Below are positions 1-39,821 of a stretch of 39,821 nucleotides of DNA, in pieces. A model generated the notes under the pieces. The model ran no database searches, had not been told where the DNA came from, and saw nothing but the letters and a program-made list of their open reading frames with translations. Where the stretch lies: assembly GCA_029255605.1 (NCBI GenBank), contig JANLJF010000077.1, forward strand, positions 1 to 39,821, written 5' to 3'. The translations under genes and the position numbers were made by a program. The stretch comes from Azovibrio restrictus. GTDB taxonomy: Bacteria > Bacteroidota > Bacteroidia > Chitinophagales > Chitinophagaceae. The number at the start of each line of letters is the position of its first letter. Position 1 is the stretch's first letter.

Positions 1-1
1 A

Positions 2-1165
2 TATGCCTACCAGCACAACTACAGGCAGGAATATGATGTGATGCGGGTAAACAGCGATAAGGCGCAACTAAACCTTACGCTGAACACCCAAACACTAAAC
101 CTGAACCTGGAGCATAAGTTGGGGCATGATATAACCGGTCAGGCGGGTATAGATGGTATCTACCAGGAAAATTTTTTCCAGACAGGAGATAGGTTGTTTA
201 TACCCAACTACCGTTCTGCCGGTGCAGCCGCTTACCTGATAGAACGCTACCGTAAGAACGACTGGATGCTGGAAGGCGGTGTGCGCTTCGACTATCGCAA
301 CTATGATGTGTACAACCCGGAAGGGCAAAACCAGCAGGTAGTGAATTACCTGTTTGACTACAATAGCATGTCGGGCACACTGGCATTCCGCCAGCAATTG
401 AAGCCCGGATGGCACTGGAGCGCCACCTTGTCCAATGCATGGCGAGCGCCACAGGCCAGCGAGCTTTTTAGCGCCGGCCTGCATCATGGTGCAGCGCGCA
501 TAGAGATAGGGGATAAAAACCTGAAACCCGAACGCTCTTACAACCTGAACCTGGAAACCGATTTCAACATCAACCAGAAGCTATCGGCAGATGTATCGCT
601 ATACAGCCAGTATATCAATGATTATATTTACCTGGAGCCCGGGGCAGATATACTTACCATCCGTGGTTATTTTAAAACCTTCAATTACAGGCAAACCAAT
701 GCATGGCTGAATGGTGCCGATGTATCGCTTCAATACACGTTCAACAGCCATTTGAAGGTACACGCCAAAGGTTCTACGGTGCTTGCCAGGAATGTATCGA
801 AGAACGACTGGCTGATACTGATGCCTGCAGATAGAGTTTCACTGGGGGCTAAATACACAACGAACATCAGCAAGACACTGCAGGATTGTTACATCAGCCT
901 GGATGGGCGATATGTGTTTGAGCAAAAAAGGATACCATCTGATTTTGATTCGATAGACTATCCGCGCCCACCTGCTGCTTACCTGCTGACCGATGCTGAA
1001 ATAGGTGCCACACTACAGCTACATAAACAGCCACTGTACGTGAGCCTTGGGGTTACCAACCTGTTCAATACCCGTTACCGCGATTACCTGGACGCATTCC
1101 GGTATTTTATAGACCAGCCGGGTCGTAATGGCGTATTACGTGTACGGTTGCCTTTTAATTTTTAA
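2..1165 (+). CDS. TonB-dependent outer-membrane receptor, C-terminal part (5' end outside window)
   Basis: The frame is open from the first bases of the window, so the gene begins upstream and only about 388 C-terminal residues are seen. The visible part is a run of alternating aromatic and polar strands typical of a 22-strand TonB-dependent barrel. It includes a TWRAP-like turn (NAWRAPQASELFS), the PERSYNLNLE segment that is characteristic of these receptors, and a late VTNLFNTRYRDYLD motif. It ends in RVRLPFNF with a terminal Phe, the usual outer-membrane sorting signal. The family imports metal chelates, vitamins or glycans using TonB energy; the substrate cannot be read because plug and N-terminus are missing. 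A lipoprotein gene follows 33 bases downstream, probably in the same operon. Confidence 0.93.
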   Translation, partial: YAYQHNYRQEYDVMRVNSDKAQLNLTLNTQTLNLNLEHKLGHDITGQAGIDGIYQENFFQTGDRLFIPNYRSAGAAAYLIERYRKNDWMLEGGVRFDYRNYDVYNPEGQNQQVVNYLFDYNSMSGTLAFRQQLKPGWHWSATLSNAWRAPQASELFSAGLHHGAARIEIGDKNLKPERSYNLNLETDFNINQKLSADVSLYSQYINDYIYLEPGADILTIRGYFKTFNYRQTNAWLNGADVSLQYTFNSHLKVHAKGSTVLARNVSKNDWLILMPADRVSLGAKYTTNISKTLQDCYISLDGRYVFEQKRIPSDFDSIDYPRPPAAYLLTDAEIGATLQLHKQPLYVSLGVTNLFNTRYRDYLDAFRYFIDQPGRNGVLRVRLPFNF

Positions 1166-1198
1166 TAACAATTTCAAATCAATTTAAAGACTTTAATA

Positions 1199-1774
1199 AT
1201 GAAAAATACATTCGTAAAATTCGCTTCAATTACTGTACTGTCTGCAATCCTGTTCGCGGCCTGTAAAAAAGATAAAGTGGAAACACCCGCGCCCGTAGAG
1301 CAGGAACTGATAACAACCATCAAGCTGAACGTAACGGGCGATGGCGGCTTCAATAAAACATTCACCTATAAAGTGGAGAATGGTTTTGGCAGCACTACGC
1401 AAGGCAACATTATAAAGGATGATGTAGTACTGGCACCCAATAAAACATACAATGTATCGGTAGAGCTGCTGAATGAAAAAGTTTCGCCTGTTGAAAACCT
1501 TACAGAAGAAGTAGTGGGTGAAAGTGATGAACACCTGTTTCTCTTCCAGTCAAGCCCTGCTACAGGCAATGGTGCTATCAGTTTTAGTGATGGTAGTAAA
1601 GATGCTAATGGCAGTCCGTTCAATCAAACTATAAAATTTAATACGTCCACCGCAGGTGATGGCGCACTAACGCTTACGCTGAAACATCAACCTACCAATA
1701 AAGCTGCTACTACACCCGAGGCTGCCGGTGGCGAAACGGATGTGGAAGCAACCTTCACTGTGAAGCTGCAGTAA
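1199..1774 (+). CDS. Small lipoprotein following the TonB-dependent receptor
   Basis: A protein of 191 residues with a lipoprotein signal: basic start, hydrophobic stretch, and a lipobox ending LFAAC with Cys21, followed by charged residues KKDK. The mature part is rich in Gly, Thr and Asn and is probably all beta. The central stretch VELLNEKVSPVENLTEEV, followed by DEHLFLF, looks like a conserved core; I recall similar lipoproteins placed directly after TonB-dependent receptors in other Bacteroidota, but no function is established. The short gap to the receptor and a strong terminator after it suggest a two-gene unit. An accessory role in substrate capture or in the receptor complex is inference only. 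Confidence 0.85.
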   Translation: MKNTFVKFASITVLSAILFAACKKDKVETPAPVEQELITTIKLNVTGDGGFNKTFTYKVENGFGSTTQGNIIKDDVVLAPNKTYNVSVELLNEKVSPVENLTEEVVGESDEHLFLFQSSPATGNGAISFSDGSKDANGSPFNQTIKFNTSTAGDGALTLTLKHQPTNKAATTPEAAGGETDVEATFTVKLQ

Positions 1775-1810
1775 AATCTGGCAACATTTTTGTGGTTTAA
1801 AATAAATGCT

Positions 1811-1850
1811 AAAGGCTTGTAAATTTTAATTTGCAAGCCTTTATTTTAAT
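1811..1850 (+). terminator. Intrinsic terminator after the receptor/lipoprotein pair
   Basis: A 13-bp stem (AAAGGCTTGTAAA with TTTGCAAGCCTTT, one G-U pair) and a six-base loop, followed by ATTTTAATT. It lies 36 bases after the lipoprotein stop. Confidence 0.85.
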
Positions 1851-1891
1851 TGGGGATTATTGTAAATTTAGTTACTAAAGAAATCTGGTGT

Positions 1892-2158
1892 ATGATGGCA
1901 ACCCTAATAACAAAAGAGGAAATACCGCAATACAAAATCGTTCCTGCTTTTGTAGATAATACCGACCACTGGCAAAAAGAATTGCAATATGCTACACGCC
2001 TGGGAAACGAATTCAAAGGCAAAACAAGTATAACTTTTGAAACCACACAAGGGCCACGAACGGTAAGCACCACGGTGTGGTCTGTCACGGATAATTACCT
2101 CCAGTTGAAAGGTGGTATGAATATACCCCTGAATAGCGTCATAGACGTACATTTCTGA
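1892..2158 (+). CDS. Conserved small cytoplasmic protein of unknown function
   Basis: About 88 residues counted from the first of two adjacent ATG codons (1892 and 1895); a longer reading from TTG at 1850 would start inside the terminator and is unlikely. No signal peptide or membrane segment is visible. The sequence has a helical N-terminal half and a beta-rich C-terminal half (TSITFETTQGPRTVSTTVW, then LQLKGGMNIPLNSVIDVHF). I recall short Bacteroidota proteins with the same pattern, ATRLGN followed by TFETT, VWxVT and LKGGxxIP, which may form a small beta-barrel or sheet; the function is unknown. It stands alone between a terminator and the acyl-carrier operon promoter. Confidence 0.75.
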   Translation: MMATLITKEEIPQYKIVPAFVDNTDHWQKELQYATRLGNEFKGKTSITFETTQGPRTVSTTVWSVTDNYLQLKGGMNIPLNSVIDVHF

Positions 2159-2171
2159 TCCTGCTTCATTA

Positions 2172-2205
2172 TTGTTGCTGAATGCAACTAGTTTTATTAA
2201 TTTTG
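2172..2205 (+). promoter_or_regulatory. Bacteroidota sigma-A type promoter of the ACP operon
   Basis: A perfect -7 box TAATTTTG (2198-2205) matches TAnnTTTG, with TTG triplets at 2172-2174 and 2175-2177 about 20-23 bases upstream as a -33 element. The leader would be roughly 75 bases before the ACP start codon. Confidence 0.65.
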
Positions 2206-2288
2206 CATCTTTATAATGCGTTAATTAATGACAACTATGTTATTGTTCACGTATTAAAACGTCAGAACCCCTAAACGTTTTATAACTA

Positions 2289-2537
2289 ATGGAGAAACAG
2301 GAAATAATAGATCGCATAAAAGCATTTATGGTGGAAGATTTTGAAGTGGAAGCAGCAGCGATAACACCTGATGCCGACCTGAAAGCTACCCTGGATCTTG
2401 ACAGCCTTGATTATATCGACCTCGTAGTGGTGATAGAGCAGAACTTCGGTTTTAAAGTAAAACCGGAAGATTTCCAGCAAATGCACACTATTCAGGATTT
2501 CTACGATTACGTTTCCAATCGCTTGCAAGCAGCCTAG
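2289..2537 (+). CDS. Acyl carrier protein
   Basis: Eighty-two residues, the normal ACP length. The DLDSLDYIDL motif contains Ser39, the expected attachment point of 4'-phosphopantetheine, followed by a hydrophobic recognition helix. The protein carries growing acyl chains as thioesters in the cytoplasm. The DSLD version with a following YIDL is common in ACPs of dedicated lipid or polyene clusters, whereas housekeeping AcpP usually has DSLD(T/S)VEL. It is the first gene of an operon with acyltransferase, dehydratase, thioesterase and ketosynthase genes, so it is most likely a dedicated carrier for that pathway rather than the main fatty-acid ACP. Confidence 0.92.
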   Translation: MEKQEIIDRIKAFMVEDFEVEAAAITPDADLKATLDLDSLDYIDLVVVIEQNFGFKVKPEDFQQMHTIQDFYDYVSNRLQAA

Positions 2538-2540
2538 TAC

Positions 2541-3428
2541 ATGCCTGATAATGCTAAATGGGAGGGTCGCTCCCGCGGCACACCATTAGGATACAGGATA
2601 TTTGTAGGCTTATTGAAATTTGGAGGGCTCAAAGCTGCATATGCTTTGCTGCCCTTTGTTACGTATTACTACCGCCTGTTTATGAAGCAGGCCACGCGCC
2701 CGCTTTACTATCTGTACACGCAGCGGCTGGGCTATAGTGCTGCAGAGGCAGCGGGGCTTATAAAAAAGAACCTCATCATCTTCGGGCAAACGCTGATAGA
2801 CAAAATAGCTGTGCTGTCGGGCGTAGGGGGCCAGTTAACCTTTACACACGAAGGGGTAGAGAACATAGAGCAACTGGTAAAAGATGGCAAAGGCGGCGTA
2901 CTGATAAGCGCCCACCTGGGCAACTGGGAAGTGGCAGGGCATATGCTGGAAAGGGTCGAGGCCCCCATCAATATTGTGATGTATGATGGCGAGGGCGAAC
3001 AGCTAAAAGCCTACATGGAGCAGTTTGAAAAAAAACGTTCCTTCAATATTATTTTCATAAAAGAAGACCAGTCACATATATATGAAATGTCGGCCGCGCT
3101 GAACAGGAATGAACTGATATGCCTGCATGCCGACCGGTTCCGCCCCGGCAACCGTACCATAACGCATGAATTCCTGGGAGAAGATGCCTTGTTTCCTGCA
3201 GGGCCTTTTATATTGGCATCAAAACTGAAAGCGCCCGTGTGCTTTGTTTTTGCTTTTAAAGAGACTAATTTTCACTATCATTTCTATGCATTTCCTGGTA
3301 AAACGTATGAAGGCCGTGGTACTACAGGCATGGAACGTATGCTGGGCGATTACGTAGTTCTACTTGAAAAAATGCTGAAGAAATACCCGCATCAATGGTT
3401 TAATTATTACGATTTTTGGAAAAAATGA
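2541..3428 (+). CDS. LpxL/HtrB-like lysophospholipid acyltransferase
   Basis: Residues 120-133 hold the LISAHLGNWEVAG block with the HX4E catalytic motif (His125, Glu130) of the LpxL/LpxM/HtrB acyltransferase family. A hydrophobic N-terminal segment near residues 30-50 probably associates with the inner membrane. At 295 residues the length is normal for the family. It starts three bases after the ACP stop and ends in an ATGA overlap with the dehydratase, so it is translationally coupled with the acyl-chain enzymes. In aryl-polyene and flexirubin clusters a relative of this protein moves the finished acyl chain from ACP to a lipid acceptor. That role here is inferred from context; lipid A acylation is the main alternative. 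Confidence 0.88.
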   Translation: MPDNAKWEGRSRGTPLGYRIFVGLLKFGGLKAAYALLPFVTYYYRLFMKQATRPLYYLYTQRLGYSAAEAAGLIKKNLIIFGQTLIDKIAVLSGVGGQLTFTHEGVENIEQLVKDGKGGVLISAHLGNWEVAGHMLERVEAPINIVMYDGEGEQLKAYMEQFEKKRSFNIIFIKEDQSHIYEMSAALNRNELICLHADRFRPGNRTITHEFLGEDALFPAGPFILASKLKAPVCFVFAFKETNFHYHFYAFPGKTYEGRGTTGMERMLGDYVVLLEKMLKKYPHQWFNYYDFWKK

Positions 3429-3841
3429 ATGCATCCGACATTATAAGCCTGATACCTCAACGTCCGCCTTTTGTAATGATAGGGAAATTGCTGAAAGCAG
3501 ACGAAAAAGTATCGAGCACAAGCTTTGAAATAACGGAAGGCCACCTGTTTGTAGAGAATGGTGTGTTTACCGAACCGGGGCTGGTAGAGAACATGGCACA
3601 GACAGCAGCAGCAGGTACCGGCTACAGAGCACAGCAGGAAGGTAAAGAACCTGTGGTGGGTTTTATAGGAGCATTGAAGAACCTGAACATAATGGCATTG
3701 CCCAAAGCAGGTGATACCATTATTACAGAAGTGACTTTTATGAACCAGGTGATGAATGTGCACATCGTACAAGGCAGGGTGTATCTCAATGAAACAGAAA
3801 TAGCAAACTGTGAACTGAAAATATTTTTACAAGAATCTTAA
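3425..3841 (+). CDS. FabZ/FabA-like 3-hydroxyacyl-ACP dehydratase (hotdog fold)
   Basis: Read from ATG 3425, which overlaps the previous stop codon as ATGA; a reading from TTG 3416 is possible but less likely. The 138-residue product begins with IPQRPPFVMI, comparable to the PHRxPFLLVD start of FabZ. It keeps the two catalytic positions of the family: His40 in TEGH and Glu55 in LVENMAQ. The enzyme should remove water from 3-hydroxyacyl-ACP to give trans-2-enoyl-ACP. The sequence is far from housekeeping FabZ (it lacks the GHFPGxPVMPG string) and resembles dehydratases of polyene/flexirubin-type clusters. No ketoreductase or enoyl reductase is encoded nearby, so these would have to come from elsewhere. 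Confidence 0.85.
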   Translation: MNASDIISLIPQRPPFVMIGKLLKADEKVSSTSFEITEGHLFVENGVFTEPGLVENMAQTAAAGTGYRAQQEGKEPVVGFIGALKNLNIMALPKAGDTIITEVTFMNQVMNVHIVQGRVYLNETEIANCELKIFLQES

Positions 3842-3852
3842 AACATACACTT

Positions 3853-4485
3853 ATGAAAAAGTTATTACTGTACATGGCAGCCCTGCTGATAACTGTAAAC
3901 ACAAGCGCACAAAACAAGGCTGATATATTTGACGAAAGCCAGCCTATAACCTGGTTGGGACTCGACTTTACGCAAGTGAAATTTATAGGTAATGCTGCCC
4001 AGTGGCAGGATGCCGGTGAGATCACCAATAGCCAAATGCGCGATAAATATTTCCCCGCATGGAACAATCTGTTTGTAAACGAGAAGGACAAATATAAAGT
4101 AGCTGATGCAGTAAGGCGTACAGAGGTGGACTATGCTATTGATGTAACAGAGAAAGCAAACAACGCTATAAAAGGTAATTTCTTTGAGAGCGATGCAAAT
4201 ATGTACCAACTACTGGACGAACAAAAAGTAGCGGCCCTTGTTAAGAAATATGATTTCAAAGGCAAGAGCGGCATCGGGTTTATGTTCTTTGTAGAAGGAT
4301 TGAGCAAAGGCAAGGAAGAAGGCTCTATGTGGGCTACCTTTGTAGATATGAAATCAAAGACCGTATTGCTTACGAAACGTGTAACAGGTAAAAGCGGTGG
4401 TTTTGGTTTCCGTAACTATTGGGCCAAAACATTTGCAAATGGCTTGAAGGCGGTGAAGAGCGACTGGAAAAGCTGGAAGAAATAA
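3853..4485 (+). CDS. Secreted protein of unknown function inside the acyl-carrier operon
   Basis: The product has 210 residues with a clear Sec signal peptide (MKKLLLYMAALLITVNTSAQ), so the mature protein is periplasmic or outside. The mature part begins with a conserved-looking block (ITWLGLDFTQVKFIG) and ends with a Gly-rich FGFRNYWAKTF segment. There is no lipobox and no transmembrane helix beyond the signal. I recall close relatives as hypothetical proteins throughout Bacteroidota, without assigned function. It lies 11 bases after the dehydratase and 20 bases before the thioesterase. An exported partner in a lipid-making operon could act as a carrier, as LolA-like proteins do in related clusters, but the sequence does not show a LolA match. 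Confidence 0.85.
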   Translation: MKKLLLYMAALLITVNTSAQNKADIFDESQPITWLGLDFTQVKFIGNAAQWQDAGEITNSQMRDKYFPAWNNLFVNEKDKYKVADAVRRTEVDYAIDVTEKANNAIKGNFFESDANMYQLLDEQKVAALVKKYDFKGKSGIGFMFFVEGLSKGKEEGSMWATFVDMKSKTVLLTKRVTGKSGGFGFRNYWAKTFANGLKAVKSDWKSWKK

Positions 4486-4505
4486 AAGAAGTATAATAAA
4501 GAGCA

Positions 4506-4934
4506 TTGGTGCAGAAAAGACTAACGCATACTACAGAACTGGAAGTGAAATTCAGCGAGGCCGATCCGCTGGGTATCGTATGGCATGGCCACTTTATCCG
4601 CTATTTCGAGGATGGCAGGGAAGCCTTTGGCGAAGCCTTCGGAATAAAATACCTTGATTTTTACAGAAGCAATATAGTGGTGCCGGTTGTGAAGATAGAT
4701 TGCGATTACAAACGCATCCTTCGCTATGGGCACCGCATACGGTTGGAAACAACCTATATCGATTCACCGGCGGCAAAGCTGCTGTTTGAATATGCGATAT
4801 ACGATGCCAAGACAAATGAACTGGTGGCCAGTGGCAAATCGATGCAGGTATTTATGCAACGTGAAAGCCTGGAGCTGATGTGGACACTACCACAGTTTAT
4901 GATAGACTGGAAACAAAAATGGCTGAAGGACTAG
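4506..4934 (+). CDS. Acyl-CoA/acyl-ACP thioesterase, 4HBT hotdog family
   Basis: About 142 residues with the 4-hydroxybenzoyl-CoA thioesterase signature: FSEADPLGIVWHGHFIRYFE, with catalytic-type Asp20 and His27, followed by an acidic REAFGEAFG helix. Members release acyl chains from CoA or ACP. No ATG is available: an in-frame stop lies at 4497-4499, so translation must begin at TTG 4506 or GTG 4509. GTG 4509 seems the better initiator, which would shorten the protein by one residue. The gene ends one base before the ketosynthase start. In dialkylresorcinol/aryl-polyene clusters the equivalent enzyme offloads or edits intermediates; the substrate here is unknown. Confidence 0.87.
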   Translation: MVQKRLTHTTELEVKFSEADPLGIVWHGHFIRYFEDGREAFGEAFGIKYLDFYRSNIVVPVVKIDCDYKRILRYGHRIRLETTYIDSPAAKLLFEYAIYDAKTNELVASGKSMQVFMQRESLELMWTLPQFMIDWKQKWLKD

Positions 4935-4935
4935 G

Positions 4936-6072
4936 ATGAGAGCAAAGGTGTATGCGATAGCAACGAATATAACATCTGCACTGGGACTGGATACAAAGGC
5001 TCATTGGGCAGCCGTATCGGCAGGCAGGGTAGGAGTGGCAGAACATACGGATGCTACCTATAGCAATGCACCTTTCTGGGCATCGCGCATAGATGCGGCT
5101 ATGTGGCAGCGCATACAGGCAGAAGTAAAATCAGTCCAGGCACTTTCTCCTTTCGAACAGCTATGTATATTTTCTGCAAAGCAGGCTTTGCACTCTATAG
5201 AGCAGCAACTGGATGCAAAGGATACCATCATCATACTATCTACTACCAAAGGCAATATAGAATGGCTGGGGCAGGCATCAGATGAAAGGTTACTGCTGAG
5301 TGCCAGTGCAAACATCATAGCCAAAGAACTTGGCTACGGTACACATAAACCAATGGTCATATCGCATGCCTGTGTATCGGGTGTATTAGCAACGGTATAT
5401 GCACAGCGTATGCTGCAGGCAGGCAGGTATAAGCATGCCATTGTAATAGGTTGCGACAGGTTCTCTAAGTTCGTGCTGAATGGTTTCCAGTCTTTTCACG
5501 CCATAGATAATAAAGCCTGCCGCCCGTTTGATGCGGAAAGGCATGGTATTAATCTTGGCGAAGCAGGCGCTACTGTTATACTTACCACGCAGCCTGAGGA
5601 AACGCCACTCGCAACTATCCTTGGTGGTTCATCCAGCAATGATGCCAATCACATCTCCGGCCCATCGCGTACGGGGGAAGAATTAGCGCTTGCTATCAGC
5701 AATGCTTTGAGCGAAGCAGGTGTGAAAGCTACAGATATCAATATGGTATCTGCACATGGTACTGCTACTTTATACAATGATGAAATGGAATCAAAAGCCA
5801 TTGGGGTGACCGGTATGCAAGATGTGCCGCTTCACAGTATGAAGGGCTATTGTGGGCATACGCTGGGCGCCGCAGGTGTGTTAGAAAGCGCTATGATAAT
5901 AGAAAGCCTGCAACATCAGCAATTGATACCTTCTGCAGGGTATGAAAACCTGGGTGTGCCCGTAGCTATAAACGTAACCACCACGCAGCAACCTGCTGAT
6001 ATTAAGTATGTGTTGAAAATGGCCTCCGGCTTTGGCGGCAGCAATGCCACTGCAGTGTGGGGCAGGGTATAA
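4936..6072 (+). CDS. Beta-ketoacyl-ACP synthase, FabF-like
   Basis: The 378-residue product has the full thiolase-fold Claisen triad: Cys146 in SHACVSG, His274 in SAHGTATLYND and His308 in GYCGHTLGAAG. The C-terminal GFGGSNATAVW glycine loop is also present. It should extend an acyl-ACP with malonyl-ACP. It is somewhat shorter than housekeeping FabF (about 412 residues), with a compressed N-terminal half, and resembles ketosynthases of aryl-polyene-like clusters. It is the last gene of the operon and sits one base after the thioesterase. Its stop codon directly abuts the stop of the convergent NTF2-like gene, with no terminator between them. Confidence 0.93.
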   Translation: MRAKVYAIATNITSALGLDTKAHWAAVSAGRVGVAEHTDATYSNAPFWASRIDAAMWQRIQAEVKSVQALSPFEQLCIFSAKQALHSIEQQLDAKDTIIILSTTKGNIEWLGQASDERLLLSASANIIAKELGYGTHKPMVISHACVSGVLATVYAQRMLQAGRYKHAIVIGCDRFSKFVLNGFQSFHAIDNKACRPFDAERHGINLGEAGATVILTTQPEETPLATILGGSSSNDANHISGPSRTGEELALAISNALSEAGVKATDINMVSAHGTATLYNDEMESKAIGVTGMQDVPLHSMKGYCGHTLGAAGVLESAMIIESLQHQQLIPSAGYENLGVPVAINVTTTQQPADIKYVLKMASGFGGSNATAVWGRV

Positions 6073-6498
6073 TTATTCCAATGTTGCGTTACCGTCTATA
6101 AATTTCAGGTTGTACTTAAATTGGTTCAGCCGCCATCCATTTGCTGTTTTCACAGCTTTCAGGTCGTAGCTGCCAACGAATGAGCGGGTGGTGCCTTTGG
6201 TAGCACTGGTCTTTAAGTGATAAGCTACAGCGTACGCAAATATGTCAGCATTGTCTCCATTGATGGTTATAAGATAATGGCCTGCCTGGTGATGCACACT
6301 GTCCAATCCTGTAAAGCCATCTGCCCACATGGCGCAAAGGTCTTTCGCTTTCATTGTCTTTGGTTCACCGCCACCTGCCGATGTCATATCTACCCATATA
6401 TCTTCCGTAAATACCTCGTTCACTAGGTCTACCCAACGATGATAATCGGTGTACATGAATAATTTATTGGCTAATTCAGTTAGTTCTATTTTATCCAT
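6073..6498 (-). CDS. SnoaL/NTF2-like domain protein
   Basis: A protein of 141 residues with the cone-shaped alpha+beta pattern of the NTF2-like/SnoaL superfamily: an N-terminal helix pair (ELANKLFMYTDYHRWVDLV), a VFTEDIWVDMTS strand, and a late NGWRLNQFKYNLKFIDGN strand. The family includes small-molecule isomerases, cyclases, dehydratases and many orphans. Catalytic residues cannot be assigned without a structure; Asp in the TEDIW segment and His in VHHQAGH are candidates. No signal peptide, so it is cytoplasmic. It lies 24 bases after the amidohydrolase gene on the same strand and could be co-transcribed with it. Confidence 0.75.
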   Translation of the reverse strand: MDKIELTELANKLFMYTDYHRWVDLVNEVFTEDIWVDMTSAGGGEPKTMKAKDLCAMWADGFTGLDSVHHQAGHYLITINGDNADIFAYAVAYHLKTSATKGTTRSFVGSYDLKAVKTANGWRLNQFKYNLKFIDGNATLE

Positions 6499-6522
6499 GA
6501 GATATGTTTTTTTATACAGCAG

Positions 6523-7710
6523 CTATTTTTTATTTATCGCATTGATAGCAACCCACGTGAAAAGGCCTACGCCTGTTTTCATCGCTTCTTCATTTATATC
6601 AAAGCCTGCATTGTGTACGGGCTTAGTAAATTGTTCGTTGTTCCTGTTCGTGCCTATACGGAAGAAGCAGCCCGGCATATCCAGTGTGTAGAAGCTAAAA
6701 TCTTCTGCAGCCATACGCATGTCTAATGTGTGTACATTTTCACCACCTACATAGTCTCGTGCCCAGCTTTCAGCATGCATGGTTAGTGCAGGATCGTTAT
6801 ATAGTGATGGATAACCTGCTGGTATCTCTACTGTAGCCTTTGCACCGTATGCATGGCAGGTTTCTTCAATAATGTCTTTTATCCACTTATGGGCTTCGTA
6901 GCGCCATTTTTCGTCCATGGTGCGGAAGGTACCCAGTATCTCTACTTTGTCTGGTATCACATTGGTAGCAAAGCCACCCGCTATTTTGCCAAAGGTGAGC
7001 ACAGATGGTATCAATGGGTTGCCCTTTCTTGCTATTACCTGCTGCAGCCCTGTTATTACCTGTGCAGCAACAGCTATAGGGTCTACCGTTTGATGGGGCA
7101 GGGCAGCATGGCCGCCTTTGCCTTCTATGGTTATGTATATCTCATCGGCACTGGCCATGTATTGGCCGGCACGAAAACCTGCCGTGCCCGATGGTAAGTG
7201 GGGATACACATGCAGTGCAAAAATGGCTTCGGGCTTCGGGTTTTCCAGCGCGCCGGCTGCTATCATCAGGCTGGCACCTCCCGGATGCTTTTCTTCACCG
7301 GGTTGAAAGATCAGCTTGATAGTACCTTCAAATTCACCTTTTAGCTCGTGCAATATTTTGGCTGCACCCAACAGGCAACTGCTGTGCACATCATGACCGC
7401 AGGCGTGCATCACGCCATCGTTCTTGCTGCGGTAGGGCGTGTCATTTGCTTCGTGTATAGGCAATGCATCCATATCGGCACGCAATGCTATGCAGCGTTT
7501 TTCAGAGTTCTTACCTTCTATCAATGCCACGATGCCTGTGCCTGCTACGCCCGTCTGGTGTTTGATGCCCCATGCGGTGAGCTTGCCCGATATGAATTCG
7601 GCAGTTTTATATTCTTCAAAAGAAAGCTCCGGATGGGAGTGGATATGATGACGGATGGCCTGAACTTCAGGATAGTATTGCTCAGCTTTTTCGCGGATGC
7701 GGTTAATCAT
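6523..7710 (-). CDS. M20 family metallo-amidohydrolase (N-acyl-amino acid/hippurate hydrolase type)
   Basis: The 395-residue product carries the M20D signatures in order: HIHSHPELSFEEY, ALRADMDALPI, HACGHDVHSSCLLGAA (metal ligands Cys and His), FQPGEE with the general base region, and HVYPHLPSG. The dimerisation insert follows in the middle (GKGGHAALPHQTVDPI). The enzyme hydrolyses the amide bond of N-acyl amino acids, releasing an amino acid and an acid, in the cytoplasm with two divalent metals. No signal peptide. Its start overlaps the end of the SPOR-protein gene by 8 bases, so the two are coupled. The exact acyl-amino acid substrate cannot be read from sequence. Confidence 0.93.
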   Translation of the reverse strand: MINRIREKAEQYYPEVQAIRHHIHSHPELSFEEYKTAEFISGKLTAWGIKHQTGVAGTGIVALIEGKNSEKRCIALRADMDALPIHEANDTPYRSKNDGVMHACGHDVHSSCLLGAAKILHELKGEFEGTIKLIFQPGEEKHPGGASLMIAAGALENPKPEAIFALHVYPHLPSGTAGFRAGQYMASADEIYITIEGKGGHAALPHQTVDPIAVAAQVITGLQQVIARKGNPLIPSVLTFGKIAGGFATNVIPDKVEILGTFRTMDEKWRYEAHKWIKDIIEETCHAYGAKATVEIPAGYPSLYNDPALTMHAESWARDYVGGENVHTLDMRMAAEDFSFYTLDMPGCFFRIGTNRNNEQFTKPVHNAGFDINEEAMKTGVGLFTWVAINAINKK

Positions 7711-8149
7711 CTTTTAATGTATTTATTACAACAATATCCGGCACTATCATGCAGGGATTGTATAATGTGCTTACTTCACTATATAGCTTCTGTGCTTCTG
7801 CACGCGTACGGAAATCACCGGCTTTTACACGGAATTGCGGTTGCACGTAAGTGAGGTAAGTGCGCACACCGGGAAAGCGGCGCATAAAATCAACTTTTAT
7901 CTGGTTGGCCTTATTGCGGTCGTTACCATTATATATCTGCACGCGGTAGCCTTGGCCTGAACGGATAACGCCTAGTTGCACATTGCGATACTTCTTCAGC
8001 AACACATCCAGGCGTGGGTCGGCATGTATGGTTACCCCTGTGCTTTGCCCGTTAGCAGGACGGTGATCTTCTGATACAGCTATCTGTGCATGTATGCTTT
8101 GGGTAAAGGACAATAAAATAACAAACAGTATGTACCGGGTATATCTCAT
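7703..8149 (-). CDS. Secreted SPOR-domain-like protein
   Basis: There are 148 residues with a signal peptide (MRYTRYILFVILLSFTQSIHAQ). The C-terminal half matches the SPOR pattern: GYRVQIYNGNDRNKANQI, then a VRTYLTYVQPQFRVKAGDF strand and a RTRAEAQKL helix. SPOR domains bind denuded glycan strands in septal peptidoglycan, so a cell-envelope or division-linked role is likely. It has no separate transmembrane anchor, so it would be periplasmic. The gene overlaps the amidohydrolase start and follows deoC by 15 bases, suggesting a run icd-deoC-SPOR-M20-NTF2 that may be one transcript although the functions appear unrelated. Confidence 0.85.
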   Translation of the reverse strand: MRYTRYILFVILLSFTQSIHAQIAVSEDHRPANGQSTGVTIHADPRLDVLLKKYRNVQLGVIRSGQGYRVQIYNGNDRNKANQIKVDFMRRFPGVRTYLTYVQPQFRVKAGDFRTRAEAQKLYSEVSTLYNPCMIVPDIVVINTLKDD

Positions 8150-8164
8150 GTTACAGTTGCTAAA

Positions 8165-8827
8165 CTAAGCTTCTTTGCTCTCTTTTACTATAGCCAGGCT
8201 GGCAGAACAGCCTATGCGCGTAGCACCGGCCTCTATCAGTTCTTTGGCAAATGCAAAGGTACGAATACCACCCGAAGCTTTTATGGCTACGGATGCAGGC
8301 AGATGGCTACGCATCAGTTTTACAGCATGTACGGAGGCGCCGGTTTCGGCATATCCGGTAGATGTTTTCATAAAGTCTATATGCACAGGTACATACAATT
8401 GGCAGCACTTTATAATTTCATCATCGGTCAGCACACCGCTTTCTATAATTATTTTAATGGCCCTACCTGTTTCATGTACTCTTTCTGTACACGCAGCTAC
8501 TTCTTTATGCAGGTAGTCCCAGTTTTGCTCTTTTACGGCTGCTATGTTGTGCACCATATCTATTTCATCAGCACCGGCTGCCAGGGCTTCGTCTATTTCC
8601 TGCAGTTTCGATGCTATGGTAGTATAGCCAATGGGGAAACCCGCTACGGTAGCCACTTTTACCGCGCTGCCTTCTAGCATCGTTTTGGCCTGCACTACAA
8701 AATATGGGGGAACGCAAACGGCTGCGAAATGATGCGTTAATGCATCCTCACACAGCCGTTTTATATCGCCACTAGTAGTGGTTGGTTTTAGTATCGTATG
8801 ATCGATGTACGATGCAATATCCTGCAT
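8165..8827 (-). CDS. deoC: Deoxyribose-phosphate aldolase
   Basis: Class I aldolase of 220 residues, normal length. Diagnostic blocks are IDHTILKP at the start, DEIDMVHNIAAVKEQNW, KIIIESGVLTDDEI, DFMKTSTGY (the lysine that forms the Schiff base lies in this MKTSTG segment) and IKASGGIR. The enzyme splits 2-deoxyribose-5-phosphate to acetaldehyde and glyceraldehyde-3-phosphate in deoxynucleoside salvage. The ATG overlaps the last base of the isocitrate dehydrogenase stop codon (TAATG arrangement), so it is probably translated by re-initiation after icd. No other deo gene is nearby. Confidence 0.96.
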   Translation of the reverse strand: MQDIASYIDHTILKPTTTSGDIKRLCEDALTHHFAAVCVPPYFVVQAKTMLEGSAVKVATVAGFPIGYTTIASKLQEIDEALAAGADEIDMVHNIAAVKEQNWDYLHKEVAACTERVHETGRAIKIIIESGVLTDDEIIKCCQLYVPVHIDFMKTSTGYAETGASVHAVKLMRSHLPASVAIKASGGIRTFAFAKELIEAGATRIGCSASLAIVKESKEA

Positions 8828-10098
8828 TACAGGCTTTTTACTATTTCCCTTGCAAACTCACTTGTTTTCAGCAGAGTAGCATCATTCATCAGGTTGTAGA
8901 AGTCTATCGTTACACGTTTGCGCATGATGGTAGTACGTAGTGCTTCCAGTATGCAGTTTGCCGCTTCTTTCCAGCCCATATATTCCAGCATCATCACACC
9001 GCTCAGCAGCAGCGAAGATGGGTTCATGGTATCTGTATTGGCAAAGCGGGGTGCCGTACCATGCGTAGCTTCAAACACTGCATAGCCTGTTTTGTAGTTG
9101 ATGTTGGCACCCGGTGCGATACCTATGCCACCTACAGCCGCAGCCAGCGCATCAGATATGTAGTCGCCATTCAGGTTCAGCGTAGCTACTACTGAATAGT
9201 CTTTAGGGGCCAGCAGTATTTGCTGCAGGAAGTTATCGGCTATCACATCTTTTATAATCAGTTTGCCGTTTGCTTCTGCGCTTTTTATTTCTTCATTGGC
9301 AGCTTCTTCGCCTTTTTCTTTCTTCGCTTTTTCCCATTGCTCCCAGGTGTACACTTTATCGCCAAACTCGCGGGTAGCTACTTCATAACCCCAGGTTTTG
9401 AAGCCACCTTCGGTAAACTTCATAATGTTGCCCTTGTGCACCAGTGTTACCGATGGCCTGCGGTGCTCCAGCGCATACAGGATGGCTGCACGTACCAGGC
9501 GTTCTGAGCCTTCTTTAGAAACCGGCTTGATGCCGAATGAAGAGGATTCAGGGAAGCGTACTTTTTTAGAAACACCCATTTCATTGGTCAGGAAATCGAG
9601 CATTTTCTTAGCCTCCGGCGTACCTTCTTTAAATTCGATACCTGCGTAGATGTCTTCGGTATTCTCACGGAAGATAACCATATCTACATTTTCCGGGTGG
9701 CGTACCGGTGAAGGTACACCGTGGAACCATTGTACAGGGCGCAGACACACATACAGGTCCAGCTCCTGGCGCATAGCCACGTTCAGTGAGCGGATGCCAC
9801 CACCTACTGGTGTCGTCAATGGCCCCTTTATAGATACGATATATTCTTTAGCAGCTTCCAGTGTTTCAGCAGGCAGCCATTCACCTGTCTGGTTAAAGGC
9901 TTTCTCACCGGCCAGTATTTCTTTCCACTCTATTTTGCGTTTGCCACCATAGCATTTTTCCACCGCAGCATCCAGCACTAAACGGCTGGCGCTCCAAACA
10001 TCTGGGCCTATACCATCACCTTCTATAAATGGTATAATAGGATTTTCCGGCACGTTCAACAGGCCATCAGCGCCCATTGTTATTTTTTGTGGAGTCAT
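8827..10098 (-). CDS. icd: Isocitrate dehydrogenase, E. coli type, with atypical coenzyme-site residues
   Basis: Length is 423 residues, close to E. coli Icd (416). Substrate-site motifs are intact: [10 protein letters not shown] (Ser104 corresponds to the regulatory Ser113), [19 protein letters not shown] and [10 protein letters not shown]. It decarboxylates isocitrate to 2-oxoglutarate in the TCA cycle. The region after ATHGTAP aligns with E. coli without gaps. At the positions that hold the NADP 2'-phosphate (Lys344, Tyr345, Val351, Tyr391, Arg395) this protein has Arg351, Phe352, Met358, Ile398 and Asn402. These match neither the NADP set nor the usual NAD set (Asp/Ile), so coenzyme preference is uncertain. 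A second isocitrate dehydrogenase lies at 33530-34759. Confidence 0.96.
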
Positions 10099-10207
10099 TG
10101 TTTAAGTCTTTCGGTTACGCGCGCGAAGCTAAGGCAAGAATGCCAAAGAAGGAAAAGATGAGGCGTTAAACTTTATGAAACGACTTACATTGAAAGAATT
10201 GCAATGT

Positions 10208-11266
10208 TTACTCCCTGCCTTTTTCCAGCATAAAACCGAAAGAGGAGCCTACTCCCAGCGCGCTGCGAACCGTCACTGTCTGCCCATGTGCTTCTATGAT
10301 GTGTTTTACAATGGCAAGGCCCAGGCCCGTACCGCCTATTTCACGGCTACGGCTGCGGTCGGCACGGTAGAAGCGCTCGAAGATGCGTGGCAGGTGTTCT
10401 TCTGCTATGCCCGGCCCGTCATCCGATATTTCAACATATACGTGGTTTTCATCTACTTCATAAAAACCTGCAGTGATGGTGCCACCTTCATTGCCATATT
10501 TAATGCTGTTCTCTATCAGGTTTACCAGCACCTGTTTTATTTTAGGCTTATCGGCGTACACTTCCAGCGTACGTTCTGTACCTTTCTTCAGCAGCAGTTG
10601 TATGTTTTTGTCTTTTGCTTTCAGCGATAGTTCTTCATACACATCTTTCACCAGGTCTTGTATGCTGAAAGACTCTTGTATGATGGGGATGCGGCCGGAT
10701 TCAAGTTTAGATATCTCATCCAGGTCATCCAGCAGTCGTACCAGCCTATCGATGCCTTTTGTGGCATTTTGTAAAAACTTACGATTCACATTCGGGTCAT
10801 CCAGTGCGCCATTAAGAAGCGTATCTACGTAGCCTTGTACCGTAAATACCGGTGTGCGCAGTTCATGTGCCAGGTTCATCAGGAACTCTTTACGGAACTG
10901 CTCATTGGCGCGCAGCATTTCTATCTCATCTTTCTTTTGGGTAGCCCAGCGCTGCACGTCTTCACTTACTTCTTCGATAGACTTTTGCGGCAATATGTTG
11001 TTGTAGAAAAACTCTTCCTTTTTGCTGGCCTTTATCTGGTAGATGAATTTATATATCAGCTTTATCTTCCGGTAGATGAAGCGCTGCAAGGTGTAGTAGT
11101 ATAGCCAATATACAATGATGAAAGTAACTATAAATACGATAAGCGGCATATACCACTCGGCACGTACTAAAAGACTTAAAAGGGCATTAGCTGTGGCTAT
11201 TATCAGCGCTGTAATAGACGACAAAAGCCGCGGAGACAGATTTTTGGTATTGAGCACTGATGACAT
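10208..11266 (-). CDS. PhoR-like membrane sensor histidine kinase
   Basis: The 352-residue product has two predicted membrane helices (about residues 16-33 and 38-58) with almost no loop between them, so there is no large periplasmic sensor domain. A linker of about 60 residues leads to the HisKA domain with the H-box LAHELRTPVF (phospho-accepting His134). The ATPase domain shows the N-box (LIENSIKYG), the DDGPGI G1 box, the F-box ERFYRADRS and the GGTGLGLAIVK G2 box. It phosphorylates the response regulator encoded 11 bases upstream. The layout is like PhoR with the PAS domain absent or reduced; phosphate as signal is not shown by the sequence. Confidence 0.93.
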   Translation of the reverse strand: MSSVLNTKNLSPRLLSSITALIIATANALLSLLVRAEWYMPLIVFIVTFIIVYWLYYYTLQRFIYRKIKLIYKFIYQIKASKKEEFFYNNILPQKSIEEVSEDVQRWATQKKDEIEMLRANEQFRKEFLMNLAHELRTPVFTVQGYVDTLLNGALDDPNVNRKFLQNATKGIDRLVRLLDDLDEISKLESGRIPIIQESFSIQDLVKDVYEELSLKAKDKNIQLLLKKGTERTLEVYADKPKIKQVLVNLIENSIKYGNEGGTITAGFYEVDENHVYVEISDDGPGIAEEHLPRIFERFYRADRSRSREIGGTGLGLAIVKHIIEAHGQTVTVRSALGVGSSFGFMLEKGRE

Positions 11267-11277
11267 AGCAGTCTAAA

Positions 11278-11964
11278 CTACGCCATTTCAAACTTATAAC
11301 CTACGCCTTTTACAGTTGTTATAAGGTCTATGCCTATCTTCTGGCGTATTTTACGAATGTGCACATCTATGGTGCGGTCGCCAACTATCACATCGGTACC
11401 CCATACGCGTTGCAGTATTTCATTGCGCAGAAATACACGCCCTGGTTTTGATGCCAGTAACGATAACAGCTCAAACTCTTTTTTGGCAAGAATGATCTCA
11501 TTGCCTTTGTACGTAACTGTAAACTTGGTCTTGTTTATTTCCAGGTCGCCGAAGCTTAGTTTCTGGTCTTGCTCATCATCCTTGCGGAAACGGCGCAGAG
11601 CCGTGCGGATGCGGGTAGCCAGCAGTTCCGGTTTTATAGGCTTGGCGATGTAATCATCAGCGCCTATTTTCAAACCTTCTATCTCCGATTTTTCGTCGCT
11701 GAGTGCTGTCAGGAAGATGATGGCAGTTTCTTCAAACTCCGGCATCTGGCGTAGCTCTTTTATCGTTTGCAGCCCATCTTTGTTAGGCATCATGATATCG
11801 AGCAGTATCAGGTCGGGATGGAAGTCTTTTGCCTTTCTGATGGCTTCTACACCATCCCTTGCAGTAGAGATCAGGTAACCTTTTCCTTTCAGGTTATAGC
11901 TGATGAATTCAACTATATCCGGTTCGTCATCGACAATTAGTATCTTGCCAGGTAATACTTCCAT
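11278..11964 (-). CDS. OmpR/PhoB-family response regulator
   Basis: Read from the ATG at 11964, giving 228 residues, the typical length. A longer reading from 12027 would place 21 extra codons partly within the terminator hairpin of the preceding gene and is rejected. The receiver domain has LIVDDEPD, the phosphorylation site Asp56 in LLDIMMP, a conserved Thr in IIFLTAL and Lys in IAKPIKPEL. The C-terminal winged helix has ILAKKEFELLSLLASKPGRV, then RNEILQRVWG and RTIDVHIRKIRQKIG, the DNA-recognition region. Partner of the histidine kinase gene that follows. Target genes cannot be read from the window. Confidence 0.94.
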   Translation of the reverse strand: MEVLPGKILIVDDEPDIVEFISYNLKGKGYLISTARDGVEAIRKAKDFHPDLILLDIMMPNKDGLQTIKELRQMPEFEETAIIFLTALSDEKSEIEGLKIGADDYIAKPIKPELLATRIRTALRRFRKDDEQDQKLSFGDLEINKTKFTVTYKGNEIILAKKEFELLSLLASKPGRVFLRNEILQRVWGTDVIVGDRTIDVHIRKIRQKIGIDLITTVKGVGYKFEMA

Positions 11965-12009
11965 ATGGTCTTCTAAATCCGGCACAATATTAAAGCTATG
12001 GTTGTGAAC

Positions 12010-12066
12010 AAAAAAGGAATGCTGCATTATGTAATTGTTAACAATGATACATAATGCAGCATTCCT
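12010..12066 (-). terminator. Long near-perfect hairpin terminator for the coiled-coil membrane protein gene
   Basis: Arms at 12015-12033 and 12048-12066 are exact 19-base inverted copies (AGGAATGCTGCATTATGTA). The inside is again a palindrome (ATTGTT/AACAAT) with two unpaired bases, so the whole can form about 25 bp. On the minus strand the hairpin is followed by TTTTTTGTT, giving a classic intrinsic terminator 31 bases after the stop of the upstream gene. Confidence 0.82.
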
Positions 12067-12096
12067 GCTGTATGCTATAAAGATAGCTATTTTTTG

Positions 12097-13062
12097 TTAG
12101 CGCAATGTAACATTGCCACCACCAATTTTATAGCCGTCGTTATAGAGTTCTATGTTGTAAGTGCCTTTCTTAAAGTCATTATCCTGGTTCCAGTCAACGA
12201 TTACATTTTTAACGGGCTGGTTAGTTTGCAGGTCTACTTGTTTCACCAGTGTATAGTTCAGCGGGCGGCCTTCAGCATCGGTAGTTACACCGGAACCATA
12301 AGCTGCATTGCTCAGCAATTGTCCTTCAGGGCTGCTGATGCGCAGGTGCACATCTTTCTTGCCGCTTTCTGCTATGCGGTTCTCATCTATGTCAAACATG
12401 ATGCGCATTACATCTGTTCTGCCTGCTTTGCTGGTTTCTTTTTCTTTCTTGCCGCCCCTGCGTATGTCTATTGGCGTCATGCGGATGTTTGATGCGTGTA
12501 ATACAGCACCCATGCGCACTTTTTGTTGCAGGCCCACATTTTGTGTTACAGCAGAATCACGTTCTTTTGTTATGATCGTGTTGGTATTGGTAAGGTTGGT
12601 ATTTTCTGCTTCCAGTAGTGCTATACGTTCTTCGTATGTTTTCGTTTTTTCATTCAGTTCAGCTATCAGCCTTTTAGCTTTGCCCAGGTCGGCAGCTGTA
12701 GCATTTTTGTTTTTAACGATGCCATCTATCTGTTTGCGCAGCCTGGCTATTTCACCATTCTGGTCGGTAATAACACTGTCCATTTGCGTGTTCTTGGAAA
12801 CCAGCTCATCCAAACGGGCCAAGGCGGCGTTGTATTCGCCTTCTACAGCCTTGCGCGAAGAATCCGATTCATTGAATTGTGTGGTAGTCGTGTCCAACTG
12901 GGAAGACATTTTGCTTCGGCTGCTGAACAGGTAGATATTGGTACCCAGCAATACGGCTATGATGCCTATATACAGCCATGTATTGTTCTTTTTAGGTGGC
13001 TGAGGTTGAACGGGTTTTAGCGGTGTGCCTTGCGGCGTTGGATTTGCTTGTTCTTGACTCAT
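12097..13062 (-). CDS. Single-pass membrane protein with periplasmic coiled coil
   Basis: The product has 321 residues: a Pro/Gln-rich cytoplasmic start of about 27 residues, one transmembrane helix (WLYIGIIAVLLGTNIYLF, about 29-46), then a coiled coil of about 120 residues with heptad-like Leu/Ile spacing. The C-terminal globular part, about 110 residues, is rich in beta structure (MRIMFDIDENR, then RISSPEGQLLSNAAYG, and GTYNIELYNDGYKIG). I recall similar proteins as hypothetical in Bacteroidota. A scaffold or envelope-spanning role would suit the architecture, but no function is known. It is divergent from the exonuclease/holA operon. Confidence 0.82.
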   Translation of the reverse strand: MSQEQANPTPQGTPLKPVQPQPPKKNNTWLYIGIIAVLLGTNIYLFSSRSKMSSQLDTTTTQFNESDSSRKAVEGEYNAALARLDELVSKNTQMDSVITDQNGEIARLRKQIDGIVKNKNATAADLGKAKRLIAELNEKTKTYEERIALLEAENTNLTNTNTIITKERDSAVTQNVGLQQKVRMGAVLHASNIRMTPIDIRRGGKKEKETSKAGRTDVMRIMFDIDENRIAESGKKDVHLRISSPEGQLLSNAAYGSGVTTDAEGRPLNYTLVKQVDLQTNQPVKNVIVDWNQDNDFKKGTYNIELYNDGYKIGGGNVTLR

Positions 13063-13099
13063 ATGTTATTGATATTGGTTAGTTTATTACTTTCGATAA

Positions 13100-13107
13100 C
13101 AAATATA
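13100..13107 (-). promoter_or_regulatory. -7 box for the coiled-coil protein gene
   Basis: On the minus strand TATATTTG matches TAnnTTTG and lies 38 bases before the start codon at 13062. No clear -33 TTG was found at the right distance. Confidence 0.4.
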
Positions 13108-13119
13108 ATTATCGTTTTG

Positions 13120-13845
13120 ATGGATTACTTAAAACACATCTTGTTTGTCGATATAGAAACCGTGCCATTAATGCCTGATTATCATTCTTTAACAGAACGT
13201 TTGCAAATGGAGTGGGACAAGAAATCAAGGTTTTTAAAGAGCAGCCAGGTTGAAAATGCAGATCCATCCATGCTTTTTTCTGAACGCGCCGGTATCTTTT
13301 CTGAATTTGCCAAGGTGGTATGCATTGTAGTGGGCAGCCTGCAGCAAAACGGCGAAGTGTGGAAGCTGAGGTTAAAATCGGTAGCAAATGAGGAGGAGGC
13401 TACATTATTGCGCGATTTTGTGGAACTGTTGGGCAAAGTATTGCAATTCTATCCGAATACTGTTTTCTGCGGCCACAATATCAAGGAATTTGATATCCCT
13501 TTCCTGTGCCGCAGGATGATCATCAATGGTATTGCCCTGCCAGAAATGATGCAACTGAGTGGCAAAAAACCATGGGAAGTGAATCATATCGACACGATGG
13601 ATATGTGGCGCTTTGGCGATTATAAGCATTTTACTTCATTGTCTTTGCTGGCAGAAGTATTAGGAATACCTTCGCCCAAAGATGATATGGATGGCAGCAT
13701 GGTGGCCGATGTTTTCTGGAAAGAGAAAGACCTGCCGCGCATAGCTAAGTATTGCATGCAGGATGTATTGACCACCGCGAAAGTGTATCTGCACCTGAAA
13801 GGCTTGCCCCACATCCATCCCGAACCGGTATACGTGACAGAATAA
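13120..13845 (+). CDS. 3'-5' exonuclease of the PolB proofreading type (PF10108-like)
   Basis: Translation is placed at ATG 13120 (MDYLKHILFVDIETVP); an upstream reading from 13030 would overlap the divergent gene and adds an artificial hydrophobic stretch. The 241-residue protein shows all three DEDDy motifs: ExoI FVDIETVP (Asp and Glu metal ligands), ExoII GHNIKEFDIPFL, and ExoIII YCMQDVLTTAKVYL (Tyr and final Asp). It should remove nucleotides from 3' ends of single-stranded DNA or RNA with two metal ions. It lacks any polymerase domain. The stop is four bases before the start of holA, which points to a replication or repair role. Confidence 0.9.
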   Translation: MDYLKHILFVDIETVPLMPDYHSLTERLQMEWDKKSRFLKSSQVENADPSMLFSERAGIFSEFAKVVCIVVGSLQQNGEVWKLRLKSVANEEEATLLRDFVELLGKVLQFYPNTVFCGHNIKEFDIPFLCRRMIINGIALPEMMQLSGKKPWEVNHIDTMDMWRFGDYKHFTSLSLLAEVLGIPSPKDDMDGSMVADVFWKEKDLPRIAKYCMQDVLTTAKVYLHLKGLPHIHPEPVYVTE

Positions 13846-13849
13846 TAAT

Positions 13850-14845
13850 ATGACGGCAGAATTCAAGAAGCTGGTACAATCTTTAGAGGCAAAGCAATAT
13901 GCACCTGTTTACCTGGTAGATGGCGAGGAGCCGTATTACCTGGATATGATAACGCAGTATTTTGAGGAAAAGATATTGCAGCCCCATGAAAAGGACTTTA
14001 ACCTGATGGTGCTGTATGGTAAAGATGTGGAGTGGGCCGATGTGGTGAATGCCTGTCGCAGGTTTCCCATGTTTGCCGAAAGGCAGGTAGTGATATTGAA
14101 AGATGCTGCCCAGATGCGCTCGCTGAACGAACTGGCAGGTTATATAGCCAATCCTTCGCCCACTACTATCTTCCTGATAGAACACCGTTTTAAAAAGGCC
14201 GATGGCCGTAGCAAAATGCTGAAAGATGTGAAGGCGAAAGGCATACACTTTACATCAGAGAAAGTGAAGGATGATAATATGCCGGGCTGGATACAGGGAT
14301 ATGGACGAGAGATAGGTTTTACCGTAGGAGAGCGGGAATCGCAAATACTGGCTACCTACCTGGGCAACGACCTGCAGAAGATAGCCAATGAAATAGAGAA
14401 GGTGCGCATTAACGTGCCTAATGAACCTGCCCTGACGGCAGAAATGATACAGAAATATATCGGCATCAGCCGCGAGTATAATGTGTTCGAGTTTCCCGAA
14501 GCACTGACATCGGGCGATAAGGATAAGCTGTATCGCATGCTGGCTTATTTTGTAGCCAATCCTAAATCGGCGCCAATGGTACTGATGATAGGATCGTTTT
14601 ATAGTCATTTCAATAAACTATACCAGGCCAATTTCCTGCATCAGAAAACAGAAAAGGAAATAAATGCAGTATTAGGGTGGGGTGGACGTAAAATACTAGA
14701 AATAGCGCGTCACTGGCCTTTGCACAAAGTAGAGTACTGCATGATGCTACTTGGCGAATACAGTGCACGTGCCGTAGGTATAGACAGCAATGTGGCGGAT
14801 ACAGAACTGCTAAAGGAAATGGTAGGTAAAATGGAGGCTGCTTAA
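13850..14845 (+). CDS. holA: DNA polymerase III delta subunit (clamp loader)
   Basis: Length 331 residues, usual for HolA. The N-terminal segment APVYLVDGEEPYYLDMI is the degenerate nucleotide-binding start of the delta subunit. Further conserved blocks are RRFPMFAERQVVILKDAAQM, TIFLIEHRFKKADGRSK, and the C-terminal domain with LGNDLQKIANEIEKV followed by ISREYNVFEF. Delta opens the sliding clamp during loading on DNA. It is co-transcribed with the exonuclease gene upstream. The 3' end overlaps the convergent ribF gene by four bases (the TTAA shared by both stop codons), so transcripts must overlap tail to tail. Confidence 0.95.
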   Translation: MTAEFKKLVQSLEAKQYAPVYLVDGEEPYYLDMITQYFEEKILQPHEKDFNLMVLYGKDVEWADVVNACRRFPMFAERQVVILKDAAQMRSLNELAGYIANPSPTTIFLIEHRFKKADGRSKMLKDVKAKGIHFTSEKVKDDNMPGWIQGYGREIGFTVGERESQILATYLGNDLQKIANEIEKVRINVPNEPALTAEMIQKYIGISREYNVFEFPEALTSGDKDKLYRMLAYFVANPKSAPMVLMIGSFYSHFNKLYQANFLHQKTEKEINAVLGWGGRKILEIARHWPLHKVEYCMMLLGEYSARAVGIDSNVADTELLKEMVGKMEAA

Positions 14846-15768
14846 AGCAGGGCGTGCATGGCTGCTGCTTTATCTTTTTGCAGTTGATCCTTCAATGCAT
14901 CCAGCGATGGGAATTTCACCTCATCGCGCAAGCGTTGCACAAATATGATCTCTACCGTTTCATCATAAATATCCTCACTAAAGTCGAACAGGTGCGCCTC
15001 TATGTGTAGCGTTAATTCATTGCTCACGGTAGGGCGGTTGCCTATGTTCAGCATGCCGTTATAGCCTTGATCTTTCCATTGTAGCTGTATGGCATACACA
15101 CCCTTTTCTGGTATCAGTTGATCGGCATCCTGTGGTTGCACATTGGCGGTGGGGAAGCCAATGGTCCTGCCAAGCTTGGCTCCAGGTATTACCGTACCCC
15201 TAATGCTGTAATGCCTGCCCAGCATTTGAGTTGCTTCACTTACGTGGCCGGCTTGTATGGCATTGCGTATTTTGGTAGAGCTTACAGCAGCTTCTTCTAT
15301 CAGTTGTGCCGGTATCTCATATACGGTATAGCCATGTGTGGCAGCATGCTTTTTCAGAAGGCTTATGTCTCCCGCGCGGTCATGCCCAAAGCGGTGATCG
15401 TATCCTATTACAATAGCCTGGGGTTTGAATTTTGCTACCAGGAAATCTTTGATGTACGCTTCAGCAGAAAGGTCTGCAAAAGCTTGGGTAAAGGGTGCAA
15501 CAACTACATGGTCTACCCCTTCATTCAATACCAATTGGAGCTTCTGTTCCAGCGGGGTTAGTATTTTCAATGGCTGGTCAGGTGCTATCAGTTTGCGGGG
15601 GTGTGGCTCAAAGGTGATGAGGATGCTTTCGCCATCGGCTTCTTTTGCATGCTTTACTATTTGCTGCAAAATAACTTTATGTCCCATGTGCACACCATCG
15701 AAGGTGCCTATAGTAATGACTGCATCTTTGAATGCAGGTAGTGTATCGGTATTGTAGAAAATGGCCAT
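14842..15768 (-). CDS. ribF: Bifunctional riboflavin kinase / FAD synthetase
   Basis: The 308-residue product has two domains. The N-terminal FAD synthetase (nucleotidyltransferase fold) shows GTFDGVHMGH at residues 21-30, then IGYDHRFGHDRAGD and SSTKIRNAI. The C-terminal riboflavin kinase domain shows GRTIGFPTANV, KGVYAIQL and LNIGNRPTV, ending with an FVQRLRDEVKFPSLDAL helix. It converts riboflavin to FMN and then FAD in the cytoplasm. It is separated from kynureninase upstream by a terminator and has its own -7 box. Length and motifs are normal for the family. Confidence 0.97.
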   Translation of the reverse strand: MAIFYNTDTLPAFKDAVITIGTFDGVHMGHKVILQQIVKHAKEADGESILITFEPHPRKLIAPDQPLKILTPLEQKLQLVLNEGVDHVVVAPFTQAFADLSAEAYIKDFLVAKFKPQAIVIGYDHRFGHDRAGDISLLKKHAATHGYTVYEIPAQLIEEAAVSSTKIRNAIQAGHVSEATQMLGRHYSIRGTVIPGAKLGRTIGFPTANVQPQDADQLIPEKGVYAIQLQWKDQGYNGMLNIGNRPTVSNELTLHIEAHLFDFSEDIYDETVEIIFVQRLRDEVKFPSLDALKDQLQKDKAAAMHALL

Positions 15769-15776
15769 TTGCGTCG

Positions 15777-15784
15777 CAAAGGTA
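15777..15784 (-). promoter_or_regulatory. -7 box of ribF
   Basis: TACCTTTG on the minus strand matches TAnnTTTG, nine bases before the ATG. A TTG lies about 15 bases upstream, within the kynureninase terminator's T-run; the spacing is shorter than usual. Confidence 0.5.
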
Positions 15785-15795
15785 GCAAGTTAGGA

Positions 15796-15827
15796 AAAAC
15801 AAAAGAGCCTCCATAAAGAGGCTCTTT
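15796..15827 (-). terminator. Terminator of the kynureninase gene
   Basis: A 10-bp stem (AAAGAGCCTC at 15802-15811 with GAGGCTCTTT at 15818-15827) and six-base loop. On the minus strand it is followed by TGTTTTTCC, five bases after the kynU stop. Confidence 0.85.
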
Positions 15828-15832
15828 CTGTA

Positions 15833-17095
15833 TTATTTTATACTCATCAGTATCTCGTAAAATTTGTAGCAATCCTCATAAGTATTGTAAAGAGGCACAG
15901 GTGCTACGCGTATCACATTCGGTTCTCTCCAGTCGGCTATCACACCATTAGCGGCCAGTATTTCAAACACTTCCTTGCCTCTTTCGCCAAACAGCATGGA
16001 AAGCTGGCAGCCGCGGCGTTGTGCATCTGTCGGGGTGATGATCTCGAATGGTAAATGTGTTATTTGCCTTAACAGCCATTCCAGGTAGGCTGTCAGGCGT
16101 TCACTTTTTTCACGCAGGGCTTTCATGCCGGCCTTGTCGTATATGTCCAGCGATGCGTTGTGCGCTACCATGTTGAATACCGGCGCATTGCTCATTTGCC
16201 AGCTGCCGGCATTGTTCTGCGGTATAAAACCCTTCTCCATTTTGAAGCGGGTACTTTCGCTATTGCCCCACCAGCCGCCCAGGCGGAATATTTTGGGATT
16301 GCTATAATGATGCTCATGCACATAGATGCCGCCTACGCCTCCGGGGCCGGAGTTCAGATATTTATAAGAGCACCAGCATGCAAAGTCAATATTCCAGTCG
16401 TGCAGTTGCAGGGGCACATTACCCACCGCATGCGCCAGGTCGTAACCCGCATAAGCACCTACGCGGTGTGCGGCCTGTGTTATTTTTGCCAGGTCGAAGA
16501 ACTGACCGGTATAGTAATTAACGCCACCCAGCATTACCAATGCAAGGCTGTCACCTGCATCTTCTATTGCTTGTAGTATGTCTTGCTCTTCTATGATGTG
16601 TTCACCCCGGCGTGGTGCTATTTCTATAATAGCATCTGCAGGGTCGTAGCCATGCATGCGCACTTGTGTTTCCACAGCATATTGGTCGGAAGGGAATGCA
16701 CTTGCTTCCATCAATATCTTATATCGTTTACCCTCCGGCCTGTAGAAGGATATCATCAGCAGGTGCAGGTTTACCGTCAGCGTGTTGGTAGCTACTACCT
16801 CATCAGGTTTTGCACCTACTATTTTAGATAACCTTTCATTAAACAATTTGTGGTATGAAAACCAAGGGTTACGTGCCTGGAAGTGTCCTTCTACACCATA
16901 CTTCGCCCAGTCTTCCAGTTCCTGCTCCATCAGGTAGGCCACACTTTTAGGTTGAAGCCCTAATGAGTTTCCACAGAAATAATATACATCCCGTCCTTCG
17001 TGTTGGGGAATGCGGAAACGCTCACGAAAGGGATAAAGTATATCTACTTCATCCTGCTCCCGGGCATAAGTTAATGTGGCTTCAAAACCTTGCAT
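15833..17095 (-). CDS. kynU: Kynureninase
   Basis: The product is 420 residues, normal for bacterial and eukaryotic kynureninases. It is a PLP fold-type I enzyme: CGNSLGLQPK near residue 41, NTLTVNLHLLM, GGVNYYTGQFFDL, GYDLAHAVGNVP, and the PLP-binding Lys245 in CWCSYKYLNSGPG. A GWWG block with NNAGSWQMSNAPVF also matches the family. It cleaves L-kynurenine or 3-hydroxykynurenine to (hydroxy)anthranilate and alanine, in tryptophan breakdown or the aerobic route to NAD. No other kyn gene is in the window, and a terminator follows, so it is a single-gene unit. Confidence 0.96.
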   Translation of the reverse strand: MQGFEATLTYAREQDEVDILYPFRERFRIPQHEGRDVYYFCGNSLGLQPKSVAYLMEQELEDWAKYGVEGHFQARNPWFSYHKLFNERLSKIVGAKPDEVVATNTLTVNLHLLMISFYRPEGKRYKILMEASAFPSDQYAVETQVRMHGYDPADAIIEIAPRRGEHIIEEQDILQAIEDAGDSLALVMLGGVNYYTGQFFDLAKITQAAHRVGAYAGYDLAHAVGNVPLQLHDWNIDFACWCSYKYLNSGPGGVGGIYVHEHHYSNPKIFRLGGWWGNSESTRFKMEKGFIPQNNAGSWQMSNAPVFNMVAHNASLDIYDKAGMKALREKSERLTAYLEWLLRQITHLPFEIITPTDAQRRGCQLSMLFGERGKEVFEILAANGVIADWREPNVIRVAPVPLYNTYEDCYKFYEILMSIK

Positions 17096-17117
17096 CTCTC
17101 GTAATTGGATTTGTGCG

Positions 17118-17125
17118 CAAAAATA
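17118..17125 (-). promoter_or_regulatory. -7 box of kynU
   Basis: TATTTTTG on the minus strand matches TAnnTTTG and lies 23 bases before the kynU ATG. A -33 element is not obvious. Confidence 0.45.
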
Positions 17126-17221
17126 ACTTTTGCAATTAAAAAAGCGTTAAAACGGCGAATAAACTTTGCAGACTTGGCACGGTTTATATAAATGCTTATT
17201 TCTGAGACCAAAATTAATTAT

Positions 17222-17743
17222 ATGAAAAAGTTTTTGTTACTGTCAGCATTGTTTATCGGAACATTATTTACACAACAGGCAAGCGCACAAGCTGGTTCTG
17301 CCGGTTTGGGCCTTCGTGCTACGCCGGATGGCGGTGGTTTTACTGCCAAGCTATTTATGAATAAATTCTTGGCTTTTGAAGGCCAGCTGAATGCCGGTGG
17401 CATCATGGGGCTGGAAGGCGAAAGCTTCAATGCAGTGGGCTTGCTGGAGTTTCATATCATACTTCCTGATCCCTCCTGGCGCATTTTTATGGGTGGCGGC
17501 TTGCATGGTGGTGTTTGGGACCGTGGCTGGCGCTATGTAGATGATGAGCGCAGGTGGATGGATGACAACCGTGCCATATTGGGCGTATCCGGTATAGGTG
17601 GGGTTGAATATGTATTCAAAAAGATACCACTGGGCCTGAGTGCCGATATTAAGCCCGCTATCAACTTTGTGAGCGAAGTAGATTTCTTCCCGCACAATAT
17701 GTTTGGCCTGAGTGCCAGGTTCTATATGGGACGACGCATATAA
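17222..17743 (+). CDS. Small outer-membrane beta-barrel-like protein
   Basis: Start chosen at ATG 17222, which gives a proper signal peptide (MKKFLLLSALFIGTLFTQQASAQ); the ten upstream codons in frame are probably not translated. The mature protein of about 150 residues is rich in Gly and aromatics, with alternating strands (LGLRATPDGGGFTAKLFM, then KFLAFEGQLNAGG, and NFVSEVDFFPHNMFGLSARFYMG) ending near a Tyr/Met strand. This suits an eight-strand barrel of the OmpA/OmpX size class. I cannot name the family. A terminator follows, so it is monocistronic. A variant -7 box TAAACTTTG at 17160-17168, with one extra base, may drive it. Confidence 0.78.
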   Translation: MKKFLLLSALFIGTLFTQQASAQAGSAGLGLRATPDGGGFTAKLFMNKFLAFEGQLNAGGIMGLEGESFNAVGLLEFHIILPDPSWRIFMGGGLHGGVWDRGWRYVDDERRWMDDNRAILGVSGIGGVEYVFKKIPLGLSADIKPAINFVSEVDFFPHNMFGLSARFYMGRRI

Positions 17744-17779
17744 TATTCACCTTCATTAAATACCCGTTAACCGACGGGC

Positions 17780-17812
17780 AAAAGACGCTGACCGACGGTA
17801 GCGTCTTTTGTA
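17780..17812 (+). terminator. Terminator after the small outer-membrane protein gene
   Basis: A 10-bp stem (AAAAGACGCT at 17780-17789 with AGCGTCTTTT at 17800-17809) and ten-base loop; the right arm supplies the T-run. Confidence 0.8.
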
Positions 17813-17825
17813 TATTAAGAAACAC

Positions 17826-17833
17826 TACTTTTG
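17826..17833 (+). promoter_or_regulatory. -7 box of the lemA operon
   Basis: TACTTTTG matches TAnnTTTG, 16 bases before the lemA ATG. A TTTG at 17807-17810, at the tail of the previous terminator, could be the -33 element at short spacing. Confidence 0.5.
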
Positions 17834-17849
17834 GCTAAAATTATCAACA

Positions 17850-18440
17850 ATGAAAAAAGGTTCCCTTCTATTAATGGTTTTACTGGGCTTACTGCTTATA
17901 GGCGGTTGCATGACCTGCAATGTGCAGAAGTCGCTGGTGACACTGGATGAAAATTCTAAAAGTAAGTGGGGAGAGGTACAAAACCAATACCAACGCCGTG
18001 CCGACCTGATACCCAACCTGGTAAATACGGTAAAAGGCGCTGCCAACTTTGAACAAAAGACCCTGACCGATGTGATCAATGCACGCGCAAAGGCTACATC
18101 TATACAAGTGAATCCGGATAACCTTACCCCTGAGAAGCTGCGCGAGTTTCAAAGTGCGCAGGGTGAGCTGAGCCAGGCATTGGGCAGACTGATGGTGGTA
18201 TCGGAAGCGTATCCTGAACTGAAAGCTAACCAGAACTTCCTGGCCTTGCAAGATCAGTTGGAAGGCACTGAAAACCGTATAACAGTAGCCCGTAAGAACT
18301 TTAACGATGCGGTGCAGGAGTATAATACCAAGCTGCGCATCTTCCCCAATAATATATTTGGTGGCATAATGGGCTTCACTGCCAAAGGCATGTTTGAAGC
18401 AGATGCTTCGGCACAGAAAGCACCACAGGTACAGTTTTAA
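17850..18440 (+). CDS. lemA: LemA family membrane-anchored protein
   Basis: A protein of 196 residues read from ATG 17850. The N-terminus is a hydrophobic segment ending in LIGGC, which may be a lipobox or an ordinary transmembrane anchor. The LemA core follows: WGEVQNQYQRRADLIPNL, TVKGAANFEQKTL and INARAKATSI, then a long helical segment with FNDAVQEYNTKLRIFPNNI near the C-terminus. LemA proteins form helical bundles at the envelope; their biochemical role is not settled. The gene is followed 19 bases later by two TPM-domain genes, an arrangement known in many Bacteroidota. Confidence 0.94.
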   Translation: MKKGSLLLMVLLGLLLIGGCMTCNVQKSLVTLDENSKSKWGEVQNQYQRRADLIPNLVNTVKGAANFEQKTLTDVINARAKATSIQVNPDNLTPEKLREFQSAQGELSQALGRLMVVSEAYPELKANQNFLALQDQLEGTENRITVARKNFNDAVQEYNTKLRIFPNNIFGGIMGFTAKGMFEADASAQKAPQVQF

Positions 18441-18459
18441 CTTAAAGGAACGGCAAAGC

Positions 18460-18918
18460 ATGTTCTCACTATTCAAAAAGAAGCCACTACTGGGCCCTGC
18501 ACAGCAGGAGCAGGTAGTGGCTTGTATACGCAATGCTGAAAACAAGACCACGGGCGAAGTGCGTGTGTATGTAGAAAGCAAATGCAGCTACGTAGATGCT
18601 ATGGACCGCGCCTGGGAGCTTTTTGCCCTGCTGGGAATGGCAGAAACAGAAAGGCGTAATGCCGTGTTGGTGTACCTGGCTATTGATGACCACCAGTATG
18701 CCATAGTGGGTGATAAAGAGATATATGAGAAGGCAGGTGGCCCCGTATTTTGGGAGGCTGCTGCCCAGCACCTGAAGGATCACCTGAAGCGTGGTGAGAT
18801 AGCCACAGGGCTTTGTACCTGTGTAAATGAGCTGGGCGATGCCCTTGCCACCCACTTTCCTTACGACTCTACGATTACTAAGAATGAATTGCCCGACGAA
18901 ATAGTATTTGGTAAATGA
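18460..18918 (+). CDS. TPM-domain protein, short cytoplasmic form
   Basis: Read from ATG 18460 (MFSLFKKKPLLGP), 152 residues; a longer frame from 18394 would overlap lemA heavily. The TPM (DUF477) core is visible: EQVVACIRNAENKTTGEVRVYVE, then NAVLVYLAIDDHQYAIVGDKEIYEK and FWEAAAQHLKDHLKRGEIATGL. No signal peptide or membrane helix. Related to plant TLP18.3/Psb32 and bacterial membrane-associated proteins; a phosphatase-like or chaperone role has been suggested for plant members only. Its stop overlaps the start of the second TPM gene as ATGA, so they are translationally coupled. Confidence 0.88.
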   Translation: MFSLFKKKPLLGPAQQEQVVACIRNAENKTTGEVRVYVESKCSYVDAMDRAWELFALLGMAETERRNAVLVYLAIDDHQYAIVGDKEIYEKAGGPVFWEAAAQHLKDHLKRGEIATGLCTCVNELGDALATHFPYDSTITKNELPDEIVFGK

Positions 18919-19724
18919 CCAGACAGCTTCCTGCTTTCCTGACGAGATGTATAGCCATCATGCTGGCTGTATTTATAGCCATGCCCGCATTAGCAGGTGA
19001 CGAGGACTTTCCGCCAAGGCCTAACCCGCCAAGGCTGGTAAACGACATGGCCGGTATGCTGGATGCCAGCCAGCGCGAAATGCTGGAAGCCAAGCTGCTG
19101 GAATACGAGAAGACCTCATCTACCCAGATAACCATTGTGACCCTGACCAGTATAGGCAGCTACGAACCATCCCAATATGGTGTAGAACTGTTTAACCGCT
19201 GGGGCGTAGGGCAGAAGGGCAAAGACAACGGCGTGCTGATACTGGCATCGAAAGAAGACCGTAAGATAAACATCACAACAGGCTACGGACTGGAAGGGGC
19301 TTTGCCCGATGCAGTGGCCGGGCGCATCATCCGTAATGAAATGGCGCCTTCCTTTAAGGCAGGCAATTACTACGATGGCTTTAGCAAAGCTGCCGATGCC
19401 GTGATAGCCGCAACTAAGGGCGAATATACCAATGATGACAAAGAACGTAAGCGGGGCGGCAGCCCATCGGCCATAGTGATAGTACTGCTGATAATAGGTG
19501 TGTACGTGGTGCTATGGGTGCTGAGCAAGATAGGCGGCGGTGGTGGCGGTAGCTATATGAGCGGCCGTGGATACCGTGGCTGGGGCAATAGTGGTGGCGG
19601 CTGGTTTGTTGGCGGTGGTGGTTTTGGCGGCGGCAGCGGCTGGGGTGGTGGCAGCTCCGGTGGTGGGTTTGGTGGATTTGGCGGTGGTAGCAGCGGCGGC
19701 GGTGGCGCCAGCGGTAGCTGGTAA
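18915..19724 (+). CDS. TPM-domain protein with membrane anchor and glycine-rich tail (YgcG type)
   Basis: Of 269 residues, 1-27 form a signal peptide (FIAMPALAG cleavage region). The TPM domain spans about 30-175, with VNDMAGMLDASQREMLEAKL, FNRWGVGQKGKDNGVLIL and ITTGYGLEGALPDAVAGRI. A transmembrane helix follows (SAIVIVLLIIGVYVVLWVL, about 185-205). The last 65 residues are almost only Gly, Ser, Trp and Phe in GGGGFGGGS-like repeats and end in ASGSW. The domain should sit in the periplasm with the glycine tail on the cytoplasmic side. It completes the lemA operon. The function is unproven; the tail composition is typical of this subfamily. Confidence 0.92.
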   Translation: MTRQLPAFLTRCIAIMLAVFIAMPALAGDEDFPPRPNPPRLVNDMAGMLDASQREMLEAKLLEYEKTSSTQITIVTLTSIGSYEPSQYGVELFNRWGVGQKGKDNGVLILASKEDRKINITTGYGLEGALPDAVAGRIIRNEMAPSFKAGNYYDGFSKAADAVIAATKGEYTNDDKERKRGGSPSAIVIVLLIIGVYVVLWVLSKIGGGGGGSYMSGRGYRGWGNSGGGWFVGGGGFGGGSGWGGGSSGGGFGGFGGGSSGGGGASGSW

Positions 19725-20029
19725 TTTGTTGTGTTTTGTTGTGAAAACCGCAGTATATTTTCCTTCTTGTTTATTGCAATTGAAAATCAATAGGTTATTT
19801 TATTGACTTGTTGTGATTTGTTGCGTTTATTCATTTTTCTCAAAGTTTTTCCACTTGAACCGATAGCGGAAGTGTTGTGGATTATTGGGCTGCCGATAGT
19901 TTTTATGTAGTATTTTATAGTGCAAATATACGTTAAATAAACGTATGATTCCCTTTGTGGTAATGATATATTGCACAGGTAATAGTTACTCATTATATTC
20001 ACCGTATATATTTAAACATAACAGTTAAA
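19725..20029. other. 305-base intergenic region with short repeats, no gene seen
   Basis: It is AT-rich. It contains an imperfect 18-base direct repeat (19726-19743 and 19808-19825, 16 identical positions, core TTGTTGTG) and a 7-bp inverted repeat ATACGTT/AACGTAT at 19928-19946. A minus-strand TATATTTG is at 19923-19930 with no gene downstream of it on that strand. A 71-codon minus ORF here has no protein-like features. No convincing promoter for the lipoprotein gene at 20030 was recognised. Confidence 0.5.
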
Positions 20030-20620
20030 ATGAGAAAACTAACTTTTAGCCTTGTCACATTGACTCTCTTATTAGCCGCCTGTAGTAAGGATAATACCAC
20101 TACCAAGCCCGTGAACAATAATGGTAATAACCCTAACAATACCAGTCCGTATTATTTTAAATTCAAATTTGACGGCACGGATTACAATCTGAATGCTAAC
20201 TTCCCCCAATACATGCCATTTTATTATGATGAGGCCGGGGGATACCAGGTAGGCGATTTGCAGTTATTTCCTTCTGTAGGCCTGCGGCTAAACTGGCCAA
20301 GCGGAGACACGGTGACAGAAAGCGAACTGTTGTCATTAAAAGGCAAGACACTATATTTCAATGATAAGAATGTGCAGCCTGAGCTAAATTTTGATAAAGA
20401 ATATCAGGATGGTACCTGGTATTCTGTAGATACCGGAGATAAGGCTTTCAATATTAAAATTGATGATATAACGTTTCTTAAAAAAGATACAACAATGGGT
20501 TACGCCGTTAAAACTTATGTAGTAACGGGTAGCTGCAATGCTGTAATGGAAAGGAATGATACAATGAAAGCGTTTTCTAACGGGCAGTTCAATTTTGTTA
20601 TTTCAAGGCAGGACTGGTAG
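20030..20620 (+). CDS. Lipoprotein of unknown function
   Basis: The 196-residue product has a lipoprotein signal with lipobox LLAAC (Cys18), followed by a low-complexity linker rich in Asn, Thr and Pro (about residues 22-42). The mature domain has alternating beta strands: YYFKFKFDGTDYNLNANFPQ near the start and MKAFSNGQFNFVISRQDW at the end. The FKFKFDGxxY opening is common in Bacteroidota lipoproteins whose genes are predicted to encode calycin or immunoglobulin-like folds, but I do not recognise a named family. Stand-alone gene followed by a terminator. Codon use looks like its neighbours. Confidence 0.82.
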   Translation: MRKLTFSLVTLTLLLAACSKDNTTTKPVNNNGNNPNNTSPYYFKFKFDGTDYNLNANFPQYMPFYYDEAGGYQVGDLQLFPSVGLRLNWPSGDTVTESELLSLKGKTLYFNDKNVQPELNFDKEYQDGTWYSVDTGDKAFNIKIDDITFLKKDTTMGYAVKTYVVTGSCNAVMERNDTMKAFSNGQFNFVISRQDW

Positions 20621-20645
20621 CTATTTGCTGACATGAACTTTTGTA

Positions 20646-20675
20646 AAAGGCAGCTATGATATTAGCTGCTTTTTG
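20646..20675 (+). terminator. Terminator after the lipoprotein gene
   Basis: A 7-bp stem GCAGCTA (20650-20656) / TAGCTGC (20663-20669), flanked by an A-run and by TTTTT. Confidence 0.7.
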
Positions 20676-20745
20676 CTATGTGGCTACCTACGAGTCACTG
20701 TGTCATATTTTGGCGGGTAAATTAGCTTTTCCACCTTTTATCGCC

Positions 20746-20753
20746 TACCTTTG
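20746..20753 (+). promoter_or_regulatory. -7 box of the cytochrome oxidase assembly operon
   Basis: TACCTTTG matches TAnnTTTG exactly, 32 bases before the heme O synthase ATG. The -33 element is weak (TTAG near 20722). Confidence 0.55.
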
Positions 20754-20784
20754 CGCTACTTTTTCATTAATCTTCTGTTAAGGA

Positions 20785-21684
20785 ATGTTGCAGGAAGCGC
20801 CAATTAAAGCCAAAGAGAGCCTTTGGGTAATGGCTAAGTTTAAGGACTATAGCCAGCTTTTGAAGCCTAATCTGAGCTTCATGGTCGTTTTTTCAAGCGT
20901 GATAGGCTACCTGCTGGCCCCCAATACCAGTTTTCAGTGGGATAAAGTCCTGACACTTTTCATTGGCGGCATCCTGGTTACCGGCGGTGCCAATACCATC
21001 AATCAAATATTAGAGAAGGAAGGCGATGCTAAAATGAAGCGTACCATGTACCGCCCCTTGCCCGATGGCAGGATGAGTGCTACAGAAGCGTGGGCCATAG
21101 CAGGTATAGCCGGTTTGGCAGGTGCCCTGCTGCTGGCCGTGGTCTTCAACCCGCTGGCAGGCATATTAAGCTTTACTTCCCTGATGCTGTATGGTTTTGC
21201 CTACACCCCTATGAAAAGGGTGCACCCCGTGGCGGTGCTGATAGGCGCTATTCCCGGTGCTTTGCCCCCGCTTTTGGGCTGGGTAGCTGCTACCGGTTCA
21301 CTGGGCGTAGGCGGTTGGATCCTTTTCCTGATACAATTCTTCTGGCAATTTCCGCACTACTGGGCCATAGGCTGGGTAGGATATGACGAATATAAAAAAG
21401 CCGGCATCAGTATGCTGCCATCACAAGAACGCAGCTCCAGGTTCACAGCCTTGCAATGCATGTTCTATAGTATTATACTGGTGCCCCTGGCCATAACACC
21501 GCGCGTGATAGGTATGGCAGGAAATATAGGCATGTGGGTGAGCATTGCCTGCGGAATATTTTACTTTATAGCTTCGGTAGCCTTTTATATACGTAATGAT
21601 TATAAATCGGCCCGGCGTGTAATGTTCGCATCCTTTATATACCTGCCGGTAGTATTGCTGGCATTGTTGTTTGATAAGATGTAA
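20785..21684 (+). CDS. ctaB: Protoheme IX farnesyltransferase (heme O synthase)
   Basis: A UbiA-type prenyltransferase of 299 residues with about eight to nine membrane helices. The prenyl-diphosphate site reads NTINQILEKEGDAKMKRTMYRPLPDGR, shown here in part: NQILEKEGDAKMKRT followed by RPLP. The second site is YTPMKRVHPVAVLIGAIPGALPP, where TPMKR and GAIPGALPP are the conserved pieces. FWQFPHYWAI and MLPSQE are also diagnostic. It attaches a farnesyl group to heme B to give heme O, needed for heme-copper oxidases. It leads a block of oxidase structural and assembly genes on the same strand, 13 bases before the first subunit III. Confidence 0.95.
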   Translation: MLQEAPIKAKESLWVMAKFKDYSQLLKPNLSFMVVFSSVIGYLLAPNTSFQWDKVLTLFIGGILVTGGANTINQILEKEGDAKMKRTMYRPLPDGRMSATEAWAIAGIAGLAGALLLAVVFNPLAGILSFTSLMLYGFAYTPMKRVHPVAVLIGAIPGALPPLLGWVAATGSLGVGGWILFLIQFFWQFPHYWAIGWVGYDEYKKAGISMLPSQERSSRFTALQCMFYSIILVPLAITPRVIGMAGNIGMWVSIACGIFYFIASVAFYIRNDYKSARRVMFASFIYLPVVLLALLFDKM

Positions 21685-21697
21685 AATAATTAATAAA

Positions 21698-22273
21698 ATG
21701 ATGCAGGGAGCCGTGCCTTCAACAGCAGAAAGAAGAAAGATACATCCGCATAAGTTTGCCCTATGGGTAGCTATGGGCAGCATTGCCATGATGTTTGCGG
21801 GACTGACCAGCGCTTATATAGTAAGGCAGGCGCAGGGGAATTGGGTATATTATCATTTGCCCAATGTTTTTACCATATCAACAGTAGCCATCCTGCTTTC
21901 CAGTGTGACCATGATATTGGGTGTGCGGGCTTTCAAACAGCGCAAAATGCCCCAATACCGTGTATTGGTAACAGCTACCCTGGTACTGGGCATCCTGTTC
22001 ATGGCCTTGCAATGGGTGGGTTTTCAACAATTATATGCCAGCAATGTGCGTGTAGATGGTAACCCGAGCGAGTCTTTCCTGTTCATTATAGCCGGGCTGC
22101 ACCTTTTGCACATAGCGGGTGGTATTATTGCATTATTAATAGTATTTTTCCGTGCTTTTAGAACACACGTAAAGGTGTATAATACCACCGGGCTGGAGAT
22201 CGTAGCATCGTACTGGCACTTCGTAGATGTATTGTGGATTTATTTATTTGTATTCTTTCTGGCAAATCAATAA
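21698..22273 (+). CDS. ctaE: Heme-copper oxidase subunit III (first copy, short)
   Basis: The product is 191 residues from ATG 21698 (21701 is an equally good ATG). Five membrane helices are predicted. The N-terminal helix AMMFAGLTSAYIVRQAQGNW and the final YWHFVDVLWIYLFVFF motif are typical of cytochrome c oxidase subunit III. HLLHIAGGIIAL is the other conserved helix. Subunit III stabilises the proton-pumping core in the inner membrane. It differs strongly from the second copy downstream (22335-23081), so the pair is not a recent duplication. The catalytic subunits I and II are not in the window. Confidence 0.92.
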   Translation: MMQGAVPSTAERRKIHPHKFALWVAMGSIAMMFAGLTSAYIVRQAQGNWVYYHLPNVFTISTVAILLSSVTMILGVRAFKQRKMPQYRVLVTATLVLGILFMALQWVGFQQLYASNVRVDGNPSESFLFIIAGLHLLHIAGGIIALLIVFFRAFRTHVKVYNTTGLEIVASYWHFVDVLWIYLFVFFLANQ

Positions 22274-22334
22274 AAAACTTTAGAAATTAGCACCCAAATT
22301 CGCAACCAATAAATAATAGTAACTAATAAAATCT

Positions 22335-23081
22335 ATGGCACAAGCTTCAGCTACAACAGCCGAAACGAAAGTATGGGGAGGTGGACGTTCGCCGTTCAAC
22401 GTGAGTTATGGTAAAATGATGATGTGGTTCTTCCTGCTTACGGATGCATTCACATTCGGCGCTTTCCTTATTTCTTACGGTACTACCCGTTTTTTCAGTA
22501 CAGTGTGGCCCGACCCTAACCAGGTATTCCATGCATTCCCGTTCATGGGCCATGCAAACCTGCCACTGCTGTTTGTGAGCTTGATGACCTTCATCCTGAT
22601 CATGAGTTCGGTAACGATGGTACTGGCAGTACACGCCGGTCACTATGGCGACCGCCAGGGTGTTATCAAATGGCTTTTGTGGACCATCATAGGTGGTATT
22701 TGCTTCCTGAGCTGCCAGGCATGGGAGTGGACGCACTTACACCATCAAGGTGCATGGTGGGGGTCTTTTACAGATTCTACTGCTCCGTTATCGAGCATAG
22801 AGCATTTCTTTAACATGAAAAATCCTGATGTAGTGGCCGCCCTACCTGCCGGTGGCATGCAAGCTACACACGATTTCTATAACTACTTCTTTACTATTAC
22901 CGGTTTCCACGGTGGCCACGTAGCCAGTGGTGTGGTGCTGCTGATAATGGTACTTATCAACACCATAAATGGTGTGTATGATAGAAGGGGCCACTACGAA
23001 ATGGTAGAAAAAATAGGCCTTTACTGGCACTTTGTAGATCTGGTGTGGGTATTCGTATTCACTTGTTTCTACCTGCTGTAA
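22335..23081 (+). CDS. ctaE: Heme-copper oxidase subunit III (second copy, longer)
   Basis: A protein of 248 residues with about six membrane helices. Key pieces are KMMMWFFLLTDAFTFGAFL, AWEWTHLHHQGAWW, FFTITGFHGGHVASGVVLL and the C-terminal LYWHFVDLVWVFVFTCFYLL (its YWHFVD core is shared with the first copy). The GFHGGHV block is the standard subunit III signature (GxHxxHV). The insertion of about 45 residues between helices 4 and 5 (DSTAPLSSIEHFFNMKN region) is soluble and absent from the first copy. It lies 61 bases after the first copy and 37 before subunit IV, probably in one transcript. Confidence 0.94.
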   Translation: MAQASATTAETKVWGGGRSPFNVSYGKMMMWFFLLTDAFTFGAFLISYGTTRFFSTVWPDPNQVFHAFPFMGHANLPLLFVSLMTFILIMSSVTMVLAVHAGHYGDRQGVIKWLLWTIIGGICFLSCQAWEWTHLHHQGAWWGSFTDSTAPLSSIEHFFNMKNPDVVAALPAGGMQATHDFYNYFFTITGFHGGHVASGVVLLIMVLINTINGVYDRRGHYEMVEKIGLYWHFVDLVWVFVFTCFYLL

Positions 23082-23118
23082 TTTTCATTTTTTCACAACT
23101 ACAAATCTTGTATTAAGC

Positions 23119-23535
23119 ATGTCAGCTCATAATCATAGCAACGATATACAACACCTGTACGAAGGGGATCAGTCTAAATTGTACTCAGGCGTAATGTCTC
23201 ATCATACAGACATCAACTCTTCTGAAAGTAAAAAACAAATAGGCCGCATCTGGAAAGTATTCTGGATACTGCTGGCTGTAACAGTGGTAGAAGTAGTACT
23301 GGGTATGTTCTTCAGTCACTCCATGCCTAAAGGCCTGCTGGCTTTCTTCTTCCTGGCACTTACATTGTTCAAAGCGGGTTACATCGTATCCGTTTTCATG
23401 CACCTTGGCGATGAGGTTAAGAGCTTTATGATAACTGTACTGATACCGCTGACGCTGTTTGTATGGTTTATCATTGCCTTCCTGATGGATGGTGGTTTCT
23501 GGCTGCATATGAATAACTGGTCGGGCCTTAAGTAA
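23119..23535 (+). CDS. Cytochrome oxidase subunit IV
   Basis: A 138-residue protein with a His/Asn-rich soluble start and three predicted membrane helices: IWKVFWILLAVTVVEVVLGMF, LAFFFLALTLFKAGYIVSVFM and a third in PLTLFVWFIIAFLMDGG. The second helix with KAGYIVxxFMHLGDE is the core of the prokaryotic subunit IV family (COX4_pro/CyoD-like). The subunit supports assembly or stability of the oxidase complex. Position after the two subunit III genes agrees. No separate promoter was seen. Confidence 0.9.
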   Translation: MSAHNHSNDIQHLYEGDQSKLYSGVMSHHTDINSSESKKQIGRIWKVFWILLAVTVVEVVLGMFFSHSMPKGLLAFFFLALTLFKAGYIVSVFMHLGDEVKSFMITVLIPLTLFVWFIIAFLMDGGFWLHMNNWSGLK

Positions 23536-23565
23536 GCAATAGCGGATGCGTATTTTGAATAAGTG

Positions 23566-24273
23566 ATGAATAAGAAAAACTCGAATAATAAATTTATAAA
23601 AGGCCTGGCGGTAGCATTGTTGCTACCGCTCGCTTTTTTTATATACTACCAGGTAAAGGTGCAGCGCTCTGTATCTAAGAAAATCATATCGCTGCCGGCA
23701 TATTACGGTGTCGACACTGTAATAAACGGAGATACCGTATATCAGAAGGTAGATGATCTGACCCTTACTAACCAGTTGGGGCAATTGGTATCCTTGAATA
23801 AAGACTTGAAAGGGAAGATAGTGGTGGTGAATTTTTTCTTCACTACCTGCCCGACGGTGTGCCCCAAGCTGACCAATAACATGACCCTTTTGCAGAAGGC
23901 ATTTCGTAAAGACCCTAAACGCGAAAGCTCCCTTCAAAACACGGTGCATTTGGTTTCCATAACCGTTGACCCAGCGAAAGACAGTTTCCAGGCTCTGCGC
24001 ACCTATGCTGATGGCTATCATGTGAACCATGATAACTGGTGGTTTATGACAGGCGACAGAAATGCCATTTACAACTATGCCCGCAATGAGCTGAAAGTAG
24101 TAATGGCACCAACCACCGGCGGCGCGGAAGATTTTATCCATACACAGAAGGTAGTGGTGCTGGATACTGCCCGGCATATACGTGGCTACTACGATGGCCT
24201 GAACGAAAAAGAAATGAAGAAATGTGCGGACGATATCGTGCTGCTGACATTAGAAAAAAGACCTAAAAAATAA
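23566..24273 (+). CDS. SCO1/SenC copper chaperone
   Basis: The product has 235 residues from ATG 23566; a GTG three bases upstream is also in frame. One N-terminal membrane helix (FIKGLAVALLLPLAFFIYY) anchors a thioredoxin-like domain facing the periplasm. Copper ligands are complete: Cys95 and Cys99 in TTCPTVCPKL and His192 in EDFIHTQK. SCO proteins deliver copper to the CuA site of oxidase subunit II or keep its cysteines reduced. Context within the oxidase block supports this. The next gene starts four bases after the stop. Confidence 0.95.
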   Translation: MNKKNSNNKFIKGLAVALLLPLAFFIYYQVKVQRSVSKKIISLPAYYGVDTVINGDTVYQKVDDLTLTNQLGQLVSLNKDLKGKIVVVNFFFTTCPTVCPKLTNNMTLLQKAFRKDPKRESSLQNTVHLVSITVDPAKDSFQALRTYADGYHVNHDNWWFMTGDRNAIYNYARNELKVVMAPTTGGAEDFIHTQKVVVLDTARHIRGYYDGLNEKEMKKCADDIVLLTLEKRPKK

Positions 24274-24277
24274 GGAT

Positions 24278-24820
24278 ATGTTATCCCCCGTTTTAAAGAA
24301 GAATGACAAGCAGGCAAGGCTATTGATATTTGTAGTATCGTTTGTGGTATTTGCCGCAGTAGTGATACTATCGAAAGTGAAACTGGATGTAGACCTGGGT
24401 TTTGATGTGCATGTATTTGCCCTGATAAATGCTGTTATCAACTCTTGTGTTTCCATACTGCTTATCCTGGCTTTGATATCCATCAAACAGAAAAGATATG
24501 TGGCGCATAAAAAGCAGATGTTGGCGGCTATGTTCCTTTCCATACTGTTTTTAGTGTCTTACATAGCACACCACCTGCTGGCAGGCGATACCAGGTTTGG
24601 CGGCGAAGGCTTTATCCGCTATTTCTATTTTGTGATACTGATAACGCATATTTTCCTTGCGGCTATAATATTGCCATTTATACTTTTTACTGCATACAGG
24701 TCGCTGACGGGTGAGTTTGAGAAGCATAAAAAGCTGGCAAAATATACCTGGCCTTTATGGTTGTATGTGAGCATCACCGGGGTATTGGTATACCTGCTGA
24801 TATCGCCCTATTATGTTTAG
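24278..24820 (+). CDS. DUF420 membrane protein (YozB/CtaM-like)
   Basis: The 180-residue product has five predicted membrane helices. The DUF420 pattern is visible: FALINAVINSCVSILLILALISI with the preceding DVHVF, RYVAHKKQMLAAMFLS, and SYIAHHLLAG, then ITHIFLAAIILPFIL and HKKLAKYTWPLWLYVSITGVLVYLL. The conserved His residues (in YVAHKK, IAHHLL, THIFLA and EKHKK) could hold heme or metal. The Staphylococcus relative CtaM is required for aa3 oxidase maturation. Its place in this operon fits an assembly role here, by analogy. Confidence 0.92.
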   Translation: MLSPVLKKNDKQARLLIFVVSFVVFAAVVILSKVKLDVDLGFDVHVFALINAVINSCVSILLILALISIKQKRYVAHKKQMLAAMFLSILFLVSYIAHHLLAGDTRFGGEGFIRYFYFVILITHIFLAAIILPFILFTAYRSLTGEFEKHKKLAKYTWPLWLYVSITGVLVYLLISPYYV

Positions 24821-24855
24821 TATATTTGTAAATACAATTGCCTTAATTTTATAGT

Positions 24856-25071
24856 ATGAAAAAGTGGTTGTTGATATTGGCACTGACTATGACTGCCGCA
24901 CCTGCGGTGCATGCACAGGGCTGCGCCATGTGTACCAAAACAGCTGCCGGGCTTGATGATAAGAGCGCACGTGGCCTGAATGGCGGCATTTTATACCTGG
25001 CTGCATTGCCATTGATGATATTGGGTACGGTAGGCTTTGTGTGGTGGCGCAGCAATAAAACACAGATCTAA
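24856..25071 (+). CDS. Small membrane protein with a CxxC motif at the end of the oxidase block
   Basis: Seventy-one residues: signal peptide (MKKWLLILALTMTAAPAVHAQ), then GCAMCTKTAAG with a CAMC pair right after the cleavage site, a short Asp/Ala linker, and one membrane helix (ILYLAALPLMILGTVGFVWW). The CxxC would lie in the periplasm close to the membrane, a place suited to copper or thiol handling. I recall short Bacteroidota proteins with C(A/P)MC and a single helix beside oxidase genes, without a known function. It lies 35 bases after the DUF420 gene and 33 before the head-GIN gene. Confidence 0.82.
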   Translation: MKKWLLILALTMTAAPAVHAQGCAMCTKTAAGLDDKSARGLNGGILYLAALPLMILGTVGFVWWRSNKTQI

Positions 25072-25104
25072 GCATCTTCTACTAACACCTGTATATATCT
25101 CATT

Positions 25105-25830
25105 ATGAAAAAGAGCCTGGCTTTTGTATTACTGTTTGGTATTGTATTGCTGGCCGCATCGTGCAAGCGTAATGTAAAACACGGTAAAGGGCCTGCCACT
25201 ACCGTAACCCGTACCGTGGCCGCGTTTACAGATGTGGAAGTATCTGCACCCGTTACAGCAATAATAAAAGTAGAGCCGGGTGCTACGCCGGGCATACAGC
25301 TTTCGGGCTATGCCAATATACTGGAAGATATAAAGACGGATGTAGTAAACGGCAAGCTGATAATAGATAAGGACGAACTGATACACTTTGACCTGGATAA
25401 AGATGTGGTAGCTACCATAACCGTCCCGTCGCTGAATAGCCTGGCGATAAAAGGTGCCGCAGATGCCGAGATACAAGGCACTATACAAAATGACTTCAAC
25501 CTGAAAGTGAGTGGCGCCGGTGATATTACCATTGCCAATGTTACAGCGCAGAGTTTTACCGCAACCCTGACCGGTGCAGGCAGCCTGACAGTGAATGGCG
25601 GTACTGTAAATACGGCGAGCTATAAAGTAAGCGGTGCCGGCGATGTAGAAGCATTTCCGCTGCAGGCCAAAGTGGTAAAAGCGAAGGTAAGCGGTGCGGG
25701 AGATATACAACTGACCGCTACCGAAAAACTGGATGTGACCATCAATGGGGCAGGAGAGGTGAGTTATAAAGGGCACCCTACTACTACATCAGACATCAAT
25801 GGTGTAGGCTCGCTGGAAGATGCCAACTAA
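25105..25830 (+). CDS. Head-GIN (DUF2807) lipoprotein
   Basis: The product has 241 residues: lipoprotein signal ending LLAASC (Cys21), then a right-handed beta-helix-like domain. Repeated GAGD/GAAD turns mark the head-GIN fold: KGAADAEIQG, VSGAGDITIAN, LTGAGSLTVNGG, VSGAGDVEAF, VSGAGDIQLTA and INGAGEVSYKG. The domain is often found as an extracytoplasmic or outer-membrane-attached adhesin-like module; its ligand is unknown. A second head-GIN gene lies at 34898-35554. Whether it is co-transcribed with the oxidase block (gap 33 bases) is unclear. Confidence 0.92.
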   Translation: MKKSLAFVLLFGIVLLAASCKRNVKHGKGPATTVTRTVAAFTDVEVSAPVTAIIKVEPGATPGIQLSGYANILEDIKTDVVNGKLIIDKDELIHFDLDKDVVATITVPSLNSLAIKGAADAEIQGTIQNDFNLKVSGAGDITIANVTAQSFTATLTGAGSLTVNGGTVNTASYKVSGAGDVEAFPLQAKVVKAKVSGAGDIQLTATEKLDVTINGAGEVSYKGHPTTTSDINGVGSLEDAN

Positions 25831-25878
25831 GCATGTGCTATAAATTCAGTATATTAGGATAACAAAACATGTCCTTTT

Positions 25879-26322
25879 ATGCTGAAGCAATTCTTTTCTT
25901 ATATAGCACTGACGGTTATTGTTTCCTTTGCTTTCAAATCAAGTGCCTTGGCGCAAGACCAGATAGAGAAGGTATGGTATAACCAGGAAAAGACATCGAA
26001 AATACAAGTGTATAAGGCCAAGGATGGTAAGTTTTACGGCAAGATCATATGGCTGAGCGAACCGCTGAAAAACGGTAAACCCAAAGTGGATGAGGAAAAC
26101 CCGGATAAGAGCAAACGTGCCCAGCCTATAGTGGGGTTAGTGATACTGAGAGGCCTGAAAAAAGACGGCGATAAGGAATATGGCGATGCTACCATTTACG
26201 ATCCTAAAAACGGCAAAACATACTCCTGCAAAATAACTTATAAGGGCAACAAACTAGACTTGCGCGGATATGTGGGTATTTCCCTGATAGGCCGCACTTC
26301 TACATGGACATTGGCGGACTAA
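25879..26322 (+). CDS. DUF2147 secreted protein
   Basis: A 147-residue protein with a signal peptide (about residues 1-25, ending SALAQ). The DUF2147 pattern is clear: a KVWYNQEKTSKIQVYKAKDGKFYGKI start, a short charged segment, VGLVILRGLKKDG, YGDATIYDPKNGKTYSCKI, and LRGYVGISLIGRTSTWTL at the end. The fold is a lipocalin-like beta barrel, probably periplasmic; the biochemical role is not known. Gene sits alone between the head-GIN gene and carA. Confidence 0.92.
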   Translation: MLKQFFSYIALTVIVSFAFKSSALAQDQIEKVWYNQEKTSKIQVYKAKDGKFYGKIIWLSEPLKNGKPKVDEENPDKSKRAQPIVGLVILRGLKKDGDKEYGDATIYDPKNGKTYSCKITYKGNKLDLRGYVGISLIGRTSTWTLAD

Positions 26323-26348
26323 AGATGTGAAAAACTAACCCAAAATGA

Positions 26349-26381
26349 TTGAGGACATTCGCTAACAAATCCTTACCTTTG
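26349..26381 (+). promoter_or_regulatory. Promoter of carA
   Basis: TTG at 26349-26351 and TACCTTTG at 26374-26381, spaced 22 bases, match the Bacteroidota TTG/TAnnTTTG promoter. The start codon follows 17 bases after the -7 box, so the leader is very short and leaves no room for an attenuator. Confidence 0.65.
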
Positions 26382-26397
26382 CGCAATTTGTTTTTTT

Positions 26398-27516
26398 ATG
26401 CCCGCTACACAATCTGTTAGTTTTCCCGCGTATTTATTGTTAGAAGACGGCACCTTCTTCACAGGTAAGGCCTTTGGAGCAAAGGGTACCAGTGGTGGAG
26501 AGCTTTGCTTTAATACCGGTATGACCGGTTACCAGGAAGTATTTACTGATCCTTCTTACACAGGACAGGTGTTGATAATGAACACCGTGTACATAGGCAA
26601 CTATGGTGTAAAGAATGAAGATGTAGAGAGCGATTCTGTAAAGATCCGCGGGCTTATCTGTAAAAACATTACCGACCGCTATAGCCGCATGACGGCAGAT
26701 GACAGCCTGAAGAATTACCTGGTAGAAAATAACATAGTAGCCATCTACGATGTAGATACCCGCTCGCTGGTGCAGCATGTGCGCAGCAAAGGTGCCATGA
26801 ACTGTATCATCAGCACAGAAATAAGCGACCCTGCACAACTGAAAGCAGAACTGGACAAAGTGCCGAGTATGGATGGCCTGGAGCTATCTTCTGAAATAAG
26901 CACAAAAGAACCTTATACTTTCGGTAACCCAGATGCTGAGCTGCGCATAGCGGTGATGGACTTCGGCGTAAAACGCCACATACTGCAATGCCTGTCGGAC
27001 AGGGGGGCATACCTGAAAGTATTTCCTGCTAAAACCAAGTACGATACCGTAAAAGAGTTTAATGCACACGGTGTATTTATCAGCAATGGCCCCGGCGACC
27101 CGGCATCTATGGAATATGCCGTGCAAACCGTAAGGGAAGTGATAGCAGATGAAAAGCCCATGTTTGGCATATGCCTTGGGCACCAACTGCTGGCCCGTGC
27201 CAATGATATACCTACCTTTAAGATGCACCACGGACACCGCGGGCTGAACCACCCGGTGAAAAACCTGATAACCGGCAAGAGCGAAATAACTACACAAAAC
27301 CACGGTTTTGGTGTGGAGCCGGAAGCAGCGCGTAACTCTGATAAAGTAGAGGTTACCCATATTAACCTGAATGATGGTTCGATAGAAGGTATCCGTATGA
27401 AAAATAAGCCGGCCTTCTCGGTACAATATCACCCCGAAAGCACTCCCGGCCCGCACGATTCGCGCTACCTGTTTGATGATTTCATCAAGCTGGTAAAAGA
27501 AAAGAATGGCTTGTAG
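26398..27516 (+). CDS. carA: Carbamoyl-phosphate synthase small (glutaminase) subunit
   Basis: The 372-residue product has the CarA N-terminal domain (LLLEDGTFFTGKAFG, FNTGMTGYQEVFTDPSYTG) and a class I glutamine amidotransferase domain. The catalytic triad is complete: nucleophile Cys259 in FGICLGHQ, and His345 and Glu347 in QYHPEST. The GPGDP oxyanion strand is at about 231. It releases ammonia from glutamine for the large subunit, which makes carbamoyl phosphate for pyrimidines and arginine. The large subunit carB is not in the window. Confidence 0.97.
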   Translation: MPATQSVSFPAYLLLEDGTFFTGKAFGAKGTSGGELCFNTGMTGYQEVFTDPSYTGQVLIMNTVYIGNYGVKNEDVESDSVKIRGLICKNITDRYSRMTADDSLKNYLVENNIVAIYDVDTRSLVQHVRSKGAMNCIISTEISDPAQLKAELDKVPSMDGLELSSEISTKEPYTFGNPDAELRIAVMDFGVKRHILQCLSDRGAYLKVFPAKTKYDTVKEFNAHGVFISNGPGDPASMEYAVQTVREVIADEKPMFGICLGHQLLARANDIPTFKMHHGHRGLNHPVKNLITGKSEITTQNHGFGVEPEAARNSDKVEVTHINLNDGSIEGIRMKNKPAFSVQYHPESTPGPHDSRYLFDDFIKLVKEKNGL

Positions 27517-27573
27517 TATATTACAGCAACAACAAACTTTAAATATATTTTATACCCCTTCTTGCAGTTTCAA

Positions 27574-28539
27574 ATGAAAAACGAGAAAATCCTGATAATG
27601 GGTGCCTGCGGGCAAATAGGCGTAGAGCTGACACTGGCATTGCGTAAGCTATATGGTGAAAACAATGTAATAGCCAGCGATATACGCCCTGTGCAGCATG
27701 CCTTATTAGAAGGGACAGGGCCGTATGTTGTGCTGAATGCCATGGATGCTGCAGCAACATTGGAACTGGTAAAGAAAGAGGGTATTACACAGATATATTT
27801 GCTCGCAGCATTGCTATCTGCAACGGGAGAAAAAGACCCGAAGCGTGCATGGGACATCAACATGCAAAGCCTGCTGCAAGTGCTGGATATAGCCGTGCAG
27901 GAAAAGCTGACCAAAGTGTACTGGCCAAGCTCAATAGCTGTATTTGGCCCTACCACACCAAGGCAGGAAACACCACAAAAAACAATAGTGGAACCACGTA
28001 CGGTATATGGCATCAGCAAATATGCCGGCGAACTGTGGTGCCAGTATTATAACCAGCGCTGGGGACTGGATGTGCGCAGCATACGCTACCCGGGCCTTAT
28101 CAGCTGGAAGTCTGAACCGGGTGGTGGTACTACTGACTATGCAGTAGAAATATATCATGAAGCACTGAAGAACGGTACATACACCAGCTTCTTGTCAGAA
28201 AATACATACCTGCCCATGATGTATATGGACGACGCTATACGCGGCACCATAGAACTGATGGAAGCACCTGCTGAAAAAATACTATCGCGCATGGCTTATA
28301 ATCTGAGCGCCATGAGCTTTTCACCCAAAGAAATAGCTGCAGCCATACAAAAGCATATACCCGCTTTTGAAATAAGCTACACCCCTGATTTCAGGCAGCA
28401 GATAGCTGATGGCTGGCCTCAAAGCATAGATGACAGTGCAGCAAGGGCAGACTGGGGCTGGAAGCACAACTTTGACCTGGATAAAATGACTGCAGATATG
28501 CTGAAGCACCTGAAGGAAAGCCTGCAACCGGCGGGATAA
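27574..28539 (+). CDS. tdh: L-threonine 3-dehydrogenase, short-chain (epimerase-like) type
   Basis: Read from ATG 27574, 321 residues; an in-frame TTG at 27562 is less likely. It has the Rossmann fingerprint GACGQIG, the active-site pair YGISK (Tyr and Lys of YxxxK), and a catalytic Ser/Thr segment in YWPSSIAVFGPTTP. The stretch IRYPGLISWKSEPGGGTTDYA with LPMMYMDDAIRGTIELM is the hallmark of the SDR threonine dehydrogenases known from Flavobacterium and Cupriavidus. It oxidises threonine with NAD to 2-amino-3-ketobutyrate. The partner ligase (kbl) is absent here. A terminator follows. Confidence 0.93.
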   Translation: MKNEKILIMGACGQIGVELTLALRKLYGENNVIASDIRPVQHALLEGTGPYVVLNAMDAAATLELVKKEGITQIYLLAALLSATGEKDPKRAWDINMQSLLQVLDIAVQEKLTKVYWPSSIAVFGPTTPRQETPQKTIVEPRTVYGISKYAGELWCQYYNQRWGLDVRSIRYPGLISWKSEPGGGTTDYAVEIYHEALKNGTYTSFLSENTYLPMMYMDDAIRGTIELMEAPAEKILSRMAYNLSAMSFSPKEIAAAIQKHIPAFEISYTPDFRQQIADGWPQSIDDSAARADWGWKHNFDLDKMTADMLKHLKESLQPAG

Positions 28540-28575
28540 GGTGTTAAACAGTGGTTAACAGAAAAAGAATATTTG

Positions 28576-28603
28576 AAAATGCGGCTATCAAAGCCGCATT
28601 TTT
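28576..28603 (+). terminator. Terminator after the threonine dehydrogenase gene
   Basis: An 11-bp stem AAAATGCGGCT (28576-28586) / AGCCGCATTTT (28592-28602) with a five-base loop; T-run in the right arm. Confidence 0.88.
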
Positions 28604-28608
28604 ACGTT

Positions 28609-28761
28609 ATGAACACCAGGAAGAAAACATCTGAAAGGCAGCGAAAGCTGAGAAAACACCACGAATCGCCCCAACGCCAGCGCAGGCAAAAGGTTATAGC
28701 CCTTACGATATCGGTGCTGGTAATAAGCATCCCTGTTTGCATAAAAATGATAAGCAGCTAA
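28609..28761 (+). CDS. Possible small basic membrane protein
   Basis: Fifty residues from ATG 28609; the longer frame from 28573 begins before the terminator stem and is rejected. The first half is very basic (NTRKKTSERQRKLRKHH, then RQRRQK) and could bind nucleic acid, ribosome or lipid heads; the second half is one predicted helix (VIALTISVLVISIPVCI). The gene lies between a terminator and the sirtuin gene with 41 bases to the next ATG. The basic-then-helix architecture is protein-like, but there is no homology I can name, so it may be a chance frame. Confidence 0.4.
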   Translation: MNTRKKTSERQRKLRKHHESPQRQRRQKVIALTISVLVISIPVCIKMISS

Positions 28762-28802
28762 AAAAACTGCAAGTCCATTATTTTTGTTGAAAACCAGTAT
28801 TT

Positions 28803-29498
28803 ATGGTTAGACAAAAATTAGTGGTATTGACCGGGGCAGGTATTAGTGCCGAAAGCGGCCTGCGTACCTTTCGCGATAGCGACGGGCTGTGGGAAGGATA
28901 CAATATAGAAGATGTAGCCACCCCGCGTGCCTGGAAACGCGACCCGCAGTTGGTGCTCGACTTTTATAACATGCGCCGCCGGGGTGTGCGTGAAGCGCAG
29001 CCCAATCATGCCCATAAAGTACTGGCATCGCTGGAGGCCGACTACGATGTGCATATCATTACCCAGAATATAGATGACCTGCACGAGCGTGCGGGATCTA
29101 CCAACGTGCTGCACCTGCATGGTGAGATATTTAAAATGCACAGCGAGCGCAACCAACAGCTTTCTTACCCGATATACGATGATATAAAACTTGGAGATAC
29201 GGCAGAAGATGGTGCGCAGCTGAGGCCCAGCATTGTATGGTTTGAAGAGCCTGTGCCTAGAATAGCAGATGCCATACCTGTGATGCATAGTGCTGATATT
29301 TTTGTGCTGGTAGGCACATCGCTGGTGGTGTACCCCGCGGCAGGATTGGTAGATTATGTAAGGCATGAAGTTCCGAAGTATGTTATTGATAAAAAGATAC
29401 CTTCGATAAGCATTTACAACAACGTAATAGTCATAGAAAAGCCCGCTACAGAAGGTGTTAACGACCTTTTAGAAATGTTGCGCGAAAACGGAAAATAG
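28803..29498 (+). CDS. cobB: NAD-dependent protein deacylase, sirtuin, without zinc-binding cysteines
   Basis: A 231-residue class III-like sirtuin. NAD-binding motifs are GAGISAESGLRTFRD and TQNIDDLHERAG; the catalytic base is His106 in LHLHGEIF. Tyr55 and Arg58 in FYNMRRR match the YxxR pair that prefers succinyl- or malonyl-lysine. The small domain, which usually carries two CxxC pairs for zinc, has none: the protein contains no cysteine at all. The segment between GEIFKM and PSIVWFEEPVP is short (about 45 residues). The fold probably holds without metal. It removes acyl groups from protein lysines in the cytoplasm. The 3' end overlaps a convergent gene by 41 bases. Confidence 0.95.
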   Translation: MVRQKLVVLTGAGISAESGLRTFRDSDGLWEGYNIEDVATPRAWKRDPQLVLDFYNMRRRGVREAQPNHAHKVLASLEADYDVHIITQNIDDLHERAGSTNVLHLHGEIFKMHSERNQQLSYPIYDDIKLGDTAEDGAQLRPSIVWFEEPVPRIADAIPVMHSADIFVLVGTSLVVYPAAGLVDYVRHEVPKYVIDKKIPSISIYNNVIVIEKPATEGVNDLLEMLRENGK

Positions 29499-30684
29499 AA
29501 TCGCCGGTAAAGTACATAGCCGATGCATAAACTGTAGCCGGCATCAATTGCATCAGTACCCGCTGGATGGAGGTTTGCAAATGCCATTCCAGGTCGATAG
29601 GAGTGATGATATATACCAATAGGTAGCACAAGCAGCAGGCAAGTACTAGTAATATATTCATACCGGACATTTTATTGCGCACCAGTGCTACCAGTATGCT
29701 GAGGCAAACAGCACAAGCGGGGAAGTAAAAGTATTGATAGATGGCATCCTTAAATGAATCGTAAACCAGCTTGTAGCGCGATACATCTGTAAGCTTGGCA
29801 AGCGTGCTTTGGTCCTGCCCGTTCACAATATCATTTGCCGGTGCATAAGCTATCTTGAAAAAAAGGAGTGTAAGTAGCGGCAACGCTATGCCTGATAATG
29901 CATACCGGATATGCGGCTTTGAAAACAAGGTGCGTGCATGGAAGATGAGGAACAGGCAGGAGAATATAATGCCTTCGTTTTTGGTCCACATAGCAGCACC
30001 GAGCAGAAATGCAGTGACAGCAACCATCTTTTTATCATCCTTAATGCTATCCACAGCAATGCAGGCAGCGAGATAGAAGAACCCCAATAATACATCGGCC
30101 AGTTGATAAGCACCCTGTATTATAAATGTATCATCGGTAGCGAAATACCATAGGGTCAGTATGGCTAAGATGAAACTGCGGGCATGTAGCTGCAGGAATA
30201 TAAGCAGCGGTATGAGTAGGGTGATAGCAAAATGAAAACTGAATGCTGTATATATTACGTTGCCCGTACCAAAAACATTGTTTAGGAAAGCTATTGTATT
30301 TGGTAGCAGCAAAGGGTAATCGGGGTGTGCATGCAGTGTGTTTTGAAACATGTTTTGCCAAGTAGCCGCGTTTTGCAGGTAGTTGGCATGCAGGTTCCAG
30401 ATAGCCCAGGCATCCCATACGCCGTACTTTTGTACCAGTTCCAAAGTCTTTGTGGCAATGAGGAACAAGCCAATAGCTATGATAGCGATATGGCCCCTGT
30501 TGGGTGACGTGTCCATTTCTGTTTTGATACCGGCAGCCCATCTGCCAATACCATAGCCACCTGCAAGAAACAACAACACAATAACAAGGAATGGCAGGTG
30601 CAAGACCAAGCCATAGAAATACACTATGCTGGCAAAGCATATTAAAACACCCGACAGTAGTATGTATAACGATGTCCTTTGCAT
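29458..30684 (-). CDS. Polytopic membrane protein, GT-C-like glycosyltransferase candidate
   Basis: The product has 408 residues with about ten to eleven membrane helices. The first loop contains YGVWDAWAIWNLHANYL and HPDYPLLLP, which resembles the first periplasmic loop of GT39/GT83-like GT-C transferases, where an acidic residue (here Asp in VWDAW or HPDYP) is catalytic. Such enzymes move a sugar from a polyprenyl phosphate to an acceptor. No glycan gene is nearby, and the family is not named. The stop overlaps the end of the sirtuin gene. It is translationally coupled with the gene 30684-31046 (TAATG). Confidence 0.75.
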   Translation of the reverse strand: MQRTSLYILLSGVLICFASIVYFYGLVLHLPFLVIVLLFLAGGYGIGRWAAGIKTEMDTSPNRGHIAIIAIGLFLIATKTLELVQKYGVWDAWAIWNLHANYLQNAATWQNMFQNTLHAHPDYPLLLPNTIAFLNNVFGTGNVIYTAFSFHFAITLLIPLLIFLQLHARSFILAILTLWYFATDDTFIIQGAYQLADVLLGFFYLAACIAVDSIKDDKKMVAVTAFLLGAAMWTKNEGIIFSCLFLIFHARTLFSKPHIRYALSGIALPLLTLLFFKIAYAPANDIVNGQDQSTLAKLTDVSRYKLVYDSFKDAIYQYFYFPACAVCLSILVALVRNKMSGMNILLVLACCLCYLLVYIITPIDLEWHLQTSIQRVLMQLMPATVYASAMYFTGDSIFRFRATFLKGR

Positions 30685-31046
30685 TACATAGGTATAACCA
30701 GCCGGTAAATATAAAAGCTATCAGCAGCACTGTATAGCACTTGCGTAGCCGCAATGCGGTTTGTATCTGTAAGCGGCCTTATCTCTAAAACAGTATCTGC
30801 TACAGAGAAAGGGCGATGCTGTAATACGATGGGTGCAAATGCATAGCGGGTTTTGAGCAGCAGTTCCACATTATTGCTATCGCCGCCGTATATGATATTA
30901 CCATTGCGTATGAGTGGTGCGATGCGCGATGCCTGTTGTTTCAGGGCATCTATATCTGTATGCTGCGTGCTTACCTGCTTGTAATAAAGCAGGGTAGTGA
31001 CCGCTATTACCAGCGCTACTATCGATATGACATGCCATGGCTTCAT
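30684..31046 (-). CDS. Small membrane-anchored protein of unknown function
   Basis: 120 residues with one N-terminal helix (VISIVALVIAVTTLLYY), then a soluble domain of about 95 residues, probably in the periplasm, with alternating strands (NGNIIYGGDSNNVELLLKTRYAF and VADTVLEIRPL). No known family was recognised. The last base of its stop is the first base of the ATG of the GT-C-like gene, so the two products may act together. An 8-bp AT-rich hairpin (TTAATGCT/AGCATTAA, 31046-31069) touches the start codon and might reduce read-through from ftsY or affect initiation. Confidence 0.7.
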   Translation of the reverse strand: MKPWHVISIVALVIAVTTLLYYKQVSTQHTDIDALKQQASRIAPLIRNGNIIYGGDSNNVELLLKTRYAFAPIVLQHRPFSVADTVLEIRPLTDTNRIAATQVLYSAADSFYIYRLVIPM

Positions 31047-31094
31047 TAATGCTAAAAGATAAGCATTAAATCATTTACAGGAATAGATAAACAG

Positions 31095-32075
31095 CTACGC
31101 TTTTTCCAGGTTGAAAAGGCTATCTACAAACTCTGCTTTGTTGAATATCTGCAGGTCTTCCATCTTTTCGCCCACACCTATATATTTTACAGGTATTTTA
31201 AACTGGTTGGCAATGGCCAATACCACGCCACCTTTAGCGGTACCATCCAGCTTGGTGATGGCGAGTGATGTAACATCTGTAGCGGCAGTAAATTGTTTGG
31301 CTTGTTCCAAAGCATTCTGGCCGGTGCTACCATCCAATACCAACAATACTTCGTGCGGTGCATCGGCCATTTTTTTGCCTACTACACGGCGTATCTTGCC
31401 CAGCTCGTCCATCAGGTAGGCCTTGTTGTGCAGGCGACCTGCGGTGTCTATAATGACCACATCGGCATCTTTAGCTATACCGCTTTGCACGGCATCGAAG
31501 GCTACAGAGCCGGGGTCGCTGCCCATTTCTTTCTTTACGATATCTACACCGGTACGCTCGCTCCATATGGTCAGTTGGTCTACAGCCGCAGCGCGGAAAG
31601 TATCGGCAGCACCCAGTACTACTTTTTTACCATTGCGTTTGAAGTTGTATGCCAGCTTGCCTATGGTGGTGGTTTTACCCACGCCGTTCACACCAACAAC
31701 CAGTATCACATAGGGCTTCTTTCCGGGGGGGATATCAAAGGTTTCAAATTCGTGAGAGGGGGCTTCCGTAAGCATGCCCATGATCTCTTCCTGTAATATG
31801 CGGTTGAGCTCGGATGTGCCCAGGTATTTATCCTTCGCTACGCGCTCTTCTATACGCTTGATGATGGCTACGGTGGTATCTATACCCACATCGGCACCTA
31901 CCAGGGCATCTTCCACCTGGTCCAGCACCTCTTCATCTACCTTATCCTTTCCGGCAATGGCTTTTGTTATCTTGGAAAAGAAGCTCTCTTTCGTTTTTTT
32001 CAGTCCCTCGTCCAGTGCCTCTTTCTGTTCCTGCTGTTCTTTATTTCGCTTAAAGAGTTTATCGAATAAGCCCAT
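31095..32075 (-). CDS. ftsY: Signal recognition particle receptor FtsY
   Basis: Read from ATG 32075 (MGLFDKLFKRN), 326 residues; ATG 32081 two codons earlier is also possible. The N-terminal four-helix N domain (about 20-100) is followed by the SRP GTPase G domain: GVNGVGKTTTIGKLA (P-loop), DTFRAAAVDQL, DTAGRLHNK and TKLDGTAKGG. The acidic A domain found in E. coli is absent; a short basic amphipathic start (LFDKLFKRNKEQQEQK) probably touches the membrane. It docks ribosome-SRP complexes at the inner membrane for co-translational insertion. Confidence 0.97.
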   Translation of the reverse strand: MGLFDKLFKRNKEQQEQKEALDEGLKKTKESFFSKITKAIAGKDKVDEEVLDQVEDALVGADVGIDTTVAIIKRIEERVAKDKYLGTSELNRILQEEIMGMLTEAPSHEFETFDIPPGKKPYVILVVGVNGVGKTTTIGKLAYNFKRNGKKVVLGAADTFRAAAVDQLTIWSERTGVDIVKKEMGSDPGSVAFDAVQSGIAKDADVVIIDTAGRLHNKAYLMDELGKIRRVVGKKMADAPHEVLLVLDGSTGQNALEQAKQFTAATDVTSLAITKLDGTAKGGVVLAIANQFKIPVKYIGVGEKMEDLQIFNKAEFVDSLFNLEKA

Positions 32076-32172
32076 GATCAATATAAAATGTAAAAGGTAA
32101 ACATGCTTAGCGGAAGCGAAGTTAGTGTTTTATAACATGTAATGTAACCGCTATACAGCCGCCTATATAGTA

Positions 32173-32198
32173 AAAGGCTAAACCGGAGTTTAGCCTTT
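32173..32198 (-). terminator. Terminator after the NAD-binding_4 reductase gene
   Basis: A 10-bp stem AAAGGCTAAA (32173-32182) / TTTAGCCTTT (32189-32198) and a six-base loop, eight bases past the stop on the minus strand. Confidence 0.75.
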
Positions 32199-32205
32199 AG
32201 TATCA

Positions 32206-33363
32206 TTATGGGTCTATGGCCCCTTCCAGTATGTCTATTTTTTCTACAAAAGCCATCGATTTTTCCATGTACACATCTGCAGGTTCAGCGTTTTCTATGC
32301 CCACATCTTTCAGCAGGCGGGTATTATCAAACACATGGCCCAGCTCCATAAAGCCCAGGTAGGGGTCAAGACCGGTGAAGAGCAGTCTTAGCTTGCCTTT
32401 ATCTTCAAAGGTTTCGTGCCAGTAATCAAGGTAGTTCTTATAAGTGTATAGTTCACTCTCCGGTGCCAGCCTGTCTTTGGTCCAATGTTTTACCTGGTTC
32501 AACATCGAGTTATTGATGAAATTGAACGGTGGCATGTCATCAAAATAAGATGACAGCATCTTAGAAAGCCTCAGCGCCGTAGTGGCACCGGCTTCGCCCG
32601 CAGATATATGGTAAACTGTGTGGTTGCGCTTTGCAAACAGCAGTGCCACGATAGCATCGGCAGCATAGTTTACCGGTATAATGTCGAGCTGCGAATGTTC
32701 GTTCACCGGTATCAGGCGCAGGTGGTTGATAGTCGCCATTGCCCACAGTATAACGGGGGAGCGCGGCATAATAGGACGGCTATCGCCCATGATGATGGAC
32801 GGGCGTGCTATCAGTATCTTATCTGCAGGCAGATGTTCGCGTATGATGAGCTCGCCTTTCATTTTGGTGTAAGTATATTTTACAAGGTGCGTGGCCTCCA
32901 GGTTGGGCGACTCATCCTCGTACACCACGCGGTGGGTAACATCTTTGCCGCAAATAGTAGCCGTACCTATATACAGGAAGGTTTGCAGGTGTAGCTGTTT
33001 TGCCCACAGCAGTATTTTGGTAAGGCCACCAATATTGGCTTTTTCTACCTGCTCATCATTGAAACGAGAGAACGATGTATTGGCTGCTGAGTGCAGTACA
33101 ACATCTACATCTTCCAATTGTTTATTATGCTTCAGCGTTTCGGTAAGGTTATCATCAAACAAATTTCCCAACACAGGTACTATTTGTTCTTCATTATATA
33201 CATCACCATGCAGGGAGAATACTTTCTTTAAACGCTCGGTGGCTTGCTCTATAGTAGCAGAGCGAAGGAGGCAATATATCTTCTTTACCTCACTGCGTTT
33301 TGAAAGGGTTACCAGTAATTCTCCGCCTACTAGTCCTGTTGCTCCTGTTAAAAATATATTCAT
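32206..33363 (-). CDS. SDR-family reductase with NAD-binding_4 (male-sterility/thioester reductase-like) domain
   Basis: The product has 385 residues. The N-terminus has the Rossmann motif TGATGLVGGELL, followed by IYCLLR, which with LHSAANTSFSRF is the pattern of fatty acyl-CoA/thioester reductases (Pfam NAD_binding_4). A YTYTKMKGE segment contains the YxxxK catalytic pair. The family reduces thioester-bound acyl chains to aldehydes or alcohols, or acts on sugar nucleotides. The C-terminal 130 residues (GLDPYLGFMELGHVFDNTRLL) probably bind the substrate; this part is not familiar. It is a single gene between two terminators. The link to the acyl operon at 2289-6072 is conceivable but not shown. 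Confidence 0.83.
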   Translation of the reverse strand: MNIFLTGATGLVGGELLVTLSKRSEVKKIYCLLRSATIEQATERLKKVFSLHGDVYNEEQIVPVLGNLFDDNLTETLKHNKQLEDVDVVLHSAANTSFSRFNDEQVEKANIGGLTKILLWAKQLHLQTFLYIGTATICGKDVTHRVVYEDESPNLEATHLVKYTYTKMKGELIIREHLPADKILIARPSIIMGDSRPIMPRSPVILWAMATINHLRLIPVNEHSQLDIIPVNYAADAIVALLFAKRNHTVYHISAGEAGATTALRLSKMLSSYFDDMPPFNFINNSMLNQVKHWTKDRLAPESELYTYKNYLDYWHETFEDKGKLRLLFTGLDPYLGFMELGHVFDNTRLLKDVGIENAEPADVYMEKSMAFVEKIDILEGAIDP

Positions 33364-33383
33364 AAATGGGGGTCACACTAGGA

Positions 33384-33399
33384 GGGTATAAATATACCC
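33384..33399. promoter_or_regulatory. Palindrome in the leader of the NAD-binding_4 reductase gene
   Basis: GGGTATA and TATACCC are exact inverted copies separated by two bases. The centre lies 28 bases before the start codon and downstream of a minus-strand -7 box, so it is a candidate operator or leader hairpin. Confidence 0.4.
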
Positions 33400-33436
33400 G
33401 TCGTTTCATAATATAATAATATAAATAAGTGAGCGG

Positions 33437-33444
33437 CAAAGTTA
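33437..33444 (-). promoter_or_regulatory. -7 box of the NAD-binding_4 reductase gene
   Basis: TAACTTTG on the minus strand matches TAnnTTTG, 73 bases before the ATG. No -33 TTG was found. Confidence 0.4.
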
Positions 33445-33475
33445 ACTTTTTATAGGCATTTTATTGAATGCACTG

Positions 33476-33509
33476 ATAATAAAAAAGGCCGGTATAGAAA
33501 CCGGCCTTT
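33476..33509 (-). terminator. Terminator of the second isocitrate dehydrogenase gene
   Basis: A 10-bp stem AAAGGCCGGT (33484-33493) / ACCGGCCTTT (33500-33509) and a six-base loop; the minus strand continues TTTATTATC. Confidence 0.9.
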
Positions 33510-33529
33510 AGATATTGGTAATGAATTAC

Positions 33530-34759
33530 TTATTTGCCCAGTTTTTTCTTCAGGTTTTCATCCAAAGCATCCAGGAATTCTTCTGTGTACAGGTAGTGTT
33601 CACCATGGCTCACTTTGTTGCCATGTACGCATACAGCAAGGTCTTTGGTCATTTTGCCACTTTCTACGGTTTCTATACATACTGCTTCCAGTGCGTTACA
33701 GAAATCTATCAGTGGTTGGTTGTTATCCAGCTTACCACGGAAAGCCAGACCACGTGTCCATGCGAAGATAGACGCGATAGGATTGGTAGAAGTAGGGTTG
33801 CCCTTCTGATGCTCGCGGTAGTGGCGTGTTACCGTACCATGTGCCGCTTCAGCTTCCATTGTTTTACCATCAGGTGTTATCAGTACAGATGTCATCAGGC
33901 CCAGTGAACCGAAGCCTTGTGCTACGGTGTCACTTTGCACATCGCCATCATAGTTTTTACAAGCCCATACAAAGTTGCCGTTCCATTTCAGTGCGCTGGC
34001 AACCATGTCATCTATCAGGCGGTGTTCGTATGTCAATTTGTTGGCATCAAACTCAGCCTTGAATTCGTTCTGATATACTTCTTCAAATATATCTTTAAAG
34101 CGGCCATCGTATTTTTTCAGGATGGTGTTTTTTGTAGACAGGTAAAGCGGCCATTTCTTTTGCAGTGCCATATTGAAGCAAGCACGTGCAAAACCACGGA
34201 TAGACTCATCGGTATTATACATAGCCATTGCTACGCCATCGCCTTTGAAGTTGTACACTTCATGCTCGATGGTTTCACCATTTTCACCTTCAAATTTGAT
34301 GGTCAGTTTGCCTTTACCTTTTACAACGAAATCGGTAGCTCGGTACTGATCGCCGAAGGCATGACGACCTACGATAATAGGCGCATCCCAGTTGGTAACC
34401 AGGCGAGGGATGTTATTGATAACGATAGGCTCGCGGAAAACCGTACCGTCCAGTATGTTACGGATAGTGCCGTTGGGGCTCTTCCACATTTGTTTCAGGC
34501 TGAATTCTTTTACGCGTTCTTCATCAGGAGTGATGGTAGCGCATTTGATACCTACACCATATTCTTTAATGGCATTGGCCGCATCTATGGTTACCTGGTC
34601 GCCTGTAGCATCACGATGCTCCACGCCAAGGTCGAAGTATTTTATGTCAACATCTATGTAGGGAGTTATCAGTTTATTCTTGATGAATTTCCAGATGATG
34701 CGTGTCATCTCATCGCCATCCAGTTCTACTACAGGATTAGCTACTTTGATTTTGCTCAT
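33530..34759 (-). CDS. icd: NADP-dependent isocitrate dehydrogenase, eukaryotic IDH1/2 type
   Basis: The 409-residue product matches the dimeric IDH1/2 subfamily over its length: [13 protein letters not shown] at the start, [10 protein letters not shown] (substrate Ser and Asn), [15 protein letters not shown], and [13 protein letters not shown] with metal-binding Asp. [21 protein letters not shown] follows and is split here as [14 protein letters not shown] and [17 protein letters not shown]. The Arg-His pair in VTRHY corresponds to human IDH1 Arg314 and His315, which bind the NADP 2'-phosphate, so NADP use is expected. It makes 2-oxoglutarate and NADPH. It is not homologous at close range to the E. 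coli-type enzyme at 8827-10098. Confidence 0.97.
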
Positions 34760-34794
34760 ATATTAAGTAAATGTTTTTTAAGCGTAAAGCGCCT

Positions 34795-34802
34795 CAAAAG
34801 TA
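34795..34802 (-). promoter_or_regulatory. -7 box of the second isocitrate dehydrogenase gene
   Basis: TACTTTTG on the minus strand matches TAnnTTTG, 35 bases before the ATG; a suitable -33 element was not seen. Confidence 0.45.
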
Positions 34803-34850
34803 GTAAAACTGGCAAATAACAGGAAAGCCAATGTTTTCAAAAAAAGAAAA

Positions 34851-34877
34851 ACCCCGCCCGAAGCGAGGTCTTTTTTT
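34851..34877 (-). terminator. Terminator after the head-GIN gene
   Basis: Stem ACCCCGC (34851-34857) / GCGAGGT (34863-34869) with one mismatch and loop CCGAA, flanked by A- and T-runs on both sides, so it could act in both directions. Confidence 0.8.
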
Positions 34878-34897
34878 ATGGCCCCTTAGCCTTATGC

Positions 34898-35554
34898 CTA
34901 TTGCTTGCGTACTTTTCCCGAGCCGCTTATATCCGTGCTTACAGATGGGTTGCCCCAGTAATAAACGGTACCCGAGCCTGATATTTTGGCATATAAAGTA
35001 TTTTCTACTGCAATATTTATATCGCCCGAGCCTGATATAATGGCTTCGACATCTTCGCCCACGCCCCTGCGGCTTTCGATGTCTCCGGAGCCATTTATTT
35101 TCAGTTTCATTTTGTCAAAATGATTATCGCCGATCGTAACACTTCCCGAACCATTGATCTCAGCTTCCATATAACTGCTTTTCATATCATCGTCTATGCT
35201 TACAGAGCCTGAACCATTCATTTTTACAGTGTTTACATCTTTGCTATATACTGTTACCCTCAGGTTGTTGTTTTTTATATTGATGTATTTGTCTTTAAAC
35301 TGAAGGCGTAGCACCCCTTCATGTGTTTCTGTTTCATAAGCAGGCACCAGGCTTTCGTACCCGGTAACCACTACGCGGTTTTCATTAGATGGGCGTATTT
35401 CTATAGCAGTGCTGCCATCGGCTATTATTTTAGTAAAGTTTGATACATAACGTGTATCACTAATAGTAGCACCTTCTCCGCGTAAACGGTGTTTTGTGCA
35501 AGAGGTGAATGCTACGGTGCTGAACAGGATGCTTAATAATAGAATGCGTTTCAT
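34898..35554 (-). CDS. Head-GIN (DUF2807) lipoprotein, second copy
   Basis: The product has 218 residues with a lipoprotein signal ending VAFTSC (Cys19). Beta-helix repeats with GSG turns follow: MNGSGSVSIDDD, INGSGSVTIGDN, INGSGDIESRR, ISGSGDINIAV, ISGSGTVYYWG and ISGSGKVRKQ. It uses Ser where the copy at 25105-25830 uses Ala, so they are distant paralogs. It follows the TonB-dependent receptor by 55 bases with no terminator between, suggesting co-transcription. The role is unknown; a surface or periplasmic partner of the receptor is plausible. Confidence 0.92.
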   Translation of the reverse strand: MKRILLLSILFSTVAFTSCTKHRLRGEGATISDTRYVSNFTKIIADGSTAIEIRPSNENRVVVTGYESLVPAYETETHEGVLRLQFKDKYINIKNNNLRVTVYSKDVNTVKMNGSGSVSIDDDMKSSYMEAEINGSGSVTIGDNHFDKMKLKINGSGDIESRRGVGEDVEAIISGSGDINIAVENTLYAKISGSGTVYYWGNPSVSTDISGSGKVRKQ

Positions 35555-35609
35555 TTCAATGTATTTTTTTGTGTTTAACTAATTGTGTTATTGTGGTTTG
35601 TTTGTATTA

Positions 35610-38036
35610 CTACCAATGGAAATCGATACGGTAGCTCAGGTTTGGCAGGATGCCCAACTGGTTTACGCGTTTTATGCTTTGTGTTCTGTCATCATAATAA
35701 GAGAAATAATAGTTTTCGCGGTTGGTAAGGTTTTGCACTTCAAACTGGATGGTGTGTGTAGCGCGCTTGTTGTTCAGCTTATAATATATAGTAGCATCAG
35801 CACGGAAGTAAGCAGGGGCTTGTTTGGTATAGTACAGGCCGGGTACGGCTTCCATTTCTTTTGATTGTATAGATTTTTGCAGGTCTATAGGCGATTCGCG
35901 CAGGCCACCGCTGAATAATACTTTACCATTCAATCCTATTATACGCCTGCCGTTCGATGTTAGTTTGAATTCTTTACCACCTATCAGGTTCATCTGGTAG
36001 CCGCGATTGTATTGTGTGCTGTACCTTTCGCCTTTGTAAGTAGTGAATGTAGAGTTGAATACAGAGCCGGTAGCTATTACATAATAGTTGTTAGCAAACG
36101 GGCGTTCCAGGCTGATGTCTATACCGTAGTTGCGGCCGGTACCATCATTTACCAATTGTTTTTTAGTTCTCATCAGTGAATAGATATCATTTGCATTGAT
36201 GATAGAGAACGCGCTATTGCTATCTTTTTCTACAGGCACATCATACAGGTATTGATAGTATGCTTCCAGCTTCAGGCGTAGCTTCAGCGGCAGACTTATT
36301 TCATAACCTGCTACGGTATGGAAAGCACGCTGCATGTCCAGGTCTTTATTAGGATGTGTAATGTTATCGCCCACCACAGCATTTTGATAGAAGTATGTAG
36401 AGATATGTTCGGGTTTGCTATGCAGGCCTGCAGCCAGTGTTACTTTACTTTTCCTCATTTGATACGTAGCAGATGCGCGTGGTTCGATAGTGTATTTGCC
36501 ATTCAGTGACAGGTAAGATGCATGTACGCCGGCAACTGTTGTCAGTTTTTCGGTAATGCGGCTTTTCCATTGTGCATAGCCTTGATAAAATTGTGTGCTA
36601 CCGTCGCTTGTCAGCAGGTCTTTCCACTGGTTCTCGTTGCTGAAATAGCTTTTCATAGAAAAGTCATAATTCCATTGTTGTGCTATTATACCTGCGCGGA
36701 GTGTATTACGTGCATCCAGCTTTTGGTTATACACTACAGAAACACGGTATGCAGTGTTATTTAAGGTGCTGTTTTGAACCGGTACTTTCTTGTAACTATC
36801 ACCGGGGTTCAACGTGTCTGCACCTTGTATAGACTGATCTGTAGAGGCAGAAACGATGGTTTTGATATAGGCGTCTTTCTTCAGGAAGTATTGGTGAGAT
36901 ATACCGCCTATCATCATGGTGCCTTTATTATTAAAGGCTACGTGGTTCTCATCATCCTCTTCTTCTTTGTGCCATTTGCTGCTATCGGCTACTGCATTTT
37001 GTGCTGCAACGTTATGCCCACCCAATCCGAATACCGTAAACGTACCGGCTTTTGCTGTTGGCAGGTTTACCTTAAAAGAGCCATCCTGGTACTTAGGTAT
37101 CATGCCTCCCAGCTTAATAAAAGGTTCCAGTATAGCAAGGGTAGAGTAGCGATAGTTGAGGATATAAGATGCTTTACTACCTTTTTTGAAGGGACCTTCT
37201 GTAGCGATCTCCGCACCCAGTGTCCCAATCTGTACCGTATGCTCGTAACGCTCTGTATTACCATTGCGAAGGTTCAGATCGAAAGCACCGGACAATGCAT
37301 TACCTATTTCAGGAACAAAAGCACCGGTGTAAAAGTCTGAAGTGCCCAGCGTATTTGCATTCAGCATACTGATAGCACCGCCTGTGGCACCCAGGCCGGC
37401 AAAGTGGTTGGGGTTGGGTATTTCGATACCTTCCAGCTTCCAAAGCACACCTTTGGGCGAGTTGCCACGCACCACTACACCATTATCCATATCGCCACCA
37501 TTTGACACACCGGGAAAGTTCATAACCATACGTGCAGGATCTGCAAAAGATGCAGCATACCTGCGGGTTTCCTCTACCGAGAAAGAACGTGCACTGATGG
37601 CTGCAAATTCATTCAGCGGACGCACACGGTCTTTATTTGCGCTTACGGTTACTTCATCCAGCTTATGCAGGCTTTCTATCATGCTGGCATTCAGTTCCAG
37701 TTCCTTGCCCGATATCACCATAACCTCGCTGGCGGTATAGGTATCGAAACCTGCCATCCTGAAGATGAATGACTGCCTGCCTACAGGCACATTGTTGATA
37801 ATGAAATAGCCGTTATCATCGGTGATTGCATTCAGCGCATTGTTCGATTGCAGTACTACTACCACACCCACCATCGGTTGTTTAGACTCTGCATCTATTA
37901 CCCTGCCACGAACATTTTGCTTTAATACCTTGGCTGAGGTCGTTGTCTGTTCAACTGTTTCTGTTTGTGCAGATGCTTGATACTGGGCAAACAGCGCGCA
38001 GGCAGCAAACAATATTGATTTTTTTACAAGTGACAT
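35610..38036 (-). CDS. TonB-dependent receptor with N-terminal carboxypeptidase-like regulatory domain
   Basis: Length 808 residues. The signal peptide (about 1-24) is followed by a CarboxypepD_reg-like beta-sandwich (about 40-120: VRGRVIDAESKQPMVGVVVVL, DDNGYFIINNVPVG). The plug domain shows SFADPARMVMNFPGV, NGVVVRGNSPKGVLWKLEG and PNPNHFAGLGATGGAIS. A 22-strand barrel follows, with QVGxLGAE-like strands and the final VQNLTNRENYYFSYYD block, ending in FHW. No STN domain, so it is not a sigma-signalling transducer of the FecA type. The plug sequence (NPNHFAGLGATGG) is typical of a Bacteroidota subfamily whose substrate is not known. It lies upstream of the head-GIN gene. Confidence 0.95.
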   Translation of the reverse strand: MSLVKKSILFAACALFAQYQASAQTETVEQTTTSAKVLKQNVRGRVIDAESKQPMVGVVVVLQSNNALNAITDDNGYFIINNVPVGRQSFIFRMAGFDTYTASEVMVISGKELELNASMIESLHKLDEVTVSANKDRVRPLNEFAAISARSFSVEETRRYAASFADPARMVMNFPGVSNGGDMDNGVVVRGNSPKGVLWKLEGIEIPNPNHFAGLGATGGAISMLNANTLGTSDFYTGAFVPEIGNALSGAFDLNLRNGNTERYEHTVQIGTLGAEIATEGPFKKGSKASYILNYRYSTLAILEPFIKLGGMIPKYQDGSFKVNLPTAKAGTFTVFGLGGHNVAAQNAVADSSKWHKEEEDDENHVAFNNKGTMMIGGISHQYFLKKDAYIKTIVSASTDQSIQGADTLNPGDSYKKVPVQNSTLNNTAYRVSVVYNQKLDARNTLRAGIIAQQWNYDFSMKSYFSNENQWKDLLTSDGSTQFYQGYAQWKSRITEKLTTVAGVHASYLSLNGKYTIEPRASATYQMRKSKVTLAAGLHSKPEHISTYFYQNAVVGDNITHPNKDLDMQRAFHTVAGYEISLPLKLRLKLEAYYQYLYDVPVEKDSNSAFSIINANDIYSLMRTKKQLVNDGTGRNYGIDISLERPFANNYYVIATGSVFNSTFTTYKGERYSTQYNRGYQMNLIGGKEFKLTSNGRRIIGLNGKVLFSGGLRESPIDLQKSIQSKEMEAVPGLYYTKQAPAYFRADATIYYKLNNKRATHTIQFEVQNLTNRENYYFSYYDDRTQSIKRVNQLGILPNLSYRIDFHW

Positions 38037-38057
38037 AGAAATGTTTTTCGGTTGTTT

Positions 38058-38088
38058 ATTATGAGACTATTGAGGTAGGCTTTACCCC
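38058..38088 (-). promoter_or_regulatory. Shared non-housekeeping promoter motif before the TonB-dependent receptor gene
   Basis: On the minus strand ATAGGGGTAAA (GGGGTAAA at 38081-38088) is followed after 13 bases by GTCTCATAAT (38058-38067), 22 bases before the start codon. The same pair precedes the repeat-protein gene at 39258-39286. It does not match TAnnTTTG. Confidence 0.45.
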
Positions 38089-38120
38089 TATGGGTGTAAC
38101 AAATATTTTTTTGAAAACTT

Positions 38121-39242
38121 TTAGAGATGAAACTGGATGCCCGCCATGCCACCTACATTGATGCCATTGAAATAGTCCCAATAGGTATCAGACCATAGGT
38201 AATTGTTAGACATTTCATCACCGTTGTAATCATTGCTATGATAATGATTGAGCGTAGGGCCGGCGAATATCTCTACCTTGTTACCTATCATAAAGGCCGG
38301 CAATACACGCAGCGAAGACCTCATATAGCTGCCTTCATAAAACCTGGCAAAGGCGCTGCTGGTAGCTTCTACATTTATCCGGAAGCCTTTTGATACAGGG
38401 ATATGAACACCCAGGCCGGCTTCTAATGCATACATTTCTTTATTACTGCGCAGGTTGGCACCCACACCTATCACACCATACATTACACGGCCACCGGAAC
38501 GGAAGGTAGTGAGTGCTGTAAGGTTTTCATCTATGGTAAACCCTATGGCTTTTTCACCTTTCTTAATGATGTTGATGATACCTATCGGGAAGTCGCTGCT
38601 ATCGGCAATGTTGATGAAGCCTGCAGCCTGCACGCCACGTACTTCTTTCGCTACGTTTATAAAGCCTGCAATTTGCATGTTGGCATCTTCAGCCACATTT
38701 ATAAAGCCTGCCAGTTGCGGGCCTTCGGCATGTTTGGTTACATTTATAAAACCTGCTACCTGTGTACCGTATACGGCCTTTGTAGCTACATTGGCAAAGC
38801 CTGCACCCTGGAAGCCTGTAACAGCACCTGTGGATACATTGGCAAAACCAGCCAACTGTGCACCCTTTACATCCTTAGCCGTATTCAGGAATCCCGCAGC
38901 TTCTACGCCTTTTACATCATTCTTTACGGTATTCATAAAGCCTGATGCTACAAGGCCATTTGCATTGTTGAAGATGTGCGTAGAGAAACCACCTAATACA
39001 ACACCATCTGTATTGTCGAATATAACATTGCTGACACCGGAACCGCAGAAGCCTATCTCTGAGCGGGATACGCCGGCTATGGCATGCAGTGATAGCACAT
39101 TGGTATATTCTTTTGCATTGATGCCATTGCTGCTGATAGGATAGATCAATCCTATATGTGCCATGCGCAGCTTTAATGGCTGAGCAGTTGCAGAGGCAGA
39201 TATAAGTAACGCTGTGGCGATAGTAGCTAATCTTTTCATCAT
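38121..39242 (-). CDS. Repeat-containing surface/outer-membrane protein (LA_2272-like)
   Basis: Read from ATG 39242 (39239 is equally possible), 373 residues; the frame from 39275 would run into the promoter. A signal peptide (MKRLATIATALLISASATAQ) precedes a block of about nine 14-18-residue repeats with consensus xxAGFxNVAxxxxGxQ (for example LAGFANVSTGAVTGFQ and VAGFINVTKHAEGPQ). The last 120 residues look like a beta-barrel end (EIFAGPTLNHYHSNDY, with a C-terminal Phe-His-Leu). The arrangement matches proteins annotated as LA_2272-family surface repeat proteins. Function unknown; export to the outer membrane or surface is inferred. Confidence 0.85.
   Translation of the reverse strand: MMKRLATIATALLISASATAQPLKLRMAHIGLIYPISSNGINAKEYTNVLSLHAIAGVSRSEIGFCGSGVSNVIFDNTDGVVLGGFSTHIFNNANGLVASGFMNTVKNDVKGVEAAGFLNTAKDVKGAQLAGFANVSTGAVTGFQGAGFANVATKAVYGTQVAGFINVTKHAEGPQLAGFINVAEDANMQIAGFINVAKEVRGVQAAGFINIADSSDFPIGIINIIKKGEKAIGFTIDENLTALTTFRSGGRVMYGVIGVGANLRSNKEMYALEAGLGVHIPVSKGFRINVEATSSAFARFYEGSYMRSSLRVLPAFMIGNKVEIFAGPTLNHYHSNDYNGDEMSNNYLWSDTYWDYFNGINVGGMAGIQFHL
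38565..39005 (-). repeat. Tandem protein-coding repeats (AGF-N-V units)
   Basis: About nine units of 39-54 bases encode (A/V/L)(A/S)GF(I/A/M/L)N followed by a variable turn. DNA copies share the plus-strand words aaagcctgc or aaaccagcc but are diverged, so this is an old repeat rather than an active expansion. Confidence 0.8.
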
Positions 39243-39257
39243 AATTCTTTGTTTAGA

Positions 39258-39286
39258 ATTATGACACCGTGCCACGTTTTTACCCC
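39258..39286 (-). promoter_or_regulatory. Shared non-housekeeping promoter motif before the repeat-protein gene
   Basis: On the minus strand ATAGGGGTAAA (GGGGTAAA at 39279-39286) is followed after 11 bases by GTGTCATAAT (39258-39267), 16 bases before the start codon. Compare 38058-38088. Confidence 0.45.
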
Positions 39287-39307
39287 TATACCTTTATTGC
39301 AAATTTT

Positions 39308-39820
39308 TTAAAAAAAGGTGAGACCTACATTCCAGCCTATCCAGCTATACCAGTTCCTGTCGTGCTGCGTAGGTGCTATGCCGCTTGTACGCAGGTCTTT
39401 TCGGAAGGCTTGCTGAAAGCTGGTCTGATTGGTATTATAGAAGTTGTAAGATGGCCCGCCAGTAATAGCAATGAATTTATGTAGTTTATAGTTAAGGTTA
39501 ACCTGTCCTTTGTATAGCCAGTTGCTGGCTTCCCAATCGCCAAGGTGCAAGTATTGCATAGATATTTCGGGGCTTATGGAAAACCGCTTGCTTATTTTCA
39601 GTTCATGCCCCAAACCATAGCCTAAGCCGAATATCTGCTGGAAAGAACCTGCATTGAGCCCAGCAAAAAGTATGGTATACAGTTTTTTATTGCCTAGCTA
39701 GATGGCAGCGTTGACAATCATGGCCTCGTTGGTAGATATGGTCAGCTGATGGTAGCCTATCCATATGAAGATCATGAAGCAAATGCACAAACATGAAGAG
39801 ATGTCTGCACTAATGATAAG
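39308..39820 (-). pseudogene. Outer-membrane beta-barrel gene fragment with an in-frame stop, continuing to the window edge
   Basis: The open frame 39308-39613 lacks an ATG (first codon TTG). Translation continues upstream with equally barrel-like sequence: NKKLYTILFAGLNAG then SFQQIFGLGYGLGHELKI. It is stopped by TAG at 39698-39700. Beyond the TAG the same frame stays open to the window end and reads GYHQLTISTNEAMIVNAAI before the stop, which fits the barrel pattern. The C-terminus (YSWIGWNVGLTFF) is a complete barrel end with final Phe. So this is the 3' end of an outer-membrane protein gene that is either broken by a nonsense change or affected by a sequence error near the edge. It lies upstream of the repeat-protein gene on the same strand. 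Confidence 0.6.
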
Positions 39821-39821
39821 A

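Follow-up and report, generated by a model that had tools for sequence, protein, structure and literature searches.

Background

The change of isocitrate dehydrogenase (IDH) from NAD to NADP as coenzyme is a well-known ancient adaptation. Structure 1iso, whose PDB title describes an NADP-to-NAD reversal mutant, we take to be the E. coli enzyme that Chen et al. (1995) engineered for NAD.

NADP-specific enzymes of the E. coli type (type I), such as those of E. coli and B. subtilis, are marked by Lys344, Tyr345, Val351, Tyr391 and Arg395 (E. coli numbering is used unless stated otherwise), together with Arg292, which an extract of PMC8623467 includes among the E. coli NADP contacts and assigns to the second subunit (292' below). 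In the experiments of Chen et al. (1995), as reported in an extract of PMC5054688, mutation of positions 344, 345, 351, 391 and 395 turned E. coli IDH from NADP to NAD, the new residues being Asp, Ile, Ala, Lys and Ser. The naturally NAD-dependent IDH of Acidithiobacillus thiooxidans (2d4v) lacks Tyr345, Tyr391 and Arg395 and has Asp344-Ile345-Ala351, with Arg292 kept. Two type I enzymes that use both coenzymes are described in further literature extracts: MfIDH from Methylobacillus flagellatus, with Lys-Ile-Ala at 344/345/351, favours NAD 5-fold, and UmIDH from Umbonibacter marinipuiceus, with Arg-Leu-Val, differs by 2.3-fold in kcat/Km toward NADP and has a Km above 1 mM for NAD and NADP alike. 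Among the matches listed in a search of the open-licence literature, none dealt with a Chitinophaga or Sphingobacterium IDH or with the residue set described below, which is a weak negative.

The type I IDH of the window and its coenzyme site

By the window we mean the whole stretch of 39,821 nucleotides of DNA analysed. The coordinates given by the initial annotation, 8827-10098, contain a single open frame, which lies on the minus strand and codes for 423 residues. Over its whole length the product matches the type I profiles PRK07006 (683.5 bits, cut-off 490) and TIGR00183 (641.7 bits, cut-off 567.3), and among PDB sequences its best match is the B. subtilis enzyme (1hqs), followed by the NAD-dependent A. 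thiooxidans enzyme. Fold family, length and the catalytic and isocitrate-binding residues are those of the E. coli and B. subtilis NADP enzymes; in alignment with these two and with A. thiooxidans IDH, all ten of the positions checked, which we take to be the catalytic and isocitrate residues of type I IDH (Ser113, Asn115, Arg119, Arg129, Arg153, Tyr160, Lys230, Asp283, Asp307 and Asp311), are unaltered. This is the only type I IDH gene in the window's genome, in which no monomeric IDH was found. An AlphaFold model of the single chain (mean pLDDT 81.9) finds type I IDHs as its best structural matches at a TM score of 0.58 and an rmsd of about 15; with its domains misplaced in this way, the model was set aside as a guide to the coenzyme site.

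Table 1. Positions of the features discussed in the text, in coordinates of the window.
Feature	Position	Strand	Basis or remark
Deoxyribose-phosphate aldolase (deoC)	8165..8827	-	start overlaps IDH stop
Type I (E. coli-type) isocitrate dehydrogenase (IDH), coenzyme-site variant, 423 aa	8827..10098	-	PRK07006, TIGR00183, alignment
Asn402 codon (E. coli Arg395)	8893..8895	-	alignment
Ile398 codon (E. coli Tyr391)	8905..8907	-	alignment
Coenzyme-discriminating loop RFANTDTMN (E. coli 344-352; K344R, Y345F, V351M)	9022..9048	-	alignment
Ala297 codon (E. coli Arg292)	9208..9210	-	alignment; absent from the list in the initial annotation
Type II IDH, 409 aa, Arg-His NADP pair (HGTVTRHYR)	33530..34759	-	TIGR00127 737.7 bits, cut-off 397.15

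From His339 onward the window IDH aligns with the E. coli enzyme without gaps, and comparison with characterised enzymes bears out the earlier reading of positions 344, 345, 351, 391 and 395 as Arg, Phe, Met, Ile and Asn (R351, F352, M358, I398 and N402 in the numbering of the window protein). Tyr391 and Arg395 are indeed gone, replaced by Ile and Asn, and the Asp/Ile pair of NAD enzymes is likewise absent, Arg344-Phe345 standing in its place. The alignment adds a sixth changed position, since Arg292 of the partner subunit is matched by Ala297. Five polar contacts to the 2'-phosphate were considered (292', 344, 345, 391 and 395); four are lost, and only position 344 is still basic. The set R, F, M, I, N and A thus differs at every one of the six positions from the NADP-specific set, and Arg, Phe and Met differ at all three positions from the NAD-type set Asp344, Ile345 and Ala351.

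The window IDH shares with A. thiooxidans IDH the absence of Tyr345, Tyr391 and Arg395, but has none of the four residues Asp344, Ile345, Ala351 and Arg292 of that enzyme. It is altered at the same five positions as the mutant of Chen et al., with different letters and with the additional loss of Arg292. Like MfIDH and UmIDH, in a comparison that covers 344, 345 and 351, it has a basic residue at 344 and a residue other than Tyr at 345, but Phe/Met at 345/351 differ from the Ile/Ala and Leu/Val of the two dual enzymes, so that it matches their set at position 344 only, one position of three. Judged by profile score and catalytic residues it is a type I IDH, and by its residues it lies outside both the NADP group and the Asp-Ile-Ala NAD group.

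We propose that the gene probably encodes an active homodimeric type I IDH whose coenzyme was once NADP and is now mainly NAD. The initial annotation had allowed for NAD, for both coenzymes or for NADP used in a different way; the evidence now favours the first of these and leaves the second a lesser place. What favours NAD is the sixth changed position together with three lines of evidence described below, namely the conservation of the site in a clade, the near-universal presence of an NADP-type partner enzyme and the almost complete absence, from variant genomes of the family, of a long IDH that bears an NAD signature. In such an enzyme, deprived of four 2'-phosphate contacts, NADP would be bound poorly and NAD would no longer be at a disadvantage. 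NAD would sit in the ordinary cleft, where Phe345, Met351 and Ile or Val391 perhaps form an apolar packing round the adenosine without Asp344, and some residual use of NADP by way of Arg344 may persist. The variant IDH would then supply NADH from the TCA cycle to respiration, and a partner IDH (type II or monomeric) would supply NADPH.

A variant clade in Bacteroidota

We read 158 type I rows from Bacteroidota, most of them the top hits of the query when whole genomes and contigs were searched. With variant rows defined by Phe345 and Met351 and canonical rows by Tyr345, 102 are variant, 54 are canonical (Lys or Arg344 with Tyr345), two have Asn-Ile, and none is intermediate; the rows being best matches to the query, 102 of 158 is not an estimate of prevalence. 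The window's family, for which 147 genomes were searched, has 33 full-length type I genes, every one of them variant; two further genomes of the family (G417 and G438) have variant-like fragments only and are placed among the 114 without the variant. As the pattern recurs in the 102 rows and in all 33 type I genes of the family, it is more than a matter of chance. The variant set is found in records named Chitinophaga, Taibaiella, Edaphocola, Flavipsychrobacter, Ferruginibacter and Sphingobacterium; the seven Hymenobacter records are canonical.

Removal of identical rows and of L068, which is a truncated copy of the gene in L003, leaves 95 variant and 52 canonical unique rows. The variants have in common the motif [ANS]292, [RKQ]344, F345, M351, [IV]391 and [NKQ]395, with Ala (85), Asn (6) or Ser (4) at 292, Ile (79) or Val (16) at 391, and Asn (70), Lys (21) or Gln (4) at 395; all 52 canonical rows have Arg292, Tyr391 and Arg395. 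The five columns that best part the two groups are 292, 345, 351, 391 and 395, two of which (345 and 351) also served to define the groups, although a tree with the coenzyme columns masked yields the same group. NADP-pocket columns, which make up 44 of 404 positions, account for 9 of the top 25 separating columns (p 0.0005).

In the masked tree, a quick one, the 95 variants form one branch (SH-aLRT 92) that requires a single change. This branch lies beside canonical rows, with the reference sequences of E. coli and B. subtilis among them, and two canonical rows (L155 and L158) diverge earlier (SH-aLRT 85), in a tree whose root is one distant sequence. From this arrangement we consider a loss of the NADP site likelier than an ancestral state without it. 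It could be supposed instead that the gene is a relaxed or decaying paralogue, its coenzyme unfixed, with a second IDH doing the work, and such a second enzyme is found in nearly all variant genomes. This reading is hardly credible, and we have ruled out decay, because the replacement letters are conserved in a clade that is recovered without the coenzyme columns; the catalytic residues, moreover, are intact in every full-length type I row from Bacteroidota except L147. In that variant row (Chitinophaga sp. GbtcB8) the phosphorylatable Ser113 is replaced by Pro, a single case in which a sequence error is possible.

Position 344 speaks against the proposed NAD preference. It is Arg in 80, Lys in 13 and Gln in 2 of the unique variants, and is therefore basic in 93 of 95, which would not be expected under strong selection against NADP. 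The same residue would serve an enzyme that uses NAD and NADP with about equal efficiency, Arg344 giving leftover binding of the 2'-phosphate as in MfIDH or UmIDH. That dual-coenzyme enzymes exist with Lys-Ile-Ala or Arg-Leu-Val, and that the preference of UmIDH, with Arg at 344, and of MfIDH, with Lys, is no larger than the 2.3-fold and 5-fold given above by the extracts, count in favour of dual use and against a preference for NAD. On the other hand 292, 391 and 395 are altered in the window IDH as well, and the variant is conserved across a clade, whereas UmIDH, according to its extract, has a Km above 1 mM for both coenzymes. We regard dual use as rather unlikely, though it is the alternative that we take most seriously.

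A basic 344 would also suit an enzyme that is still NADP-specific and grips the 2'-phosphate anew with Arg351 (window numbering), basic residues near E. coli 386-387 and Asn402. Position 386 is Arg in 63 of the 95 unique variants, and both of the NCBI models matched (PRK07006 and TIGR00183) bear NADP-dependent in their names. These models, however, score the whole sequence and not the coenzyme site, and four of the five polar contacts are missing throughout the clade; retained specificity for NADP seems to us improbable.

Two observations concern individual rows. The two Asn-Ile sequences (L015 and L027, from genomes G337 and G340) are related Bacteroidota type I IDHs with Asn344-Ile345, Val351, His or Pro at 391, Arg395, Ile or Met at 292, and Asn for Gln288; neither of these genomes gave a match to type II or monomeric IDH. 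L124, identical in sequence to L037 (genome G519), is titled as a Phycisphaerales MAG, while its IDH falls inside the Bacteroidota variant clade; it is probably mislabelled or from a mixed bin.

A second, NADP-type IDH in the same genomes

The window carries a second IDH, of type II (Table 1), whose nearest solved relatives are named as NADP enzymes. The Arg-His pair, which an extract of PMC4360740 assigns to the type II NADP site, is kept in this copy and in 66 of 69 type II rows, the other three not being parsed. Of the 147 genomes of the window's family, 136 have a type II match that exceeds the cut-off.

We surveyed partner enzymes in 59 genomes picked from the searches (35 with the variant, 22 canonical and 2 others). 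A full type II gene is present in 29 of the 35 variant genomes as against 2 of 22 canonical genomes and neither of the others, and one more variant genome (G469) has a type II piece running off a contig end, which was counted as present. Of the five variant genomes without type II, three (G479, G002 and G346) have a monomeric IDH, an enzyme found in none of the other 30 variant genomes and in 1 of 22 canonical genomes (G375). The G002 enzyme retains the residues aligned to the NADP residues His589, Arg600 and Arg649 of the Azotobacter enzyme, and by eye those of G479 and G346 have the same NADP motifs. In a second collection searched for monomeric IDH, which overlaps the 59 genomes by at least two identical records, both Sphingobacterium variants were positive and the 33 others (21 variant and 12 canonical) were negative.

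A second NADP-type IDH of either kind, the G469 piece included, thus accompanies the variant in 33 of 35 genomes and the canonical enzyme in 3 of 22; as the variant is one clade, few independent events lie behind such associations, and Fisher values, being blind to kinship, overstate them. The three canonical genomes concerned (G072, G367 and G375) indicate that a partner IDH does not force the change of coenzyme site. With another NADP-type IDH in nearly every variant genome, little would be gained from a second user of NADP, which speaks against dual use, and the same near-constant partner speaks against an enzyme still specific for NADP. Two variant genomes run counter to the NAD reading in this respect, as neither type II nor monomeric IDH was found in G007 or G493.

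Two other features of these genomes were considered as guides. A strong, two-piece match to isocitrate lyase occurs in 1 of 35 variant genomes (G346) and in 8 of 22 canonical genomes; G002, G007, G493 and G503, all variant, give weak matches only, in frames of about 300 residues. According to an extract of PMC5909895, which cites Zhu et al. (2005), use of NADP by IDH is linked to growth on acetate, and the occurrence of variant and isocitrate lyase together in G346 is contrary to that link and counts against the NAD reading. We give little weight to the rule that an NAD IDH is found where the glyoxylate shunt is missing, as G346 breaks it and the counts cover no more than the 35 variant and 22 canonical genomes surveyed. 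Transhydrogenase (PNTB) was rejected as a discriminator, since 27 of 35 variant genomes and 12 of 22 canonical ones have a match that passes the cut-off, which gives no separation; in G000, G424 and G497 the match is in pieces.

A long IDH with an NAD signature

Most genomes of the window's family that lack the variant have a long IDH. It has about 485-500 residues, and its site is HGTAPDIAGKNIAN or differs little from it, which is the Asp-Ile-Ala signature of NAD enzymes. A close long IDH with the signature HGTAPDIAG..AN is present in 1 of the 33 variant genomes of the family (G469) as against 91 of the 114 others. Asp344 was seen in 29 of 30 close long-form loci read, one of them with Leu for Ile, and the remaining locus was not parsed. 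In this family, then, a type II enzyme of NADP type is usually paired with a long IDH of NAD type, and the variant is found mostly where the NAD-type one is missing. This distribution is the strongest hint that the variant uses NAD, and it also argues against retained specificity for NADP.

A less closely related long form, with about 42-46% identity to the close one, is present in some of the variant genomes. In G511 and G515 it reads Asp-Ile at the site, so that mutual exclusion is incomplete and the argument the weaker for it; 12 long forms with Asp-Ile were read in non-variant genomes. In four other variant genomes the more distant form is an IDH-like protein (L182-L185, from G007, G427, G091 and G463) with Arg-Arg, Lys-Arg, Arg-Arg and Leu-Ile, respectively, at the site instead of Lys-Tyr or Asp-Ile; the Thermus enzyme 2d1c, by comparison with the Arg-Arg of G007, has Lys-Tyr at 344/345. 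For L168 no long form was obtained.

A wider proposal, to which we would give slightly less than an even chance, is that the clade represents a natural reversal from NADP to NAD by a third chemical solution that dispenses with Asp344 ([RK]-F-x-x-T-x-[TS]-M, Ile or Val391, Asn, Lys or Gln395, and loss of Arg292). The reversal would have happened once, in a Bacteroidota ancestor that possessed a second NADP-linked IDH, and would have been kept as the partner changed (type II, monomeric, perhaps a long form), so that two enzymes divide the production of NADH and NADPH from isocitrate between them as in mitochondria. If this is true, a clade has undone the change from NAD to NADP with other residues and offers a natural replicate in which to test which residues are required and what permits a return to NAD, in this case probably the presence of a second NADP-linked IDH. 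The NADP label placed on the variant by the family models would then need correction as well, since with it metabolic models of Chitinophaga, Taibaiella, Sphingobacterium and their relatives would assign NADPH to the wrong enzyme.

Gene neighbourhood

Among variant loci with at least 1.3 kb of downstream sequence, 38 of 86 unique loci have a type II gene no more than 1 kb downstream, as against 0 of 33 canonical loci (the duplicate L068 removed), flank lengths differing between loci. Of these 38 adjacent genes, 36 are on the same strand and 32 are at most 350 bases away, counted from open frame to open frame. In the branch to which the window belongs, it is deoC and not the type II gene that follows IDH. 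On the minus strand at 8825-8829 the sequence TAATG combines the IDH stop and the deoC start, and because of this overlap the two genes probably share one transcript. A deoC match is present at 27 unique loci, and at 26 of them deoC is the next gene, on the same strand and within 150 bases.
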